Positions 1-64,000 of a DNA stretch of 64,000 bases are shown here, in pieces. Source of the stretch: Blautia sp. (GTDB taxonomy: Bacteria; Bacillota; Clostridia; Lachnospirales; Lachnospiraceae). The stretch covers positions 1 to 64,000 of the forward strand of contig JARIAR010000062.1 of the NCBI GenBank assembly GCA_029257805.1, read 5' to 3'. The translations under genes and the position numbers were made by a program. The notes under the pieces are model-generated. The model saw only the letters and a program-made list of their open reading frames with translations, was not told where the DNA came from and did no database searches. Numbering within the stretch: position 1 is the first letter of the stretch; each line of letters starts with the position of its first letter.

Positions 1-21
1 TCGATAATGTTTTTTTCTTCA
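1..21 (-). CDS. 5' end of a gene running off the left edge (first 7 codons)
   Basis: On the minus strand a strong ribosome site (AAGGAGGGG) stands 8 bases before an ATG whose first seven codons read MKKKTLS before the window ends. The Lys-rich start would fit a signal peptide or lipoprotein leader, but too little is visible to name a product. The AT-rich stretch upstream (22-186) probably holds its promoter; TTGACA-like and TATAAT-like hexamers occur there, but I could not fix one convincing pair. Confidence 0.45.
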
Positions 22-186
22 TTGTAAAAACCCCTCCTTATATTTTTTTCACACGCAGTTTTTACTTGGCAATGATAATAGCATACAAATTCTCTTTAAT
101 ACATACAGTTTTTTTGTATTATATATCAATTTTTTTCAGTTTTTTTGTGATATTTTTGTCAAATTGTATAATATGTACATTAAAAT

Positions 187-244
187 AGCTCTAAATCAAG
201 AAGTAGAAAAAATTGGCACTTTTACTACAACTAAATTTAGAGCT
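187..244. repeat. Long inverted repeat downstream of gatD
   Basis: AGCTCTAAAT (187-196) is repeated as its exact inverse ATTTAGAGCT (235-244). Inside lies a second complementary pair, GTAG (203-206) with CTAC (225-228), extended by A/T pairs. The whole would fold into an interrupted hairpin of about 58 nt beginning 6 bases after the gatD stop. It has no clear U-tract, so it may be a poor terminator, an RNA-stabilising structure or a small non-coding element. Confidence 0.5.
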
Positions 245-249
245 CATTT

Positions 250-978
250 TTATTCTTCGCTTTTTACAAATCTTTGATAAATGTAATCATTGGCTGATTT
301 TTCCTGACTATCATCAAGAGAACTCAGTTCTATATCTTTTCCGTATTTTTTTCGAAGCGCACGAAGGATTAATTCATCTGCAAGCTGAGGATTTTTAGGA
401 AGCAGCGGACCATGGAGATATGTCCCGATTACATTTCGATAAACAACCCCCTCATATCCTGACTTTCCATCATTTCCAGAGCCATATAAAACTTTTCCAA
501 GAGGCTTATTGTCTCCAATAAATGTCCTACCTCCATGATTTTCAAATCCTACCACAGGCATTTCAAACAAATCACTTTGCAGCACAATATTATCAATTAA
601 ACGCGAGTCTCCCTGTTCTGTATACATATCTACAAGAGAAAGTCCCTGCATCATACCCTGCGCTGTTTTATAATATTTTCCTAAAAGCTGATAGCCACCA
701 CAAATTCCAATGACAACACCATCTTGTTCTACATACGCTTTAAAATCTTCCTGTATTTTTTTCAGTTTCTCACACACCAGCATCTGTTCTCTATCTGATC
801 CGCCACCAAGAAGAACGATATCAAGCTTAGAAAAATCGATGGTATCATTTAACTCAAACGCAATTGTTTCTGCCTCGATTCCTCTCCAAATACACCTTTT
901 CATAAGACACTGGATATTTCCTCTGTCACCGTAAAGATTCAGAAGATCCGGATATAAATGTCCGATTGTAATTTTCAT
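250..978 (-). CDS. gatD: Lipid II isoglutaminyl synthase, glutaminase subunit GatD
   Basis: GatD releases ammonia from glutamine and passes it to MurT, which amidates the D-Glu of the lipid II stem peptide to D-isoglutamine at the inner face of the membrane. The 242-residue protein is a class I (CobQ/CobB-like) glutamine amidotransferase. The nucleophile elbow GICGGYQLLG at residues 91-100 carries the catalytic Cys93, and GTYLHG near residue 185-190 carries the expected His189. Length fits the family. Its ATG overlaps the murT stop by four bases (ATGA), so the two are translationally coupled, as expected for a 1:1 complex. Confidence 0.93.
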   Translation of the reverse strand: MKITIGHLYPDLLNLYGDRGNIQCLMKRCIWRGIEAETIAFELNDTIDFSKLDIVLLGGGSDREQMLVCEKLKKIQEDFKAYVEQDGVVIGICGGYQLLGKYYKTAQGMMQGLSLVDMYTEQGDSRLIDNIVLQSDLFEMPVVGFENHGGRTFIGDNKPLGKVLYGSGNDGKSGYEGVVYRNVIGTYLHGPLLPKNPQLADELILRALRKKYGKDIELSSLDDSQEKSANDYIYQRFVKSEE

Positions 979-2312
979 TTCTTTTCCTCCTCCAGTTTCT
1001 TCAATATATTTCTGGTTGCAAATAATGCAGTATAGTTAACAAGCACATAAAGATTACCTGTTCCGTCTTTCACACGATCTCTAACAGCTTTTTCCAAATC
1101 TGATTCAAGAATAGACGGAATATCCACATATTTCAGACGCAGACGCATATCCTCGCATCGAATTCCACTTACTGTAATGGATTTTATACTCTCTTCTTTC
1201 AGTAAATCAAAATCTACGTCCCATAACCATGAAATATCTCTTCCATCTTGAGCATTATCGTTAATTACAATAATAATATCTTTAGGTGCTGTATCCTGCA
1301 TAACTGCCGAAATATTTTGATTAAAACCTGCCGGATTTTTCGCCAGATTCAACATAACTCCTGTACCCTGAATCCGAAATTGTTCCATACGTCCATTTTC
1401 AGGATTAAATTCCCGAAGCATATCATTGAAATGCTCTCCGGAAAAGCCAGCTGTACGGAGAGCTGCATACGCTGCCAGAATGTTATAAACATTATAAAAT
1501 CCTTTATAATTTGCTACCAGCAAATTATTTTCTACCCGAAAAGAAAGCTGTTCTCCAACCTTCACGTCTCCTGCGTCATACTGAATATCCGGTCTCCGAA
1601 AACCACACCCCGGACATTCATAATCGCCCAACTGACTATAATGATAAAAACTATATTGCAAACGCTCTCCACATTTTTTACAAAATCTTCCTTCCCGAAT
1701 CTCATTTGTGGCAGAACGCATCACCGGTTTACTGATTCCATATGTTACATACGGATTGCCACTGTCCATTACAAGATAAGTAGAAAGCGCATCGTCACCA
1801 TTTACAATCACTTTCATGTCAGGAACCTTTTTTATCATTTCTTCCAGAATATTCATAGTAATGTCAATTTCCCCATATCGATCTAACTGATCCCGGAATA
1901 AATTTGTCATTACCATGTAATCAGGATGAATTGCCGGAAAAACATAACGTGTAGAAGCTTCATCCACTTCAATACAAGCGTAATCTGCATCCAGAACACC
2001 ATTCCACTTTGCCCCCAAAACAAAAGCTGCCACCACTCCATTTAACATGTTTGATCCTGTATGATTACAGATAACTTTCTTTCCCTCTTTTTCTAAGGCT
2101 GCACACAGCATATTATTTGTTGTGGTTTTTCCATTGGTTCCACATACTACAAATATCTTTTCTCTAACTTGAGAGGACAACTGTTCCAAAATATCAGGAC
2201 AAAGCTTTAATGCTATTTTTCCAGCCCATGTCACACCTTGCCGTCCCATTTTTTTACACATATAGCCTGTAATCTTTGCCGCCATTACTGCGGCTGCTCT
2301 TCTTATTTTCAT
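975..2312 (-). CDS. murT: Lipid II isoglutaminyl synthase, Mur-ligase subunit MurT
   Basis: MurT is the ATP-dependent ligase half of the MurT/GatD complex that amidates lipid II. The Mur-ligase P-loop GTNGKTTT lies near residues 58-65, and an inserted Cys4 zinc ribbon (CKKC and CPGC, about residues 211-236) is typical of MurT and absent from ordinary Mur ligases. A C-terminal MurT domain precedes gatD. I chose the ATG at 2312 (445 residues) because the family begins at about MKIRRAAAVMA and an AAAGGA site lies upstream. An in-frame ATG at 2393 would add 27 basic residues but has a poor ribosome site. A promoter at 2439-2467 drives the pair. Confidence 0.9.
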   Translation of the reverse strand: MKIRRAAAVMAAKITGYMCKKMGRQGVTWAGKIALKLCPDILEQLSSQVREKIFVVCGTNGKTTTNNMLCAALEKEGKKVICNHTGSNMLNGVVAAFVLGAKWNGVLDADYACIEVDEASTRYVFPAIHPDYMVMTNLFRDQLDRYGEIDITMNILEEMIKKVPDMKVIVNGDDALSTYLVMDSGNPYVTYGISKPVMRSATNEIREGRFCKKCGERLQYSFYHYSQLGDYECPGCGFRRPDIQYDAGDVKVGEQLSFRVENNLLVANYKGFYNVYNILAAYAALRTAGFSGEHFNDMLREFNPENGRMEQFRIQGTGVMLNLAKNPAGFNQNISAVMQDTAPKDIIIVINDNAQDGRDISWLWDVDFDLLKEESIKSITVSGIRCEDMRLRLKYVDIPSILESDLEKAVRDRVKDGTGNLYVLVNYTALFATRNILKKLEEEKK

Positions 2313-2438
2313 TCTTTTTTCTATTCCTTTGTACTTGTTCTTTATCAGATAGTATATCCTTTTTCTTAGAAAATAAAGGATTTCATTATCCATCTTACTT
2401 CTCTATATTTTTTAATTTTTGCAGTTTATTTCATAAAG

Positions 2439-2467
2439 ATTTTACGCTAAATCTGAAAAATAATCAA
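2439..2467 (-). promoter_or_regulatory. Promoter of murT-gatD
   Basis: Reading the minus strand, TTGATT (2467-2462) and TAAAAT (2444-2439) are separated by 17 bases. The site lies just after the rplQ terminator, so murT-gatD is a separate transcription unit from the ribosomal operon. Confidence 0.65.
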
Positions 2468-2469
2468 GT

Positions 2470-2505
2470 AAAAAAGAGGCATCTGCCAATTAGCAGACAC
2501 CTCTT
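2470..2505 (-). terminator. Terminator of the rpmJ-rplQ operon
   Basis: AAGAGG and CCTCTT close a 13-bp stem (two G-U pairs) around the loop TAATTG, followed on the minus strand by a run of T. It starts 12 bases after the rplQ stop. Confidence 0.9.
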
Positions 2506-2517
2506 ATATGGAAAAAA

Positions 2518-3054
2518 TTAAACTAATTCGATTAATACTTCCATTGCTGCATCGCCCTTACGCGGTCCGATTTTTACGATTCTTGTATAACCACCGTTAC
2601 GTCCAACGTATTTCGGAGCGATTTCTGTAAACATTTTGTTTACCATATCAACTTCTTTTGTGTTTTTCTTTCTTCCAGCGCCTTTTGCAGGAACTTCTGT
2701 TACCGGATAGAATACTTTCATCATCTGACGACGAGCGTGAAGTCTGGATGGAGCATCTTTTGTGATTTCCTTCTGAACTTCATCATATACAGTTTTCTTC
2801 TTTCCGTCTACAACTTCTTTCACTCTTTTGCCTTCTGCATCTTTACGTGCAACTTTAGCAGTTACTGTTACAGTTTCAAAGTTGTCTTTTTCGCGAACAG
2901 CCATAGCGATCAGGCCTTCTGCAATTTTACGAATTTCTTTTGCTTTTGCTTCTGTAGTAACAATTTTACCATTGTATAACAGGTTTGTTACCTGATTTCT
3001 CAGTAATGCTTTTCTCTGAGCAGAAGTTCTGCTTAATTTTCTATATTTTGCCAT
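2518..3054 (-). CDS. rplQ: 50S ribosomal protein L17 (long form)
   Basis: Large-subunit protein near the peptide exit tunnel. The N-terminus (MAKYRKLSRTSAQRKALLRN) and C-terminus (GGYTRIVKIGPRKGD) are typical L17. At 178 residues it is much longer than the roughly 120 of Bacillus L17: a Lys-rich insertion of about 50 residues lies between the N-terminal helices and the LHARRQ motif. I place the start at 3054 because GGAGG lies 7 bases upstream; the ATG at 3069 overlaps that ribosome site. Last gene of the operon, followed by a terminator. Confidence 0.95.
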   Translation of the reverse strand: MAKYRKLSRTSAQRKALLRNQVTNLLYNGKIVTTEAKAKEIRKIAEGLIAMAVREKDNFETVTVTAKVARKDAEGKRVKEVVDGKKKTVYDEVQKEITKDAPSRLHARRQMMKVFYPVTEVPAKGAGRKKNTKEVDMVNKMFTEIAPKYVGRNGGYTRIVKIGPRKGDAAMEVLIELV

Positions 3055-3152
3055 TTTGTTTTCCTCCATCTGTGGGACAGCAAAGCACGCTTGTTCGGTC
3101 TTACTGCTTCACTGCTTAGCAAATCCCCACTATATTTCATCTATACGGATTC

Positions 3153-4112
3153 TTACTCTTCTGTAGGCTGAAGCTGTAAGCCCAGCTCTTTCAATTTTGC
3201 AAGAACCTCTTCCAATGATTTACGACCAAGATTACGTACCTTCATCATATCATCTGAAGTTTTGTTACATAATTCTTCTACTGTATTAATTCCGGCTCTC
3301 TTCAGACAGTTATAAGAACGAACAGATAATTCTAATTCGTCAATACTCATTTCAAGAACCTTTTCCTTCTCATTGTCTTCCTTCTCAATCATAACTTCTG
3401 CAGTTTTTGCATTTTCAGAAAGATCAATGAAAAGACTTAAATGTTCACTTAATACCTTAGCAGCAAGACTTACTGCTTCATCCGGATCCAGTGTTCCATT
3501 TGTATATACATCCAATGTCAGCTTATCGTAATCTGTAACCTGACCTACACGAGTATTCTCTACGATCATATTAACTCTGTCTATAGGAGTATAAATTGCA
3601 TCTACTGCAAGAACCCCAATAGGCATGTCATCTGTTTTACCTTTGTCCGCGCTTATATAACCGCGTCCTTTGGTAATAGTAAGCTCCATAGCAAGTCTAC
3701 AATCTTTGCCACCATTTAAAGTTGCAATCACCTGATCCGGATTCATAATTTCAATATCCTGATCTGCCTGAATATCTGCTGCTGTAACAACACCTTTTCC
3801 TTCACATTCAATATATGCAGTTTTCGGTTCATTATCGCTGCTGTTATTCTTGATTGCAAGGCTCTTCAGATTCATAATGATCTCAGCTACATCTTCCTTC
3901 ACTCCCGGAATAGAACTGAACTCGTGAAGTACACCGTCAATCTTAACCTGGCTTACAGCTGCTCCCGGCAGGGAGGACAGCATAATTCTACGAAGAGAGT
4001 TGCCAAGTGTGCTGCCATATCCTCTTTCCAGAGGTTCTACCACGAATCTTCCGAATTTCTTATCTTCAGATAATTCGGTAATTTCGATTTTTGGTTTATT
4101 GAAATCAAACAC
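3153..4112 (-). CDS. rpoA: RNA polymerase alpha subunit
   Basis: Dimerises to seed RNA polymerase assembly; the C-terminal domain binds UP elements and activators. The 319-residue protein has the N-terminal dimerisation domain ([20 protein letters not shown] near residue 23) and, after an acidic linker, the helix-hairpin-helix C-terminal domain ([24 protein letters not shown]). The start is GTG with AGAAGGAGGG 9 bases upstream. It lies between rpsD and rplQ, as in most Firmicutes. Confidence 0.98.
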
Positions 4113-4166
4113 TATAAAGTCCCTCCTTCTGGGTTATTCAACGTTTGAGGGTAAAATCATGCTTTA

Positions 4167-4760
4167 TTATTTAGAATACAGCTCGACGATAAGCATTTCG
4201 TCTACAGGAACATCGATTGCTTCTCTGTTTGGAAGTTCTTTTACAGTTCCTTTAAGGTTTTCCTGATCAGCTTCCAGCCATTCCGGTACAAGTCTTCCAC
4301 CTGTTACTTCCAGAATTGCTTTATATCTTTCAGAACCTTTTGCATTTTCTTTGATTTCGATTACATCACCAGCTTTTACAAGGTAAGATGGGATATTTAC
4401 AGATTTACCATTTACAAGAATGTGCTTGTGATCTACGATCTGACGAGCTTCTCTTCTTGTTCTGGCAAAACCAAGACGGAATACAACATTGTCCAGTCTG
4501 CTTTCAAGCATGATCATCATGTTTTCACCAGTCTGTCCCGGCATTCTATCTGCTTTTTTATAATAATTACGGAATGGTTTTTCCAGTACTCCGTAAATGA
4601 ATTTTGCTTTCTGTTTTTCTCTTAACTGTAAACCGTATTCAGAAACTTTACGATTTGCACGTTTTAACTGTCTTGTGGATTTTTTATCAATTCCTAAGTA
4701 AATTGGATCCAGACCAAGGGATCTGCATCTTTTCAGAACAGGCACTCTATTTACAGCCAT
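4167..4760 (-). CDS. rpsD: 30S ribosomal protein S4
   Basis: Primary 16S rRNA-binding protein that nucleates assembly of the 5' domain. The 197 residues include the S4 RNA-binding domain ([20 protein letters not shown], about residues 84-103). The N-terminus has a single Cys, so this is the zinc-free form. In other bacteria S4 regulates its own operon or gene; no obvious S4 leader is visible directly before this gene. Confidence 0.97.
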
Positions 4761-4777
4761 TTCAAACTACCTCCTAA

Positions 4778-5170
4778 TTAGACTCTTCTGCGTTTTGGTG
4801 GACGGCATCCGTTATGTGGAACCGGTGTTACGTCACGAATACTTGTTACTTCCAGTCCGCAAGCCTGAAGGGCACGGATTGCAGCTTCACGACCAGAACC
4901 TGGTCCTTTTACCATAACATCTACTGTTTTCAAGCCATGTACTAACGCAGCTTTTGTTGCTGTTTCAGCAGCCATCTGTGCTGCATAAGGAGTAGATTTC
5001 CTTGAACCTCTAAATCCCAGACCGCCTGCACTTGCCCATGAAAGAGCGTTTCCTTCACTGTCAGTCAATGTAACAATTGTATTGTTAAAAGAAGACTGAA
5101 TATGTGCCTGTCCGTGTTCAACGTTTTTCTTGACACGACGTTTTGTCGTTTTTTTAGTCACTTTTGCCAT
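4778..5170 (-). CDS. rpsK: 30S ribosomal protein S11
   Basis: Platform protein of the small subunit, contacting S7 and the mRNA exit channel. The 130-residue sequence has the family core ([21 protein letters not shown]) and the conserved C-terminus [13 protein letters not shown]. It lies in the usual rpsM-rpsK-rpsD order, 17 bases upstream of rpsD. Confidence 0.98.
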
Positions 5171-5218
5171 TTTAAAACTAACCTACACTTTCCTTTTTAT
5201 AGATATATTATTAAGTTA

Positions 5219-5587
5219 TTATTTCTTCTTATTTGCAACAGTTCTCTTAGGACCTTTGCGTGTTCTTGCATTTGTTTTGGTCTTCTGGCCACGAACCGGA
5301 AGTCCTTTACGATGACGAATACCTCTGTAGCATCCGATTTCCTGCAGTCTCTTAATGTTCAGAGCGATTTCTCTACGAAGGTCACCTTCTACTGTCATTG
5401 TTTCATCAATAACAGAACTGATATTTTTGATTTCTTCGTCTGTCAGATCTCTGACACGAGTATCAGGATTTACTCCTGCTTTCTCAAGAATTTTTGTTGC
5501 ACTTGGTCTGCCGATTCCATAAATATAGGTCAAACCGATTTCTACACGTTTTTCTCTTGGTAAGTCTACACCAGCTATACGAGCCAT
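5219..5587 (-). CDS. rpsM: 30S ribosomal protein S13
   Basis: Small-subunit head protein that contacts the large subunit and P-site tRNA. The 122 residues begin [20 protein letters not shown] and end in the basic tail that reaches the decoding region. The start at 5587 is chosen because GGAGG lies 8 bases upstream and the family begins at MARIAGV; a longer in-frame reading to 5644 covers non-conserved leader. Unusually, 311 bases of foldable sequence separate it from rpmJ. Confidence 0.97.
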
Positions 5588-5898
5588 GTACTGTTTCCTC
5601 CATTTTCTTTGTTTGAAAGTCCGGCTTCCGTACACCACTTGCACTTATGTACAAGGTGAAATGGGGTGCATCTGTCCGCTGCTTTCTTTTTTAGTTCCTA
5701 ATTGGGGTGCCTCGGTAAACACCCAGCCGCTTCTGGCGAATAACGGCCTTTCCGAAATTTTTGACCAACAGGTCAACGTTGCCTCTCGGTATTAGGCAAT
5801 ACATGCTGAAAACTTTTCAAACAGTATGAACAACCTTTCCGGGTGTTTCACACTGCAGCCGCACGTTTCACAAACATCACCTCTGTGATTTACAAAAA
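5588..5898 (-). ncRNA. Foldable leader between rpmJ and rpsM (candidate cis-regulatory RNA)
   Basis: This stretch holds no credible gene. In the direction of transcription it contains several hairpins in close order: TTGCCT/AGGCAA, TTGACC/GGTCAA with loop TGTT, GCCG/CGGC, GGGTG/CACCC, and TTGTAC/GTGCAA with loop ATAA just before the rpsM ribosome site. Two of the loops share TACCGAG. Ribosomal operons often carry autoregulatory leaders, so a binding site for a product of this operon is a reasonable guess, but I recognise no described family. Confidence 0.45.
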
Positions 5899-6012
5899 TC
5901 AACCCTGACGCTGTTTGTGTTTTGGATTTTCACAGATTACTCTGATAGATCCTTTTCTTTTAATGATCTTGCATTTTTCGCAGATCGGCTTTACAGATGA
6001 TCTTACTTTCAC
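5899..6012 (-). CDS. rpmJ: 50S ribosomal protein L36
   Basis: The 37-residue protein starts at a GTG (6012-6010) with a perfect AAGGAGG 7 bases upstream. It is the zinc-binding form, with Cys11, Cys14, Cys27 and His32 as ligands (family knowledge). An in-frame reading from 6093 would add unrelated residues across the promoter and hairpin, so it is rejected. rpmJ is normally preceded by infA; here infA is missing and rpmJ is the first gene after its own promoter. Confidence 0.95.
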
Positions 6013-6060
6013 TGGAAATCCTCCTTCCGTAAATATAGCATTAAAATCTGCAGTTTCCAG

Positions 6061-6087
6061 GCGCACGTGTACTATATACACGCGCGC
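6061..6087 (-). promoter_or_regulatory. 5'-terminal hairpin of the rpmJ operon mRNA
   Basis: An 11-bp stem with one G-U pair and a 5-nt loop spans these bases: the arms are GCGCGCGTGTA and TACACGTGCGC. It would begin about 3 nt after the predicted transcription start and end about 50 nt before rpmJ. Such 5'-end hairpins can shield mRNA from 5'-dependent decay by RNase J, which is encoded in this window. Confidence 0.6.
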
Positions 6088-6096
6088 TTGCAATAT

Positions 6097-6125
6097 ATTC
6101 TATCACTGCTTTATGGTAAATGCAA
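6097..6125 (-). promoter_or_regulatory. Promoter of the rpmJ-rpsM-rpsK-rpsD-rpoA-rplQ operon
   Basis: On the minus strand TTGCAT (6125-6120) and TAGAAT (6102-6097) are 17 bases apart. The -35 box begins 10 bases after the hflC stop, with no terminator between. Confidence 0.7.
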
Positions 6126-6134
6126 GAGATTTTT

Positions 6135-7001
6135 TTAATTCCCTTCAAAAATTTTTGCAATAGGAGAATCCTGTGAAAGAATTACGGTTTTATCCTGCCC
6201 CTTCATAGACTTTTTCAAAGCATCAAGACTTCTTACAAATGAATAGAAATCACTTCTTCCTTCTTCCCCATAAGCCTGGGCAAGAGTTTTCATATATTCC
6301 TGCTCTCCTTCTGCTTTTAAAATCTCAGCCTGTTTTTCTGCTTCTGAAATTTTAATTGCAATCTCTTTATCTGTAGTATTTCGAATTACTTTTGCCTCAG
6401 AACTTCCCTGTGCTTTAAATGTCGCAGCAATATTATCTCTTTCTGAAATCATACGCTCATACACTGCATCCTTATTATCTTCCGGAAGATCCAGCTGCTT
6501 TGTTTCAAAAAGAAGTAACGAAACCCCATACTGTTCCATATTATTTCCAATTGACTCCATGACTGCTTGTGACAATTCACCGTCACGGCTTGTAATAACC
6601 TCATCCTGCGACATGCTACTGATCACATTTTTAGTTGCATTATAAACAGCTGTATTAATTCGGCTTTCCCCATTCTCTACAGAAGAATTCAATGTTTGTG
6701 CAAATTTTAACGGATCCTGTATTTTCCATAGAACATAGCTGTCCGAAATCATTGTTTTTTTATCCTTTGTAATTACATCAGAAGGCGATAGGTCATACAG
6801 CAAGGTTTCTTTCGGAAGCGTAGCTGTTGTTTCCAGGAAAGGAATTTTCAGACTGATTCCCGGAGAACTAATAACACGTTTTACTTTTCCAAACTGCCGT
6901 ACCAATTTATACTCATTCTGTGCTGTAACCGTAATGGATGCAGCCGCCCCCAGAAGAACTGCTACACTTCCTAATATGATAAATAATTTTTTATTTTTCA
7001 T
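6135..7001 (-). CDS. hflC: SPFH/Band 7 membrane protein HflC
   Basis: Partner of HflK in a membrane-anchored SPFH cage that, in Escherichia coli, encloses and modulates the FtsH protease. The 288 residues start with one transmembrane segment (about 7-27), followed by the SPFH domain (about 28-200) and an Ala/Glu/Lys-rich coiled coil containing EKQAEILKAEGEQEYM. Its ATG overlaps the hflK stop by four bases. The unit lies behind a putative Mn2+ riboswitch (see 8081-8253). Confidence 0.9.
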   Translation of the reverse strand: MKNKKLFIILGSVAVLLGAAASITVTAQNEYKLVRQFGKVKRVISSPGISLKIPFLETTATLPKETLLYDLSPSDVITKDKKTMISDSYVLWKIQDPLKFAQTLNSSVENGESRINTAVYNATKNVISSMSQDEVITSRDGELSQAVMESIGNNMEQYGVSLLLFETKQLDLPEDNKDAVYERMISERDNIAATFKAQGSSEAKVIRNTTDKEIAIKISEAEKQAEILKAEGEQEYMKTLAQAYGEEGRSDFYSFVRSLDALKKSMKGQDKTVILSQDSPIAKIFEGN

Positions 7002-8035
7002 TGGTTCTCCTCCGTATTTTCTGTCTCTGTATTTTCATTCGTACTTTCCACTGCTGCTTCCCCTTGATCTGAAGCGTCTTCCTGAGAAATAAACGGATCT
7101 AAAGGAAGAAGTTTTTGCACACCATTTCCACTGTCAATAACAATCTTCATATCCGGCAGTACGTCTTCCATTGCTTCAAAAAACATACGCTGTTTTGTAA
7201 CAACCGGATTCTTGCTGTATTCTTCATACATAGCATTAAAACGTGCAACCTCTGCTTCTGCTTCGTTTATTCGCATCTGCTTCTGAGCCTCCGCATCCTG
7301 AATTACCTGATCCGCCCGAGCTTCCGCTTCCGGCATTTTTTCGTTTCTATACTTGTTTGCGTTATTGATGGCTGTCTCTTTTCCCTGTTTTGCTGTTTCA
7401 ACTGCCTTAAAAGCTCTCATAACTTCCTGTGTTGGTGGCTCTGAATCCTGTATGGTAATATTCACAAGCTGAATTCCCATATCCTGTTCTTCGAGCCCTT
7501 TCATGATCATTTCCTTTATTTTTCCCTGTATCTCACTTTTTCCTGTTGTAAGAACGTCATCCACTCCATAATTTGCAATCACTGTACGAATACAGCTCTG
7601 GGCAAGATTTTTTAATATATTTTCCGGTTCTTTTGTCTCATACAAGTATTTCACAGGCTCTGCAATGCGATATTCCACAAAGAAATCAACATCTATAAAG
7701 TTATAATCCGCAGTGATCATCAGCCCTTCCTGCTCCACCGTCTCATTATTTTCAAGACTGTATCCTATAGGAAATCCCTGAATGGTAGTATTAACTTTTT
7801 CCACTTTTTGAATAAATGGAAGCTTAAAATGAAGACCTGTTTCAGATACGGCTTTTGGAACTCCAAAAGTTGTAAGAACCGCCTGCTCCTGCTCCTGGAT
7901 CTGATAAGTGGCATCAGTAGCCATCACTGCTACAAGTGCAATACCTGCAACTCCTATTGCAGCTTTTTTAAAATGCTTTCCTGGCTTTGGTACTTTTGAA
8001 AATATGTTCGTTTCTCCATTTTGAAATTCTCTCAC
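6998..8035 (-). CDS. hflK: SPFH/Band 7 membrane protein HflK
   Basis: Larger partner of HflC. The 345-residue protein has a cytoplasmic N-terminal tail, one transmembrane segment at about residues 24-42, an SPFH domain with EQEQAVLTTFG at its start, a long coiled coil (EAEARADQVIQDAEAQKQM, about 232-250) and an acidic Asn/Glu-rich tail. The start is GTG with AGGAGG 6 bases upstream. It is the first gene behind the leader at 8081-8253. The link of HflKC to a metal-sensing leader is an inference. Confidence 0.9.
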   Translation of the reverse strand: MREFQNGETNIFSKVPKPGKHFKKAAIGVAGIALVAVMATDATYQIQEQEQAVLTTFGVPKAVSETGLHFKLPFIQKVEKVNTTIQGFPIGYSLENNETVEQEGLMITADYNFIDVDFFVEYRIAEPVKYLYETKEPENILKNLAQSCIRTVIANYGVDDVLTTGKSEIQGKIKEMIMKGLEEQDMGIQLVNITIQDSEPPTQEVMRAFKAVETAKQGKETAINNANKYRNEKMPEAEARADQVIQDAEAQKQMRINEAEAEVARFNAMYEEYSKNPVVTKQRMFFEAMEDVLPDMKIVIDSGNGVQKLLPLDPFISQEDASDQGEAAVESTNENTETENTEENQ

Positions 8036-8080
8036 TGTGCTCCTCCTTTATGTTCTGAAAACTTTTTGTTTTGCATTTTT

Positions 8081-8253
8081 AAAGAAAAGAAAAAGACTTT
8101 CGTTTCGGACACGTACTCTTCATGTCTCAAAACAAAAGTCTCGCTGATTATCTCATATTGCGGGTCATTCTATGTACCGTTCTGACGCATATATGTACCA
8201 CTTTTCTGCGAAAACAAACTATGTCTTTCAGATAATGGCCGCTACTCCCTTTT
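8081..8253 (-). ncRNA. Putative yybP-ykoY (Mn2+) riboswitch with overlapping terminator, before hflK
   Basis: The minus-strand RNA begins AAAAG GGAGUAGC (8253-8241) and ends AGCGAGA CUUUU (8145-8134). This matches the two diagnostic parts of the manganese riboswitch: P1 plus the GGAGUAGC loop, and the AGCAAGA-type loop plus the P1 partner. AAAAG pairs with CUUUU to close P1, and ATTATCT with AGATAAT forms an inner helix. The P1 3' strand is also the 5' arm of a 12-bp terminator (8141-8130 with 8105-8094) followed by the U-rich tract 8093-8081. Closing P1 with bound metal would block the terminator: an ON switch. Promoter and leader read only into hflK-hflC. Confidence 0.8.
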
Positions 8254-8264
8254 CTTTGTACAAG

Positions 8265-8293
8265 ATATTATCATACTCATTTCTAAAAATCAA
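8265..8293 (-). promoter_or_regulatory. Promoter of the riboswitch-hflK-hflC unit
   Basis: Minus strand TTGATT (8293-8288) and TAATAT (8270-8265), 17 bases apart. Transcription would start near 8258, a few bases before the riboswitch P1 strand. Confidence 0.75.
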
Positions 8294-8364
8294 GTATTTT
8301 TTTTGCTATTTTCAGAATTTTATAGCTGCAGCTTTTTATTTTAATGTAAATGAAAAAGCTCCTT

Positions 8365-9249
8365 TTATACATTCCAATTTTCGACTTCTTCTCTTAACGG
8401 AATAGATGCGGTTGCTCCTGGTCTGGAAACGGCAATAGCAGATGCTTTGGCAGCAAGCCGGAGTCCTTCCTGAACAGGAAGTCCTTCTATAATAGAAGAA
8501 ATAAAATATCCTGTAAACGTATCTCCTGCTGCAGTGGTATCTACTGTTTTCACTTTATAAATTTCCTGATGATATGTTCCTGTTTTATCCTGATAAACAG
8601 ATCCGTCTCCTCCCAGGGTAAGAACAATTGCTGCTTCCGGATATTTCTCTTTTATTTTTGCCAGAATTTTTTCCGGCTCTTCTTCACCTGTGATCTGAAA
8701 GCCTTCGATTTCATTAATAAGAAAAAGACTCACTTTAGACAAATCGCAGGTCTCTAATGCTTGATCATATGGCGATGGATTTAAAACAATCATCATTTCT
8801 TTTTCATATGCACGATCTATAATATAATCCAGTTCATTTACTTCATTCTGAAGGAGTATAATATCACCTTTATCAAACGCATCCAAAACTTCATCTACAA
8901 ATGCCTTTGTCATACAACGATTAGAACCTCCAAAAAGCAAAATACAATTTTGCCCGTTTTTATCCACCTGGATCACAGTATGCCCACATGGCCCCTTAAC
9001 TCTATGCACAAATTCTGTATTTACATCGTTCTGACGACAAGCATCCAGAAGCGCATCTCCACCTTCTCCTACCAATCCGGCATGATAAACCGGAATTCCA
9101 GCTTTTGCAAGCGCAATAGACTGATTCAGACCTTTTCCTCCGCAAAAAACATTTCTTTCTTTTGATGCAAGCGTTTCCCCCGGAATTAAAATATGATCTA
9201 CCTGATATACATAATCTACATTCATGGACCCAAAATTCAATACCTTCAT
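8365..9249 (-). CDS. rbsK: Ribokinase (PfkB family)
   Basis: Phosphorylates ribose to ribose 5-phosphate (family role). The 294 residues carry the N-terminal PfkB signature (FCGGKGLNQSIALAKAG, about 35-51) and the C-terminal one with the catalytic base in TTAAGDTFTG (about 238-247). It stands alone, without a ribose transporter or D-ribose pyranase beside it, so the true substrate could be another pentose or nucleoside. A good AAAGGAGG ribosome site precedes the ATG, and the promoter is at 9277-9305. Confidence 0.85.
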   Translation of the reverse strand: MKVLNFGSMNVDYVYQVDHILIPGETLASKERNVFCGGKGLNQSIALAKAGIPVYHAGLVGEGGDALLDACRQNDVNTEFVHRVKGPCGHTVIQVDKNGQNCILLFGGSNRCMTKAFVDEVLDAFDKGDIILLQNEVNELDYIIDRAYEKEMMIVLNPSPYDQALETCDLSKVSLFLINEIEGFQITGEEEPEKILAKIKEKYPEAAIVLTLGGDGSVYQDKTGTYHQEIYKVKTVDTTAAGDTFTGYFISSIIEGLPVQEGLRLAAKASAIAVSRPGATASIPLREEVENWNV

Positions 9250-9276
9250 AGCGTCCTCCTTTTATATGATACGCAT

Positions 9277-9305
9277 ATTATATCTGTATTTCCTTTGATT
9301 TTCAA
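9277..9305 (-). promoter_or_regulatory. Promoter of rbsK with an overlapping imperfect palindrome
   Basis: Minus strand TTGAAA (9305-9300) and TATAAT (9282-9277), 17 bases apart. The -10 region lies in ATATGATACGCATATTATAT, which is palindromic at most positions and could be an operator. Confidence 0.7.
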
Positions 9306-9347
9306 TGAATATTCCGAATTTTCCCACACGCTCCTAAATGGAAAAGC

Positions 9348-9375
9348 ACAAAAATATGTTTTCTTACATAGACTA
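9348..9375 (+). promoter_or_regulatory. Candidate sigma-E/sigma-K type promoter of sigK
   Basis: AC (9348-9349), a 17-base gap and CATAGACTA (9367-9375) fit the mother-cell sigma-K pattern AC-N16/17-CATANNNTA and also resemble sigma-E. It ends 28 bases before the sigK start. The pattern is short, so chance is possible. Confidence 0.4.
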
Positions 9376-9402
9376 TATAGAAATCCCCTTTGAGGCAGAA
9401 TT

Positions 9403-10032
9403 TTGAAGACTTTTTTAAAACCTTTGACTTCTTCGGAGGAACAACTTTATCTTCAACGATACCGTGAGGGCGATTTAGAAGCAAAAAATGTCTTAATCGA
9501 ACGTAATCTTCGTCTTGTCGCACATATAGTTAAAAAATACCAAAACACAGACGAAGATATGGATGATTTGATTTCTATCGGCACAATCGGACTGATCAAA
9601 GCAATTTCTACCTTTGACACAAAAAAATCTGCACGCCTTTCCACTTATGCAGCCCGGTGCATTGATAATGAGCTTCTGATGATGCTTCGCTCTAAAAAGA
9701 AACACACAAGGGAAGTTTCTCTTTACGAACCTATTGGTACTGACCGAGAAGGAAACGAAATCAATCTTCTTGATGTTATAGAAAGCGAACCCGTAGATGT
9801 AGTAGAAGAATGTTTTATCCGTGAAAACACTTCCCATTTACTTCATTCCATGAAGGACGTACTTTCCCCAAAAGAATACACGGTTATTTGTTTCCGATAC
9901 GGACTTTTTGGTTCAGAAGAAAAAACGCAACGTGAAATCGCACAAAAACTTTCCATCAGTCGTTCTTATGTATCTCGTATTGAAAAAAATGCACTGCAAA
10001 AACTTCGAACACTTTTTCCCGCAAAAACATAA
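9403..10032 (+). CDS. sigK: Sporulation sigma factor, SigK type
   Basis: Late mother-cell sigma factor for spore coat and cortex genes. The 209 residues contain region 2 (RNLRLVAHIVKKYQNTDEDM, YAARCIDNELLM) and region 4 (QREIAQKLSISRSYVSRIEK). EPIGTDREGNEINLLDV in between is typical of SigK. The start is TTG at 9403 with GAGG upstream; a stop codon at 9391 in the same frame excludes the N-terminal pro-peptide found in Bacillus. The gene is intact, with no skin element. It implies that a sporulation programme exists or existed in this lineage. Confidence 0.85.
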   Translation: MKTFLKPLTSSEEQLYLQRYREGDLEAKNVLIERNLRLVAHIVKKYQNTDEDMDDLISIGTIGLIKAISTFDTKKSARLSTYAARCIDNELLMMLRSKKKHTREVSLYEPIGTDREGNEINLLDVIESEPVDVVEECFIRENTSHLLHSMKDVLSPKEYTVICFRYGLFGSEEKTQREIAQKLSISRSYVSRIEKNALQKLRTLFPAKT

Positions 10033-10064
10033 CCGCTGCCAACAGAAAAATCTGTTGGCAGCGG
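10033..10064. terminator. Bidirectional terminator between sigK and trhP
   Basis: A perfect 14-bp stem (CCGCTGCCAACAGA with its inverse) around AAAA begins right after the sigK stop and is followed by a T-rich run; the convergent trhP transcript meets the same hairpin. Confidence 0.9.
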
Positions 10065-10074
10065 CAATTATTTT

Positions 10075-11304
10075 TTATTCTTTTTCCGGTCTTCGAAGAA
10101 GATCATATACTTCCATTTCTACTCCCAAATCTACAAACAACCTTTGCTGCGGATGAGGTGCACTATCAACCTTATTTCCTTCATCATCGTAAATTGCTTT
10201 TACGATAACTGAAAGATTTCTTCCATCCGGCTTCATAACCTCAATGGATTCCCCTTCCACAAATTTATTTCTCTGTGTGATCTGAACCAGCCCACGATCA
10301 TCTACTTTTTCTACAAATCCAAGATACGTATATTCTTTCACATACGTATTATTATCATAAATCTGCGTATTTTCATCTGGTTTTCCATAAAAGAAGCCTG
10401 TAGTAAACTGACGATATGTACAATTTGAAATCTGCTCCTTATACCAATCCATATTTTCCCGATATTTTTCCGGACTCTCCAGATAATCGTCAATGGCTTT
10501 TCTATAAGTTCTTGCCACAGTTGCCACATAAAGGGCCGTTTTCATACGCCCTTCAATTTTCAAGCTGTCAATTCCGCTATTGAGAATATCATCCATATGC
10601 TCTATCATGCAAAGGTCTTTTGAATTGAAAATATAAGTACCTCTTTCATTTTCAAAAACCGGCATATACTCTCCTGGTCTTTTTTCTTCCACAATAGAAT
10701 ATTTCCAGCGGCATGGATGGGTACACGCACCTCGGTTTGCATCTCTCCCTACAAGATAATTGCTTAACAGACATCTTCCGGAATAAGAAATACACATCGC
10801 TCCATGAATAAAGGTTTCGATTTCCATATCATCCGGAATATGGGCACGTATCTCTCTTATTTCCTCTAAAGAAAGTTCTCTTGCAGTTACTACACGCTTT
10901 GCTCCAAGACGGTACCAGAATCGATATGTCTCATAGTTTGTATTATTTGCCTGTGTGCTGATATGGCATTCGATTTCCGGACAGATTTCCTTTGCATACG
11001 AAAAAATCCCGGGATCTGCAATAATCAGTCCATCCGGCTTTAATTCTTTCAATTCCTGTAAATATTCCTGAACCCCTGACAAATCTTCATTATGAGCAAG
11101 AATATTAACGGTTACATATACTTTTACACCATGTTCATGAGCAAACGCAATTCCTTCCTGCATATCTTCACGTGAAAAATTCTTTGCTTTTGCCCGAAGC
11201 CCAAAAGCTTCTCCTCCGATATATACAGCATCTGCTCCAAAAACAACAGCAATTTTCAAAACTTCAAGGCTGCTTGCCGGAACCAATAATTCTGGTTTTC
11301 TCAT
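10075..11304 (-). CDS. trhP: tRNA 5-hydroxyuridine synthesis protein TrhP (U32 peptidase family)
   Basis: Members beside trmR (yrrN/yrrO in Bacillus) are needed to hydroxylate U34 of tRNA wobble positions; older annotation calls them U32 collagenase-like peptidases. The protein of 409 residues begins MRKPELLVPASSLEVLKIAV and contains the U32 signature around ETFIHGAMCISYSGRCLLSN with clustered Cys residues that may hold an Fe-S centre. I start at 11304: the region upstream in this frame lies inside trmR. The ribosome site CAGGAG overlaps the trmR stop, suggesting coupling. Confidence 0.82.
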   Translation of the reverse strand: MRKPELLVPASSLEVLKIAVVFGADAVYIGGEAFGLRAKAKNFSREDMQEGIAFAHEHGVKVYVTVNILAHNEDLSGVQEYLQELKELKPDGLIIADPGIFSYAKEICPEIECHISTQANNTNYETYRFWYRLGAKRVVTARELSLEEIREIRAHIPDDMEIETFIHGAMCISYSGRCLLSNYLVGRDANRGACTHPCRWKYSIVEEKRPGEYMPVFENERGTYIFNSKDLCMIEHMDDILNSGIDSLKIEGRMKTALYVATVARTYRKAIDDYLESPEKYRENMDWYKEQISNCTYRQFTTGFFYGKPDENTQIYDNNTYVKEYTYLGFVEKVDDRGLVQITQRNKFVEGESIEVMKPDGRNLSVIVKAIYDDEGNKVDSAPHPQQRLFVDLGVEMEVYDLLRRPEKE

Positions 11305-11314
11305 AACTTGTTTT

Positions 11315-11959
11315 TCACTCCTGTTTGATACTGACTGTGACTCCGTCTCCCACTGGAAGAACAGAAGTAACAAATGACGGATTGTGGGTAAGTTCATACA
11401 AATATGCCCGCATCCTTTTATAAATAGTACGGTTACGGCGCTCCACAAGATAATGGGATTCAATAATATCCCCTTCCTGAAGCACATTATCTGATACAAG
11501 AACGCTTCCTTTTTTCATGAGCCGCAAGATATCCGGCAGCCAGTGAATATACTGTCCTTTTGCTGCATCCATAAAAATAAAATCAAATGTCCCGGAAAGC
11601 GTTTGCAATATCTCTCCTGCATCGCCTTCCAGAAGCTTTATCTGCGTCTCCCGTCCAGCTTTTTTAAAATTTTCTTTGGCAATAGGAATTCTTTTTTCAT
11701 AATTTTCTATTGTAACGATTTCAACATCTGCAGGCCCGTATTCACACATAAGAAGTGTGGAGAAGCCAACGGCTGTCCCCACCTCCAAAATACGCTTTGG
11801 CTGCTTTAATGCCAGAAGCGTCTTTATAAAACTCTGCATTTCTTTTCTTATGATCGGAACATGATTTTCAAGAGCCTCTTTCTCCAGTGTATCCAGAAAC
11901 AGCGTATTTCCTGTATTAAGAGAATTAATATACGTCTGCATTCTTTCCTCTACGATCAC
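11315..11959 (-). CDS. trmR: tRNA 5-hydroxyuridine methyltransferase TrmR (O-methyltransferase family 3)
   Basis: SAM-dependent enzyme that, in Bacillus (YrrM), methylates 5-hydroxyuridine at tRNA position 34 to 5-methoxyuridine. The 214 residues show the SAM-binding motif ILEVGTAVGFSTLLM (about 57-71), an acidic loop (IVTIENYEKR) and FDFIFMDAAKGQYIHW, the metal/catalytic segment of this family. It overlaps the MltG-like gene by four bases and precedes trhP, the hydroxylation gene, so both steps of the modification are co-transcribed. Confidence 0.85.
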   Translation of the reverse strand: MIVEERMQTYINSLNTGNTLFLDTLEKEALENHVPIIRKEMQSFIKTLLALKQPKRILEVGTAVGFSTLLMCEYGPADVEIVTIENYEKRIPIAKENFKKAGRETQIKLLEGDAGEILQTLSGTFDFIFMDAAKGQYIHWLPDILRLMKKGSVLVSDNVLQEGDIIESHYLVERRNRTIYKRMRAYLYELTHNPSFVTSVLPVGDGVTVSIKQE

Positions 11960-12360
11960 GGACTTTCGACTCCTTCCTGTTCCTCATCCCCGGAAAGAAT
12001 TCCCATAATCCTAGCCGGGGTATATGCCGTACTTAACAGGTATGTACCCGGCTTCATCTTTCCATGATAATTAGAAAATTTCTCTTGTATATAAAAAACA
12101 AGCGCATCTTCTACAAGACCCTTTTTCTCCAGTGTCCTGGCAACTTTATACGGGGAGGAACCTTCCTGGATTACAACCGTAACCTCCTGTCCGTTTCCCG
12201 GACTCATTGCCTGCTGATTAAACACACTATAACCAAACTGATACGCAGATTTCCCAAGCCAGAAAATCAGCACTGCCACGCAGACATACAGGGCAGTCCG
12301 AAAAAAGCCGCCGGCCAGAATCACGCCTGCTTTTCCCACATTGTCTCTCGTATTTCCCAT
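11956..12360 (-). CDS. Short MltG-like membrane protein lacking the catalytic domain
   Basis: The 134 residues have one transmembrane segment (about 17-37) and then a LysM-like subdomain (SSPYKVARTLEKKGLVEDAL, KMKPGTYLLSTAYTPARIM) matching the N-terminal half of MltG, the endolytic transglycosylase that ends nascent glycan strands. The catalytic YceG domain with its Glu (MltG proteins are usually 330-380 residues) is absent and no continuation is found downstream. It holds the same place as yrrL/mltG in Bacillus, between ruvX-DUF1292 and trmR. Either a relic or a repurposed regulator of wall synthesis. Confidence 0.72.
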   Translation of the reverse strand: MGNTRDNVGKAGVILAGGFFRTALYVCVAVLIFWLGKSAYQFGYSVFNQQAMSPGNGQEVTVVIQEGSSPYKVARTLEKKGLVEDALVFYIQEKFSNYHGKMKPGTYLLSTAYTPARIMGILSGDEEQEGVESP

Positions 12361-12414
12361 CGCTCGCTCCTTTCTTTCATAACGCCGGCGAAATTGCCGT
12401 CGTCATTCCATCTG

Positions 12415-12753
12415 CTATAATTCCGGAATTAACATATCAATTTCTTCTGTTACAATTCTCCCTACTCTCTGCAGAAGCTTACATAAAGCAAGCTCTGCAT
12501 CCAGATAGGCATTTACCTCCGGAATCTTACGAAGCTGTGAGGACTCTTTGATCAATTTATCTGTCACACGAAAAAGTCCCTGACTTTCTGCTTCTCTCTG
12601 AAGATGATAATTATTTGCCCGAAACTGATTGACTCTTTCCATAAGTTCCGGATTCAGGCAGAGTTTTTCTTCCTGTTCTTTATACTCTCTGTAAATGTCA
12701 CTTCCTCTGACTGCCTGAAGAAGCATTTCTACACTCTTATCAATTTTGTCCAT
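12415..12753 (-). CDS. YlbF/YmcA family protein
   Basis: Small helical protein of 112 residues, rich in Glu, Leu and Arg, of the YlbF/YmcA (DUF964) family. In Bacillus these proteins form the Y-complex that modulates RNase Y activity and developmental decisions. Its position directly after the RNase J gene fits a role in mRNA turnover. Which paralogue it corresponds to cannot be decided from sequence alone. Confidence 0.75.
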   Translation of the reverse strand: MDKIDKSVEMLLQAVRGSDIYREYKEQEEKLCLNPELMERVNQFRANNYHLQREAESQGLFRVTDKLIKESSQLRKIPEVNAYLDAELALCKLLQRVGRIVTEEIDMLIPEL

Positions 12754-12784
12754 TTTTTCTCCCGTTTTTCACAAAAGCTGTCTC

Positions 12785-14671
12785 TTATGCTTCCATAATT
12801 ATAGGCAATATCATAGGACTTCTCTTTGTTCTCTTCCATAAATAATCACTAAGTGCATCTTTTACTACTGTCTTAATCTTGCCCCAATCTGTGATATTAC
12901 GATCCAGACAGGAATCAAGTGCATTTTCCACTACTTCTCTTGCATGATCCATCAGATCTTCCGACTCTCGTACATATACAAAACCTCTTGATACAATATC
13001 AGGCCCTGCCAGCACAACATTACTATGACGTTCCAGCGTCATTACAACGATCATAATCCCATCTTCTGCAAGATGCTGACGATCTCTCAAAACAATATTT
13101 CCAACATCGCCTACACCAAGTCCATCTACAAGAATTGCACCTGTATGAACCTTTCCTGTTACTTCTGCACTTTGTCCATCTATTTCTAATACATTTCCTG
13201 ATGAAAGAATAAAAATATTTTCTTTCGGTATTCCAAGATCTTCCACCACATGTGCCTGCGCCATAAGATGTCGGTATTCCCCATGAACAGGAATGGCATA
13301 TCTTGGGCGAACAAGAGAATAAATCAATTTTATTTCTTCCTGACAGGCGTGTCCGGAAACATGTGCATCCTGAAAAATAACTTTTGCACCTTTCATGGAA
13401 AGTTCATTGATTACTTTTGATACTGCTTTCTCATTTCCCGGAATTGGGTTCGAACTGAAAATAATAGTATCATTCGGCTTAATTGTAATTTTTTTATGAA
13501 TACTTGCAGCCATACGTGATAAAGCAGCCATGGACTCACCCTGACTTCCGGTTGTGATCAATACGACTTTTTCATCCGGATAATTTTTCACCTGATCGAT
13601 TTCTATCAATGTCTGATCCGGAATCTTCAAATATCCCAGTTCAGATGCTGTAGAAATAACGTTTACCATACTGCGCCCTTCCACTGCTACTTTTCGGCCA
13701 AAGCGATATGCTGTATTGATAATCTGCTGTACACGATCCACATTGGAAGCAAACGTTGCTATAATAATACGGGAAGTTTTATGTTCATTAAAAAGATTAT
13801 CAAAAACTCTTCCTACTGTTCGTTCTGACATTGTAAATCCCGGACGCTCTGCATTGGTACTGTCACACATCAGTGCAAGTACGCCTTTTTTTCCGATCTC
13901 CGCAAAACGCTGCAAATCAATGGCATCTCCGAATACCGGTGTATAATCCACTTTAAAATCTCCTGTATGGACAACGATTCCCACCGGAGAATAAATTGCC
14001 AGTGCTGAGGCATCCTGAATACTATGATTTGTTTTGATAAATTCAATGGAAAAATCACCAAGATTAATGACCTGTCCATGTTTTACTTCTTTCAGTTTTG
14101 TCGAACGCGTGAGATTATGCTCTTTTAATTTATTGGAAATCAATCCCAATGTAAGTTTAGTAGAATAAATCGGAACATTTACTTCTTTCAGAATATAAGG
14201 TAATGCACCGATATGATCTTCATGACCGTGGGTAATCACAAAGCCTTTTACCTTGCTGATATTATCTTTTAAATACGTAACATCAGGAATCACAAGGTCA
14301 ATTCCCAACATATCGTCCTCCGGAAAAGAAAGGCCGCAATCTACTACTACAATACTGTCTTCATACTCAAATGCGGTAATATTCATTCCAATCTGTTCCA
14401 AACCGCCCAATGGAATGATCTTTAATTTAGAAACCGGTCTTCTTCCACGGCGTACCGGCATTTTCCCGGAATTTCTTGATGAATTTTTAAACACCGGTTT
14501 GGATGGTTTTTCCTGAAATTTTCCATTTCCTGATTTCTGCTGGCGGTTATTATATTTATAATTATGATTTTTTGTTCGTCCTGTTTGTTTTCTATAATTT
14601 CCGGGGCGTCCCTGTGTTTGGTTACCACCCCTTGGTTTACTGTTATTTTCGTTATTTTTTTCGTTGTTCAA
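12785..14671 (-). CDS. rnj: Ribonuclease J with a basic N-terminal extension
   Basis: Endo- and 5'-3' exoribonuclease for mRNA decay and rRNA maturation. The 628 residues contain the metallo-beta-lactamase motif HGHEDH (148-153), the beta-CASP core and a C-terminal domain. The first 80 residues are low-complexity, rich in Asn, Arg, Gly and Lys, and probably disordered RNA-binding sequence; Bacillus RNase J lacks this. The start is TTG at 14671 with GAGGTG upstream; the ATG at 14675 is in another frame and soon hits a stop. It is followed by ylbF. Confidence 0.92.
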   Translation of the reverse strand: MNNEKNNENNSKPRGGNQTQGRPGNYRKQTGRTKNHNYKYNNRQQKSGNGKFQEKPSKPVFKNSSRNSGKMPVRRGRRPVSKLKIIPLGGLEQIGMNITAFEYEDSIVVVDCGLSFPEDDMLGIDLVIPDVTYLKDNISKVKGFVITHGHEDHIGALPYILKEVNVPIYSTKLTLGLISNKLKEHNLTRSTKLKEVKHGQVINLGDFSIEFIKTNHSIQDASALAIYSPVGIVVHTGDFKVDYTPVFGDAIDLQRFAEIGKKGVLALMCDSTNAERPGFTMSERTVGRVFDNLFNEHKTSRIIIATFASNVDRVQQIINTAYRFGRKVAVEGRSMVNVISTASELGYLKIPDQTLIEIDQVKNYPDEKVVLITTGSQGESMAALSRMAASIHKKITIKPNDTIIFSSNPIPGNEKAVSKVINELSMKGAKVIFQDAHVSGHACQEEIKLIYSLVRPRYAIPVHGEYRHLMAQAHVVEDLGIPKENIFILSSGNVLEIDGQSAEVTGKVHTGAILVDGLGVGDVGNIVLRDRQHLAEDGIMIVVMTLERHSNVVLAGPDIVSRGFVYVRESEDLMDHAREVVENALDSCLDRNITDWGKIKTVVKDALSDYLWKRTKRSPMILPIIMEA

Positions 14672-14681
14672 TCATTGCACC

Positions 14682-14939
14682 TCACATTTCAAAATCCACA
14701 TCTTCCATCATTTGCTCGAAGACTTTAAATACAGCCTTCAGCTCTTCTTCATCCTCTACCATCTCATAGCAGGCTTCCTGATTTTCTGCATCAGATACGT
14801 CTTTTAAAATATACGCCTCGGCTTCGTCTTCCATAGAATCAGAAACAAGAAGATATGAGATTCCTCCAATGCTTGTCTGTTCCTCTACATAAAACTCTAC
14901 AGATGTACCGTCCTCTGACTGAAATTTCACTTTTTCCAT
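14682..14939 (-). CDS. DUF1292 family protein (YrzB-like)
   Basis: An 85-residue, strongly acidic protein of the DUF1292 family, which begins with the characteristic FQSEDGTSVEFYVEEQTSI segment. Function is unknown. The gene is conserved directly after ireB-ruvX in Firmicutes (yrzL-yrrK-yrzB in Bacillus) and the same order holds here. Confidence 0.8.
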   Translation of the reverse strand: MEKVKFQSEDGTSVEFYVEEQTSIGGISYLLVSDSMEDEAEAYILKDVSDAENQEACYEMVEDEEELKAVFKVFEQMMEDVDFEM

Positions 14940-14952
14940 ATTATACCCGTCC

Positions 14953-15378
14953 TTATCCGATCCTCAGGGAATCTAAATATCCCTGCAAAATAAAAATGGC
15001 TGCCAACTGATCCATATGCTGTTTTCGATTTTCCCTGCGCACGCCTGATTCCATCAAGGTACGATTTGCTTCAACAGTTGTAAGCCTTTCGTCCCACATA
15101 ACAACAGGCAGGCCTGTACGTCTCTCCAGCATTTCTTTAAATTCCAGAGATTTCAAAGCCCGCTCCCCAATGGTATTATTCATGTTTTTTGGATACCCAA
15201 GTACAATCTTTTCTACCTGGTATTCCGCAACAAGTTCTTCAATTCGCGCCAATGTCTGACGCATCTTATTTTCCTGTTTCCGCCATATGGTTTCCACGCC
15301 CTGAGCTGTAAGACCCAGAGGATCGCTTATTGCAACCCCCACAGTCTTAGAGCCATAATCCAATCCCAGTATCCTCAT
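14953..15378 (-). CDS. ruvX: RuvX/YqgF family Holliday junction resolvase-like nuclease
   Basis: RNase H-fold protein implicated in pre-16S rRNA processing and possibly branched DNA resolution. The 141 residues begin [20 protein letters not shown], with the first metal-binding Asp, and contain [13 protein letters not shown] and [11 protein letters not shown] motifs. I start at 15378 because the family begins at MRILGLD; a longer reading to 15414 would overlap ireB. It begins two bases after the ireB stop. Confidence 0.88.
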
Positions 15379-15379
15379 T

Positions 15380-15652
15380 TCAGCGTTCCCAGGATCTGTT
15401 TTTAATATACTCATTTAAAAGTTCTTCCACCAGTTCATCACGCTCTACTTTCATGATCATACTTCTTGCGCCTTTATGACTGGTAATATAAGTAGGGTCT
15501 CCGGACATAATATATCCCACTATCTGATTTACCGGATTATAGCCCTTCTCATCCATTGCATTGTAAACCAGATCCAACACTTCTTTTACCTGAAGTTCCT
15601 GGTCCGGTTTTGTCCTGAAATATTGGGTATTTCCCAGATTATTTTCTGCCAT
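15380..15652 (-). CDS. ireB: IreB family regulatory phosphoprotein
   Basis: The 90-residue UPF0297/IreB protein starts [20 protein letters not shown] and includes [20 protein letters not shown], both typical. In Enterococcus faecalis IreB is phosphorylated by the PASTA kinase IreK and acts negatively on cephalosporin resistance. First gene of the ireB-ruvX-DUF1292-rnj-ylbF-mltG-like-trmR-trhP run; all lie on one strand with short gaps. Confidence 0.88.
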
Positions 15653-15745
15653 TTTCTCTCACGTCCTTACAATTACTTCATTTCTATTTTAATATAATTC
15701 CTTGTAAATTACAATGAAAACTTTGTGTCCTGCAAAACCTCTTTC

Positions 15746-17065
15746 TTATATCTTTCCAAGAATCACATGTTTTCCCAGTAAACTATCCGCTTTTACAGAA
15801 ACAATATCGTTTACTTTTAAATCTCCCTGCTTTTCCACAGCTGTTTTTACATACTCCCTGCTGTGTCCCACATAATACTCTTTTCCTTCCAGCACACATT
15901 CTTCTTCCAACAGGACTTCTAAAGTTCTGCCCAACATATGTTCTTCATACTCTGCTGCATGCTTCTGATGCATAGCAAGCATTTTTTCACTTCTGCTCTT
16001 TTTTACAGATTCCTGAATCTGCTGATCCATAGCTGCCGCTTTCGTCCCTTTTCTCCTGGAATAGGGGAAAACATGTGTTTCGTAGAATTGAATTTCATTT
16101 ACAAATGCGAAAGAGCTTTCAAACTCTTCCTCGGTTTCTCCTGGAAATCCCACGATCACATCTGTAGTAAGCGCCGGATTTTCATAATATTTCCGTAGAA
16201 TATCACAGCGTTCTTTATACTCTCCACTTCTGTAGCGCCTATTCATTCTCTCCAGTGTAGCATCACATCCGCTTTGAAGAGATAAATGAAAATGCGGACA
16301 CACTTTTGGAAGCATGGAAATTCTTTTTGCAAATTCCTCTGTTATAATTCCCGGTTCCAGCGAACCAAGACGAATTCTTTTGATTCCTTCTATTTCATGT
16401 ACTGCCTCAATTAGAGTAAGAAGATCTGCTTTTTTATCTTCCGGAAAATCGATTCCATAGGAACTCAGATGAATACCTGTCAGAACCACTTCCTGATATC
16501 CTTTATCTGCGAGCGCGCGGGCTTCTTCCAAGACACTTTCCAGTTCCCTGCTCCGCACTCTTCCCCTTGCATAGGGAATAATACAATACGTACAAAACTG
16601 ATTGCAGCCATCCTGAACTTTCATGTAAGCCCGAACGTGTTCGGCTGTTCGATTGATTGTAAGCGGTTCGTACTCTTTCGTTTGATTTATTTTAATAACT
16701 CTGGATAATTTTTGATGCTGCTTCTGGTATTCTTCCAGAACCTCTACAATATTTTTCTTCTGATTATTACCCAGTATGAGATCAACTGCTTCATCCTTGT
16801 CTAACTTTTCTGTATCTGTTTGTACATAACATCCTGTTGCAACTACAATGGCATCTGGATTCATTTTTTTTGCTTTGTGAAGCATTTGTCTTGATTTACG
16901 GTCTGCGATGTTAGTAACCGTACAGGTATTAATAACATATACATCCGCTCCCGGTTCAAAAGATACGATCTCATATCCTGCATCTTCAAGAAGCTGCTGC
17001 ATCGCCTCCACCTCATAGGCATTAACTTTACAGCCTAAATTATGTAATGCTGCTTTTTTGCTCAT
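15746..17065 (-). CDS. mtaB: tRNA t6A37 methylthiotransferase MtaB
   Basis: Radical-SAM enzyme that adds a methylthio group to t6A at position 37 of tRNAs reading ANN codons. The protein of about 439 residues starts near MSKKAALHNLGCKVN. The N-terminal UPF0004 domain carries three Cys (GCKVN, NTCTV, ATGCYV), the radical-SAM motif is CNQFCTYCIIPYARG, and a TRAM domain closes the C-terminus. An in-frame ATG at 17077 overlaps the AGAAGGA ribosome site, so 17065 is preferred. In Bacillus yqeV (mtaB) follows rsmE in the dnaK region. Confidence 0.88.
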   Translation of the reverse strand: MSKKAALHNLGCKVNAYEVEAMQQLLEDAGYEIVSFEPGADVYVINTCTVTNIADRKSRQMLHKAKKMNPDAIVVATGCYVQTDTEKLDKDEAVDLILGNNQKKNIVEVLEEYQKQHQKLSRVIKINQTKEYEPLTINRTAEHVRAYMKVQDGCNQFCTYCIIPYARGRVRSRELESVLEEARALADKGYQEVVLTGIHLSSYGIDFPEDKKADLLTLIEAVHEIEGIKRIRLGSLEPGIITEEFAKRISMLPKVCPHFHLSLQSGCDATLERMNRRYRSGEYKERCDILRKYYENPALTTDVIVGFPGETEEEFESSFAFVNEIQFYETHVFPYSRRKGTKAAAMDQQIQESVKKSRSEKMLAMHQKHAAEYEEHMLGRTLEVLLEEECVLEGKEYYVGHSREYVKTAVEKQGDLKVNDIVSVKADSLLGKHVILGKI

Positions 17066-17148
17066 ATATTTTTTCATCCTTCTATATCTTTTTTAGGAAA
17101 TTTATACAATTTCACTAAATCTTAAACTATTTTTTATCTCTTTTCACC

Positions 17149-17177
17149 TTGACTTTTGATAGGGCTGCGGGTAAGAT
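17149..17177 (+). promoter_or_regulatory. Promoter of the HPr-like gene
   Basis: TTGACT (17149-17154) and TAAGAT (17172-17177), 17 bases apart, 41 bases before the start codon. GGGAGGT precedes the ATG. Confidence 0.75.
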
Positions 17178-17218
17178 GAAAATTGTAAACAAACCAATAT
17201 CCAAGGGAGGTTATCACA

Positions 17219-17455
17219 ATGAAAACAGCAAAAATCTCACTGAACTCTATTGATAAAGTGAAAGCATTTGTAAACGAAATCAGCAAATTCGACTGTGACT
17301 TTGATTTAGTATCCGGAAGATATGTAATTGATGCAAAATCTATTATGGGTATCTTCAGTTTAGACTTATCGAAACCAATCGATCTGAACATCCACGCTGA
17401 TGGTTCTGCACTGGACAATGTAATGGAGATAATCAACAAATACACAATCGAATAA
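17219..17455 (+). CDS. HPr-like protein lacking the phosphorylatable histidine
   Basis: The 78 residues align with PTS phosphocarrier HPr: the second half has AKSIMGIFSLDLSKPIDL, matching the KSIMG segment of HPr with the regulatory serine (Ser41 here, Ser46 in HPr). The active-site loop GIHARPA is gone; in an ungapped alignment Ser10 replaces His15 and Asp12 replaces Arg17, and the C-terminus is shorter. It therefore cannot carry PTS phosphate. Bacillus Crh is a comparable His-less HPr that still works through Ser46 with CcpA. Single-gene unit with a strong promoter, ribosome site and terminator. Confidence 0.75.
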   Translation: MKTAKISLNSIDKVKAFVNEISKFDCDFDLVSGRYVIDAKSIMGIFSLDLSKPIDLNIHADGSALDNVMEIINKYTIE

Positions 17456-17470
17456 TCATTCTGTGTATAC

Positions 17471-17501
17471 AGGAGGAAACCATGCGGTTCCCTCCTTTTT
17501 T
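17471..17501 (+). terminator. Terminator of the HPr-like gene
   Basis: AGGAGG-A-AACC pairs with GGTT-C-CCTCCT around loop ATGC and is followed by six T. It lies 15 bases after the stop codon. Confidence 0.85.
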
Positions 17502-17525
17502 CATTTTCCCCTTCGGATTTTATTT

Positions 17526-18707
17526 TTATGAAATTTCAATTACTTCTGTTGTTTTTAACGCTTCTTCCATCAATTCATCAATTTTTTCTTCCAGTTTCAT
17601 TTCTGAGCGATGAATCACCTTAAGATTTGGTTTTGTAACAGGGTGTTTTGCCACAAAAATAGTACAGCAATCTTCAAACGGAAGAATTGAGGTTTCGAAT
17701 GTATCAATCTCTTTTGAAATTTCTACAATTTCCTGCTTATCAAATCCAATAACCGGACGATATACCGGAAGTGTACACACTTCATTTGTAGCTGCAAGAC
17801 TATGAAGCGTCTGGCTTGCAACCTGCCCAATGCTTTCCCCGGTAATCAGTCCAAGGCATCCTGCCTCTTTTGCAAAATGTTCTGCAATACGCATCATATA
17901 ACGACGCATAATGATCGTCAATTCCTCATGAGGGCACTGATCATAAATATAAAGCTGTATATCTGTAAAGTTCACAACGTGCAGACGGATTGGTCCGCTG
18001 TACTTTGCTACAAGTTTTGCAAGATCCACTACTTTTTGTTTTGCTCTCTCGCTTGTATACGGCGGTGCGTGAAAATAAACAGCATCTATTTTAACACCTC
18101 TTTTTGCGATCATATATCCTGCAACCGGACTGTCTATTCCACCGGAAAGAAGAAGCATTGCTTTCCCATTTGTACCAATCGGCATTCCACCCGGTCCTTT
18201 GATCGTTTCAGAATATACATAGATCTTATCACGTATCTCTACAGATAATGTAAGATCCGGATCATGTACATCTACACAAGCCTGTGGAAATGCTTCCAGA
18301 ATTTTTCCGCCAATCTGTGCGCTTACTTCCATTGAAGTAATTGGATATGATTTTTTCGCACGACGTGTATATACTTTAAAACTTCCGGAAAAATCAGGAT
18401 ATCTATTTTGCATATAAGAAACCACATCTTTTTCCATCTGTTCAAATCCCTGATCCTCATAAATAACAACCGGACATATTCCTACAATTCCGAAAACTTT
18501 CTTTAAAGCTTCTACTGCCTCTTCAAAATCATATTCCTCCGGGCAGAATACATATACTCGTCCCTGCTCCTTTTTTACTTCAAACTCTCCCTCCACATTT
18601 GAAAGAGCAATTCTCATTTGTTTTACAAGGGCATCTTCAAACATGTAACGGTTTTTCCCTTTAATTGCAATTTCTGCATACTTAATCAAAAATGCGTGAA
18701 ATATCAT
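17526..18707 (-). CDS. thiI: tRNA 4-thiouridine synthase ThiI
   Basis: Adenylates U8 of tRNA and transfers sulfur to give 4-thiouridine; in some species also serves thiazole synthesis. The 393 residues include a ferredoxin-like and THUMP region (to about 165) and the PP-loop LLSGGIDSPVAG near residue 182. No C-terminal rhodanese domain is present, as in Bacillus. The start at 18707 has AAGGAG 7 bases upstream and matches the family start MIFHAFLIKYAEIAIKGKN. It lies 16 bases after the cysteine desulfurase gene, its likely sulfur donor. Confidence 0.93.
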   Translation of the reverse strand: MIFHAFLIKYAEIAIKGKNRYMFEDALVKQMRIALSNVEGEFEVKKEQGRVYVFCPEEYDFEEAVEALKKVFGIVGICPVVIYEDQGFEQMEKDVVSYMQNRYPDFSGSFKVYTRRAKKSYPITSMEVSAQIGGKILEAFPQACVDVHDPDLTLSVEIRDKIYVYSETIKGPGGMPIGTNGKAMLLLSGGIDSPVAGYMIAKRGVKIDAVYFHAPPYTSERAKQKVVDLAKLVAKYSGPIRLHVVNFTDIQLYIYDQCPHEELTIIMRRYMMRIAEHFAKEAGCLGLITGESIGQVASQTLHSLAATNEVCTLPVYRPVIGFDKQEIVEISKEIDTFETSILPFEDCCTIFVAKHPVTKPNLKVIHRSEMKLEEKIDELMEEALKTTEVIEIS

Positions 18708-18723
18708 TTCTGTTCTCCTTTTC

Positions 18724-19878
18724 CTAGTGGCGTGCATATCTTCGAAGCATGGGCACTACTTCCCTCAATACTTCCAGACAATAGTCCACTTCTTCAAATG
18801 TATTTTCTTCACAAAAACTGATTCGCACAGTACTTTCTTTTTGTTCGGAAGAAAGGCCCATAGCCGTTAAGGTTCCGCTTGCTTTTCTTTTATGACTGGA
18901 ACATGCACTTCCGGCTGAAACATAAATCCCCCGTTCTTCCAATGTATGAAGAAGTACTTCACTTCGAATTCCCATAAAACTTACACTTAAAATCTGGGGG
19001 GCACCTTCCCGAAGAGACATTCCGTTGATCTTTACATTTTCAATGGAAGAAAGGCCTTCTGCCATACGTTCTTTCAGCTGATACATATGTTCTACATTCT
19101 CTTCGAAATTCTTATAAATTCCTTCAATCGCTGCACCAAGCCCTGCAATTCCCGGAACATTATCCGTACCGGAACGCATTCCATTCTGCTGTCCACCTCC
19201 TAAAATCTGAGGTTTTACTTTTGCTTTTTCATTAATATATAAAAATCCTACACCCTTTGGTCCATGAATCTTATGACCACTTACAGACAAAAGATCAATC
19301 CCCATCTTCTTCGGATAGATCCTGTACTTTCCGAATGCCTGAATCGCATCTACATGGTACAACGCCTTTGGAGACTTTTCATGTACCATCTTTGCTATTT
19401 TTTCTATCGGCATCACAGAGCCGACCTCATTATTTACAAACATCGTAGAAACCAAAATCGTATCCGGACGCAAAGCTTTTTCCAGTGCTTCTATTTTTAC
19501 TACGCCACTTTTATCCACTGGAAGAATCGTCACTTCAAACCCCTGTTCTTCCAGAAAAGCTACTGGCTGTCCCACGGCAGGATGTTCTACTTCTGTTGTT
19601 ATAATATGATTCCCGCTTCTTTTGTTCGCCATAGCGCTTCCAATTAATGCAAGATTATTTGATTCCGTACCTCCCGAGGTAAACAAGATTTCTTTTTCAT
19701 TTACCTTCATAAGGCGGGCAATGATAGAAGAAGTATTTTTTAAATACTGTTCTGCTTCTACACCTTTTTTATGCATGGCAGAAGGGTTTCCAAAATCTTC
19801 TGTCATTGTTTTACAGACAATTTCTTTTACTTTCTCATAGCACTTTGTTGTAGCTGAATTATCAAAATACGCTTCCAT
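18724..19878 (-). CDS. Cysteine desulfurase (NifS/IscS-like), partner of ThiI
   Basis: PLP enzyme that takes sulfur from cysteine as an enzyme persulfide. The 384 residues have the PLP lysine in SGHKIHGPKG (Lys203) and the persulfide cysteine in SAGSACSSHK (Cys326). Pairing with thiI matches NifZ-ThiI of Bacillus, where a dedicated desulfurase supplies tRNA thiolation. A role in Fe-S assembly is also possible, since no iscU or sufU is in view. Confidence 0.9.
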   Translation of the reverse strand: MEAYFDNSATTKCYEKVKEIVCKTMTEDFGNPSAMHKKGVEAEQYLKNTSSIIARLMKVNEKEILFTSGGTESNNLALIGSAMANKRSGNHIITTEVEHPAVGQPVAFLEEQGFEVTILPVDKSGVVKIEALEKALRPDTILVSTMFVNNEVGSVMPIEKIAKMVHEKSPKALYHVDAIQAFGKYRIYPKKMGIDLLSVSGHKIHGPKGVGFLYINEKAKVKPQILGGGQQNGMRSGTDNVPGIAGLGAAIEGIYKNFEENVEHMYQLKERMAEGLSSIENVKINGMSLREGAPQILSVSFMGIRSEVLLHTLEERGIYVSAGSACSSHKRKASGTLTAMGLSSEQKESTVRISFCEENTFEEVDYCLEVLREVVPMLRRYARH

Positions 19879-19886
19879 AATTTTTT

Positions 19887-20633
19887 TTATTCTCCTTCAA
19901 GATGAAACATAAGGACAGAAAGGATTGCCAGACCTGCTGTTTCTGTACGTAAAATACGATGTCCCAAGGTAATTGGAAATGCACCTGCTTTTATAGCCAT
20001 TTGGACTTCTTCTTCTTCAAAGCCACCCTCTGGTCCAATAAAAATCCCTACAGATTTTCCTGGTGAAAGTTCCCTGATAATCTTTTTGGTTTCTTCCATT
20101 CCTTTGGCCAATTCGTATGGAACAAGACAAATATCCAGCCCTTTCGCTATTTCCAGTGCCTCCTGAAATTTTATAACAGAATGCACTTCCGGCACAAGCA
20201 TTCTTTTAGACTGCTTTGCTGCACTTTCTGCAATCTGCTGCCACCTTGCTTTTTTTTTCTCTGCTTTTGCACCTTCCAATTTCACGACACATCTTTTCAT
20301 AGAAACCGGTATTACACTATATGCCCCTAACTCTACTGCCTTTTGAATAATCCATTCCATTTTATCTGCCTTTGGCAGCCCCTGAAACAAATAAATCTTA
20401 CTTGGCAGCTCATAATCCGGCTGCTGAGCATATCTTATATGTAAAATCACTTCTTCATTTTCAAATGATTCAACAATACAGGAATACTCTTTCTCCTGTC
20501 CGTCACTGATCCACAGCTCATCCCCTTCTTTCATCCGGAGAACATTTCGAATATGATTTACGTCATTTCCCACAATGGAAATTTTATGATTTTTTTCATC
20601 AATCTGGTGAGGTTGTACAAAAAAACGCAGCAT
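19887..20633 (-). CDS. rsmE: 16S rRNA m3U1498 methyltransferase RsmE
   Basis: SPOUT-class methyltransferase acting on 16S rRNA in the 30S subunit. The 248 residues carry a PUA-like N-terminal domain and the knotted C-terminal domain with IFIGPEGGFEEEEVQMA and LGHRILRTETAGLAIL, the SAM-binding signatures of RsmE. It follows prmA by 4 bases, the order seen in Bacillus (yqeT-yqeU). Confidence 0.94.
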   Translation of the reverse strand: MLRFFVQPHQIDEKNHKISIVGNDVNHIRNVLRMKEGDELWISDGQEKEYSCIVESFENEEVILHIRYAQQPDYELPSKIYLFQGLPKADKMEWIIQKAVELGAYSVIPVSMKRCVVKLEGAKAEKKKARWQQIAESAAKQSKRMLVPEVHSVIKFQEALEIAKGLDICLVPYELAKGMEETKKIIRELSPGKSVGIFIGPEGGFEEEEVQMAIKAGAFPITLGHRILRTETAGLAILSVLMFHLEGE

Positions 20634-20637
20634 AATC

Positions 20638-21591
20638 TCAATCCTTTCTGGCTGTTACAGAAACCCATTCCCCCTGATGCGTTACTTCTACAACTGTAAG
20701 ACCTGCATCTTTTACAGCCTGTACAACAACCTCTTCCTTTACATCCAAAATTCCGGATGTAATATAATATGCACCTTTTTTCATTTGATTTACAATAACC
20801 GGGGTCAGAGGCAACAATACATCTGCCAGAATGTTTGCTGTTACGATATCATATTTTTCATATCCAACTTTATCCTGTACTTCTTTATCATCAATGATAT
20901 TTCCGATCATCATATCAAAGTCTTTGTCCGGAATTCCATTCGCTTCCTTATTTTCTGCTACTGCCGGAATGGCACATGGATCAAGATCTGTTCCCACAAC
21001 ATGATCTGCGCCCAGTTTTAATGCAACAATTCCCAATATTCCGCTTCCGGTTCCTACATCAAGAAGTTCTGTATCAGATGTGACATATTTTTTCAGCTGA
21101 CGAATAACAAGCTGTGTCGTTTCATGCATACCTGTTCCAAAAGCAGTTCCCGGATCTATGTGAAGAATCATTTTACCTTTATCTTCTTCTTTTACTTCCT
21201 CCCAGGATGGTACAATAAGAATATCGTCAACATAAAACTGGTGAAAATACTCTTTCCAATTATTGATCCAATCCTTATCTTCTGTCTGAGATTCTTCAAT
21301 TGTTGCCTCACCAATATCCATAAAAGTGCGCAAATCTTCCAGTGCCTCTTTTACATTTTTTAACATTTCTTCTTTATCAGCGTCTTCTTCCAAATAAAAA
21401 TTAAGATACGCAATGCCGTCATCTTCCGGACCTTCCGGCATAATGTCCACAAACATCTGTGCCTTATCCTCTTCTGTCAACGGCTGTTTATCCTGAATTT
21501 CCACTCCTTCTACTCCGACTTCTGCCAGAGTACAGATTACCATATCTTCCGCTTCTGTTTTTGTTTTAATCGTAAAACGATTCCATTTCAT
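20638..21591 (-). CDS. prmA: Ribosomal protein L11 methyltransferase PrmA
   Basis: Trimethylates L11 at several amino groups. The 317 residues have an N-terminal substrate-recognition domain, a linker (DPGTAFGTGMHETTQLVI), the SAM motif LLDVGTGSGILGIVALKLGA near residue 177 and the NILADVLLPL catalytic segment. Its position downstream of the dnaK operon is common to Firmicutes; here a PAP2 gene and a terminator intervene. Confidence 0.94.
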   Translation of the reverse strand: MKWNRFTIKTKTEAEDMVICTLAEVGVEGVEIQDKQPLTEEDKAQMFVDIMPEGPEDDGIAYLNFYLEEDADKEEMLKNVKEALEDLRTFMDIGEATIEESQTEDKDWINNWKEYFHQFYVDDILIVPSWEEVKEEDKGKMILHIDPGTAFGTGMHETTQLVIRQLKKYVTSDTELLDVGTGSGILGIVALKLGADHVVGTDLDPCAIPAVAENKEANGIPDKDFDMMIGNIIDDKEVQDKVGYEKYDIVTANILADVLLPLTPVIVNQMKKGAYYITSGILDVKEEVVVQAVKDAGLTVVEVTHQGEWVSVTARKD

Positions 21592-21594
21592 ATC

Positions 21595-22299
21595 TTATAC
21601 GTCTCCAATCTTTTCTTTCCAGATTTTTCTGTTCCAATACTCAAACAAATCCATTATTTTTTTATAACGAGCTTCTTTCTTAAAAAAGTGCCATGCCGCT
21701 TCTACGAGCACTACCCCTGCAATTGCATCTATAATATAATGCTGCTTTAACACCTGTGTTGAGATTATAACAAGAATGGCAAATATAAAAGAAAATCTTT
21801 GATACCATACCGGTATTTCTTTGGCACCTTTAAGCCCTCTGTAGCAAAGCCAGCTTACATAACAATGTATGGAAGGCAGAAGATTCGACGGTGTTCTTCC
21901 CCCGTCCATCTTATACACCAGTAAAAGCAGCTGTTCTGCAATTGTATCTCCTGTAATTTCCGGTCTTATATTTGTTGTGGGAATCAACATAAATATCAGA
22001 AAGCACGCCATATGAACGGTTATATCTGTAGCAACAAAACGATAAAACATTTTTTTTCCTCTTTTTGCCGCCATCATATAATTCATTACCCAAAATGGAA
22101 ATGCAAGAATATAGACCCATACAAATTCCGGAATCAGAGGCACCGCTCTGTCAAAGCCAAATGTAAAATCAAAATGATACCGGCTCGCGGTAAGAACACT
22201 GCTTCCCCAATATACAAAGCAGTTTATTGCTACAATAGATAAAAGAGGCAGGATTTCCCATACAGGAATCCATTTTTTCCATTTCTCTGAAAATTTCAA
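21595..22299 (-). CDS. PAP2-superfamily membrane phosphatase
   Basis: Polytopic membrane protein of about 234 residues with six hydrophobic segments and PAP2-type motifs: a PSNLLPSIHCYVSW segment (PSxH motif) and KQHYIIDAIAGVVLVE (SxxxxxH-x5-D type). Likely hydrolyses a lipid phosphate or pyrophosphate, or transfers inositol-phosphate groups; substrate unknown. I set the start at a TTG (22299) because GGAGGAGG lies 7 bases upstream. A longer reading to 22413 would run through the dnaJ terminator and this operon's own promoter (22337-22365). Confidence 0.75.
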   Translation of the reverse strand: MKFSEKWKKWIPVWEILPLLSIVAINCFVYWGSSVLTASRYHFDFTFGFDRAVPLIPEFVWVYILAFPFWVMNYMMAAKRGKKMFYRFVATDITVHMACFLIFMLIPTTNIRPEITGDTIAEQLLLLVYKMDGGRTPSNLLPSIHCYVSWLCYRGLKGAKEIPVWYQRFSFIFAILVIISTQVLKQHYIIDAIAGVVLVEAAWHFFKKEARYKKIMDLFEYWNRKIWKEKIGDV

Positions 22300-22336
22300 A
22301 AATAAACCTCCTCCCATTTTCATTGCGATTATTGTT

Positions 22337-22365
22337 ACCATACGATATACAGCTGTAATTGTCAA
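22337..22365 (-). promoter_or_regulatory. Promoter of the PAP2-prmA-rsmE-desulfurase-thiI operon
   Basis: Minus strand TTGACA (22365-22360) and TATGGT (22342-22337), 17 bases apart, directly after the dnaJ terminator. Confidence 0.7.
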
Positions 22366-22375
22366 GATATCCACG

Positions 22376-22408
22376 AAAAAAAGACTCCGGTACACAGACC
22401 GAAGCCTT
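22376..22408 (-). terminator. Terminator of the hrcA-grpE-dnaK-dnaJ operon
   Basis: An 11-bp stem with two G-U pairs (AAGGCTTCGGT / ACCGGAGTCTT) around CTGTGT, followed by seven T on the minus strand, begins 5 bases after the dnaJ stop. Confidence 0.9.
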
Positions 22409-22413
22409 TTCAT

Positions 22414-23601
22414 TTATTCTTCAAATGTTTCTTTTAATTTATCCATGAAACTCTTTTTCTTTTTTTCCGTTTTCTCTGCAGGCTCACTTTTTGGAGCAGC
22501 CGCACGGTTTCCACAAGCTTCATCAAATTTACGAAGCGCTTCCTTGGCATCTTCATTCAAATTAGTAGGAACCTGTACCACAAGAGTCACATAATGATCC
22601 CCTCGAATGTTCTTATTTCGAAGAGACGGAACTCCTTTTCCTTTAAGACGGATTCTTGTATCTGTCTGGGTTCCCGGTTTCACTTCATACGCAACTTCAC
22701 CATCTACAGTGCTAATACGTACTTCTCCTCCAAGCGCAGCTTGTGCATATGTGATCGGAGCCGTAGAAAAAATATTCATATCCTGTCTTTGGAAAATTGG
22801 ATGACGAGCTACATTTACTTCTACAAGCAAATCTCCTCTTGGGCCTCCATTTGTTCCAGGCTCCCCTTTTTCCCGAATACGAATACTTTGTCCATTGTCA
22901 ATACCGGCTGGTACAGATACCTGGATTTTCTTTCTGGAAGAAGTATATCCGGTTCCACGACAGGAACTACATTTTTCTTTAATGACCTTTCCAGTTCCGT
23001 GACATTCCGGACACGTCTGCACATTACGCACCATTCCAAACATAGACTGTTGTGTATATACAATCTGACCTTCTCCATTACATTTTGGACATGTCGTCGG
23101 AGATGTTCCCGGTTTTGCGCCGGTTCCATGGCAGGTAGTACATTCATCTTTCAAAACAATTTCCAGCTCTTTCTCGCATCCAAAAACTGCTTCTTCAAAT
23201 GTAATATTTACTCGTGCACGAAGATTTGCCCCTTTCATAGGTCCATTATTCGTACGTCTGCCCCGGCTTCCGCCTCCGAAAATATCACCGAAGATGTCGC
23301 CAAAAATATCTCCCATATCTGCGCCACTGAAGTCAAAGCCACCAAAGCCGCCTGCACCACCTGCACCGCCATTTTCAAATGCAGCATGCCCGAACTGATC
23401 ATACTGTCTTCTTTTATCAGCATCACTTAAAATAGTATAGGCTTCTGTTGCTTCTTTAAACTTTGCTTCTGCATCTTTATCACCCGGATTTACATCCGGG
23501 TGATATTTTTTGGCTAATTTACGATATGCTCTTTTTAACGCTGCGTCATCGGCGTTTTTGTCCACGCCCAGGACTTCATAATAATCTCTTTTATCAGCCA
23601 T
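22414..23601 (-). CDS. dnaJ: Chaperone DnaJ (Hsp40)
   Basis: Co-chaperone that delivers clients to DnaK and stimulates its ATPase. The 395 residues show the J-domain with HPD in [12 protein letters not shown] (about 30-41), a Gly/Phe-rich linker, four CxxCxGxG zinc repeats ([32 protein letters not shown]) and the client-binding C-terminal domains. Last gene of the HrcA-controlled operon. Confidence 0.98.
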
Positions 23602-23628
23602 GATCCTTATTCCTATTTTTGTTTATTA

Positions 23629-26186
<2,558 letters not shown>

Positions 26187-26204
26187 GCCTTTTCTACCGC
26201 CTTT

Positions 26205-27245
26205 CTAAGTTTTCTTCTTTATTATTGCATCAAGCTGGACCTTTAAAGTCTTCAGACTGTCTACTACATTTTCATAATCCATACGTTTCGGTCCAATGAT
26301 TCCAATTGTCCCATGCATTCCCTGTCCAAGCTCATAAGTAGCTGTCACAACACTGCAGTCCCTCATGGTCTGAATAGGCATCTCGTCTCCGATATACACC
26401 TGCACTCCTGTATTCTCTCCATCAGCCATATGTTCTTTAACAAGATCCACAAGCTGCTGTTTTTCTTCAAAAGCCGATATCAATTCACTTGCCTTACTTT
26501 TATCTGCAAGTTCCGGATACTTAAAAATATTAGTTGCTCCCGATGTATAGATTTCCATATCTTCCTCTTCTACATGAATGGTAGCTGCTACAGCGTCAAG
26601 AACAGTTGCCACTACCTGGCTGTGCATTCCTGCCTGTTCTTTTAATCTGGCTATCATCCCCAGATTTATATCCTGTATCGCAACTCCATTAAGATTTGTA
26701 TTTAAAAGAAGATTTAACTTTAAAATGGTCTGATCATCCATCTCTTCGTTAAGATCAATAATCTGATTTCGAATCACATTATTATCACTTACAACTACTG
26801 CCACAAGCTGTAATGGATTAACCCGAGAAAGCTGGATAAATTTCAATTTATTCCCGCTATATTGGGGAACCGAAATCATAGTTGCATAATTTGTATTGTT
26901 AGCCAGTACTTTTGCCACCTGCTTCAGAACTTTATCCATTCTATCTGTTTTTTCAATCATCAGATCTCGAATTTCAGCAATTTCTTCTTCTTTTTCCTTC
27001 ATAAGTTCATCTACATAAAGACGATACCCTTGATCGGATGGAATCCGTCCAGCTGAAGTGTGAGGCTGTATAATGTACCCCATATCTGTAAGATCAGACA
27101 TTTCATTTCGTATTGTTGCAGAACTTACATTTAAATCCGTATACTTGGAAATTGTTCGGGACCCTACCGGTTCTCCGGTTTCCATATAAGTCTTGATGAT
27201 TGCTTTTAGAATCTTTCTTTTGCGTTCATCCAATTCCTTGTCCAC
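26205..27245 (-). CDS. hrcA: Heat-inducible transcription repressor HrcA
   Basis: Represses the dnaK and groE operons by binding CIRCE. The 346 residues have the N-terminal winged helix (KAIIKTYMETGEPVGSRTI, SSATIRNEMSDLTDMGYI) and the GAF-like dimerisation domain. The perfect CIRCE element at 27288-27314 just upstream shows autoregulation. Confidence 0.96.
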   Translation of the reverse strand: MDKELDERKRKILKAIIKTYMETGEPVGSRTISKYTDLNVSSATIRNEMSDLTDMGYIIQPHTSAGRIPSDQGYRLYVDELMKEKEEEIAEIRDLMIEKTDRMDKVLKQVAKVLANNTNYATMISVPQYSGNKLKFIQLSRVNPLQLVAVVVSDNNVIRNQIIDLNEEMDDQTILKLNLLLNTNLNGVAIQDINLGMIARLKEQAGMHSQVVATVLDAVAATIHVEEEDMEIYTSGATNIFKYPELADKSKASELISAFEEKQQLVDLVKEHMADGENTGVQVYIGDEMPIQTMRDCSVVTATYELGQGMHGTIGIIGPKRMDYENVVDSLKTLKVQLDAIIKKKT

Positions 27246-27287
27246 GGCCCCATCTCCTTTCTACGCTTTAACTTTATTTTTAGTTTG

Positions 27288-27314
27288 TTAGCACTCAATT
27301 ATGTGGAGTGCTAA
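27288..27314. promoter_or_regulatory. CIRCE operator
   Basis: TTAGCACTC, nine bases, GAGTGCTAA: an exact match to the CIRCE consensus. It lies between the hrcA promoter and the hrcA start, in the 5' leader. Confidence 0.98.
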
Positions 27315-27327
27315 CATCTATGGTCTT

Positions 27328-27356
27328 AAGATAGCACTGTTGTTTTCGTTTGTCAA
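27328..27356 (-). promoter_or_regulatory. Promoter of the hrcA-grpE-dnaK-dnaJ operon
   Basis: Minus strand TTGACA (27356-27351) and TATCTT (27333-27328), 17 bases apart, with CIRCE 14 bases downstream of the -10 box. Confidence 0.88.
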
Positions 27357-27388
27357 TATCTTTCACAAATTTTCCACGAAAAAAATAA

Positions 27389-27417
27389 TTGACAATCTTA
27401 TACGTTTATGTTATCTT
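27389..27417 (+). promoter_or_regulatory. Promoter of the MATE gene leader
   Basis: TTGACA (27389-27394) and TATCTT (27412-27417), 17 bases apart, back to back with the hrcA promoter and using the same two hexamers. Transcription would start near 27424, about 136 bases before the gene. Confidence 0.85.
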
Positions 27418-27449
27418 TTTTAAGCATTTTAGAAAATCTTATATATAAA

Positions 27450-27534
27450 ACCCTTATAGGGTGTGGATTTTTCAAATTTATATACTAAATTTTTTTCGCC
27501 ACACAATTTTCCTGGAAAATTGTGTGTTTTTTTT
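27450..27534 (+). ncRNA. Transcription attenuator before the MATE gene (candidate guanidine-IV riboswitch)
   Basis: The leader holds a small hairpin ACCCT-TAT-AGGGT (27450-27462), then GTGTGG (27461-27466), then a strong terminator: a 12-bp stem CACACAATTTTC / GAAAATTGTGTG (27500-27511, 27515-27526) and eight T. CCACAC (27499-27504), which forms the base of the terminator, can instead pair with GTGTGG, giving a mutually exclusive antiterminator. Guanidine-IV (mepA motif) riboswitches are short two-hairpin leaders with terminators upstream of MATE exporters in Clostridia, which fits context and size. I could not verify the conserved bases, so identity is tentative; the attenuator itself is clear. 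Confidence 0.6.
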
Positions 27535-27559
27535 GTCTAAAATTCAGGAGGTCTTTTAT

Positions 27560-28915
27560 ATGGAAACATTTTCTACAAAACAAAAATCACTTTTTTGCCT
27601 GGTAATGACTATGTCCATTCCAAGTGTTCTATCTATGCTTATTAATTCTCTCTATAATATAGTAGATAGTTTCTTTGTTGCGCAAATCAGTGAAAATGCC
27701 ATGACGGCGCTATCTCTTGTTTTCCCTGTCCAAAATCTCGTTATCGCCATAAGCGTTGGCTTCGGTGTTGGAATCAATGCCCTGATTGCCTTGCGTCTCG
27801 GCGCCAGAGATCAGAGATCTGCCAATGTTTCTGCATCTTTTGGGCTTGTTCTAAGTGCTGTTCACGGAATTCTTCTTATGCTTGTATGCATTGGAGGTAT
27901 TCCATGGTTTCTGAAACTTTTCACACAGGACCCGGATGTTCTTTCCCTTGGAACTACATACTCCACAATTGCATTTTCCTTTACTTTCTCTGTTAATGTT
28001 GGTATTACACTGGAAAAAATCTTCCAGTCTGTTGGACGTATGAAAACCAGCATGTTTATTATGTTTGCCGGATGTTTAACAAATATTATCTTAGATCCTA
28101 TGATGATTTTCGGTATGGGGCCATTCCCCAGACTTGGAATCGCAGGCGCTGCACTGGCAACAGGAATCGGACAGACAATCCAGCTTTTTCTTTATATTGC
28201 CATTGCTATCTCAAGACCACTTCCTGTATCTATGAATTTAAAATTCGCAAAACCGGAAAAAGATATCGCAAAACAATTATATTACATTGGCGTTCCTGCA
28301 ACATTAAATCTTGCACTCCCTTCCCTGCTGATTTCCATTTTAAACAGCATTTTATCAGGATTTTCTCAGATTTATGTTGTAATCCTTGGAATTTATTACA
28401 AGCTTCAGACATTTGTATATCTTCCTGCAAATGGAATTTTACAGGGGGTACGCCCTCTTATTGGATATAATTACGGAGCCGGCGAATATAAAAATGTTAA
28501 AAAGATTTACAGGATCACCTTATTTTTAAGTCTTTTCCTTATGTTAATCGGAACCATCCTGTGTATGTTCTTACCGGAACAGCTTATCTCCCTGTTCGCA
28601 TCCAACAAAGAAACTATTGCGGCAGGCTCACAGGCATTACGTATCATTAGTCTTGGTTTTCTGATATCCGCTGTTTCTATCACGACTTCCGGCGCCCTTG
28701 AAGGATTAGGCAAAGGTTTCCCCTCCCTGATGATCTCTCTGCTGCGTTATGTATTATTTATGATTCCTTCTGCCTTTTTATTAAGCCATTTTCTTGGTGC
28801 TTCCGGTGTCTGGCATGCATTCTGGATAACCGAAGTCTCTGCCGGTCTTCTTTCTTACTTTGTACTTTACAAAAAATATTTTACCCAGCTTCTTGCAACA
28901 AAATCTAAAAATTAA
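27560..28915 (+). CDS. MATE family multidrug/guanidinium exporter (MepA-like)
   Basis: Polytopic transporter of 451 residues with about 12 membrane segments, of the MATE family that exports cationic compounds by Na+ or H+ antiport. N-terminal MTMSIPSVLSMLINSLYNIVD and NGILQGVRPLIGYNYGAGE are typical of MepA-like members. I start at 27560, where AGGAGG stands 8 bases upstream; the in-frame GTG at 27461 lies inside the leader hairpins. Expression is probably controlled by the attenuator at 27450-27534. Confidence 0.88.
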   Translation: METFSTKQKSLFCLVMTMSIPSVLSMLINSLYNIVDSFFVAQISENAMTALSLVFPVQNLVIAISVGFGVGINALIALRLGARDQRSANVSASFGLVLSAVHGILLMLVCIGGIPWFLKLFTQDPDVLSLGTTYSTIAFSFTFSVNVGITLEKIFQSVGRMKTSMFIMFAGCLTNIILDPMMIFGMGPFPRLGIAGAALATGIGQTIQLFLYIAIAISRPLPVSMNLKFAKPEKDIAKQLYYIGVPATLNLALPSLLISILNSILSGFSQIYVVILGIYYKLQTFVYLPANGILQGVRPLIGYNYGAGEYKNVKKIYRITLFLSLFLMLIGTILCMFLPEQLISLFASNKETIAAGSQALRIISLGFLISAVSITTSGALEGLGKGFPSLMISLLRYVLFMIPSAFLLSHFLGASGVWHAFWITEVSAGLLSYFVLYKKYFTQLLATKSKN

Positions 28916-28927
28916 CAAAAATAAAAA

Positions 28928-28961
28928 TCCGGACTGTCTAAAATATACAGTCCGGACTTTT
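28928..28961. terminator. Bidirectional terminator between the MATE gene and serA
   Basis: TCCGGACTGT and its inverse (10 bp) surround a 9-base loop; A-rich and T-rich flanks serve both convergent transcripts. Confidence 0.85.
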
Positions 28962-28964
28962 ACT

Positions 28965-30128
28965 TTATTTAATCACACGTACTTTTGCAACACCCTCTAT
29001 TGTTTTTAATTCCTCTACAACTTCCCTGGATGCTGTTCGTTCCAAATCAATTAAGGTATACGCAAATTCCCCTTTACTTTTGTTTGTCATATCCGCAATA
29101 TTCAAGCCTTCACTTCCTAGAACTTTTGTAACCTGACTAATCATATTGGGAATATTTTTATGGGTGATTGCAATTCTTCCCTCTGCCACACATGCACCCA
29201 TATCACAATTCGGAAAATTCACAGAATTCTTAATGTTTCCATTCTCCAGAAAATCTCTTATTTCTTTCACTGCCATTACTGCACAATTCTCTTCCGACTC
29301 TTCTGTTGAGGCGCCCAGATGAGGCGTTACAAGTATGCCTTCTCTCCCTGCTACAATAGGATTGGCAAAATCTGTTACATATTTTTTAATTTTCCCACTT
29401 TCCAAAGCCTCTATTAAGGCCTCTTCATCCACAAGCAGATCTCTTGCAAAGTTTAAAAGTACCGTTCCATCTTTCATCTTTTGAAAGGCATTTTTATCTA
29501 TCATCTTCTTTGTACTTTCCAAAAGGGGGACATGGACTGTAATATAATCACACTGAGAATAAATTTCATCCAGAGATTTGCTGTGCCTGATTGTCCTAGA
29601 AAGATTCCATGCCGCATCTATAGATATGTAAGGATCATATCCATACACTTCCATACCAAGACCGGAAGCTGCATTTGCCACCATTGCCCCAATGGCACCC
29701 AGTCCGATAATTCCTAATTTCTTTCCACTGATTTCGCATCCTGCAAACTGTTTCTTTTGCTTTTCCGCTAACTTATCAATATCTTTCCTGTCTTTTTCCT
29801 TTTCTACCCATTCAATTCCTCCCACAATATCACGTGAGGCAAGGAGCATTCCGGCAAGAACCAGTTCTTTTACTCCATTTGCATTTGCGCCTGGTGTATT
29901 AAAAACAACAATTCCTTTTTCTGAGCATTCTTTAACAGGAATATTATTCACTCCTGCACCTGCCCGTGCAATGGCGCAAACATTTTCCGGTATATCCAGA
30001 TCATGCATTTTGGCGCTTCTTACCAGGACAGCATCGCATTCTGTTAAATTTTCTGTCTTTTTATATGCTTCTCCAAACAGACATAGTCCTTTGTCTGCAA
30101 TGGGATTCAGACAATGATACCGAAACAT
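28965..30128 (-). CDS. serA: D-3-phosphoglycerate dehydrogenase
   Basis: Oxidises 3-phosphoglycerate with NAD+, the first step of serine synthesis. The 387-residue short form has the Rossmann motif LGIIGLGAIGAMVANA, the catalytic region VTPHLGASTEESEENCA with its His, and a C-terminal ACT domain (about 317-387) that may sense serine. Its ATG overlaps the serC stop by one base (TAATG). Last gene of the leuB-ilvD-ilvB-serC-serA run; the final step enzyme serB is not here. Confidence 0.93.
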   Translation of the reverse strand: MFRYHCLNPIADKGLCLFGEAYKKTENLTECDAVLVRSAKMHDLDIPENVCAIARAGAGVNNIPVKECSEKGIVVFNTPGANANGVKELVLAGMLLASRDIVGGIEWVEKEKDRKDIDKLAEKQKKQFAGCEISGKKLGIIGLGAIGAMVANAASGLGMEVYGYDPYISIDAAWNLSRTIRHSKSLDEIYSQCDYITVHVPLLESTKKMIDKNAFQKMKDGTVLLNFARDLLVDEEALIEALESGKIKKYVTDFANPIVAGREGILVTPHLGASTEESEENCAVMAVKEIRDFLENGNIKNSVNFPNCDMGACVAEGRIAITHKNIPNMISQVTKVLGSEGLNIADMTNKSKGEFAYTLIDLERTASREVVEELKTIEGVAKVRVIK

Positions 30129-31210
30129 TACACATTTTCCTCCTCAAATTTTTTCATAAAATCTACAAGAGCTTCTACGCCTTTTTTCGGCATGGCATTA
30201 TAGATACTAGCCCGCATTCCTCCTACGCTTCTATGACCTTTTAGATTTACCAGTCCTGCATCTGCTGCTGCTTTTACAAATTTTTCATCCAGATCTTTAT
30301 CTCCGGTGACAAACGGAACATTCATCAAAGAACGGTCATGCGCCACAACAGTTCCTTTAAAAAGGCGACTGTTATCAAGAAAATCATATAAAAGTTTTGC
30401 CTTTTCTTCATTTCTTTTTTTCATTTCCTCTAAGCCGCCCATGGATTTCAGCCACTTGAAAACTTTACCACAAATATAAATACAGTATGCATTTGGTGTA
30501 TTATAAAGAGATCCTGCATCTGCATGTGTCTTATATGTAAGCATAGTCGGTGTGCCTGGAAGAACCTCTTCCGTAATAAGGTCTTCCCGAATAATCACGA
30601 TGACCATTCCTGCAGGTCCGATATTTTTCTGCACGCCGCCATAAAGAAGTGCATATTTACTTACATCTACCGGTTCAGAAAGAAAACAGGAAGAAATATC
30701 CGCAACAAGCGGTTTTCCTTTTGTATTTGGAAGTTCTTTAAATTTTGTTCCATAAATCGTATTGTTTTCGCATATATAGACATAATCTGCATCTGGACTA
30801 ATGTCTAAATCCTGACAATCCGGAATATAGGAAAAAGTTTTATCTTCAGAAGATGCAATTTTTCGTGCTGTGCCATATTTTTGCGCTTCCTGATAAGCTT
30901 TTTTTGCCCACTGCCCTGTTACAATATAATCTGCCACTTTATGTTTCATCAAATTCATGGGAATCATGGCGAACTGCTGGGAAGCTCCCCCCTGCAGAAA
31001 AAGCACACGATAATTTTCCGGAATCCCCATTAACTCTCTTAAATCTTTCTCCGCTTCCTCTATTATATGTTGAAACGTACCGGTTCTATGGCTCATTTCC
31101 ATTACGGACATTCCGGTTCCTCTGTAATCCATCATTTCTTCCGCAGCTTCTCTTAAAACTTCTTCTGGAAGAACAGCCGGTCCCGCTGAAAAATTATATA
31201 CTCTCCCCAT
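30128..31210 (-). CDS. serC: Phosphoserine aminotransferase
   Basis: PLP enzyme converting 3-phosphohydroxypyruvate and glutamate to phosphoserine; can also serve pyridoxine synthesis. The 360 residues begin RVYNFSAGPAVLPEEVL. The PLP lysine is in YGGVQKNIGPAGMVIVI and the C-terminus has GHRSVGGMRASIYNAMP. It overlaps the end of ilvB by 17 bases; its GAGGAGG ribosome site lies inside ilvB, so it is probably coupled. Confidence 0.95.
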   Translation of the reverse strand: MGRVYNFSAGPAVLPEEVLREAAEEMMDYRGTGMSVMEMSHRTGTFQHIIEEAEKDLRELMGIPENYRVLFLQGGASQQFAMIPMNLMKHKVADYIVTGQWAKKAYQEAQKYGTARKIASSEDKTFSYIPDCQDLDISPDADYVYICENNTIYGTKFKELPNTKGKPLVADISSCFLSEPVDVSKYALLYGGVQKNIGPAGMVIVIIREDLITEEVLPGTPTMLTYKTHADAGSLYNTPNAYCIYICGKVFKWLKSMGGLEEMKKRNEEKAKLLYDFLDNSRLFKGTVVAHDRSLMNVPFVTGDKDLDEKFVKAAADAGLVNLKGHRSVGGMRASIYNAMPKKGVEALVDFMKKFEEENV

Positions 31211-32885
31211 CTTTCTTCATATCCTCCTCGTCAAATACATCATCAATATTTGCACCTGCCGGAACCATCGGAAATACACTTAAATCCTGATCGATCCAAC
31301 AATCCAAAACCACTGTACCATTTGATGACAATGCTTTTTTTAAGGCCGGCTCTACTTCTTCTTTTTTCGTCACACGAATCCCCTGTGCTCCCATAGCCTC
31401 TGCCAGTTTTACAAAATCCACATTGTCATTTAAAATAGTATGGGAATATCTATGATCGTAGAACAATGTCTGCCACTGCCGCACCATTCCCAAAACATGA
31501 TTATTCAAAACAATCTGAATCAATTGATTTCCACATCGCACAGCTGTTGCGATTTCATTCATATTCATTCGGAAACATCCATCACCGGCAATATTTACTA
31601 CAGTTTTATCCGGCCTTCCGGTTTTTGCTCCAATAGCAGCTCCAAGTCCATATCCCATAGTGCCAAGCCCTCCTGAAGTAAGAAGGGTCCTTGGCTCTTT
31701 AAATTTATAATACTGTGCAGCCCACATCTGGTTTTGTCCAACTTCTGTACTGATAATCGCATTTCCATTTGTCAGTTCATATAATTTTTCAATAATATAC
31801 GGGCCTGTAAGCTGAGTCGTGTCATAACGGAGGGGATATTTTTCTTTCATTTCCAGAATATGTGCTACCCAGTCTTCATGTTTCTTTTCTTCAATTTTAT
31901 CCAGAAGCCTGATTAAAACTTCTTTTAAATCTCCTTCAACATATGCGTCTACATAAACATTTTTATTAATTTCCGCTGCATCCACATCAATTTGAAGGAT
32001 CTTCGCATTTTTTGCAAATGTATCTGCATTTCCAGTTACACGATCACTAAACCGTGCTCCTAATACAATCAATAGATCGCATTGGCTTACCCCTAAGTTG
32101 GATGTTTTCGTTCCATGCATTCCAAGCATTCCTGTGTACAGTGGATTTTCCCCTGAAAATGCACCTTTTCCCATTAAACTGTCGCATACTGGCGCCTGAA
32201 TTTTTCTGGAAAGTTCTGTAATTTCTTCAGATGCTCCTGAAATAATGCCGCCTCCACCCACAAAAATAAATGGCTTTTCCGCTTTATTAATCAGTTTTGC
32301 TGCCTGCTCTACTTCTTCTTTCTTGATTTTTTCTCCTTCTCTGCCGACAGGCATCGGGCGGTGGGGAGTATATTCATATCTGGCTGCCGTTACGTCCTTT
32401 GTAACATCTACAAGAACAGGTCCGGGACGGCCGCTTTTTGCAATATAAAAAGCCTTCCGAATCGTATCTGCTAATTTGCTTACATCTTTTACAATATAGC
32501 TATGTTTTGTAACAGGCATGACAATTCCTGCTATGTCAACTTCCTGAAAAGAGTCTTTTCCCAAAAGAGTCTTACCTACATTTGCCGTAATGGCAACTAT
32601 GGGAATGGAATCCATAAATGCCGTTGCAATGCCTGTTACCAAATTTGTAGCACCAGGACCAGAAGTTGCCATACATACTCCTACTTTTCCTGTTGCGCGT
32701 GCATATCCGTCCGCAGCATGGGAAGCTCCCTGTTCATGAGAAGTTAATATGTGATTGATCTGATCTTTGTATTCATAAAGCGCATCATACACATTCAGGA
32801 TTGCACCGCCAGGATATCCAAAAACGGTATCTACGCCCTGTTCTTTTAAACATTCTACAATAATCTGTGCACCCGTCAGTTCCAT
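31194..32885 (-). CDS. ilvB: Acetolactate synthase, catalytic (large) subunit
   Basis: Condenses pyruvate with pyruvate or 2-oxobutyrate on thiamine diphosphate, the first common step to Val, Leu and Ile. The 563 residues show the ThDP-activating Glu in LTSHEQGASHAADGYARAT and the C-terminal GDGCFRMNMNEIATAVR metal/ThDP site. The FAD-type ALS residues and length fit a biosynthetic enzyme. No ilvN regulatory subunit gene is adjacent, and ilvC is also absent from the window. Confidence 0.93.
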   Translation of the reverse strand: MELTGAQIIVECLKEQGVDTVFGYPGGAILNVYDALYEYKDQINHILTSHEQGASHAADGYARATGKVGVCMATSGPGATNLVTGIATAFMDSIPIVAITANVGKTLLGKDSFQEVDIAGIVMPVTKHSYIVKDVSKLADTIRKAFYIAKSGRPGPVLVDVTKDVTAARYEYTPHRPMPVGREGEKIKKEEVEQAAKLINKAEKPFIFVGGGGIISGASEEITELSRKIQAPVCDSLMGKGAFSGENPLYTGMLGMHGTKTSNLGVSQCDLLIVLGARFSDRVTGNADTFAKNAKILQIDVDAAEINKNVYVDAYVEGDLKEVLIRLLDKIEEKKHEDWVAHILEMKEKYPLRYDTTQLTGPYIIEKLYELTNGNAIISTEVGQNQMWAAQYYKFKEPRTLLTSGGLGTMGYGLGAAIGAKTGRPDKTVVNIAGDGCFRMNMNEIATAVRCGNQLIQIVLNNHVLGMVRQWQTLFYDHRYSHTILNDNVDFVKLAEAMGAQGIRVTKKEEVEPALKKALSSNGTVVLDCWIDQDLSVFPMVPAGANIDDVFDEEDMKKDGESI

Positions 32886-32897
32886 TATGTTCCCTCC

Positions 32898-34571
32898 TTA
32901 CTTTCCTTTTGGTACTTCCAGGATCGCACCTCTGTTTCCTGATGTTACCATAGCTGCATATCGTGCAAGGTATCCTGTTGTTATTTTCGGTTCTCTTGGT
33001 TTCCACTTTTCTTTTCGTTCTTTCATTTCCTCATCTGAAACTTTAATTTCCAGCTTCAATTCCGGAATGTTAATGGAAATAATATCTCCTTCTTCCACAA
33101 GGGCAATGGGGCCGCCTACAGCAGCTTCCGGTGATACATGCCCGATTGACGCTCCCCTGGAAGCTCCGCTAAAACGTCCATCTGTAATCAGCGCTACAGA
33201 AGACCCAAGTCCCATTCCTGCAATAGCAGATGTAGGATTCAGCATTTCTCTCATACCCGGACCTCCTTTCGGTCCTTCATATCGAATCACCACTACATCT
33301 CCTGCAACAATTTTTCCACCTTTAATTGCTTTAATTGCATCTTCTTCACAATCAAATACTCTCGCTGGTCCCTCATGTACCATCATCTCTGCTACAACAG
33401 CAGAACGTTTTACCACCCCGCCGTCCGGTGCAAGATTTCCTTTTAGTACTGCAAGACCTCCTGTTTCGCTATACGGATGCTCAAGCGGACGGATAACTTC
33501 CGGATTTTTATTTATACAACCTTTGATATTTTCTCCCACTGTCTTTCCTGTTACCGTCATACAATCCGTATAAAGAAGTCCTTTCTTATTCAACTCGTTC
33601 ATTACTGCATATACACCACCTGCTTCATTTAAATCTTCCATATAAGTAGGGCCGGCCGGGGCAAGATGACAGAGGTTCGGAGTTTTCTCACTAATCTCAT
33701 TTGCAAAACTTATATCGAAATCCATTCCAATCTCATGGGCAATGGCAGGAAGATGAAGCATACTGTTCGTAGAACATCCAAGTGCCATATCAACCGTCAG
33801 GGCATTTAAGATTGCTTTTTCCGTCATAATATCTCTTGGGCATATATTTCTTCTATACATTTCCATAACCTGCATTCCCGCATACTTTGCCAAGCGGATA
33901 CGCTCTGAATATACAGCAGGTATTGTACCATTTCCACCAAGTCCCATTCCAAGAACCTCTGTCAGACAATTCATACTGTTTGCTGTATACATACCGGAAC
34001 AGGAACCACAGGTAGGACATGTTTTATTTTCGTATTCTGTTAATCCTTCCTGAGAAAGATTTCCTGCCGCATAAGCTCCCACTGCTTCAAACATACTTGA
34101 AAGACTTGTTTTATGTCCATCTATACGTCCAGCCAGCATTGGACCACCGCTTACAAATACGGTTGGAATATTAATTCTTGCGGCAGCCATTAAAAGACCC
34201 GGTACATTTTTATCACAATTTGGAACCATAACAAGCGCGTCAAACTGATGCGCCATAGCCATAGCTTCTGTGGAATCTGCAATTAAATCTCTTGTTACAA
34301 GAGAATACTTCATTCCACTATGTCCCATTGCAATCCCGTCACAAACAGCAATAGCCGGAAATACAACCGGTGTTCCCCCTGCCATGGCAACTCCCTGCTT
34401 TACGGCATTGACAATTTTATCAAGATTCATATGTCCCGGAACAATTTCATTATAAGAGCTTACAATTCCCACAAGAGGACGTTCCATTTCTTCTTTTGTC
34501 ATTCCCAGTGCATTAAAAAGGGAACGATGGGGTGCCTGCTGAGAACCTTTTTTTACTGCATCACTTCTCAT
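32898..34571 (-). CDS. ilvD: Dihydroxy-acid dehydratase
   Basis: Fe-S dehydratase acting in Val, Leu and Ile synthesis. The 557 residues include the cluster and active-site cysteines in [20 protein letters not shown] and [20 protein letters not shown], plus the C-terminal [20 protein letters not shown] signature. It lies 12 bases upstream of ilvB. Confidence 0.96.
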
Positions 34572-34616
34572 TATCTATTTCTCCTTTATGTATCAAATTA
34601 TAATTTTTTCTTTCTG

Positions 34617-35699
34617 TCAAATTTCTTGTGCTATGAGATTTCCCATTTCTTCTGTCCCCACCGGCACACATCCCTCTGACATAATATCTTCTGTTCTATA
34701 TCCATCTGCCAGAATCTTCTGAATTGCTCTTTCTACATCTTCTGCCTCTTCATCCATATCAAAGGAATAACGAAGCATCATTGCCGCTGACAAGATCGTA
34801 GCAATGGGATTTGCTTTGTTTTGTCCTGCTATATTAGGGGCAGATCCATGACTTGGCTCATATAAACCAAATTTTGTTTCATTAAGACTTGCAGAAGGAA
34901 GCATTCCTATAGATCCTGTTATCATACTGGCTTCATCTGATAAAATATCTCCAAACATGTTTTCTGTAAGAATCACATCAAATTGCCCTGGATCCCGTAC
35001 AAGCTGCATTGCACAATTATCTACCAGCATATGGGTAAGTGTTACATCCGGATATTCACCTGCTACTTCGTCTACCACACTTCGCCATAATCTGGAAGAA
35101 TCCAGTACATTTGCTTTATCTACACTAATTACGTTTTTCTTTCTTTTTCGCGCTATTTCAAATGCTTTTACAGCGATACGACGAATTTCTTTATCATTGT
35201 AAGATAACGTATCTATCGCTGTTTTAATGCCATTTTCTTCTAGTGTCTCCCTCTTTCCAAAATAAAGCCCGCCGGTCAGTTCTCTAACGATAATCATATC
35301 GAACCCTTCTCCGATCACTTCATCCCGAAGCGGACAGGACTCTTTCAATTCCTGGTAAAGATATGCCGGTCTTAAGTTAGCAAAAAGATTTAACTCCTTT
35401 CGAATACCTAAAAGTCCTGCTTCCGGTCGTTTCGATGGTTCCAGTTTATACCATGGCGATACACTTGCATCTCCTCCAATAGATCCCATCAAAACTGCAT
35501 TTGCAGACTTTGCTTTTTTTATTGCTTCCTCCGTAAGAGGAACACCATAAACATCAATTGATGCACCACCAAGAAGAATTTCTTCATATATAAAAGTATG
35601 ATTATACTTTTTACATATCTTGTCTAATACTTTTCTTGCTTCTCTTATAATTTCCGGACCAATTCCATCTCCCGGAATAACTGCAATTTTATGCTCCAT
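34617..35699 (-). CDS. leuB: 3-isopropylmalate dehydrogenase
   Basis: NAD-dependent oxidative decarboxylation in leucine synthesis. The 360 residues begin KIAVIPGDGIGPEIIREARK and contain FGDILSDEASMITGSIGMLP, the family signature. It heads the operon while leuA, leuC and leuD are elsewhere. Upstream is a standard promoter with a short leader and AAGGAG; no T-box or leader peptide is seen. Confidence 0.95.
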   Translation of the reverse strand: MEHKIAVIPGDGIGPEIIREARKVLDKICKKYNHTFIYEEILLGGASIDVYGVPLTEEAIKKAKSANAVLMGSIGGDASVSPWYKLEPSKRPEAGLLGIRKELNLFANLRPAYLYQELKESCPLRDEVIGEGFDMIIVRELTGGLYFGKRETLEENGIKTAIDTLSYNDKEIRRIAVKAFEIARKRKKNVISVDKANVLDSSRLWRSVVDEVAGEYPDVTLTHMLVDNCAMQLVRDPGQFDVILTENMFGDILSDEASMITGSIGMLPSASLNETKFGLYEPSHGSAPNIAGQNKANPIATILSAAMMLRYSFDMDEEAEDVERAIQKILADGYRTEDIMSEGCVPVGTEEMGNLIAQEI

Positions 35700-35740
35700 C
35701 GTTCCTCTCTCCTTACTGTATTCTGTAAAATATTGGTACT

Positions 35741-35769
35741 ATCATATCGCACTTCGCAAAATATTTCAA
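35741..35769 (-). promoter_or_regulatory. Promoter of leuB-ilvD-ilvB-serC-serA
   Basis: Minus strand TTGAAA (35769-35764) and TATGAT (35746-35741), 17 bases apart. Transcription near 35734 gives a leader of only about 35 bases, too short for a T-box. Confidence 0.78.
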
Positions 35770-35821
35770 CCTATTAAAGTGAAAAAGAGTTAATGAGGCA
35801 AATTTTTTTATTACTTTCTAT

Positions 35822-35867
35822 AAAGAGAAGAAGAGTCGGGAAATTAATCCTGACTCTTCTTCTCTTT
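35822..35867. terminator. Large hairpin after folA, probable terminator
   Basis: A 16-bp perfect stem (AAAGAGAAGAAGAGTC with its inverse), extended by three more pairs around a short loop, lies 5 bases after the folA stop. The U-tract is weak on the minus strand, so efficiency is uncertain. Confidence 0.7.
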
Positions 35868-35871
35868 CTTC

Positions 35872-36360
35872 TTATTTTCTTTCGTATTTTAAAAACTGAT
35901 ACTCCAGATCAAAATATGTCTGCTCTTCACTGGAAGCTGTTACACTCCACTGAGGATCCTGATCTAAATTCGGGAAAAAACTGTCTGCTTCATAAGCAAA
36001 ATCAATTTTGGTCACGTGCGCTACATCACAATACGGCAAAAGCTGCTTATATACACTGTCCCCACCAATGCAATAAACTTCATCTGCCGGATACTTTTTA
36101 ACTTCTTCCAAAAGTTCCTCTATTGTATGGACAACGATTGCATCTTTTACTTTATATTCCCGGTTCCCTGTGAGAACAATATTAGTACGGTTTTTTAACG
36201 GCATCCCATTTGGAAAACTTTCCAGCGTCTTTCTTCCCATAACAACCACTTTTCCCATTGTTTCCTGACGAAACATTTTCATATCTGCCGGAATACTTAC
36301 AAGAAGACGATTATCTTTTCCTATTGCCCAGTTTTTATCTACCGCTACAATAACATTCAT
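35872..36360 (-). CDS. folA: Dihydrofolate reductase
   Basis: Reduces dihydrofolate to tetrahydrofolate with NADPH. The 162 residues begin MNVIVAVDKNWAIGKDNRLL, typical of chromosomal DHFR, with KVVVMGRKTLESFPNGMPL as the NADPH-binding segment and a VYCIGGDSVYKQLLPYCDV segment. It follows thyA, whose reaction produces dihydrofolate, so the two form a functional cycle. Confidence 0.95.
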   Translation of the reverse strand: MNVIVAVDKNWAIGKDNRLLVSIPADMKMFRQETMGKVVVMGRKTLESFPNGMPLKNRTNIVLTGNREYKVKDAIVVHTIEELLEEVKKYPADEVYCIGGDSVYKQLLPYCDVAHVTKIDFAYEADSFFPNLDQDPQWSVTASSEEQTYFDLEYQFLKYERK

Positions 36361-36410
36361 ATACTTTCTCCTTCTTTATACTGCATTTATAAAATTTTCT
36401 ATTTTAGTTT

Positions 36411-37259
36411 TCACACAGCAATAGGGATATTCTGGATTTGTGGCCATGTTTTATAATTTTCCACAATCAGATCATCCGTTGTAAAATCATAAAAATTCTT
36501 AATTTCAGGATTTAACTTCACAACAGGTGCCGGATACGGTGTACGACTGATCAGTTCTTTTACAACCGGAATATGTCGATCATAAATATGACAATCGGAA
36601 ACCACGTGTAGAAGTTCCCCTGCTTCCATACCACTTACCTGTGCAAACATCATAAGTAAAATAGAATACTGGCATACATTCCAGTTATTTGCAGCCAGAA
36701 TATCCTGAGATCTCTGGTTCAAAACAGCATTTAAAGTAAGTTTATCTTTTCCCGGATCTTTTGTAACATTAAACGTCATGGAATAGGCACAGGGATATAA
36801 ATTCATCTCGTGCAAATCCTGATGAACATATATATTTGTCATAATCCTCCTGCTGTAAGGATTTTCTTTTAAATCAAACAACACACGGTCTACCTGATCC
36901 ATCATCCCTTCTTTATAAGAATGTTTGACTCCCATCTGATATCCATATGCCTTCCCAATAGAACCATCCTCATCTGCCCAACTGTCCCATATATGGCTGT
37001 GAAGATCATGTATATTATTTGATTTTTTCTGCCATATCCACAGAATTTCATCCATACAGCTTTTCAAAGCTGTTTTTCGAAGAGTCAGCGCAGGAAATTC
37101 CTTACGCAGATCATAGCGATTTACAACTCCAAATTTTTTAATGGTATATGCAGGAGTCCCGTCTTCCCATACAGGACGCACCTTTTCTCCTTCTGTACTT
37201 GTACCATTTTGAATGATATCATTACACATATCTATAAAAATTTTATCCGCCAAGCTCAT
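36411..37259 (-). CDS. thyA: Thymidylate synthase
   Basis: Methylates dUMP to dTMP with methylenetetrahydrofolate. The 282-residue protein has the catalytic Cys in MNLYPCAYSMTFNV, the substrate-binding QRSQDILAANNWNVCQYSIL segment and DCHIYDRHIPVVKELI. The sequence is more like the Lachnospiraceae/Bacteroides-type ThyA than E. coli ThyA in length and spacing. The ATG overlaps the end of the GlgB-like gene by four bases. Confidence 0.92.
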   Translation of the reverse strand: MSLADKIFIDMCNDIIQNGTSTEGEKVRPVWEDGTPAYTIKKFGVVNRYDLRKEFPALTLRKTALKSCMDEILWIWQKKSNNIHDLHSHIWDSWADEDGSIGKAYGYQMGVKHSYKEGMMDQVDRVLFDLKENPYSRRIMTNIYVHQDLHEMNLYPCAYSMTFNVTKDPGKDKLTLNAVLNQRSQDILAANNWNVCQYSILLMMFAQVSGMEAGELLHVVSDCHIYDRHIPVVKELISRTPYPAPVVKLNPEIKNFYDFTTDDLIVENYKTWPQIQNIPIAV

Positions 37260-39406
37260 TTCTTTTTCCTCCTTGTTTTTTTGCCAGACATCTCCTGTTT
37301 TTCTTTTCTATCTTCTTTTTCCGGCTCGCAGGAAAATATCATGACACTAAGAGCCGGAAGTTTTGTCTCCATAAAATATGGATAGCCATCCATCGCACCT
37401 TTACAGACATTTTTTCGTTTTGTATCTGTTTCGCTGTTCCCTCCATATTTTTTCAGATCACTGTTAAAGATTTCCTGATAGGTTCCGAAAAAAGGAATTC
37501 CTGTCCTATACTTTTCATAAGAAATATCTGAAAAATTACATATGGCCAAAATCGTTTCTTTGGGATCCTCCGTTTTTCGCAAAAAAGTAATCACTCGCTC
37601 TTCATACTTCATAAGCTGGATCCACTGAAAACCATCACACTCATCGTCTTTTTTCCAGAGTGCCGGGTTTTCACAATATAAATCATTTAAATCTTTTATG
37701 CATTTTTTCAAAGAACATGGCATATCCTTATCCGGTGCAGACATTTTACATCCGGGATGAAGGAACATATAACTATATGCAGCTCGGATCTGTGCTGCCT
37801 TCTGTTCGTTATTCCCCCATAGTTTTTCTGAAAAATCGTTCAGACTTCCTACATCACGGCTTCCTAATGTCAGTACATAATGCTCACAATATGCATATAG
37901 CATGGACAACGTAAGCTGATCATGACAGCTGCTTCGCTGTTCCGGTTTCACGGAAAGATACTCCAAAAAATCTTTTGTCCAGCCGCCGCTCCATTTATAA
38001 TCAAATCCTATATGATCATTTTCCACATAGTCTGTCAGCTCCGGCCAGAGACCATCTTCCTGTGCGATCAAAAGGACTCCCGGATTTCTCTTTTTCATAA
38101 TAGAATTCAAATGTTTTAAAAATTCAACAGCATACAAATTTTCATTTGTTCCGTAAAAATTTGGATTCCACATTCCAGGTGCACGTCCATAATCCAGATA
38201 AAGCATAGCATCCACATCATCCATACGAATTCCGTCTGCATGGTATACTTCTACCCAAAAACAGGCATTTGCAATCAAAAAATCACGAACCATGGGACTG
38301 TCATAATTATAAAGCATGGTTCCCCAGAAAGGATGTACTGCATATTCTTCATCCGGAATTTCATAAAGAGCAGTACCATCAAACCGTTCCAGACCTCCGT
38401 CAAATCTTGGAAACTGTGCCGGGGTCCAGTCCAGAATCACTCCTATATCTGCCTGATGCAATTTATCCACCATTTCCTGAAACTTCACAGCAGTTCCAAA
38501 CCTGGTTGTTGGCGCATAATATGCCGACGTAGAATACCCCTCTGTTCTTTCATCCAGATACTCCATAACCGGCTTGAATTCCACATGTGTGTATCCTGTT
38601 TCTCTTAAGAAATCCACAAGTTCCTGCGCATTTTCCCATAAAGGTAAACTTGTTTCATAAATTGAAAGAGGCTGACATCTGTCCACATATTTCTCTCTGC
38701 CTTCGATCCATTCAGCATCGTGCCACTCAAACCCTGTCAGATCTGTTACAAGCGAAGCACAGGCAGGAGGCTTTTCCGTTCCATTTCCATACGGATCTGC
38801 TTTCAGGCAAATTTCTCCGCCTTTCACTTTAATCTCGTATTTATAGATTGCTCCGGCATTTACTCCTGGTATAAACAATTCAAAAATCCCGGACATTGGC
38901 ATTCGATGCATGGGATGACGTCTGCCATCCCACTGATTGAAATCCCCTACAACACTTACACGCACTGCATTTGGCGCCCATACAGCAAAATAAGTACCTG
39001 GTGTCCCGTCTATCTTTACCGGATGTGCGCCCATTTTTTTATATGCCTCATAATATACACCGGCGCAAAAAGCTCTCTCTTCCTCAACCGAAATCCGGCC
39101 CGGATACTGATAAGGATCCTTCCATTTCTCTACTCTGTTTTCCCACTCCACTGAAAAAAAATACTCCGGTATTTCTTTTTCCGGAAGAATCACTGCAAAA
39201 TACCCTGCTTCATCCTGTTTTTCCATCACATAAGTCTTTTTCTCTGTCACAACCTGCACATTCACTGCTTCCGGAAAAAAACTCTGTATCAAAACACCAT
39301 CTTTTGTAATTCGTGGATGCATTACATCCTTCGGGGAAGCTTCCTCTCCATATACAACTGCCTCGATCCGCGGCCAGTCCATGTAGTCATATAACTTTTC
39401 GTTCAT
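37256..39406 (-). CDS. GlgB-like protein (CBM48-GH13) with replaced catalytic residues, probable pseudoenzyme
   Basis: The 716 residues have the glycogen branching enzyme layout: N-terminal domain, CBM48 (about 130-225), a GH13 barrel (about 245-560) and a beta C-terminal domain ending in a Lys/Arg-rich tail. The nucleophile region is kept (DGIRMDDVDAMLYLDYGR, Asp396 and Arg394). Other invariant residues differ: region I has DWTPAQFP (Gln331 for His), region III IAQEDGLWP (Gln449 for the acid/base Glu), region IV LGSRDVGS (Arg517 for His). Branching activity is therefore unlikely; glycogen binding may remain. Its stop overlaps the thyA start (ATGA), an unexpected partner. Confidence 0.8.
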   Translation of the reverse strand: MNEKLYDYMDWPRIEAVVYGEEASPKDVMHPRITKDGVLIQSFFPEAVNVQVVTEKKTYVMEKQDEAGYFAVILPEKEIPEYFFSVEWENRVEKWKDPYQYPGRISVEEERAFCAGVYYEAYKKMGAHPVKIDGTPGTYFAVWAPNAVRVSVVGDFNQWDGRRHPMHRMPMSGIFELFIPGVNAGAIYKYEIKVKGGEICLKADPYGNGTEKPPACASLVTDLTGFEWHDAEWIEGREKYVDRCQPLSIYETSLPLWENAQELVDFLRETGYTHVEFKPVMEYLDERTEGYSTSAYYAPTTRFGTAVKFQEMVDKLHQADIGVILDWTPAQFPRFDGGLERFDGTALYEIPDEEYAVHPFWGTMLYNYDSPMVRDFLIANACFWVEVYHADGIRMDDVDAMLYLDYGRAPGMWNPNFYGTNENLYAVEFLKHLNSIMKKRNPGVLLIAQEDGLWPELTDYVENDHIGFDYKWSGGWTKDFLEYLSVKPEQRSSCHDQLTLSMLYAYCEHYVLTLGSRDVGSLNDFSEKLWGNNEQKAAQIRAAYSYMFLHPGCKMSAPDKDMPCSLKKCIKDLNDLYCENPALWKKDDECDGFQWIQLMKYEERVITFLRKTEDPKETILAICNFSDISYEKYRTGIPFFGTYQEIFNSDLKKYGGNSETDTKRKNVCKGAMDGYPYFMETKLPALSVMIFSCEPEKEDRKEKQEMSGKKTRRKKK

Positions 39407-39492
39407 AGCCTACCTCCCATTTTTTTTATTTTACCATTTTTCTTTTCAAAAATAAAGAAATTGTTTAACAGGATACACGAGAGAACACTTAT

Positions 39493-41481
39493 TTACTGTT
39501 CGAATTCTTCCAGACTTTTCTTTAATTCAATCATCTTATCCCTCAATTCTGCTGCCTGCTCAAAATTAAGATCTGCTGCTGCTGCACGCATTTGCTTTTC
39601 TACCTGTCCGATCAGCTTTGTAAGTTCTTTTCTGTTCATGGATTCCGGATCTTTCTTAAGCTTATCTTCTGTTTTCGCTACAGCTTTGGAAACAGCGATC
39701 AGATCACGTACTGCTTTTTTTATCGTGGTTGGTGTGATTCCATGTTCTCTGTTATATTCTTCCTGAATTGCACGCCGCCTCTCTGTTTCACTAATTGCCT
39801 TTTTCATGGAATCCGTTATGTTATCCGCATACATGATTACATGGCCATCACTATTTCTTGCAGCACGCCCAATCGTCTGAATAAGAGAAGTTTCGGAACG
39901 TAAAAATCCTTCTTTATCCGCATCCAGAATGGCAACAAGGGTAATTTCCGGAATATCCAGCCCCTCTCTTAAAAGATTAATCCCCACAAGGACATCAAAT
40001 ACATCAAGGCGCATATCCCGAATAATTTCCGCTCTCTCCAAAGTATCTACATCTGAATGAAGATACCGTACACGAATCCCTATCTCTTTCATATAATCTG
40101 TAAGATCTTCTGCCATACGTTTTGTAAGGGTTGTGATCAATATCTTATTTTTCTTTTCAATTTCTTTATTAACTTCACTTACAAGATCATCTATCTGCCC
40201 CTCCACCGGTCTCACTTCCACCTTAGGATCAAGAAGCCCTGTAGGACGTATAATTTGTTCTGCCCGGAGAAGTTCATGCGTATGTTCATACTCTCCCGGT
40301 GTTGCAGAAACAAACAATACCTGGTCAAGCTTTGATTCAAACTCCTGAAAATTCAGCGGTCTGTTATCTTTTGCAGATGGCAGACGAAAACCATAATCTA
40401 CAAGAGTCTGCTTTCTGCTCTGATCTCCTGCAAACATCCCGCCCACCTGGGGAACGGTTTTATGCGATTCATCTATGATCAGCAAAAATTCATCATCAAA
40501 ATAATCCATTAATGTATAGGGAGGCTGTCCCGGTTCCAGCCCGGATAAATATCTGGAATAATTTTCGATACCTGAGCAAAATCCCGTCTCTTTCATCATT
40601 TCAATATCAAAATTTGTTCTCTCTGAAATCCTCTGTGCTTCCAGAAGCTTATCTTCACTTTTAAAATACTCTACCTGCTGCTGCAATTCTTCCTGGATTT
40701 CTCCGGAAGCCCGTAAAATCTGCTCCATGGGAACCACGTAATGAGATGCCGGAAAAATTCCAACATGTTTATCTTCACATCGGATTTCTCCTGTCAGAAC
40801 ATCTATATCCGTTATCCTTTCTATTTCATCTCCAAAAAATTCCACCCGCACTGCACAATCTGTATAATTGGCAGGAAAAATTTCCAGCACATCACCTCTG
40901 ACACGAAATGTTCCTCTATGAAAATCCATCTCGTTTCTCGTATACTGAATATCTACCAGCTGACGTATTACCTCATCTCTGTCTTTTTGCATGCCCGGCC
41001 GCAAAGAAATCATCATATCCTGAAAATCTTTAGGAGATCCCAGACCATAAATACAGGATACCGACGACACAATAATCACATCCTTTCTTTCAGAAAGGGC
41101 AGCGGTAGCAGAAAGACGCAGCTTATCAATCTCATCATTGGTAGAAGCATCTTTTGCAATATATGTATCGGTAGAAGGCACATAAGCCTCCGGCTGATAA
41201 TAATCATAATAAGATACGAAATATTCTACCGCATTCTCCGGAAAAAATTCTTTAAACTCACCATACAACTGTGCCGCAAGCGTTTTATTATGTGCAAGAA
41301 CAAGAGTCGGCTTATTTAATGAAGCGATCACATTCGCCATTGTAAAAGTCTTACCGGAACCTGTAACTCCCAATAAAGTCTGGCATTGATTTCCTTCCCT
41401 AAAACCTTTCACAAGAGCTTCGATTGCCTGAGGCTGATCGCCTGTCGGGGCATATTCTGATACTAGTTTAAAGTGATCCAT
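39493..41481 (-). CDS. uvrB: Excinuclease ABC subunit B
   Basis: Damage-verifying helicase-like subunit of nucleotide excision repair. The 662 residues include Walker A in [18 protein letters not shown], the beta-hairpin [20 protein letters not shown], helicase motifs ([16 protein letters not shown]) and the C-terminal UVR domain ([20 protein letters not shown]) for UvrC contact. I start at 41481, where AAGGAGG is 9 bases upstream. No uvrA follows in the window. Confidence 0.96.
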
Positions 41482-41508
41482 AGCCAAAAACCTCCTTACT
41501 ATTTTCAT

Positions 41509-41866
41509 TATTAACCCAAATTTTCTACATATTTATTAAATATTCCGTATTTTCACACGCGAACACACGTTCAAAAACAGTATATCTATTCTAATAGATT
41601 TCGTCAATAGAAGAACGCTTATTCCTTTTGCTTGCAGCATTTCATTAAGCTTTCTCAATAAAGAGATTCCTTTCGTAAGTGCTAATATAATAAACATGAC
41701 TGCCATTCCATTTTGCCAAACGATGATTTTTTTTAGCATGTTTTTAATTTGCAGATTCTCAGAAACCATCTGATGTAATGTATATAATAGCATTAAAAAA
41801 CTACACAAATTCTCTGCCTTGTTTTTGTGTCTTTCTTACAAATATATAAAGTTTATCATTTATATA
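41509..41866. other. Gap between uvrB and the gamma-lyase promoter: no supported gene
   Basis: A 90-codon open frame on the minus strand (41808-41536) starts at TTG without a convincing ribosome site. It encodes a hydrophobic, unrecognised sequence of irregular composition. I see no tRNA, repeat or protein homology. The uvrB promoter probably lies in the first part. Confidence 0.5.
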
Positions 41867-41895
41867 TTGACAAAATAACACAACGAATACATAAT
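41867..41895 (+). promoter_or_regulatory. Promoter of the gamma-lyase/NhaC operon
   Basis: TTGACA (41867-41872) and CATAAT (41890-41895), 17 bases apart; the start of transcription would be near 41902, just before a GntR-type operator. Confidence 0.82.
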
Positions 41896-41905
41896 GTTCT
41901 CATAA

Positions 41906-41920
41906 ATTGGTTCAACCAAT
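41906..41920. promoter_or_regulatory. FadR/GntR-type operator
   Basis: A perfect 15-bp palindrome ATTGGTTCAACCAAT contains TGGT-N3-ACCA, the core recognised by FadR-subfamily GntR regulators. It sits at the predicted transcription start of an operon whose downstream neighbour (44660-45355) is a FadR-type regulator. Confidence 0.75.
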
Positions 41921-41946
41921 AAACCAATATAAAAGGAGGAATCATC

Positions 41947-43113
41947 ATGACAGACAATCAGGATTTACTGGCAATGACCCACGTGGGAGAAGACCCATCC
42001 AAATACATGAAATCTGTAACACCACCGATTTTTATGAACTCTCTTCATGTATTTGATTCCGTTGATGATTATTTTGCAGTGGATATTTTCAAGGATGAAT
42101 ATTATTACGGAAGAGCATCCAATCCTACCGTATCCATCCTGGAAAAGAAAATGGCCGCTCTTGAACACGGAAGCAGAGCAGTTGTATTTTCTGCTGGAAT
42201 GGCAGCATGCGCTGCCGCAATTCTTGCTGTATGCAAAACAGGAAGCCATGTCATTTGCATGAAGGCAAGTTATGGTCCTGTGCAGCATCTTTTAAATGAT
42301 TTCTTAAAAGAAAAAATGGAAATCAGCATTACCTATGTAGATGGCACTGATCTGAAAGATTTTGAGGAAGCCATCCGTCCGGAAACAGATCTGATCATTC
42401 TGGAAAGCCCATCTACTCTTATTTTTTCAGTGGTTGACCTTGAAGGTGTTGCAAAACTGGCTCACGCACACGGTATTAAAACCTACATTGACAATACCTA
42501 TTCCACACCGGTTTTCCAGAAACCACTTGATATGGGAATTGATATCGTTATGCACACCATGACAAAGTATATTGGAGGACACAGTGATCTTATTGGCGGT
42601 GTTCTAATTTCCAAAGACGAAGAATTCATGCAAAAAATCATGGTACAAAGAGATTGGTTTGGCGGCGTTCTGGGACCTATGGAAGCATGGCTGGCAATCC
42701 GCGGTCTTCGTACACTGGATGTAAGAATGCAGAGACACTACGAAACAGCTATGAAAGTAGCCGAATTCCTGGAAAATCATCCGAAAGTAAAACATGTTTA
42801 TTTTACAGGTCTGAAATCTCATCCTCAGTATGAACTTGCCCGTAAACAGCAAAAAGGCGAATGTGGTCTTATGAGCATTGAAATCGATGGCACAGCAGAA
42901 GAAACTGCCAAATTTGTTGACAGCCTGAAAATCTTTGAACGTGGTTGTTCTTGGGGTGGATTTGAAAGCTTGGCTATTGCCTACACATACAACTGGTCAG
43001 AGGAAGAACAAAATTTCCACAATCTGAACAGAAGCATTGTACGACTCCATTGTGGTCTTGAAGGAGCAGAAAATCTCATTGCAGATCTTTCACAGGCTCT
43101 TGATAAAATTTGA
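41947..43113 (+). CDS. PLP-dependent gamma-lyase / trans-sulfuration enzyme (methionine gamma-lyase-like)
   Basis: Cys/Met metabolism PLP enzyme of 388 residues. Motifs are YYYGRASNPTVSILEKKMAA, PLP lysine Lys207 in HTMTKYIGGHSDLIGGV, and the C-terminal LHCGLEGAENLIADL. Members break down methionine, cystathionine, homocysteine or cysteine, or join O-acyl-homoserine to sulfur nucleophiles. The partner transporter and catabolic-type repressor favour a degradative role, releasing ammonia and 2-oxobutyrate plus a thiol. Exact substrate cannot be assigned. Confidence 0.82.
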   Translation: MTDNQDLLAMTHVGEDPSKYMKSVTPPIFMNSLHVFDSVDDYFAVDIFKDEYYYGRASNPTVSILEKKMAALEHGSRAVVFSAGMAACAAAILAVCKTGSHVICMKASYGPVQHLLNDFLKEKMEISITYVDGTDLKDFEEAIRPETDLIILESPSTLIFSVVDLEGVAKLAHAHGIKTYIDNTYSTPVFQKPLDMGIDIVMHTMTKYIGGHSDLIGGVLISKDEEFMQKIMVQRDWFGGVLGPMEAWLAIRGLRTLDVRMQRHYETAMKVAEFLENHPKVKHVYFTGLKSHPQYELARKQQKGECGLMSIEIDGTAEETAKFVDSLKIFERGCSWGGFESLAIAYTYNWSEEEQNFHNLNRSIVRLHCGLEGAENLIADLSQALDKI

Positions 43114-43129
43114 TTGAGAGGGTTTAATT

Positions 43130-44614
43130 ATGGGAGAAACTACCAGAGAGAAAACACAAAAAACACCTGGACTTGGTCTGGCGCTCATGCCTCTGGCATT
43201 TATGTTTGTTGTTTTATTTTTAGGATTGATCATCTTCAGCGTAGACATTAAAATTCTTCTTCTTATCTGTGCAGCTTTTACAATTATCCTTTGTCTGTTT
43301 CTTGGTTATACCTGGAAAGACGTGGAAAATGAAATTGTAGATAAACTGGCAAAAGCATTTCCTGCCATCATGATCCTTATTACGGTTGGTCTGATGATCG
43401 GAGCATGGATTGTCAGCGGAACCATTCCATTCCTTGTATATATTGGATTGCAGATTATTAATCCAAAATTTATTATCGTAACTTCTTTCCTTGTAACGGT
43501 CATTCTTTCCGTCAGCACAGGAACTTCCTGGGGAGCTGCCGGAACAGTAGGCGCTGCACTTATGAGCGTTGCTGCTGGTATGGGAGCCCCTCTTCCTGCT
43601 GTAGCCGGTGCAATTGTTGCAGGTGCCTACTTTGGAGATAAAATGTCTCCTCTTTCAGACAGTACAAATATGTCCGCTATTGCCAGCGGAACAAATTTAT
43701 ACAAACATATCGGTCATATGTTCTACACTACAATTCCAGGATTTATCATCAGTTGTATTGTTTATATTATTGCCGGTATCTCTTTTGCAGGAAGCGGCGA
43801 AATCGCACAGGTTGATTCTATTATTCATACACTTGCAGACCTTTTCAATCTGAGCATGCCAGTAGGCCTTCTGCTCCTGATACCGCCTGTTATTGTTGTT
43901 GCAGGATCTCTTTTGAAAAAACCTACTATTCCGGTTATGATGATTTCTTCTGCTGTTGCAGTTATCATTGCCATGACTGTTCAGGGATTTTCTTTTGAAA
44001 CATGTGCCACAAGTATGGTAAGCGGATTCAAAATGGAAATGTTTGTAGATCCTTCCATCGACCTTACAGGAATTGTAAAAGAAGTACCAAACCTCCTACA
44101 GCGAGGGGGTATGACTTCTATGATGAATACTGCATTAATGGCATTCTGTGCCTTTGGCTTCATTGGTGCTCTTACCGTTTCCGGATGCCTGGATGTCATC
44201 CTTGGCCATATTATGAAACATATCCGCGGAACCGGTCAGCTGATTACTGTAACTGCCATTTTAGGTGTGATCATCATTACAGTTATTGGCGAAGCGTCCG
44301 TAACTTTCCTTATGATCGGCGGTCTTTTCCAGCAGGAATATATTAAACGTGGTCTGGAAACAAAAAATCTTTCCCGTACGTTGGAAGACAGTATCACAGT
44401 TGTAGAACCTCTTGTTCCATGGTCCCTGGCCGGTGTATATATGACTTCTACCCTGGGCGTTCCTACTGCACAGTATGCTCCATGGGCATGCCTCTGTTAT
44501 ACAGGCGTAATCTTTGCCATCATCTGGGGATTCACCGGATTCGGTATTGCTAAAATCAAAAAAGGCGGCGACAATTACGAAGAATATGTACAATTAACAG
44601 GTAAAGAATTATAA
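43130..44614 (+). CDS. NhaC family transporter (possible methionine/amino-acid carrier)
   Basis: Membrane protein of 494 residues with about 12 hydrophobic segments and NhaC motifs (GTSWGAAGTVGAALMSVAAG, AYFGDKMSPLSDSTNMSA, SLAGVYMTSTLGVPTAQYAP). NhaC proteins are Na+/H+ or substrate/Na+ antiporters; MetT, a predicted methionine transporter, and MleN belong to this family. It starts 16 bases after the gamma-lyase gene, so it may import that enzyme's substrate or exchange substrate for product. Confidence 0.85.
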   Translation: MGETTREKTQKTPGLGLALMPLAFMFVVLFLGLIIFSVDIKILLLICAAFTIILCLFLGYTWKDVENEIVDKLAKAFPAIMILITVGLMIGAWIVSGTIPFLVYIGLQIINPKFIIVTSFLVTVILSVSTGTSWGAAGTVGAALMSVAAGMGAPLPAVAGAIVAGAYFGDKMSPLSDSTNMSAIASGTNLYKHIGHMFYTTIPGFIISCIVYIIAGISFAGSGEIAQVDSIIHTLADLFNLSMPVGLLLLIPPVIVVAGSLLKKPTIPVMMISSAVAVIIAMTVQGFSFETCATSMVSGFKMEMFVDPSIDLTGIVKEVPNLLQRGGMTSMMNTALMAFCAFGFIGALTVSGCLDVILGHIMKHIRGTGQLITVTAILGVIIITVIGEASVTFLMIGGLFQQEYIKRGLETKNLSRTLEDSITVVEPLVPWSLAGVYMTSTLGVPTAQYAPWACLCYTGVIFAIIWGFTGFGIAKIKKGGDNYEEYVQLTGKEL

Positions 44615-44616
44615 GA

Positions 44617-44661
44617 AAAAACTGCTGATAAACCCGTAAAAAGGATTTATCAGCAGTTTTT
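44617..44661. terminator. Bidirectional terminator between the NhaC-type gene and gntR
   Basis: A 16-bp stem AAAAACTGCTGATAAA with its inverse surrounds a 13-base loop and provides U-tracts both ways; it just overlaps the gntR stop codon. Confidence 0.92.
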
Positions 44662-45355
44662 ATTTGTTCGGATTCAATGAAAAGCCATATTCCAAAATCT
44701 CATCAATCGCTCCAAGAGCTGCAGCTGTATTAGATTTCGCAATTGCCTGAGCAAGCTGTAAATGCTGAGGAACCGTATCCAGCCAGACAGCATCATTTTC
44801 TCCATGTACATTTTCTCTCTCAACAAATCGGGTATCACGAATTCCCTGAATCAACTGATGAATAGATTTATTACGTCCCATATCATATAATTTTGTATGA
44901 AAACTATAATCCAAAGTGTGACTGTAAATATTGTGGGAATATTTTTCCATTAATTCTGTTGCAATCAAAATTAAAGTTTCTTTTTCTTCTAAAGTTCCAC
45001 GGTGAATCGCATTGAGAACTGCCTGATGATCCAGTACCGTCTGCAGCTCCTGCAGTTCTGCTGCCGTACATTCTGTAAGTCGAATACAAATGGAACTATT
45101 TTCACCATACTGATTTTTTATAAAAACGCCACTTCCCGTTTTCACATAAATCAAACCTCTGTCTTCCAGAATTCGCAGTGCTTCTCTTACGGAATTCCGA
45201 CTTGTATGCAGCATTGCTGCCATATCCCTTTCAGACGGCAGCTTATCTTCCGGCTGAAGATTATTTAATTTTATGTAACTATAAATTGCATCTGAAATCT
45301 TCAAATAAAGGGAATCTTTTTCCACCGGTTTCAGTAAAATATCCGTTTTTTTCAT
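44660..45355 (-). CDS. FadR-subfamily GntR transcriptional regulator
   Basis: The 231 residues have an N-terminal winged helix (KLPSERDMAAMLHTSRNSVR, EALRILEDRGLIYVKTGSGVF) and a C-terminal FCD domain with possible metal/ligand residues in DYSFHTKLYDMGRN and the later His in VPQHLQLAQAI. FCD regulators usually bind small carboxylates or amino acids and repress catabolic genes. A matching operator lies before the gamma-lyase/NhaC operon, whose transcript converges on this gene. Confidence 0.88.
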   Translation of the reverse strand: MKKTDILLKPVEKDSLYLKISDAIYSYIKLNNLQPEDKLPSERDMAAMLHTSRNSVREALRILEDRGLIYVKTGSGVFIKNQYGENSSICIRLTECTAAELQELQTVLDHQAVLNAIHRGTLEEKETLILIATELMEKYSHNIYSHTLDYSFHTKLYDMGRNKSIHQLIQGIRDTRFVERENVHGENDAVWLDTVPQHLQLAQAIAKSNTAAALGAIDEILEYGFSLNPNK

Positions 45356-45390
45356 AATATCCTCTTTTATACTTCTTTAACATTTCCATT

Positions 45391-46287
45391 CTATCCACAT
45401 GTAATTTTGTTTTTTCCGGAATTTTTACTTTCATACATCAATCGATCAGCCCGATCGATCACTGTCTTGATCGTATCCTCTTGCTGTACTACTGTAGCGC
45501 CTACCGAAACAGTGGCATGAATGGTTTTTCCATTTTTCACTACCTGCGTATTTTCAACCAGGGAACGGAATCTTTCTGCAATAACTTCAATTTCAAAAGG
45601 GGCGGAAATTGCATAGATCCCCACAAATTCTTCTCCACCCCATCTTCCTACAAGATCATTTCGACGAATATTACGGCTGAGGCTGGCACTAATATTTTTT
45701 AATACCCTGTCTCCCACTTCATGACCATATTCATTATTCACCTGACTAAAGTTATCCACATCAGCAAACAAAACTGCGAAACTTCTTCCAAAGCGCTTAT
45801 ATTCTTCAAACCGATAGGAAAGAAAACTTTCCAGATACCGGCGATTGGCTAATGCTGTCAATTCATCATGCATGGCAAAATTAGATAAACTTTCAATAAA
45901 ATCATCTTCAAATACCGTCGGAGAATCTTTTGTAAAAATCTCAACTGCCCCTTCAATTTCTTCCCCGTTACGGATAGGAAATATATTCACACGAATAGGA
46001 ACACGGTATCCATCCCGATGCCGGACCAAAACCTGATCCTGCCGCTGCTTTCCGTCTTTCAGGGTATGAAAAAGAGGACAGCCTACCGTGCAAAGTGGTC
46101 TGCCTTCTTTATCAACATGGTTCAATCCGCTGTTCTGACAGCATTTTCCTACAATTTCTTCAGCGCTATATCCTGTAATCTGCTCTGCAGCATGATTCCA
46201 AAATTGAATTTGTCTTTCTTTATCTACAAAGTAGATTCCATCCTGGAGTTGATTGATAATATCTAAGTAGAATTGTGCTGATTTCAA
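45391..46287 (-). CDS. PAS-GGDEF diguanylate cyclase with a Cys-rich sensor
   Basis: The 298 residues comprise a PAS domain (about 1-125) and a GGDEF domain (about 133-298). The active site reads GGEEF (217-221). The inhibitory I-site RRND (208-211) lies exactly five residues before it, so product feedback is likely. The PAS carries Cys49, Cys50, Cys66 and Cys70 (CC, then CTVGC), which could bind a metal, Fe-S centre or sense redox state. No transmembrane segment is seen, so it is cytoplasmic. Makes cyclic di-GMP if active. Confidence 0.88.
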   Translation of the reverse strand: MKSAQFYLDIINQLQDGIYFVDKERQIQFWNHAAEQITGYSAEEIVGKCCQNSGLNHVDKEGRPLCTVGCPLFHTLKDGKQRQDQVLVRHRDGYRVPIRVNIFPIRNGEEIEGAVEIFTKDSPTVFEDDFIESLSNFAMHDELTALANRRYLESFLSYRFEEYKRFGRSFAVLFADVDNFSQVNNEYGHEVGDRVLKNISASLSRNIRRNDLVGRWGGEEFVGIYAISAPFEIEVIAERFRSLVENTQVVKNGKTIHATVSVGATVVQQEDTIKTVIDRADRLMYESKNSGKNKITCG

Positions 46288-46324
46288 AATATTTCACCTT
46301 TCTGTAATAATATGTATTTTCCCA

Positions 46325-46360
46325 CAAGAGGCGATACAGTATCAGCTGCATCGCCTCTTG
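46325..46360. repeat. Stem-loop downstream of the glycerol dehydrogenase gene
   Basis: CAAGAGGCGAT pairs with ATCGCCTCTTG (11 bp), continued by CAG/CTG after a mismatch. It begins 20 bases after the gldA stop but lacks a U-tract on that strand, so it may be an mRNA 3'-end stabiliser rather than a classic terminator. Confidence 0.6.
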
Positions 46361-46380
46361 CTCTTATTCCTTTAAAAATA

Positions 46381-47478
46381 TCAGTCTTCCAGTAATTCTC
46401 TTCCGATTGCGTCTGCTGCAATAATTGCGCCATATACATCTTGTGCAGTTACAGGGAACGGCATATTATGGATTGTCTCTGTTTCTGCTGCTGCCGCTTC
46501 TGCAACAGCCATAATTTCTTCAGGTTTCACTTCTGTTATTCCAAGTTCCTCTAAAGTAACAGGAAGTCCTACCGCAATGCAAAATTCCATAACTTCCATT
46601 AATTCTTCAGCCGGTGCATCCTCCAACACAAGCTGTACGATTGTTCCAAATGCAACTTTTTCGCCATGATACATATGATGGCACTGAGAAAGTACTGTAA
46701 ATCCATTATGAATGGCATGAGCACCTGCTAGGCCACCGGATTCAAATCCAATTCCACTTAAAAATGTATTTGCCTCGATTACTTTTTCCACTGCTTTTGT
46801 ACATACATGATTTTCTGCTGCAGCTTTTGCCAACTCACCTTTATCTATTAAAGTTTCATAACATAATTTGGCAAGCGCCATAGCTGCCTTTGTTGTTGTA
46901 CCGCCAGCACAGGAAGATGCTCCTGATGCTTCGCATGCTCTTGCTTCAAAATATGTTGCAAGGGCATCACCCATACCAGCTACCAACAGTCTTGTGGGCG
47001 CTTTTACAATAACATCTGTATCTACTAAAACAACATCCGGATTCTTTGGAAGGAATAAATAGCTTTCAAATACTCCATCCTCTGTATAAACAACAGACAG
47101 CGCACTGCATGGTGCATCTGTAGAGGCAATCGTAGGTACGATCACTACCGGGATCTTTCCGTAAAATCCTACTGCCTTGGCTGTATCCAGTGTTTTTCCG
47201 CCACCTACTCCAATGATGACTTCTATTTTTTCTGCATTGCATGTATCTACAAGACGATCAATTTCTTTTTTGCAGCATTCACCATGAAATACTTCATAAA
47301 TAATTTCTGCCTCAGAATCTGCAAATCCTGTATCAAGTGCTTCTTTATTTCTTTTTAATCCACTTTCACTGATCAGACAGAGTGCTTTTTTTCCAAGTGG
47401 CTCAACATATGCTGATAAACGCTTTAATTCTCCACTTCCCTGTACATATTTTCCTGGTGCAATAATTACCTGTGCCAT
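46381..47478 (-). CDS. gldA: Glycerol dehydrogenase-like iron/zinc alcohol dehydrogenase
   Basis: NAD-dependent interconversion of glycerol and dihydroxyacetone (family role). The 365 residues show the NAD motif IEVIIGVGGGKTLDTAKAVG, IVPTIASTDAPCSALSVVYT and metal ligands in GLAGAHAIHNG and the later CHHMYHGEKVAFGT. It is divergent from the regulator/aldolase/kinase set at 47721-50971. An aldolase of that family can release dihydroxyacetone, so GldA could dispose of it as glycerol. Confidence 0.86.
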   Translation of the reverse strand: MAQVIIAPGKYVQGSGELKRLSAYVEPLGKKALCLISESGLKRNKEALDTGFADSEAEIIYEVFHGECCKKEIDRLVDTCNAEKIEVIIGVGGGKTLDTAKAVGFYGKIPVVIVPTIASTDAPCSALSVVYTEDGVFESYLFLPKNPDVVLVDTDVIVKAPTRLLVAGMGDALATYFEARACEASGASSCAGGTTTKAAMALAKLCYETLIDKGELAKAAAENHVCTKAVEKVIEANTFLSGIGFESGGLAGAHAIHNGFTVLSQCHHMYHGEKVAFGTIVQLVLEDAPAEELMEVMEFCIAVGLPVTLEELGITEVKPEEIMAVAEAAAAETETIHNMPFPVTAQDVYGAIIAADAIGRELLED

Positions 47479-47525
47479 AATTGTACCCTCCTGATTTTCT
47501 TTTTAAAGACTATAATTTTGATATT

Positions 47526-47553
47526 ATTTTATCATATATTTTTCGCAATGCAA
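47526..47553 (-). promoter_or_regulatory. Promoter of gldA
   Basis: Minus strand TTGCAT (47553-47548) and TAAAAT (47531-47526), 16 bases apart. Confidence 0.6.
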
Positions 47554-47586
47554 CCTTTTTTATCCACAATCCACAAGGAAACAGGG

Positions 47587-47615
47587 TTGACAATTTTCCC
47601 TCTGTCCTTTATGAT
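47587..47615 (+). promoter_or_regulatory. Promoter of the GntR/LacI regulator, aldolase and kinase operon
   Basis: TTGACA (47587-47592) and TATGAT (47610-47615), 17 bases apart, 105 bases before the regulator start. Confidence 0.8.
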
Positions 47616-47654
47616 GAAAACCATATAGGCAGGGTTTCTTTTTTTTATTTCAAG

Positions 47655-47675
47655 TGGTATTATATCTCAATACCA
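47655..47675. promoter_or_regulatory. Candidate operator or leader hairpin
   Basis: TGGTATT, seven bases, AATACCA: a perfect 7-bp inverted repeat in the leader between the promoter and the regulator gene. It could be the autoregulatory operator of the adjacent GntR/LacI-type protein. Confidence 0.5.
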
Positions 47676-47720
47676 TTTTGTGGATTCCTGCTTTTTCTCT
47701 AAAAAAATATGGAGATAAAT

Positions 47721-48749
47721 ATGGACGAACAAAATCTTTACCAAAATATAAAAAAGAAAATCTGCCGCATGATTTATGAAAATATTTACCAAAACGGTGA
47801 TTTGATTCCTTCAGAACGAAAACTTTCTGAAGAATTTGGAGTCAGCCGTGTCACAATACGTAAAGCGCTAAAACTTCTGGAAGAAGAGCAGATCATTCAA
47901 AGAGTACAAGGCAGCGGTACAAGAGTGGCCTTGCAATATGGAGCACACCAGGGCACCATGGATATCATTACCTTAGTTGCCCCCGCTCAAAATGCCTTTT
48001 TCTCCAGATTTATAGATTCTGTTCAGACAAAAGCAGAAGAAATGGATTCTCTTGTTTTATTTAAACAAAAGCCCAAAAATATTTCTCTGGAAAAATGTCT
48101 GTACCAAATTTATGACAAAGACTTACGAAACGTTGTCCTTTGGCTGGAAGACATGGAACTTGGCAACGATGCCCTAAAAAAACTAAGAGGACTTGGAATG
48201 AATATTGTACTTTTTGATGCTGCCTTTCACAGTGACTATGCAGATTCTGTGTGTTTAGACAATCGGGAAGGAATCCGCCTCCTTGTAAGCAGCATGCAAA
48301 AAGCCGGAAAAACCAAACTCGGATATATCGGTTGGGATGACATGAAAATAAGCAGTGTAAAGACACGTCAGAATACATTTTCCTATCTTGTACCAGATGG
48401 TCTCATATATCAGGTTCCCTGGAAATACCGCAACAATTTAGAAGCGCTTCCTTCCTCTATTATAGAGCAGGGACTTCAGAAACTTAATAAATGTGATGGG
48501 ATTATTTACGGAGTCGGAGAACTTGGCCTTCCATTTGAAAGAAAAGCCAGAGAACTCTCTAACGATCATCAGGCAGCCATGATCGATCTTCTTCCAGGCT
48601 CCGAAGATCTTGACATTCTTACACTGGACCAGGACTTTACAAAAATGGCAGAAAAAATTTATGAGTGCCTAACCAAACAAAATCAGCGTGAAAGTAACTG
48701 GAAAGCCTGTTTATATGAAATAAAAGGCCGGCTTTCCCAGAAAATATAA
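47721..48749 (+). CDS. GntR-headed regulator with LacI-type sugar-binding domain (AraR-like)
   Basis: About 342 residues: an N-terminal GntR winged helix (GDLIPSERKLSEEFGVSRVT, IQRVQGSGTRVAL) joined to a periplasmic-binding-protein-like domain as in LacI/AraR repressors. I start at 47721, because the ATG at 47709 is part of the GGAG ribosome site. The ligand is likely the sugar or sugar phosphate handled by the downstream aldolase and kinase. The inverted repeat at 47655-47675 is a plausible target. Confidence 0.85.
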   Translation: MDEQNLYQNIKKKICRMIYENIYQNGDLIPSERKLSEEFGVSRVTIRKALKLLEEEQIIQRVQGSGTRVALQYGAHQGTMDIITLVAPAQNAFFSRFIDSVQTKAEEMDSLVLFKQKPKNISLEKCLYQIYDKDLRNVVLWLEDMELGNDALKKLRGLGMNIVLFDAAFHSDYADSVCLDNREGIRLLVSSMQKAGKTKLGYIGWDDMKISSVKTRQNTFSYLVPDGLIYQVPWKYRNNLEALPSSIIEQGLQKLNKCDGIIYGVGELGLPFERKARELSNDHQAAMIDLLPGSEDLDILTLDQDFTKMAEKIYECLTKQNQRESNWKACLYEIKGRLSQKI

Positions 48750-48775
48750 AAATAATAAAATATTGGAGGAATAAA

Positions 48776-49447
48776 ATGGAAATTTTATTAGACACCGCAA
48801 ACTTGGAACAGATAAAAAAATACACCTCTCTTTACGATATTACAGGTGTGACATCAAACCCTACTATTATCTCTAAAGAAAATACAGATTTTTGGCCTCT
48901 TCTTCTAGAAATCCGAAAGATAATAGGGGAAAAACAACTTCATGTACAGGTAACAACCGATACCTGGGAAGAAATGTTAAAAGAGGCTGATGCGATCCGT
49001 ACAAAACTCGGAAACGAAACCTACGTAAAAATCCCTACAACAGAACAGGGAATCTGTGCAATGAAACACTTAAAAGCAGAAGGTGCCAATGTAACGGCTA
49101 CTGCCATTTATACAGCGCAGCAGGCCATGATGGCTTCCAGCGTTGGGGCTGATTATGTAGCGCCTTACTTTAACAGAATGAACAATCTGAATGTAGATAG
49201 TAAAAAAGTAATCCGCGAAATCTCCCAGCTGTTCCAGATCCATAATAAAGAAACCAAAATCCTTGCAGCAAGTTTTAAAAACACAGAACAGGTGATGGAT
49301 TCACTCATGTCCGGAGCACAGGCTGTAACGGTTTCCGTTGATCTTCTTACTACTATGGTAGAAAATGCCATCATTGATTTTGCTGTCAATGGATTTAAAA
49401 AAGACTGGACAAAAATTTACGGTGAAAAGAAAATTTACGAATTATAA
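48776..49447 (+). CDS. Fructose-6-phosphate aldolase/transaldolase-like protein (FSA family)
   Basis: TIM-barrel Schiff-base aldolase of 223 residues. Key FSA residues fall at the expected places: Asp6 in LLDTAN, the Schiff-base Lys85 in YVKIPTT, Thr109 and Tyr131 in YVAPYFNR. FSA cleaves fructose 6-phosphate, or related ketose phosphates, to dihydroxyacetone and an aldose phosphate. It is flanked by a kinase and, divergently, by a glycerol dehydrogenase, which suggests a ketose dissimilation route that yields dihydroxyacetone. Physiological sugar unknown. Confidence 0.85.
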   Translation: MEILLDTANLEQIKKYTSLYDITGVTSNPTIISKENTDFWPLLLEIRKIIGEKQLHVQVTTDTWEEMLKEADAIRTKLGNETYVKIPTTEQGICAMKHLKAEGANVTATAIYTAQQAMMASSVGADYVAPYFNRMNNLNVDSKKVIREISQLFQIHNKETKILAASFKNTEQVMDSLMSGAQAVTVSVDLLTTMVENAIIDFAVNGFKKDWTKIYGEKKIYEL

Positions 49448-49462
49448 TACAGGAGAATGACT

Positions 49463-50971
49463 ATGGGGAAATATTTACTGGCACATGATATAGGCACATC
49501 CGGAAATAAAGCTTCCCTGTTTTCTATTGATGGAAAACTTATAAAAAGCACGGTAGCCGGCTATCCTGTAAACTATGGATATGGCGGCTGTGCTGAACAA
49601 AATCCACTGGACTGGTGGGCAGCGGTATGCCGCTCCACCCAGGAAATTATAAACGATATAGACCCAAAAGATGTAGCAGCCGTTTCTTTTTCTGCTCAGA
49701 TGCAGTGTTGTCTTGTGGTTGACAAAAAAGGAACGATACTGCGCCCTGCAATCATCTGGGCCGATCACCGTGCGGAGGCACAAGCAAAACGCCTGCAGGA
49801 ATCTGTGGATGATACATACTCCTATCAGCTGTTAGGGCACAGGATCAGTCCTTCTTACAGTATTGAAAAATTAATGTGGATAAAAGATAACGAGCCGGAT
49901 ATCTACAAGCATACCTATAAAATGCTTCAGGTGAAAGATTATATTATTTATCGTATGACCGGAAAATTTGTTACCGATTATTCTGATGCTTCCGGAACAA
50001 ATGCTTTGGATCTTGAAAATCTAAAATGGTCCGAAGAAATTCTTTCTTTAGCAGGAATTGATCCGGACAAATTACCTGAGCTTCATTTTTCCACAGATAT
50101 TATTGGCACACTAAATCCCGATGCAGCAATCGAACTTGGTCTGACTCCTAATACAAAAGTTGTGTGCGGAGGCGGCGATGGTCCCTGTTCCGCCTTGGGC
50201 GCCGGATGTATCCATAATAATGAAATGTTCCTTACTTTTGGTACATCCGCCTGGATTGGCGGTACTACAGAAAAGAAATTTCTGGATAAAGATCAGATTC
50301 TATTTTGTTTTGCCCATGTAATCCCCGGCAAATATATGCCTTGCGGTACCATGCAGTCTGCCGGAAGTTCTTACTCCTATATGCGAAATACTTTTTGCCA
50401 GGATATAATCCAGAAAGCCCAGGCAGAAGGAATAAGTTCCTGGAACATTATGAATACTTTAGCCAAAAACTCTCCTGCAGGTGCAAAAGGTCTCCTCTTT
50501 CTTCCCTATCTTACAGGCGAACGTTCTCCACGCTGGAATCCGGATGCCTCTGCAAGTTTCGTTGGAATCCGAATGTACCATAAGCGGGAAGATTACATCC
50601 GGGCGACCTTAGAGGGTGTTGCTATGAATCTGGATCTTATTTTAGACTCTTATAGAAAATATATGCATATTCATAAAATGATCCTTACTGGCGGCGGTGC
50701 AAAAGGAGATATTGTAGCTCATATTCTTTCTGATATACTGGAAACAGAACTTATACGTCCCAGCCATGTGGAAGAAGCAACCTCCATTGCCGCTGCAGTA
50801 ATTGCAGGTGTAGGGTGCGGAATTTATAAAGATTTTAATGCAATCAACCGATTTCTGCAATTCGAAGACCCCATCCTTCCAGATCTGAAAAATGCCCCAA
50901 TGTATCATGAGCAAAAGAAACAGTTTGACAGTGTATACCAGGCATTAAAACCTCTCTATAAAAACCTTTGA
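49463..50971 (+). CDS. FGGY-family carbohydrate kinase (xylulokinase-like)
   Basis: ATP-dependent sugar kinase of 502 residues with the FGGY fold: an N-terminal ATP-binding segment LLAHDIGTSGNKASLFSI, PAIIWADHRAEAQAKRLQES near residue 97, FGTSAWIGGT and the C-terminal ILTGGGAKGDIVAHILSDIL. I start at 49463 since the ATG at 49457 touches the AGGAG site. The nearest characterised relatives are xylulokinases, but FGGY specificity is hard to predict. It presumably phosphorylates the ketose cleaved by the neighbouring aldolase. Confidence 0.83.
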   Translation: MGKYLLAHDIGTSGNKASLFSIDGKLIKSTVAGYPVNYGYGGCAEQNPLDWWAAVCRSTQEIINDIDPKDVAAVSFSAQMQCCLVVDKKGTILRPAIIWADHRAEAQAKRLQESVDDTYSYQLLGHRISPSYSIEKLMWIKDNEPDIYKHTYKMLQVKDYIIYRMTGKFVTDYSDASGTNALDLENLKWSEEILSLAGIDPDKLPELHFSTDIIGTLNPDAAIELGLTPNTKVVCGGGDGPCSALGAGCIHNNEMFLTFGTSAWIGGTTEKKFLDKDQILFCFAHVIPGKYMPCGTMQSAGSSYSYMRNTFCQDIIQKAQAEGISSWNIMNTLAKNSPAGAKGLLFLPYLTGERSPRWNPDASASFVGIRMYHKREDYIRATLEGVAMNLDLILDSYRKYMHIHKMILTGGGAKGDIVAHILSDILETELIRPSHVEEATSIAAAVIAGVGCGIYKDFNAINRFLQFEDPILPDLKNAPMYHEQKKQFDSVYQALKPLYKNL

Positions 50972-50983
50972 TTTCTTCATAGA

Positions 50984-51022
50984 AAATCCCCCAACACAGA
51001 TATATTCTGCTTTGGGGGATTT
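50984..51022. terminator. Bidirectional terminator between the kinase and P-type ATPase genes
   Basis: AAATCCCCCAA and TTGGGGGATTT form an 11-bp GC-rich stem around a 17-base loop, between convergent genes, followed by T-rich sequence on the plus strand. Confidence 0.88.
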
Positions 51023-51053
51023 CTTATAAAATAAAATCAGCTTTTATATTTAC

Positions 51054-53126
51054 CTACAGCAAATTGTCCATACTCTTCAAACTGATTGCCAGTGTTGAAA
51101 TATTATGTAATAATGCGGATGTCGTCGGTCTGATCATTCCACTGATTCCAAATGCCAGTAACCCGCTATTAAAGCCAATGATCTTTTTGTAATTTCCATT
51201 AATTTTTTTCATTAATCTATCACTGATCATTTTTAATGTTACAATGCTATACAGATTATCCGCACCTATGGTTACATCTGAAATCTCTCTTGCAATTTCT
51301 GCACCATCACTGATGGCAATTCCTATATCTGCGGAAGATAATGCCGGAGAATCATTGATTCCATCTCCGATCATAATCACTTTTCTGCCTTTTGCTTTTT
51401 CTTTTTCTACAAATTTTGCTTTGTCTTCCGGCAATACCTCTGCATAATACTCATCTACCCCGACCTGCTGTGCAATCGCTCTTGCAGTTCGTTCACTATC
51501 GCCAGTCATCATCACAAGCTTGCTGATTCCCATTTCTCTTAATGTTTTTATTACCTCTTGTGCCTCTTCACGCAGAGGATCATGGATATATATAACAGCT
51601 GCCAAATATCCATCCATTGCCATATATAAATGAGAGTATTGTGTATCCAATGATTCAAACTGTTCCTGATACCCGTCTTTGATCATGCACTTTTCATCTT
51701 CAAACACAAAATGATAACTTCCGATTACAACACGTTTTTCCGAAATTGTAGAAGAGATTCCATGAGCTACAATGTATTCTACTTTTGTATGTAATTCTTC
51801 ATGCTCCAGATTCCGTTCTTTTGCTGCCTCTACAACCGCTTTCGCCATAGAGTGTGGAAAATGCTCTTCCAAACATGCTGCAAATCTTAATAACTCATTT
51901 GGCTCAAGATCTGTAAATGGAATAACTCCGGCTACTTTAGGCTCTGCTTTTGTCAACGTTCCTGTTTTATCAAACACGATTGTATCTGCTTCTGCCATTG
52001 CTTCCAGATATTTTCCGCCTTTTACTGTAATTTGATGCGTTCTTGCTTCACGTATTGCAGACAAAACAGAAATTGGCATAGCAAGTTTTAATGCACATGA
52101 AAAATCCACCATCAATACAGTTAAAGCTTTTGTGATATTTCTTGTAAACAGCCATGTAAGCCCGGTTCCTGCCAAGGTATAAGGAACAAGCTTATCTGCC
52201 ATATGCTCTGCTTTTCCTTCCACAGAAGATTTTAATTTCTGTGTTTCCTCGATCATAGTCACGATCTTTTCAAACTTACTGCTTCCCGATCCCTCTTTTA
52301 CCTGAAGAAGAATCTCACCTTCTTCCAGTACAGTTCCTGCATAAACAGAAGCTCCTTTTGATTTCGCAACAGCCAGGGATTCTCCGGTAAGGGAAGCCTG
52401 ATTTACCATAGCTTCTCCTTCTTCCACTACACCGTCAAACGGAATGATATTTCCCATATGTACTTTTATCATATCCCCTGTCTGAATCTGAGAAGCATGT
52501 ACAAGAACTTCCTGACTTCCATTCCACAACCACACCTGATTCGTATTTAAAGACATACTTTTTGCAAGATCACTTACTGTTTTCTTATGGGTCCACTCTT
52601 CCAGAATTTCACCAATTCCTAAAAGGAACATAACGGATCCTGCAGTTTTAAAATCTCTTCTTAATATAGACACACCAATAGCTGTCGCATCCAGAACAGG
52701 CACTTCTAATTTTCTCTTAGCCAGTGTACGAACTCCATGCCACAGATACTTTACGGATTTGCATACCACAATAATATTTCTTAATCCAACGGGAAAACAA
52801 ACATTTTGGATTCCTCTTGCCACTGCATGAGTAACAATTTTATCCCAATATACCTTGTTCATTTCTCTGCTGGAATTTTGAAAATATTCTGCCGGCACAT
52901 TCATTGTTTCAATGTGAAACTCCTTCAGAATATCAAGAATTTTTTCTTTGGAGCCATCATAACGAATTACAACATCTCCAAGACGTTCTTGTACTTTTGC
53001 AGAAATCACACATGGCTGGCTGTCCAGATAATACTGCAAACTATCTGCGTATTCATTTGTCATTCTTTTTTGTACTACATGAATTCGTATTCTTCCTCGT
53101 ATATCATGTTTAATTATATACTTCAT
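51054..53126 (-). CDS. Heavy-metal P1B-type ATPase with an atypical SC motif
   Basis: The 690-residue pump has an N-terminal ferredoxin-like domain without CxxC, about eight membrane segments, the actuator TGES (247-250), the phosphorylation site DKTGT (386-390), a nucleotide-domain EEHFPHSMAKAVV and GDGINDSPAL. The membrane metal site reads FSCALKLAMP (342-351) instead of CPC or SPC, so metal choice cannot be read from known classes; Mn2+, Fe2+ or Zn2+ export are options. It ends the operon with the 26-residue peptide and the DUF6110-like gene, near a Fur-like box. Confidence 0.87.
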   Translation of the reverse strand: MKYIIKHDIRGRIRIHVVQKRMTNEYADSLQYYLDSQPCVISAKVQERLGDVVIRYDGSKEKILDILKEFHIETMNVPAEYFQNSSREMNKVYWDKIVTHAVARGIQNVCFPVGLRNIIVVCKSVKYLWHGVRTLAKRKLEVPVLDATAIGVSILRRDFKTAGSVMFLLGIGEILEEWTHKKTVSDLAKSMSLNTNQVWLWNGSQEVLVHASQIQTGDMIKVHMGNIIPFDGVVEEGEAMVNQASLTGESLAVAKSKGASVYAGTVLEEGEILLQVKEGSGSSKFEKIVTMIEETQKLKSSVEGKAEHMADKLVPYTLAGTGLTWLFTRNITKALTVLMVDFSCALKLAMPISVLSAIREARTHQITVKGGKYLEAMAEADTIVFDKTGTLTKAEPKVAGVIPFTDLEPNELLRFAACLEEHFPHSMAKAVVEAAKERNLEHEELHTKVEYIVAHGISSTISEKRVVIGSYHFVFEDEKCMIKDGYQEQFESLDTQYSHLYMAMDGYLAAVIYIHDPLREEAQEVIKTLREMGISKLVMMTGDSERTARAIAQQVGVDEYYAEVLPEDKAKFVEKEKAKGRKVIMIGDGINDSPALSSADIGIAISDGAEIAREISDVTIGADNLYSIVTLKMISDRLMKKINGNYKKIIGFNSGLLAFGISGMIRPTTSALLHNISTLAISLKSMDNLL

Positions 53127-53154
53127 AACAAACTCTCTTTCTGATTTTCTTCAT

Positions 53155-53185
53155 AAAAACACCTGCAGTTTCCTGCAGGTGTTTT
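53155..53185 (-). terminator. GAAA-loop hairpin between the DUF6110-like and P-ATPase genes
   Basis: AAAACACCTGCAG, loop GAAA on the transcript, CTGCAGGTGTTTT: a perfect 13-bp stem ending in five U. It stands 9 bases after the DUF6110-like stop and 29 bases before the ATPase start, so it may partly terminate transcription and lower ATPase synthesis. Confidence 0.75.
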
Positions 53186-53194
53186 ACCGCCAGA

Positions 53195-53482
53195 TTATTC
53201 TTCTGATTCTTCAGAAGTTTCTTCTCCACATACACATTCTGCTTTCGCTCTCTCTTCGTTGATCTGCTGTGCTTCTGCGTAAATATCTTCTGCATTTTCC
53301 TGTACATTTGCAACTACATTCATCACACATTCTTTTGCTCTAAGAACTGCTGCAGTACAATTTGTGTAAACTTTTTTTGCATCCTTACTGGATAAGATTT
53401 TAATACCTGCAGTACCAAATAAAACACCAGCTGCAAAAATTCCTGTTTTTTTCACATCAATACATTCAAAACATTTTAACAT
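53195..53482 (-). CDS. Small DUF6110-like protein upstream of the metal ATPase
   Basis: The 95 residues start MLKCFECIDVKKTGIFAAGV, with one hydrophobic helix (about 11-28), a helical middle and an acidic C-terminus rich in Glu and Ser with CVCGEE. It resembles the DUF6110 family, found next to P1B ATPases in Firmicutes, though I recall this rather than verify it. The CxxC and CxC motifs could bind metal. Function unknown; probably an ATPase accessory. A GGAGG site is shared with the end of the preceding peptide gene. Confidence 0.7.
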   Translation of the reverse strand: MLKCFECIDVKKTGIFAAGVLFGTAGIKILSSKDAKKVYTNCTAAVLRAKECVMNVVANVQENAEDIYAEAQQINEERAKAECVCGEETSEESEE

Positions 53483-53493
53483 AATCGTTCCTC

Positions 53494-53574
53494 CTATTTA
53501 TGTTCGTAACCTGTATAAATTGTCATCGCCAGGCAGACTACCATTGCCCATGCCCAAAATTTATGCTTTTTCAT
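53494..53574 (-). CDS. 26-residue single-span membrane peptide
   Basis: An ATG at 53574 with GGGAGG 7 bases upstream opens a 26-codon frame: basic MKKHK, then a hydrophobic helix with Trp and Val/Leu/Ala, then TGYEHK and a TAG stop. The stop overlaps the AGGAGG of the next gene, so the three genes form one unit. The size and layout suggest a small membrane regulator or subunit of the metal ATPase; I do not recognise a verified family. Confidence 0.7.
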   Translation of the reverse strand: MKKHKFWAWAMVVCLAMTIYTGYEHK

Positions 53575-53653
53575 GAACACACCTCCCAGCATTATTTAAA
53601 TTACTATTTGATAAATATACAACGAATATTTTCTTTTTTCCATACTTTTTTTA

Positions 53654-53676
53654 ATAATGATAAATTTTATCATTAT
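53654..53676. promoter_or_regulatory. Fur-type box upstream of the peptide/DUF6110/P-ATPase operon
   Basis: A perfect 23-bp palindrome (11-1-11, centre 53665) reading ATAATGATAAA-T-TTTATCATTAT. Its core TGATAAA-T-TTTATCA differs from the Bacillus Fur 7-1-7 box (TGATAAT-N-ATTATCA) at one base per arm. It lies 80 bases before the peptide start and 7 bases past the fur stop. Confidence 0.75.
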
Positions 53677-53682
53677 CTCATT

Positions 53683-54135
53683 CTAATTTTCTACTTTTAT
53701 CGTGATATCTTTGACTGCCCTCTGCTGGATATATCCTGCGCTCTTCAATGCATTCTTTAAAGTTCCCCAGAATAATTTCTCAGGGATTTCAAAACAGGTC
53801 CCATCTTCAAAAAAAATGGTACATTTAATCTTTTTCCCTTCTATTTCTTCATCCAAAATTGGATGAATACTATTTTTTTGTATGAACCCCAGCTGCTCCA
53901 GTAAATTAACCATACGATAAACAGTTGCCATCCCGATACTGGAATCCTGATTTATTGCTTTATAATAAATCTCCTTACAACAACTACATTCCTCTTGAAG
54001 AATAATATCCAGAAGTATGCGCCGCTGATTTGTAATTCTGTATCCTTTGGATTTCATTTTTTCTACTACATATCCTGTATAATCCCCTGAATCTATATGT
54101 TGTTGAAATTCATTCTTTTTTTTCAATATTCTCAT
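53683..54135 (-). CDS. fur: Fur-family metalloregulator
   Basis: The 150 residues have the Fur winged helix (MKSKGYRITNQRRILLDIIL, GMATVYRMVNLLEQLGFI) and a shorter, unusual dimerisation domain: the common HHH and CxxC motifs are missing, though CSCC sits in the helix region (EECSCCKEIYY). The C-terminal part lacks the usual His-rich metal site, so whether it is Fur, Zur, PerR or a divergent form cannot be decided. A Fur-like palindrome lies just beyond its stop, before the ATPase operon. Confidence 0.78.
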   Translation of the reverse strand: MRILKKKNEFQQHIDSGDYTGYVVEKMKSKGYRITNQRRILLDIILQEECSCCKEIYYKAINQDSSIGMATVYRMVNLLEQLGFIQKNSIHPILDEEIEGKKIKCTIFFEDGTCFEIPEKLFWGTLKNALKSAGYIQQRAVKDITIKVEN

Positions 54136-54185
54136 ATTTTATCGCCTTTTCTTTAGCTAACTGTATATTTCACGACTCACTCACC

Positions 54186-54214
54186 TTGTCTTTTTCTACT
54201 TAAAATGGTATCAT
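54186..54214 (+). promoter_or_regulatory. Promoter of the DtxR/MntR-type gene
   Basis: TTGTCT (54186-54191) and TATCAT (54209-54214), 17 bases apart, with GGGAGGG before the ATG at 54237. Confidence 0.7.
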
Positions 54215-54236
54215 ACAAAAGAAGGGAGGGTATCTT

Positions 54237-54617
54237 ATGGGTTACATCAGACATAAGTCAAAAGAATCTGTGGAGGACTATCTCGAAACCATATATCTTT
54301 TAAATCACCGACTGACAGCCGTTCGTTCTATCGATATTGCAACAGAGATGAATTATTCTAAACCAAGTATTAGCGTTGCAATGAAAAATCTTAAAAGCAA
54401 GAATTATATTGTCATATCTGAGGAAGGTCATATTTCCTTAACCCCCGAAGGATTGACAATTGCAAAAGGTACTTATGAACGACATACCTTATTTCGTAAC
54501 TGGCTGATTGATTTAGGCGTGGACCCTAAAACAGCAACAGAAGATGCCTGTAAAATGGAACATGATATTAGCCCTCAAAGTTTTGAGGCTATTAAAAAGT
54601 TTATTTCTCAGGAATGA
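54237..54617 (+). CDS. DtxR/MntR-family metal-dependent regulator
   Basis: The 126 residues show the winged helix (ESVEDYLETIYLLNHRLTAV, YSKPSISVAMKNLKSKNYIV) and the dimerisation/metal domain with RHTLFRNWLIDLGV and CKMEHDISPQSFEAI. It carries no SH3-like third domain, like MntR. DtxR regulators sense Fe2+ or Mn2+. It is divergent from fur and next to feoAB, so it probably controls iron or manganese homeostasis here. Confidence 0.87.
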   Translation: MGYIRHKSKESVEDYLETIYLLNHRLTAVRSIDIATEMNYSKPSISVAMKNLKSKNYIVISEEGHISLTPEGLTIAKGTYERHTLFRNWLIDLGVDPKTATEDACKMEHDISPQSFEAIKKFISQE

Positions 54618-54651
54618 TTTATTTAAAAGATTCTCCAGATTGAAAAAATGA

Positions 54652-54684
54652 AAGCCTGTATCTTTCAATAGATACAGGCTTTTA
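54652..54684. terminator. Bidirectional terminator after the DtxR-type gene
   Basis: AAAGCCTGTATC and its inverse make a 12-bp stem around an 8-base loop, with A- and T-runs on both sides; it also serves the convergent feo transcript. Confidence 0.9.
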
Positions 54685-54701
54685 TTTTTTACGGAAACCT
54701 T

Positions 54702-54884
54702 TTATTTTGTAGTTTCAGAAGAATCATGGCAATGACACTCTGAATGGCTTCCTTTTTTATCGGAGCAATTACAGCCTGACGGGCATCCAATGCATTTTTG
54801 ACCACTTTTCTTTGCTTTTACTATATACGCAATCGCTACTCCGATGATAATAAGCAAAATTCCCGCAATGATAAAATTTGCCAT
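54702..54884 (-). CDS. FeoB-associated Cys-rich membrane protein
   Basis: The 60 residues contain one membrane helix (about 4-24) and a tail with CIGCPSGCNC and CHCH motifs, eight metal-binding candidates in all. Small proteins of this type follow feoB in many Firmicutes and are thought to help FeoB, perhaps by binding Fe2+ on the cytoplasmic side; this role is an inference from context. Confidence 0.85.
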   Translation of the reverse strand: MANFIIAGILLIIIGVAIAYIVKAKKSGQKCIGCPSGCNCSDKKGSHSECHCHDSSETTK

Positions 54885-54921
54885 AATAATCTCCTTTCTT
54901 TAAATATCTTTAAATGACCTT

Positions 54922-56916
54922 TTAATCCAAATGATACTGCGCTTCAAACTTCTTATCCGTATTGCGGATCAACATCACAATAATCGCTACAAATACTGCC
55001 ACTGCAATTAATCCAGGAATAAATGCTGCTCCTAATGCACCAGTTGTAATTAATGTTCCTATCTGATATACAAGGAATGCAACTACATATCCGGTTCCAA
55101 GCTGAAGTGCAATTCCGCCAAACAGCCATTTCTTGTTCTGCATTTCTGAGTTCATAGCACCAATAGCAGCAAAACACGGAGGTGTGAATAAGTTAAACAT
55201 CAGATATGCAAGAGCAGCTACTTTTGTCAGCTGCATAACCATTGCAACCTGATTTCCGCTTCCAACTAATGCCAGTTCGTCTGTATCAATAAAGTTTGTA
55301 AGACCATATACAACTGCAAGAGTACCAACTACATTCTCTTTTGCAATGAAACCTGTAATTGCTGCTGCAGCTAACTGCCATACACCAAATCCCAGCGGAA
55401 CCAGAAGAACCGCAAACGGAGAAGCAATAGATGCAAGAATGGAAGTTCCCTCTGCTCCTTCTGCAACCACCTGCAAATGCCAGTTAAATGTCTGCATGAT
55501 CTGTACAACTGCATTACAAACCAAAATGATGGTTCCAGCCTTAACAATGTATGCTTTTCCACGTGAAAGCATGGAAAGAACGGCTCTCTTTAAACTTGGA
55601 ACTTTATATTCCGGAAGTTCAATGATAAAGAATGATTTTCTGAATTTGTATCCTGTAATTCTTTTTACAAGTAAAGCGCCTAAGAAGATAAGGAAGATAC
55701 CTACAAAGTACATCATAGGTCCAACCCATGGAGCATCTGCAAAAAATGCACCTGCAAACAGTGCAATAACCGGCATTTTAGCTCCACATGGCATAAATGG
55801 TGTCAACATTGCTGTTGCGCGTCTTTCTCTTTCGTTACGAATTGTACGGCATGCCATAATTCCCGGAATTGCACATCCTGTACCAATTACCATAGGAATT
55901 ACAGATTTTCCTGATAAACCTACTCTTTTAAAAATAGGATCCAGAACAACTGTTGCTCTTGCCATATAACCACAATCCTCTAACAGAGCGATCAGGAAAT
56001 ACATTACCATTACCAGAGGAAGGAAACCAACAACGGCACCTACACCACCAATGATACCATCAACTAATAATGCCTGTAAAAACGGGCTTGCTCCTTCTAC
56101 TAAACCGGCAACCCATCCCTGGAACGTTTCAATCCAACCTACAAGCCAGTCTGCAAGCCAAGTACCTACGGTTGTCTGAGATATGTAGAAAACAAGGAAC
56201 ATAATTACTGCAAAAATCGGAATACCAATGATTTTATTTGTTAAAATCGCATCAATTGTATCCTGCTTATTTTTATCCTTTGTAAATACTTTACGCTGTT
56301 CAACTTCTTGTACGATTTTATTTACAAACTCAAAACGCTTTTTATCTGCTTTCTCAACTTCATCCTTATCTCTCAGGTTAATATTTCCCTGAACATACGG
56401 TGCTTTCTGTCCATGTCCTTTTAACATGGCTGCCTGCTCTACAACTTTATCAAGACCACTGTCACCAGAAGAAATGGAGACTGTCTGAATTACAGGGCAT
56501 CCCAGTTTTTTTGATAAAAGCTGCACATCAATTTCTGTTTTTTTCTTTTTATTGATATCACTTTTATTCAAAGCAACCACTACCGGAATCCCTAATTCCA
56601 AAAGCTGTGTAGTGAAGAAAAGACTTCTGCTAAGGTTTGTAGCATCTACAATATTAATGATCGCATCTGGGTTTTCATTCTTTACATAACTGCTTGTAAT
56701 GCTTTCCTCAGATGTAAACGGAGACATGGAATATGCACCTGGAAGATCCACTGCAATTAATTCTTCTGTCCCTTTAAAATAGCTTTTTTTAATTGGGCTT
56801 TCTTTTCTTTCAACAGTAACACCAGCCCAGTTTCCAACACGTTCGTTTCTTCCTGTTAACGCATTGTACATTGTGGTTTTTCCACTATTGGGGTTTCCCG
56901 CCAATGCAATTCTCAT
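54922..56916 (-). CDS. feoB: Ferrous iron transport protein B
   Basis: Inner-membrane Fe2+ importer with an N-terminal G-protein domain. The 664 residues have GNPNSGKTTMYNALTG (P-loop, 7-22), DLPGAYSM and NKSD G-motifs, then Gate regions with conserved Cys (MVIGTGCAIPGIMACR, TPFMPCGAKMPVI) and about ten membrane segments. It is preceded by feoA (81-base gap) and followed by the Cys-rich protein. Regulated with feoA from the promoter near 57299. Confidence 0.95.
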   Translation of the reverse strand: MRIALAGNPNSGKTTMYNALTGRNERVGNWAGVTVERKESPIKKSYFKGTEELIAVDLPGAYSMSPFTSEESITSSYVKNENPDAIINIVDATNLSRSLFFTTQLLELGIPVVVALNKSDINKKKKTEIDVQLLSKKLGCPVIQTVSISSGDSGLDKVVEQAAMLKGHGQKAPYVQGNINLRDKDEVEKADKKRFEFVNKIVQEVEQRKVFTKDKNKQDTIDAILTNKIIGIPIFAVIMFLVFYISQTTVGTWLADWLVGWIETFQGWVAGLVEGASPFLQALLVDGIIGGVGAVVGFLPLVMVMYFLIALLEDCGYMARATVVLDPIFKRVGLSGKSVIPMVIGTGCAIPGIMACRTIRNERERRATAMLTPFMPCGAKMPVIALFAGAFFADAPWVGPMMYFVGIFLIFLGALLVKRITGYKFRKSFFIIELPEYKVPSLKRAVLSMLSRGKAYIVKAGTIILVCNAVVQIMQTFNWHLQVVAEGAEGTSILASIASPFAVLLVPLGFGVWQLAAAAITGFIAKENVVGTLAVVYGLTNFIDTDELALVGSGNQVAMVMQLTKVAALAYLMFNLFTPPCFAAIGAMNSEMQNKKWLFGGIALQLGTGYVVAFLVYQIGTLITTGALGAAFIPGLIAVAVFVAIIVMLIRNTDKKFEAQYHLD

Positions 56917-56997
56917 AATATTCCTCTCCTTTAAAATGTCTTATTAGCAATGACTAACCTGTCATCTTTAAAAAAGTGACCGAAGTCACTGTTTTAT

Positions 56998-57210
56998 TTA
57001 TATTGAAATAGCTTTCGCTAAATCATTATCTATATTATATCGTGCATCTTTAATGGAAACGACACATCCACCCTTCAAGTGGGAAATAACTGTGATCGGC
57101 TCTCCTTCATAACAACCAAGAGAAAACAGAAATGCATTCAATTCTTCATCTTCTGTTATAATCCCTTTTACGATATATTCTTCTCCTTCATTTGCATCTA
57201 ATAAACTCAT
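56998..57210 (-). CDS. feoA: Ferrous iron transport protein A
   Basis: SH3-like cytoplasmic partner of FeoB, 70 residues. It contains the FeoA pattern of a short beta barrel (YIVKGIITEDEELNAFLFSL, GEPITVISHLKGGCVVSI) and the ending YNIDNDLAKAISI. First gene of the feoA-feoB-Cys-rich operon. Confidence 0.9.
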   Translation of the reverse strand: MSLLDANEGEEYIVKGIITEDEELNAFLFSLGCYEGEPITVISHLKGGCVVSIKDARYNIDNDLAKAISI

Positions 57211-57239
57211 TTTTATTCTCCTTGTCCCCCGTATATTGC

Positions 57240-57304
57240 CATTTCATTTAGTTAGTCTCATTTAATTTCTATATTAGAGTAATATAAAACTAACCAGATG
57301 TCAA
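57240..57304 (-). promoter_or_regulatory. Promoter region of feoAB with a possible DtxR-type box
   Basis: On the minus strand TTGACA (57304-57299) is followed after 17 bases by TACTCT, a weak -10. Between it and feoA lie DtxR/IdeR-like half sites, including TTTAGTTAGTCTCATTTAA on the plus strand, which shares 13 of 19 positions with the IdeR consensus. The nearby DtxR-type gene is a natural candidate regulator. Confidence 0.4.
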
Positions 57305-57323
57305 TGATTATTTTTATTTTTTA

Positions 57324-57338
57324 TTGAGAAATTCTCAA
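57324..57338. promoter_or_regulatory. 15-bp perfect palindrome upstream of feoA
   Basis: TTGAGAAATTCTCAA (7-1-7) lies 20 bases upstream of the feoA -35 box. The 7-1-7 geometry is that of Fur-family operators, but it also abuts the alpha-galactosidase terminator tail. Confidence 0.4.
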
Positions 57339-57389
57339 AAAACCTCGTATTGCCTCATATCTCACACGTATACAAAGCAATACAAGGTT
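57337..57389 (-). terminator. Terminator of the alpha-galactoside operon
   Basis: AACCTTGTATTGC and GCAATACGAGGTT form a 13-bp stem (one G-U pair) with a 23-base loop and then six T on the minus strand, 15 bases after the stop codon. Confidence 0.85.
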
Positions 57390-57403
57390 GTTTTCACCCA
57401 ATC

Positions 57404-59647
57404 CTATGATTCTCTTTTTATATGAAACAGTCTTGAAAAATAATCCCCCTGCTGTTCCCGGGCAATATCTGTGATTCCGGAAGAATAATCAGAAACGCTA
57501 AGACCTGCGTACATTAATTCATCTCCATAATGAACCCCGCAATCCTGCCTGCTTCCAAAACATTCCACAACCGAATACTTTGCTTTTGGATCCAGATCCT
57601 TCATAAAAATCCTTTCCAGCTTACCGTACACAGGCTGCAAAATTCTAAAATATGCCATGAATCCTTCTTCCCTGTCTTCTGACATTACCTGCCATGCAGA
57701 CGAATTATGTTCAAAAGGACTTTTCAAACGGGTAAACACTCCTGTCTGAATCAGCTTCCTGTTTTTTTTCATAAAAATAATCTGTTCCTTCATCTGATCA
57801 AGTTCTTCTTCTGAAAGTTTTGTAATATCCAGTTCATATCCAAATGTTCCAAAATACGCCACATTGGCTCTTGTATCCAGAGAAGTATTTCTAAAAACCT
57901 GATGATTTGGCGATGCAGATACGTGACTTCCCATACTGCTAATTGGATATACATACGAAGTTCCGTATTGAATTTTAATGCGGTCTACCGCATCTGTATT
58001 GTCTGATGTCCAGGCCTGGGGCGCATAATACAGCAATCCTGGATCAAATCTTGCACCTCCGCTTGCGCATGATTCAAACAGTATATCCGGAAACTCCTGC
58101 TTTAGTTTTTCATACAATCTGTATACCCCAAGAATGTATTTATGTCTTACTTTTCCCTGATAATCTTTACCTTTTCCATTTGAAAAAACTTCCGAAAAAG
58201 ACCGGTTCATATCCCATTTTATATAAGAAACCGATGCTTCTGTTAAAATTTTTTTCATCTGCTGATAAATATAATCTACTACTTCTTCCTTTGAAAAATC
58301 CAAAACATACTGATTTCTGCTCTGACAGTAATTCCTTCTTATATCTGAAAGAATCCATTCCGGATGCGCCCGAAAAAGATCGCTGTTTTTATTGGTCATT
58401 TCCGGTTCAAACCAAAGTCCAAATTTCATTCCCAAAGCTTCTATTTTTTCTGAAAGTCCTGGAATCCCTCCTGGCAGTTTTTTCAAATTCGCATGCCAGT
58501 CACCTAATGATCTGTCATCCTGATTTCTTTCGCCAAACCAGCCATCATCAAGGACAAAAAATTCTATTCCAATTTCTTTCGCCTTGTTTGCAATATTTAA
58601 TATTTTCTCCTCATTAAAATCAAAATAAGTTGCCTCCCAGTTATTAATAAGAATAGGCCGTTCCTTATCTCTCCACTTTCCCCTTACAAGACGTGTTCTG
58701 TATAATTCATGATAAATATGACTCATTTTATTGATTCCATTATCCGAATAAACCATAACCATTTCCGGTGTTTGAAATTTTTCATTTTTTTCTAATTTCC
58801 ACCGAAACTCATTGGGATGTATCCCCATGATCACTCTTGTAGAATCAAAATTATCCACTTCTGCCTGTGCAAGAAAATCTCCACTGTATACAAGACTGAA
58901 TCCCAATACTTCTCCCGAAAATTCATCTGCATTTTCTCTTTTTAACATAAGAAATGGATTAAACTGATGGCTGCTGCATCCCCGCATACTGTAAATACTT
59001 TGTATTCCATATTCTAATTTTGCAGTTTTTACCTGCCTTTCTTTGCTCCATCTCCCTGCCAGCTTTACTATTTCATAATCTTTATCCGGAAGATCAAGAC
59101 ATCCGCTCATACAGTTTAGTAAAGTAATCCCCCGGGCATTTTCACATACGAACTGTACACTTTTTGTAATAACCGGAAACCTCTCAAAAATTGTATACGA
59201 CAAAATAATTTCTGTCTGGATAAAAGAATCTTCCAGAATAATTTCCAATGTCTCTGCTTCTTCCTCTTTTTCCACATAAACTGCCGGAAGTCCTTCCAGT
59301 GTTTTTTTTCCTTTAAAAATATGAAATTTTTTATACTTAAAATCACATATCCTGCTTCCATCTTCCTGTTCAATCTCAAATGCAGGATAACGCATATCCC
59401 CTGATCCAAATGTAGGATATTCCTGTTTTAAACTTTCCAGAGAAAAACAATGTTCCCCTTCAAATGGACAAGGGGCCATATCACGCTTTGCATACTCGAT
59501 CAGATATCCGAAATCCTCTTTATCTGTAATATTTTTCCCATAATAAACATGTCCCAGATGTCCATTTTTCAGTACTTTAATAATATAACTGATACTATCA
59601 TTATAAAGATGGAACTCTTTTGCCCTTTCATGAAATTTAATCGCCAT
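57404..59647 (-). CDS. GH36 alpha-galactosidase
   Basis: Releases galactose from melibiose, raffinose and related alpha-galactosides in the cytoplasm. The 747 residues have the N-terminal beta-supersandwich domain, a TIM barrel and a C-terminal beta domain as in AgaN/AgaA. The nucleophile is Asp479 in YIKWDMNR and the acid/base Asp549 in WTSDNTD; the FVLDDGWFGERNQDDRSLGD and LFESCASGGARFDPG motifs are typical. No signal peptide, in keeping with uptake by the adjacent ABC system. Distal gene of the operon. Confidence 0.95.
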   Translation of the reverse strand: MAIKFHERAKEFHLYNDSISYIIKVLKNGHLGHVYYGKNITDKEDFGYLIEYAKRDMAPCPFEGEHCFSLESLKQEYPTFGSGDMRYPAFEIEQEDGSRICDFKYKKFHIFKGKKTLEGLPAVYVEKEEEAETLEIILEDSFIQTEIILSYTIFERFPVITKSVQFVCENARGITLLNCMSGCLDLPDKDYEIVKLAGRWSKERQVKTAKLEYGIQSIYSMRGCSSHQFNPFLMLKRENADEFSGEVLGFSLVYSGDFLAQAEVDNFDSTRVIMGIHPNEFRWKLEKNEKFQTPEMVMVYSDNGINKMSHIYHELYRTRLVRGKWRDKERPILINNWEATYFDFNEEKILNIANKAKEIGIEFFVLDDGWFGERNQDDRSLGDWHANLKKLPGGIPGLSEKIEALGMKFGLWFEPEMTNKNSDLFRAHPEWILSDIRRNYCQSRNQYVLDFSKEEVVDYIYQQMKKILTEASVSYIKWDMNRSFSEVFSNGKGKDYQGKVRHKYILGVYRLYEKLKQEFPDILFESCASGGARFDPGLLYYAPQAWTSDNTDAVDRIKIQYGTSYVYPISSMGSHVSASPNHQVFRNTSLDTRANVAYFGTFGYELDITKLSEEELDQMKEQIIFMKKNRKLIQTGVFTRLKSPFEHNSSAWQVMSEDREEGFMAYFRILQPVYGKLERIFMKDLDPKAKYSVVECFGSRQDCGVHYGDELMYAGLSVSDYSSGITDIAREQQGDYFSRLFHIKRES

Positions 59648-59668
59648 AGTAATGAATCCTTTCTTTAT

Positions 59669-60499
59669 TTATAACTTTCCCCCGGAAGTTGCAATGCCTT
59701 CAATAAACTGTTTTTGGAATATAAGATATAAAACGATCATGGGGATACATGCGATCATAGATGCTGCCATTAATTCCGGAAAATTTGATACAAACTGCCC
59801 TTGCAACTTTGCTAATGCTGCTGCTAACGGCATAGAATTTTGTTCTGTATTTGCAATTAACGGCCACATTAAGTCCTTAAATCCAAAGAGCGCTGTAAAA
59901 ATTCCTAACGCTACCATAGATGATTTTGTCAGAGGCATCATAACATATAAAAACGTCTGTCCAATATTACAGCCATCTAATCTGGCTGCATCTTCCAAAT
60001 CTTTCGGCAATCCCATATATGCCTGTCTCATCAAAAATGTTCCAAACGCTGTTACAAGCCCCGGAAAAACCAAAGAAAAAATAGTATTTTGCATCTCCAG
60101 TTTACTAATCATCAAATATTGGGGAATAATAAAAATCTGTACCGGTACCATCATCTGGAACAATACAAGACCAAAGCAAAAATCACGGCCTTTAAACTTC
60201 AATCTTCCAAAAGCATATCCCGCCATGGTAGCCGTCAGCACTGCACATAAGATCCTTCCTAAAATCATTAACAATGTATTTGCATATAATCTGACAAAAT
60301 CCATTTTATTCATAACACTGATAAACGCATCGGTTCTCCATTCTGAGGGAAAAATCACAAATGGATTCATTTGCATTGCTTCGGAATTTGTTTTAAAGGA
60401 AGTTAAGACCATCCATGCAAACGGCACCAACATAATTAGTGCCCCAATGAAAAGCACGGCATGTTTTAATATGGTAAATATTTTTTTATCTCTTTTCAT
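59669..60499 (-). CDS. Sugar ABC transporter permease (MalG type)
   Basis: Inner-membrane permease of 276 residues with six membrane segments and the EAA motif that contacts the ATPase (DLEDAARLDGCNIGQTFLYV, about 165-185). Works with the MalF-type partner and the binding protein in CUT1 uptake of oligosaccharides. The pathway context points to raffinose-family sugars. No ATPase gene is in the operon, so a shared MsmX/MsmK-like ATPase elsewhere is expected. Confidence 0.92.
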   Translation of the reverse strand: MKRDKKIFTILKHAVLFIGALIMLVPFAWMVLTSFKTNSEAMQMNPFVIFPSEWRTDAFISVMNKMDFVRLYANTLLMILGRILCAVLTATMAGYAFGRLKFKGRDFCFGLVLFQMMVPVQIFIIPQYLMISKLEMQNTIFSLVFPGLVTAFGTFLMRQAYMGLPKDLEDAARLDGCNIGQTFLYVMMPLTKSSMVALGIFTALFGFKDLMWPLIANTEQNSMPLAAALAKLQGQFVSNFPELMAASMIACIPMIVLYLIFQKQFIEGIATSGGKL

Positions 60500-60511
60500 C
60501 CTGCTGTCCCC

Positions 60512-61426
60512 CTAGTTATAATGTACCCATTTCTTTTGCGCAAACATCTGAATCACAGTAATGATCATAATAATCACAAGCAAAAGAACTACAATAGCAG
60601 AACCATACCCTTTATTATTTTCAACAAAAGCATATCTGTAAAATAAATATACCAGGGACTGTGTTTTAGGAAGCGCCGGATTGCTTCTGTTGATCATCAT
60701 AAAAATAGAATCAAATACCTGAAGCGATGCGATTACTCTTGTTACCACTACAAAAAACATCGTAGGGGAAATTAACGGCACTGTAATTTTAAAAAACTGC
60801 TGAACCCCATTAGCCCCGTCAATCTGTGCAGCCTCATAATAGTCTCTGGGGATTTCCTGCAAACCGGCTAAAAACAGTACCATATTATATCCTATTACAG
60901 TCCATATCCCTACAATTGCAATTGAATATATGGCAATATCCGGATTGGAAAGCCAATACACCCGTTTTCCCCCTGCAGAATTTAAAATATGATTTAATAG
61001 TCCAAACTCTGAATTAAAAAGCCATTTCCACACCATGGCAATTGCCGCCGGTGCAACTACCATCGGTAAAAAGTAAATTGCTCTGTATATAGAACGACCT
61101 TTTATATTCTGATTTAACAATACCGCAATAACCAAAGCTATAAAAATAGAAACCGGCACTTCCACAATTGCGTATTTCAATGTGTTGATCAGTGCCTGCC
61201 AGACACTTGTATCTGCGAAAAGTCTTTTATAATTCTCCAGTCCTATAAAAATATTTCCTCTCCCAAACGCTCCTGTTTTAAAAAAGCTTTGGTATATTGT
61301 CTGAAAAATCGGAATAATATTAAGCACAATCAGCCCCGTCATTGTAGGAAGAATAAATCCCCATCCCCACAAAAATTCAGCACGTGCTCTTTTTGTTGTT
61401 TTCTGCGTTTTTTTTGCTGTCGTCAT
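60512..61426 (-). CDS. Sugar ABC transporter permease (MalF type)
   Basis: About 304 residues with six membrane segments and the EAA motif DYYEAAQIDGANGVQQFFKI. A Lys/Arg-rich N-terminus precedes the first segment. I start at the ATG 61426, with GGAG 9 bases upstream; a GTG at 61447 without a ribosome site would add 7 residues. A stem-loop lies between this gene and the binding-protein gene. Confidence 0.92.
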   Translation of the reverse strand: MTTAKKTQKTTKRARAEFLWGWGFILPTMTGLIVLNIIPIFQTIYQSFFKTGAFGRGNIFIGLENYKRLFADTSVWQALINTLKYAIVEVPVSIFIALVIAVLLNQNIKGRSIYRAIYFLPMVVAPAAIAMVWKWLFNSEFGLLNHILNSAGGKRVYWLSNPDIAIYSIAIVGIWTVIGYNMVLFLAGLQEIPRDYYEAAQIDGANGVQQFFKITVPLISPTMFFVVVTRVIASLQVFDSIFMMINRSNPALPKTQSLVYLFYRYAFVENNKGYGSAIVVLLLVIIMIITVIQMFAQKKWVHYN

Positions 61427-61453
61427 AATTCCATTCTCCATACTCACTAAGAT

Positions 61454-61485
61454 TATGAGGGCATCCCTTGCGAGATACCCTCATA
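61454..61485 (-). repeat. Intercistronic stem-loop between binding protein and permease
   Basis: TATGAGGG pairs with CCCTCATA, then after a mismatch ATC with GAT, around an 8-base loop. It has no U-tract. Such hairpins can protect the upstream mRNA from 3' decay and so raise binding protein over permease, as in malE-malF. Confidence 0.7.
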
Positions 61486-61497
61486 TTCATTTCAACA

Positions 61498-62787
61498 CTA
61501 TTCTTCTGCTAAAAATCCATTCATTTTTTCTGCAAAATTTTTGCATACTTCTTCCATTGGTTTCTTTCCGCTAAATCCATCAACCAGATCTTCTAGCATT
61601 GCCTGAAACCACACCTGTGTATTTTTAGAACTTGGGTACGCCTGAGAATCTTCCATCATATCTAAATATGCCTGAAGATTAAATTCCGGATTTGAATTCA
61701 CCCAATCCTCTGAAACCCCTTTATATGCAGACATTGTCACGCCTAACTCTGCCTGTTTTTGCTGTGCTTCTTTTGAACCTAAATATTCAATCAGCTGCCA
61801 TGCCTCTTCTGTATGACTGCCCTGGGCCGATGCCGCCCATCCTAATCCATTTGCAATTGATTTTGTTCCTTCAGGTCCTTTGGGAAGCGGTGCAATATCA
61901 CAATGCTCTTTTACATAATCATTTGTGGCAAATTCCGGAATCATCCAGGAACCCTGGAACGTCATAGCAACTGTCCCCGCCTCCATTAATGCCGCTGTTT
62001 CATTTTCTGACAGCACGTTATATTCCGGCATAGATCCATCTTTTATAATATTCTCAATCACTTCCATTGCTTCAATGGTCTTTGGATCATCAAATCCGGA
62101 AGTCTTTTTGTCATCACTTAAAATTTTTCCGCCATAGGCATAAACCGTGCTATACCATGACTCCTGATAAGTTCTTGGTGTCATAGCTGTACCATACTGA
62201 TTTTTTTCAGAATCTGTTAGCTGTTTTGCAATTGTTCTGAAATCTTCCCATGTCCAATCTGATGTAGGATACGGGATATCGGCTTCATCAAACATTGTTT
62301 TATTGTACCATACCGCACATGTATCAACATCTTTTGGAACTGCTAACTGTTTTCCCTCTTCATTTTGATAAATTTTAACCAGATTCTCCGGATAGTTTTC
62401 TAAATCAATCTTCTCACTTTTTTCAATCTTATCTGATAAATCCAATAAAATATCGTCATACTGGGCATAGGTACCGATTTGATCAGAATGCATCCAAAAT
62501 ACATCCGGCATATCACCGCCTGTTGCTGCCGCTTCCAGCATTGTCCAGTAATCTTTCCATGGAGTGATCTGTATATCTACTTGAACTCCTGTCTCTTTTG
62601 TAAAATCATCCATGATCTTCTTTAATCCCGGCTGTTGATTACTGTCCCATATTGCCACTGTTAATTTACCGCTATCTTTTTCTTTTCCTTTGTCTGAATT
62701 CTCTTTTTCATTTTCAGAACCACAGGCCGCCAATGGCAGAACCATTGTTACTGCCATCATAATGGCAGCTATCTTTTTCATTTTCAT
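61498..62787 (-). CDS. Sugar ABC transporter substrate-binding lipoprotein
   Basis: Extracytoplasmic binding protein (CUT1 type), 429 residues. The signal peptide ends in the lipobox LAAC, with the lipidated Cys at about residue 22, followed by a charged, flexible SENEKENSDKGKEKDSG linker. The mature domain has typical SBP_bac_1 features (TPWKDYWTMLEAAATGGDMP, GTVAMTFQGSWMIPEFATND). Start at 62787 with AAGGAGG 7 bases upstream. First gene of the alpha-galactoside operon. Confidence 0.93.
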   Translation of the reverse strand: MKMKKIAAIMMAVTMVLPLAACGSENEKENSDKGKEKDSGKLTVAIWDSNQQPGLKKIMDDFTKETGVQVDIQITPWKDYWTMLEAAATGGDMPDVFWMHSDQIGTYAQYDDILLDLSDKIEKSEKIDLENYPENLVKIYQNEEGKQLAVPKDVDTCAVWYNKTMFDEADIPYPTSDWTWEDFRTIAKQLTDSEKNQYGTAMTPRTYQESWYSTVYAYGGKILSDDKKTSGFDDPKTIEAMEVIENIIKDGSMPEYNVLSENETAALMEAGTVAMTFQGSWMIPEFATNDYVKEHCDIAPLPKGPEGTKSIANGLGWAASAQGSHTEEAWQLIEYLGSKEAQQKQAELGVTMSAYKGVSEDWVNSNPEFNLQAYLDMMEDSQAYPSSKNTQVWFQAMLEDLVDGFSGKKPMEEVCKNFAEKMNGFLAEE

Positions 62788-62842
62788 AATTTTCCTCCTT
62801 TTTTCCAAATAATCATTCATCGTACAACTTTTCTTGCTATAT

Positions 62843-62848
62843 ATTATA
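62843..62848 (-). promoter_or_regulatory. -10 box of the alpha-galactoside operon
   Basis: Minus strand TATAAT (62848-62843) has no good -35 at 17 bases (TTTAAA-like), as expected for a promoter that needs an activator such as the divergent AraC-type protein. Confidence 0.55.
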
Positions 62849-63000
62849 ATTTTCTATTATCTTTTTTTAAATGGAAAAATGTTTTATAAACATGTTTTTT
62901 TGTTATATATTTCACTATTTCCCTGGTTTTTTCTCTGTATTTTTATGAATAAGCAATAATTATTTTTGTATGTTTTACATTTTTTATTTTAAATGTTAAT

Positions 63001-63046
63001 ATATATACAATTATTTATGACCGTAAATATATACAATTTTATTTAT
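63001..63046. repeat. Direct repeats in the araC/binding-protein intergenic region
   Basis: ATATATACAATTATTTAT (63001-63018) recurs as ATATATACAATTTTATTTAT (63027-63046), starts 26 bases apart. AraC proteins bind tandem direct repeats, so these are candidate sites, but AT-richness makes chance similarity possible. They lie 24 bases before the regulator start. Confidence 0.45.
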
Positions 63047-63069
63047 ATCACGAAAGTTTGAGGATCATT

Positions 63070-63939
63070 ATGGAAAAAACAAATATATATAAAGATGTAG
63101 CCGGTTTTCGGTGCTTAGATCGAATCGACCGGCAAACAGAAGATTTATGCTTAACCCGCTGCGGGATACAACAATGTCCCCCAACACATAGCTGGGGACC
63201 CAAATCACGTCCCCAGTATCACATGCATATTATTTTGGACGGGTGTGGATATTTGGAAATCCAGGGACAAAAACACCACCTTTCCAGAGGACAGATCTTT
63301 TTAATCCCCCCAAATGTTACTTCTCGTTACTATGCTGACCCTTCTAACCCCTGGCATTATGCATGGGTCAGTTTTGTAGGAACACATGCAGAAAAATACG
63401 TCAAACAAGCCGGATTTTCAAATAACATTTTTGTAAGAGATTCTTACTTTCCCCCTGAAAAATACAGTTCTTTGATTTATGAAATGCTGGAAGCACATAA
63501 ACTGACAATCACAAATGAGCTAAAAAGAATCGGCACTTTATTTTTATTTTTTTCGCTCCTTACTGAGTCCAATCAGGCTCTACATTCCTCTTCCAGCAAC
63601 AACCATTATGAATATTCCAGCAGTACCTATTTAGAACATGCTTTACAGTTTATTCAATTTAATTATAATAGAAATATTCAAATTTCTGATATTGCTGATT
63701 ACATTGGTATTACCCGCTCTTACCTTTTTAATATTTTTAAAACGAATTTAAATATTTCGCCTAAAGATTATCTGCTCCACTATAGAATGGACAAAGCTAA
63801 AATATTATTAGAAACAACATCTGACTCTATTCAGGATATTTCCGAAAATGTAGGGTATAAAGACCCTCTAAGTTTTTCTAAAATGTTTCGCCAATATACC
63901 GGTTTTTCTCCTTCTCAATATCGAAAAAATATGAAATAA
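63070..63939 (+). CDS. AraC-family transcriptional activator
   Basis: About 289 residues: an N-terminal cupin sugar-sensing domain (PQYHMHIILDGCGYLEIQGQ, GQIFLIPPNVTSRYYADPSN) and a C-terminal double helix-turn-helix (IQISDIADYIGITRSYLFNI, SPKDYLLHYRMDKAKILLET, DPLSFSKMFRQYTGFSPSQY), as in MsmR/RafR. Divergent from the binding protein-permease-alpha-galactosidase operon, so it probably activates that operon with an alpha-galactoside as signal. I start at 63070, with GAGG 6 bases upstream; a TTG at 63058 is less likely. Confidence 0.9.
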   Translation: MEKTNIYKDVAGFRCLDRIDRQTEDLCLTRCGIQQCPPTHSWGPKSRPQYHMHIILDGCGYLEIQGQKHHLSRGQIFLIPPNVTSRYYADPSNPWHYAWVSFVGTHAEKYVKQAGFSNNIFVRDSYFPPEKYSSLIYEMLEAHKLTITNELKRIGTLFLFFSLLTESNQALHSSSSNNHYEYSSSTYLEHALQFIQFNYNRNIQISDIADYIGITRSYLFNIFKTNLNISPKDYLLHYRMDKAKILLETTSDSIQDISENVGYKDPLSFSKMFRQYTGFSPSQYRKNMK

Positions 63940-63959
63940 CTATTACTTTTCTATTCAAA

Positions 63960-64000
63960 AAGGTTCTCCTATGATTTTTATTTCATCATAGAAGAACCTT
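63960..64000 (+). terminator. Hairpin after the araC gene, at the window edge
   Basis: AAGGTTCT-C-CTATGAT pairs with ATCATAG-A-AGAACCTT around a 9-base loop; the stem ends at the last base, so any U-tract lies outside. Confidence 0.75.

Follow-up and report, generated by a model that had tools for sequence, protein, structure and literature searches.

The leader of the hflK-hflC operon in the window (the whole 64,000-nucleotide stretch of Blautia DNA that was analysed) is very probably a riboswitch of the yybP-ykoY (Mn2+) class that turns transcription ON, by which HflK-HflC would be brought into action when Mn2+ is high. Manganese-sensing riboswitches normally sit before metal pumps. Read 5' to 3' on the minus strand, the leader and operon consist of AAAAG, GGGAGUAGC, two hairpins, GCGAGAC, CUUUU, a terminator, a U-rich tract, AGGAGG, hflK and hflC (Table 1). 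A preliminary description of this DNA had named AAAAG, the L1 loop strands, CUUUU, the terminator, the U-rich tract and hflK, and all of them are present on that strand. Its promoter fared less well: TTGATT-17-TAATAT is legible by eye but weak, and a simple sequence scan called neither this promoter nor the terminator of the window. Both HflK and HflC of the window match Band_7 (Pfam). HflC adjoins HflK in 79 of 80 named loci, and the remaining locus ends 95 nt past the hflK match. An S4-Clostridia ribosomal protein leader (RF03140, window 5697-5752, minus strand, 49.2 bits) stands before ribosomal protein genes, which is an ordinary arrangement.

Table 1. Elements of the hflK leader and operon in the window.
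Feature	Position	Strand	Basis
Predicted aptamer of the yybP-ykoY (Mn2+) riboswitch class, P4-less form	8134..8256	-	R1 111.5 bits, R2 77.2 bits (the aptamer is itself among the building sequences of both models); covariation
P1 switch helix, 5' strand AAAAG	8249..8253	-	Unchanged in 17/17 hflK leaders
P1 switch helix, 3' strand CUUUU	8134..8138	-	Common to P1 and terminator
L1 loop GGGAGUAGC	8241..8249	-	GGGAGUA in 100/100 aptamers of alignment A4
GCGAGAC, 3' side of L1	8138..8144	-	AGAC in 100/100 aptamers of A4
P2 hairpin	8197..8239	-	5 pairs, 3 changed on both sides (17 hflK leaders)
P3, L3 loop and apical stem	8154..8195	-	12 pairs, 4 changed on both sides
L3 loop UCAGAAC; A8183 is the counterpart of the Mn2+-contacting A41 of L. 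lactis	8179..8185	-	Comparison with the available text of PMC6754395
Intrinsic terminator hairpin, mutually exclusive with P1	8093..8142	-	-25.5 kcal/mol, z -5.28
U-rich tract of terminator, UUUCUUUUC	8084..8092	-	3' of hairpin
Candidate promoter TTGATT-17-TAATAT, weak	8265..8293	-	Read by eye
Ribosome-binding site AGGAGG of hflK	8042..8047	-	Sequence
hflK, GTG start at 8035	6998..8035	-	TIGR01933 228.5 bits (cut-off 159.4); Band_7
hflC	6135..7001	-	TIGR01932 165.9 bits (cut-off 134.4)

The structure of the leader is conserved beyond chance among hflK leaders. A search for HflK in 60 relatives and in the genome itself gave 24 genomes of the same genus with a close HflK (E<1e-100). An intact aptamer was identified in 16 of these genomes and a degenerate one in another (L011); L015 falls at a contig end, G010 has two hflK copies, neither with an intact aptamer, and five genomes (L021-L025) gave no leader match. 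The 17 aptamers, window included, support P1, a 2-bp helix above L1, P2, P3 and the apical stem. In this alignment of 24 pairs, 99.0% of the cells are paired and seven pairs changed on both sides, giving a covariation score of 0.199 compared with 0.107 in shuffled alignments (0 of 500 shuffles reach 0.199) and at most 0.082 in a slid-partner control. P1 is invariant in the 17-leader set and thus uninformative by covariation there. In alignment A4 (100 aptamers, 95 distinct), three of the five P1 pairs, and 21 of all 24 pairs, change on both sides, and the score is 0.454 compared with 0.149 shuffled, figures that are not independent of the model to which A4 was fitted. Taken by itself, the aptamer has no exceptional stability (z -1.50, with 19 of 200 shuffles equally stable), so stability was not counted as evidence.

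The expression platform indicates how such a leader would act. The window terminator hairpin, with which 0 of 200 shuffles are equally stable, overlaps CUUUU, as the preliminary description had proposed. All 30 named hflK leaders have the P1 3' strand inside a downstream hairpin and 29 of them have a U-run after it, compared with a hairpin plus U-run in 13.5% for shuffled downstream sequence. In the family set, 64 of the 76 A4 places that offered sufficient sequence (out of 87) have an overlapping hairpin with U-run, compared with 11.5% shuffled. When the entire window leader is folded without ligand, the terminator is predicted to form in place of P1. Because the terminator takes the P1 3' strand, Mn2+ should switch hflK-hflC ON, and the ON logic put forward earlier is upheld as a predicted design in which terminator and P1 exclude each other. 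An ON design is also reported for the L. lactis switch of the class in the available text of PMC9190785 and PMC11087558. When Mn2+ is absent, the terminator hairpin (8142-8093) would capture the P1 3' strand and halt transcription before hflK. Mn2+ bound between L1 and L3 via A8183 would hold P1 and block the terminator, and hflK-hflC would be transcribed.

Some relatives of the leader have decayed. L147, the sole exception among the named hflK leaders, is degenerate and its hairpin lacks a U-run, and in L146 (822-920; assembly of G010) the aptamer core is missing by eye and the terminator is kept, a loss that may be real or an assembly effect since this assembly has two hflK copies. It is very unlikely that the window leader is likewise a decayed, unresponsive riboswitch, or a leader that is conserved but attenuates constitutively: these relatives, and the lack of any score from Rfam model RF00080, would fit such a reading, but the window copy has lost none of the invariant positions and has a strong terminator, and base pairs in the leaders of the genus go on changing in a compensatory way.

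The assignment to the yybP-ykoY class had originally been tied to the RF00080 score, and by that check it formally failed: the model gave no match to the window leader, either at its gathering score or at E<=10, and none at E<=10 in the genome itself or in eight sources with sister leaders. This silence is uninformative here, given that none of 146 genomes of the order yields an RF00080 match over the cut-off (17 yield one at E<=0.001), and we set the model aside as arbiter of class; on 14 control genomes it gave matches in three, over the cut-off in two. Weak Rfam matches to the leader region were rejected as far under their cut-offs. Sub-cut-off matches to RF02617 (Streptococcus sRNA 10) were observed at window 8088-8224 and L031 1462-1590, minus strand, and Streptococcus sRNA 10 may itself be a Mn2+ riboswitch. 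A plain 11-base motif was found at three places in the genome, yet its backward control was found at four; the motif alone is thus not specific, and the decision was left to covariance models. A gapped motif found a copy before a P-type ATPase but missed the window copy, because its gap range was too short.

Homology to the class is instead seen with two models of our own. R1, built solely from the 17 hflK leaders (window included), recovers 15 of 21 RF00080-called loci from other families of the order (E<=0.05). R2 was built from the 100 aptamers of A4, including the window and several SPFH leaders; all 17 RF00080-positive genomes (E<=0.001) are R2-positive, an agreement at the genome level in which R2 itself holds five loci from four of the genomes. 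GGGAGUA and the 3' AGAC are invariant over the 100 aptamers. Loop numbering follows the L. lactis aptamer in the available text of PMC6754395 and PMC9190785. There, the L. lactis L3 sequence is UCA41AUUC and the A41-type adenosine is described as an invariable, Mn2+-specific contact (PMC6754395). The adenosine matching A41 is A in 98 of the 98 A4 rows with a letter; the two gapped rows among the 100 (L040 and L051), which derive from RF00080 calls, are misaligned, and both do have P4. Homology by R1 and R2, the invariant L1 and the presence of the Mn2+-contacting adenosine thus bear out the class first proposed, and from the conserved contacts and the co-targets we infer that Mn2+ is the ligand of the window RNA. 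A terminator that answers to an unrelated ligand or to a protein, and resembles yybP-ykoY by accident, has the RF00080 failure as its sole argument and is hardly credible, as R1 recovers RF00080-called loci and has exporter targets in common with them.

The window aptamer departs from the known structures in one helix. For the structures from L. lactis and X. oryzae, the text available to us describes a four-way junction or four helices. In the window, a 9-nt linker joins P3 and the L1 strand with no P4 hairpin; of the 98 correctly aligned A4 aptamers, 97 have a hairpin-free linker of 6-10 nt, and L033 has a short hairpin. Since the RF00080-called L032 and L043 are likewise without P4, this form is a variant inside the class. 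With the L. lactis yoaB type of the class (RF00080), the window leader has in common L1 (GGGAGUAGC/GCRAGAC), a 7-nt L3 that contains UCA and its invariant A, a P1 strand that also belongs to the terminator, and the ON logic. It differs from the yoaB type in this linker, in being unscored by the Rfam model, and in its target, which is an SPFH complex and not an exporter.

Sister switches occur in the same genome. R2 finds three, before hflK (77.2 bits), on C2 (68.1 bits) and on C55 (67.2 bits); R1, with 8 of 883 candidates scored, finds the window copy only. The C55 copy (L031 1497-1591, minus strand) precedes a P-type ATPase (L031 3-1442, a partial reading frame) that is closest to PMR1-type Ca2+ ATPases, and a Streptococcus Mn2+/Ca2+ ATPase is named as a Mn-riboswitch target in the title of one study. 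The C2 copy (L221 2-1516, minus strand) leads an operon for a 151-aa orphan protein with no Pfam match, YccF and an EcsC-family protein. Mn2+ homeostasis genes are controlled by relatives of the window switch and are not the window copy's own target.

Across the family, R1 gave matches in 80 of 397 genomes at 88 places, all of which were examined. Setting the window aside leaves 87 places, at which the first gene that could be classified encodes a member of the orphan family (21), an OadB-type protein (12), a CaCA exchanger (11), a P-type ATPase (10), HflK (9), YccF (6), a CitMHS/ArsB-type transporter (3), a flotillin-like protein (2), a member of an unnamed membrane protein family (2) or, once each, CNNM, MntP, a penicillin-binding protein and another SPFH protein, with none at 7; the commonest target in this sample is thus the orphan family of the C2 operon. 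A second sample of 120 R2 places from 94 genomes of the order (out of at least 150, leaving out 12 already retrieved and the 18 lowest of those listed) gave P-type ATPases (36), CaCA exchangers (31), flotillin-like (7), OadB-type (7), MntP (7), HflK (6), orphan (5), CitMHS/ArsB-type (5) and other SPFH proteins (4), with none at 12. The target was taken as the first reading frame matching a reference set drawn from the R1 sample, with class names verified by Pfam on representatives. Eight (R1) or ten (R2) candidates were scored per genome, of hundreds to about two thousand, so the presence of the switch is a lower bound.

An SPFH protein is encoded by the first classified gene at 12 of the 87 places in the R1 sample and 17 of the 120 in the R2 sample, counts that come from phylogenetically non-independent samples and from two models that both contain SPFH leaders; the first sample leans to hflK because R1 was trained on hflK leaders, and its lowest places may be false (L139 and L140, at 25.5 bits, lie before other genes). 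The SPFH frames start 1 to 340 nt past the aptamer. With the window included, SPFH-linked switches span 19 genera in two families (HflK in 10 genera, flotillin-like in 7 and other SPFH in 2). Among the SPFH targets tested, Band_7 was identified by Pfam in five of five and Flot in two, and the HflK model was over its cut-off in three of three. Proteins classed as flotillin-like reach 246-300 bits where the FloT cut-off is 700, so by that model they are flotillin-like and not FloT.

Other targets are less expected. A Kup-type K+ transporter lies behind the switch at L271, L272, L283 and L294 (models were run on L271, the others were read by eye), an unexpected target for a Mn2+ sensor. OAD_beta proteins lie behind it at L058, L137 and ten more R1 places (Pfam agreed in both tested), and are possibly candidates for an unrecognised Mn2+ export function. 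Non-canonical targets of this kind, namely OadB-type (12/87 and 7/120), CitMHS/ArsB-type (3/87 and 5/120) and Kup-like proteins (4 of the 12 unclassified among the 120, with models on L271 only), could mean that the yybP-ykoY fold is kept while the ligand is another divalent ion or a broader set. We regard this as unlikely, as neither L1 nor the Mn2+-contacting adenosine varies among the aligned letters, and P-type ATPases, CaCA exchangers and MntP together make up 74 of the 120 places in the second sample.

The hflK-hflC target of the preliminary description is upheld. Among the named hflK loci (the best 80 of at least 535 confirmed; L141-L220, which overlap the genomes behind L001-L030), the leader lies upstream of hflK on the same strand in 30 (R1, E<1e-8), in Blautia, Robinsoniella, Marvinbryantia, Murimonas, Konateibacter, Galacturonibacter and others. 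R1 found no leader at the other 50, to which R2 adds none, and one of which (L199) has only 4 nt upstream; riboswitch control of hflK is thus not universal. On an HflK tree made by a quick method (81 rows, 27 of 78 inner branches weak), the state of the leader changes at least seven times, gain and loss being indistinguishable.

In the literature searched, no text links the yybP-ykoY riboswitch to hflK or an SPFH target, in keeping with the earlier remark that HflKC is not known as an established target; the founding 2015 papers (Dambach, Price) fall outside the coverage and could list such targets. No paper on manganese riboswitches in Lachnospiraceae was found there, and the sole match for yybP-ykoY with flotillin was a TerC paper. 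HflKC is an FtsH modulator by family name, and the window proteins resemble the known HflK-HflC in matching both equivalog models (TIGR01933 and TIGR01932), but differ in having a metal riboswitch at the head of their operon, a combination not found in the literature. The genome encodes three FtsH-family proteins over the cut-off, with genes elsewhere than hflK-hflC. During high Mn2+, HflK-HflC may adjust the FtsH membrane protease or membrane organisation, and metal export by the P-type ATPase under the sister switch would form a parallel arm in the same genome.

Links between Mn2+, FtsH and flotillins in B. subtilis make this role plausible. According to the available text of PMC10550928, MeeF co-purified with FtsH, FloT and FloA, and MeeY with FtsH and FloA, and FtsH becomes essential once MeeF and MeeY are both absent. 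YqgP is described in the available text of PMC7231995 as an FtsH adaptor that cleaves MgtE under high Mn2+ and protects against Mn2+. These TerC (MeeF/MeeY) and YqgP links are at the protein level, whereas the window switch precedes the SPFH genes themselves. A term search of an E. coli HflKC paper (PMC12005517) found no mention of manganese, which counts against the role.

For the order as a whole, we consider it likely that the Mn2+ riboswitch of Lachnospirales has a second, non-transport arm that repeatedly controls SPFH scaffolds (HflK-HflC, flotillin-like and other Band_7 proteins), coupling excess Mn2+ to membrane-domain remodelling and FtsH control, and that its carrier is the P4-less form largely missed by Rfam. 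The survey also adds further targets, among them some of no known function, and points to an under-count of a widespread riboswitch class in a major gut order. A metal riboswitch before HflKC and flotillins provides a defined inducer and a direct test of protection against Mn2+ excess and of the FtsH route. Our findings suggest that coping with excess manganese in these bacteria involves membrane reorganisation besides metal export.
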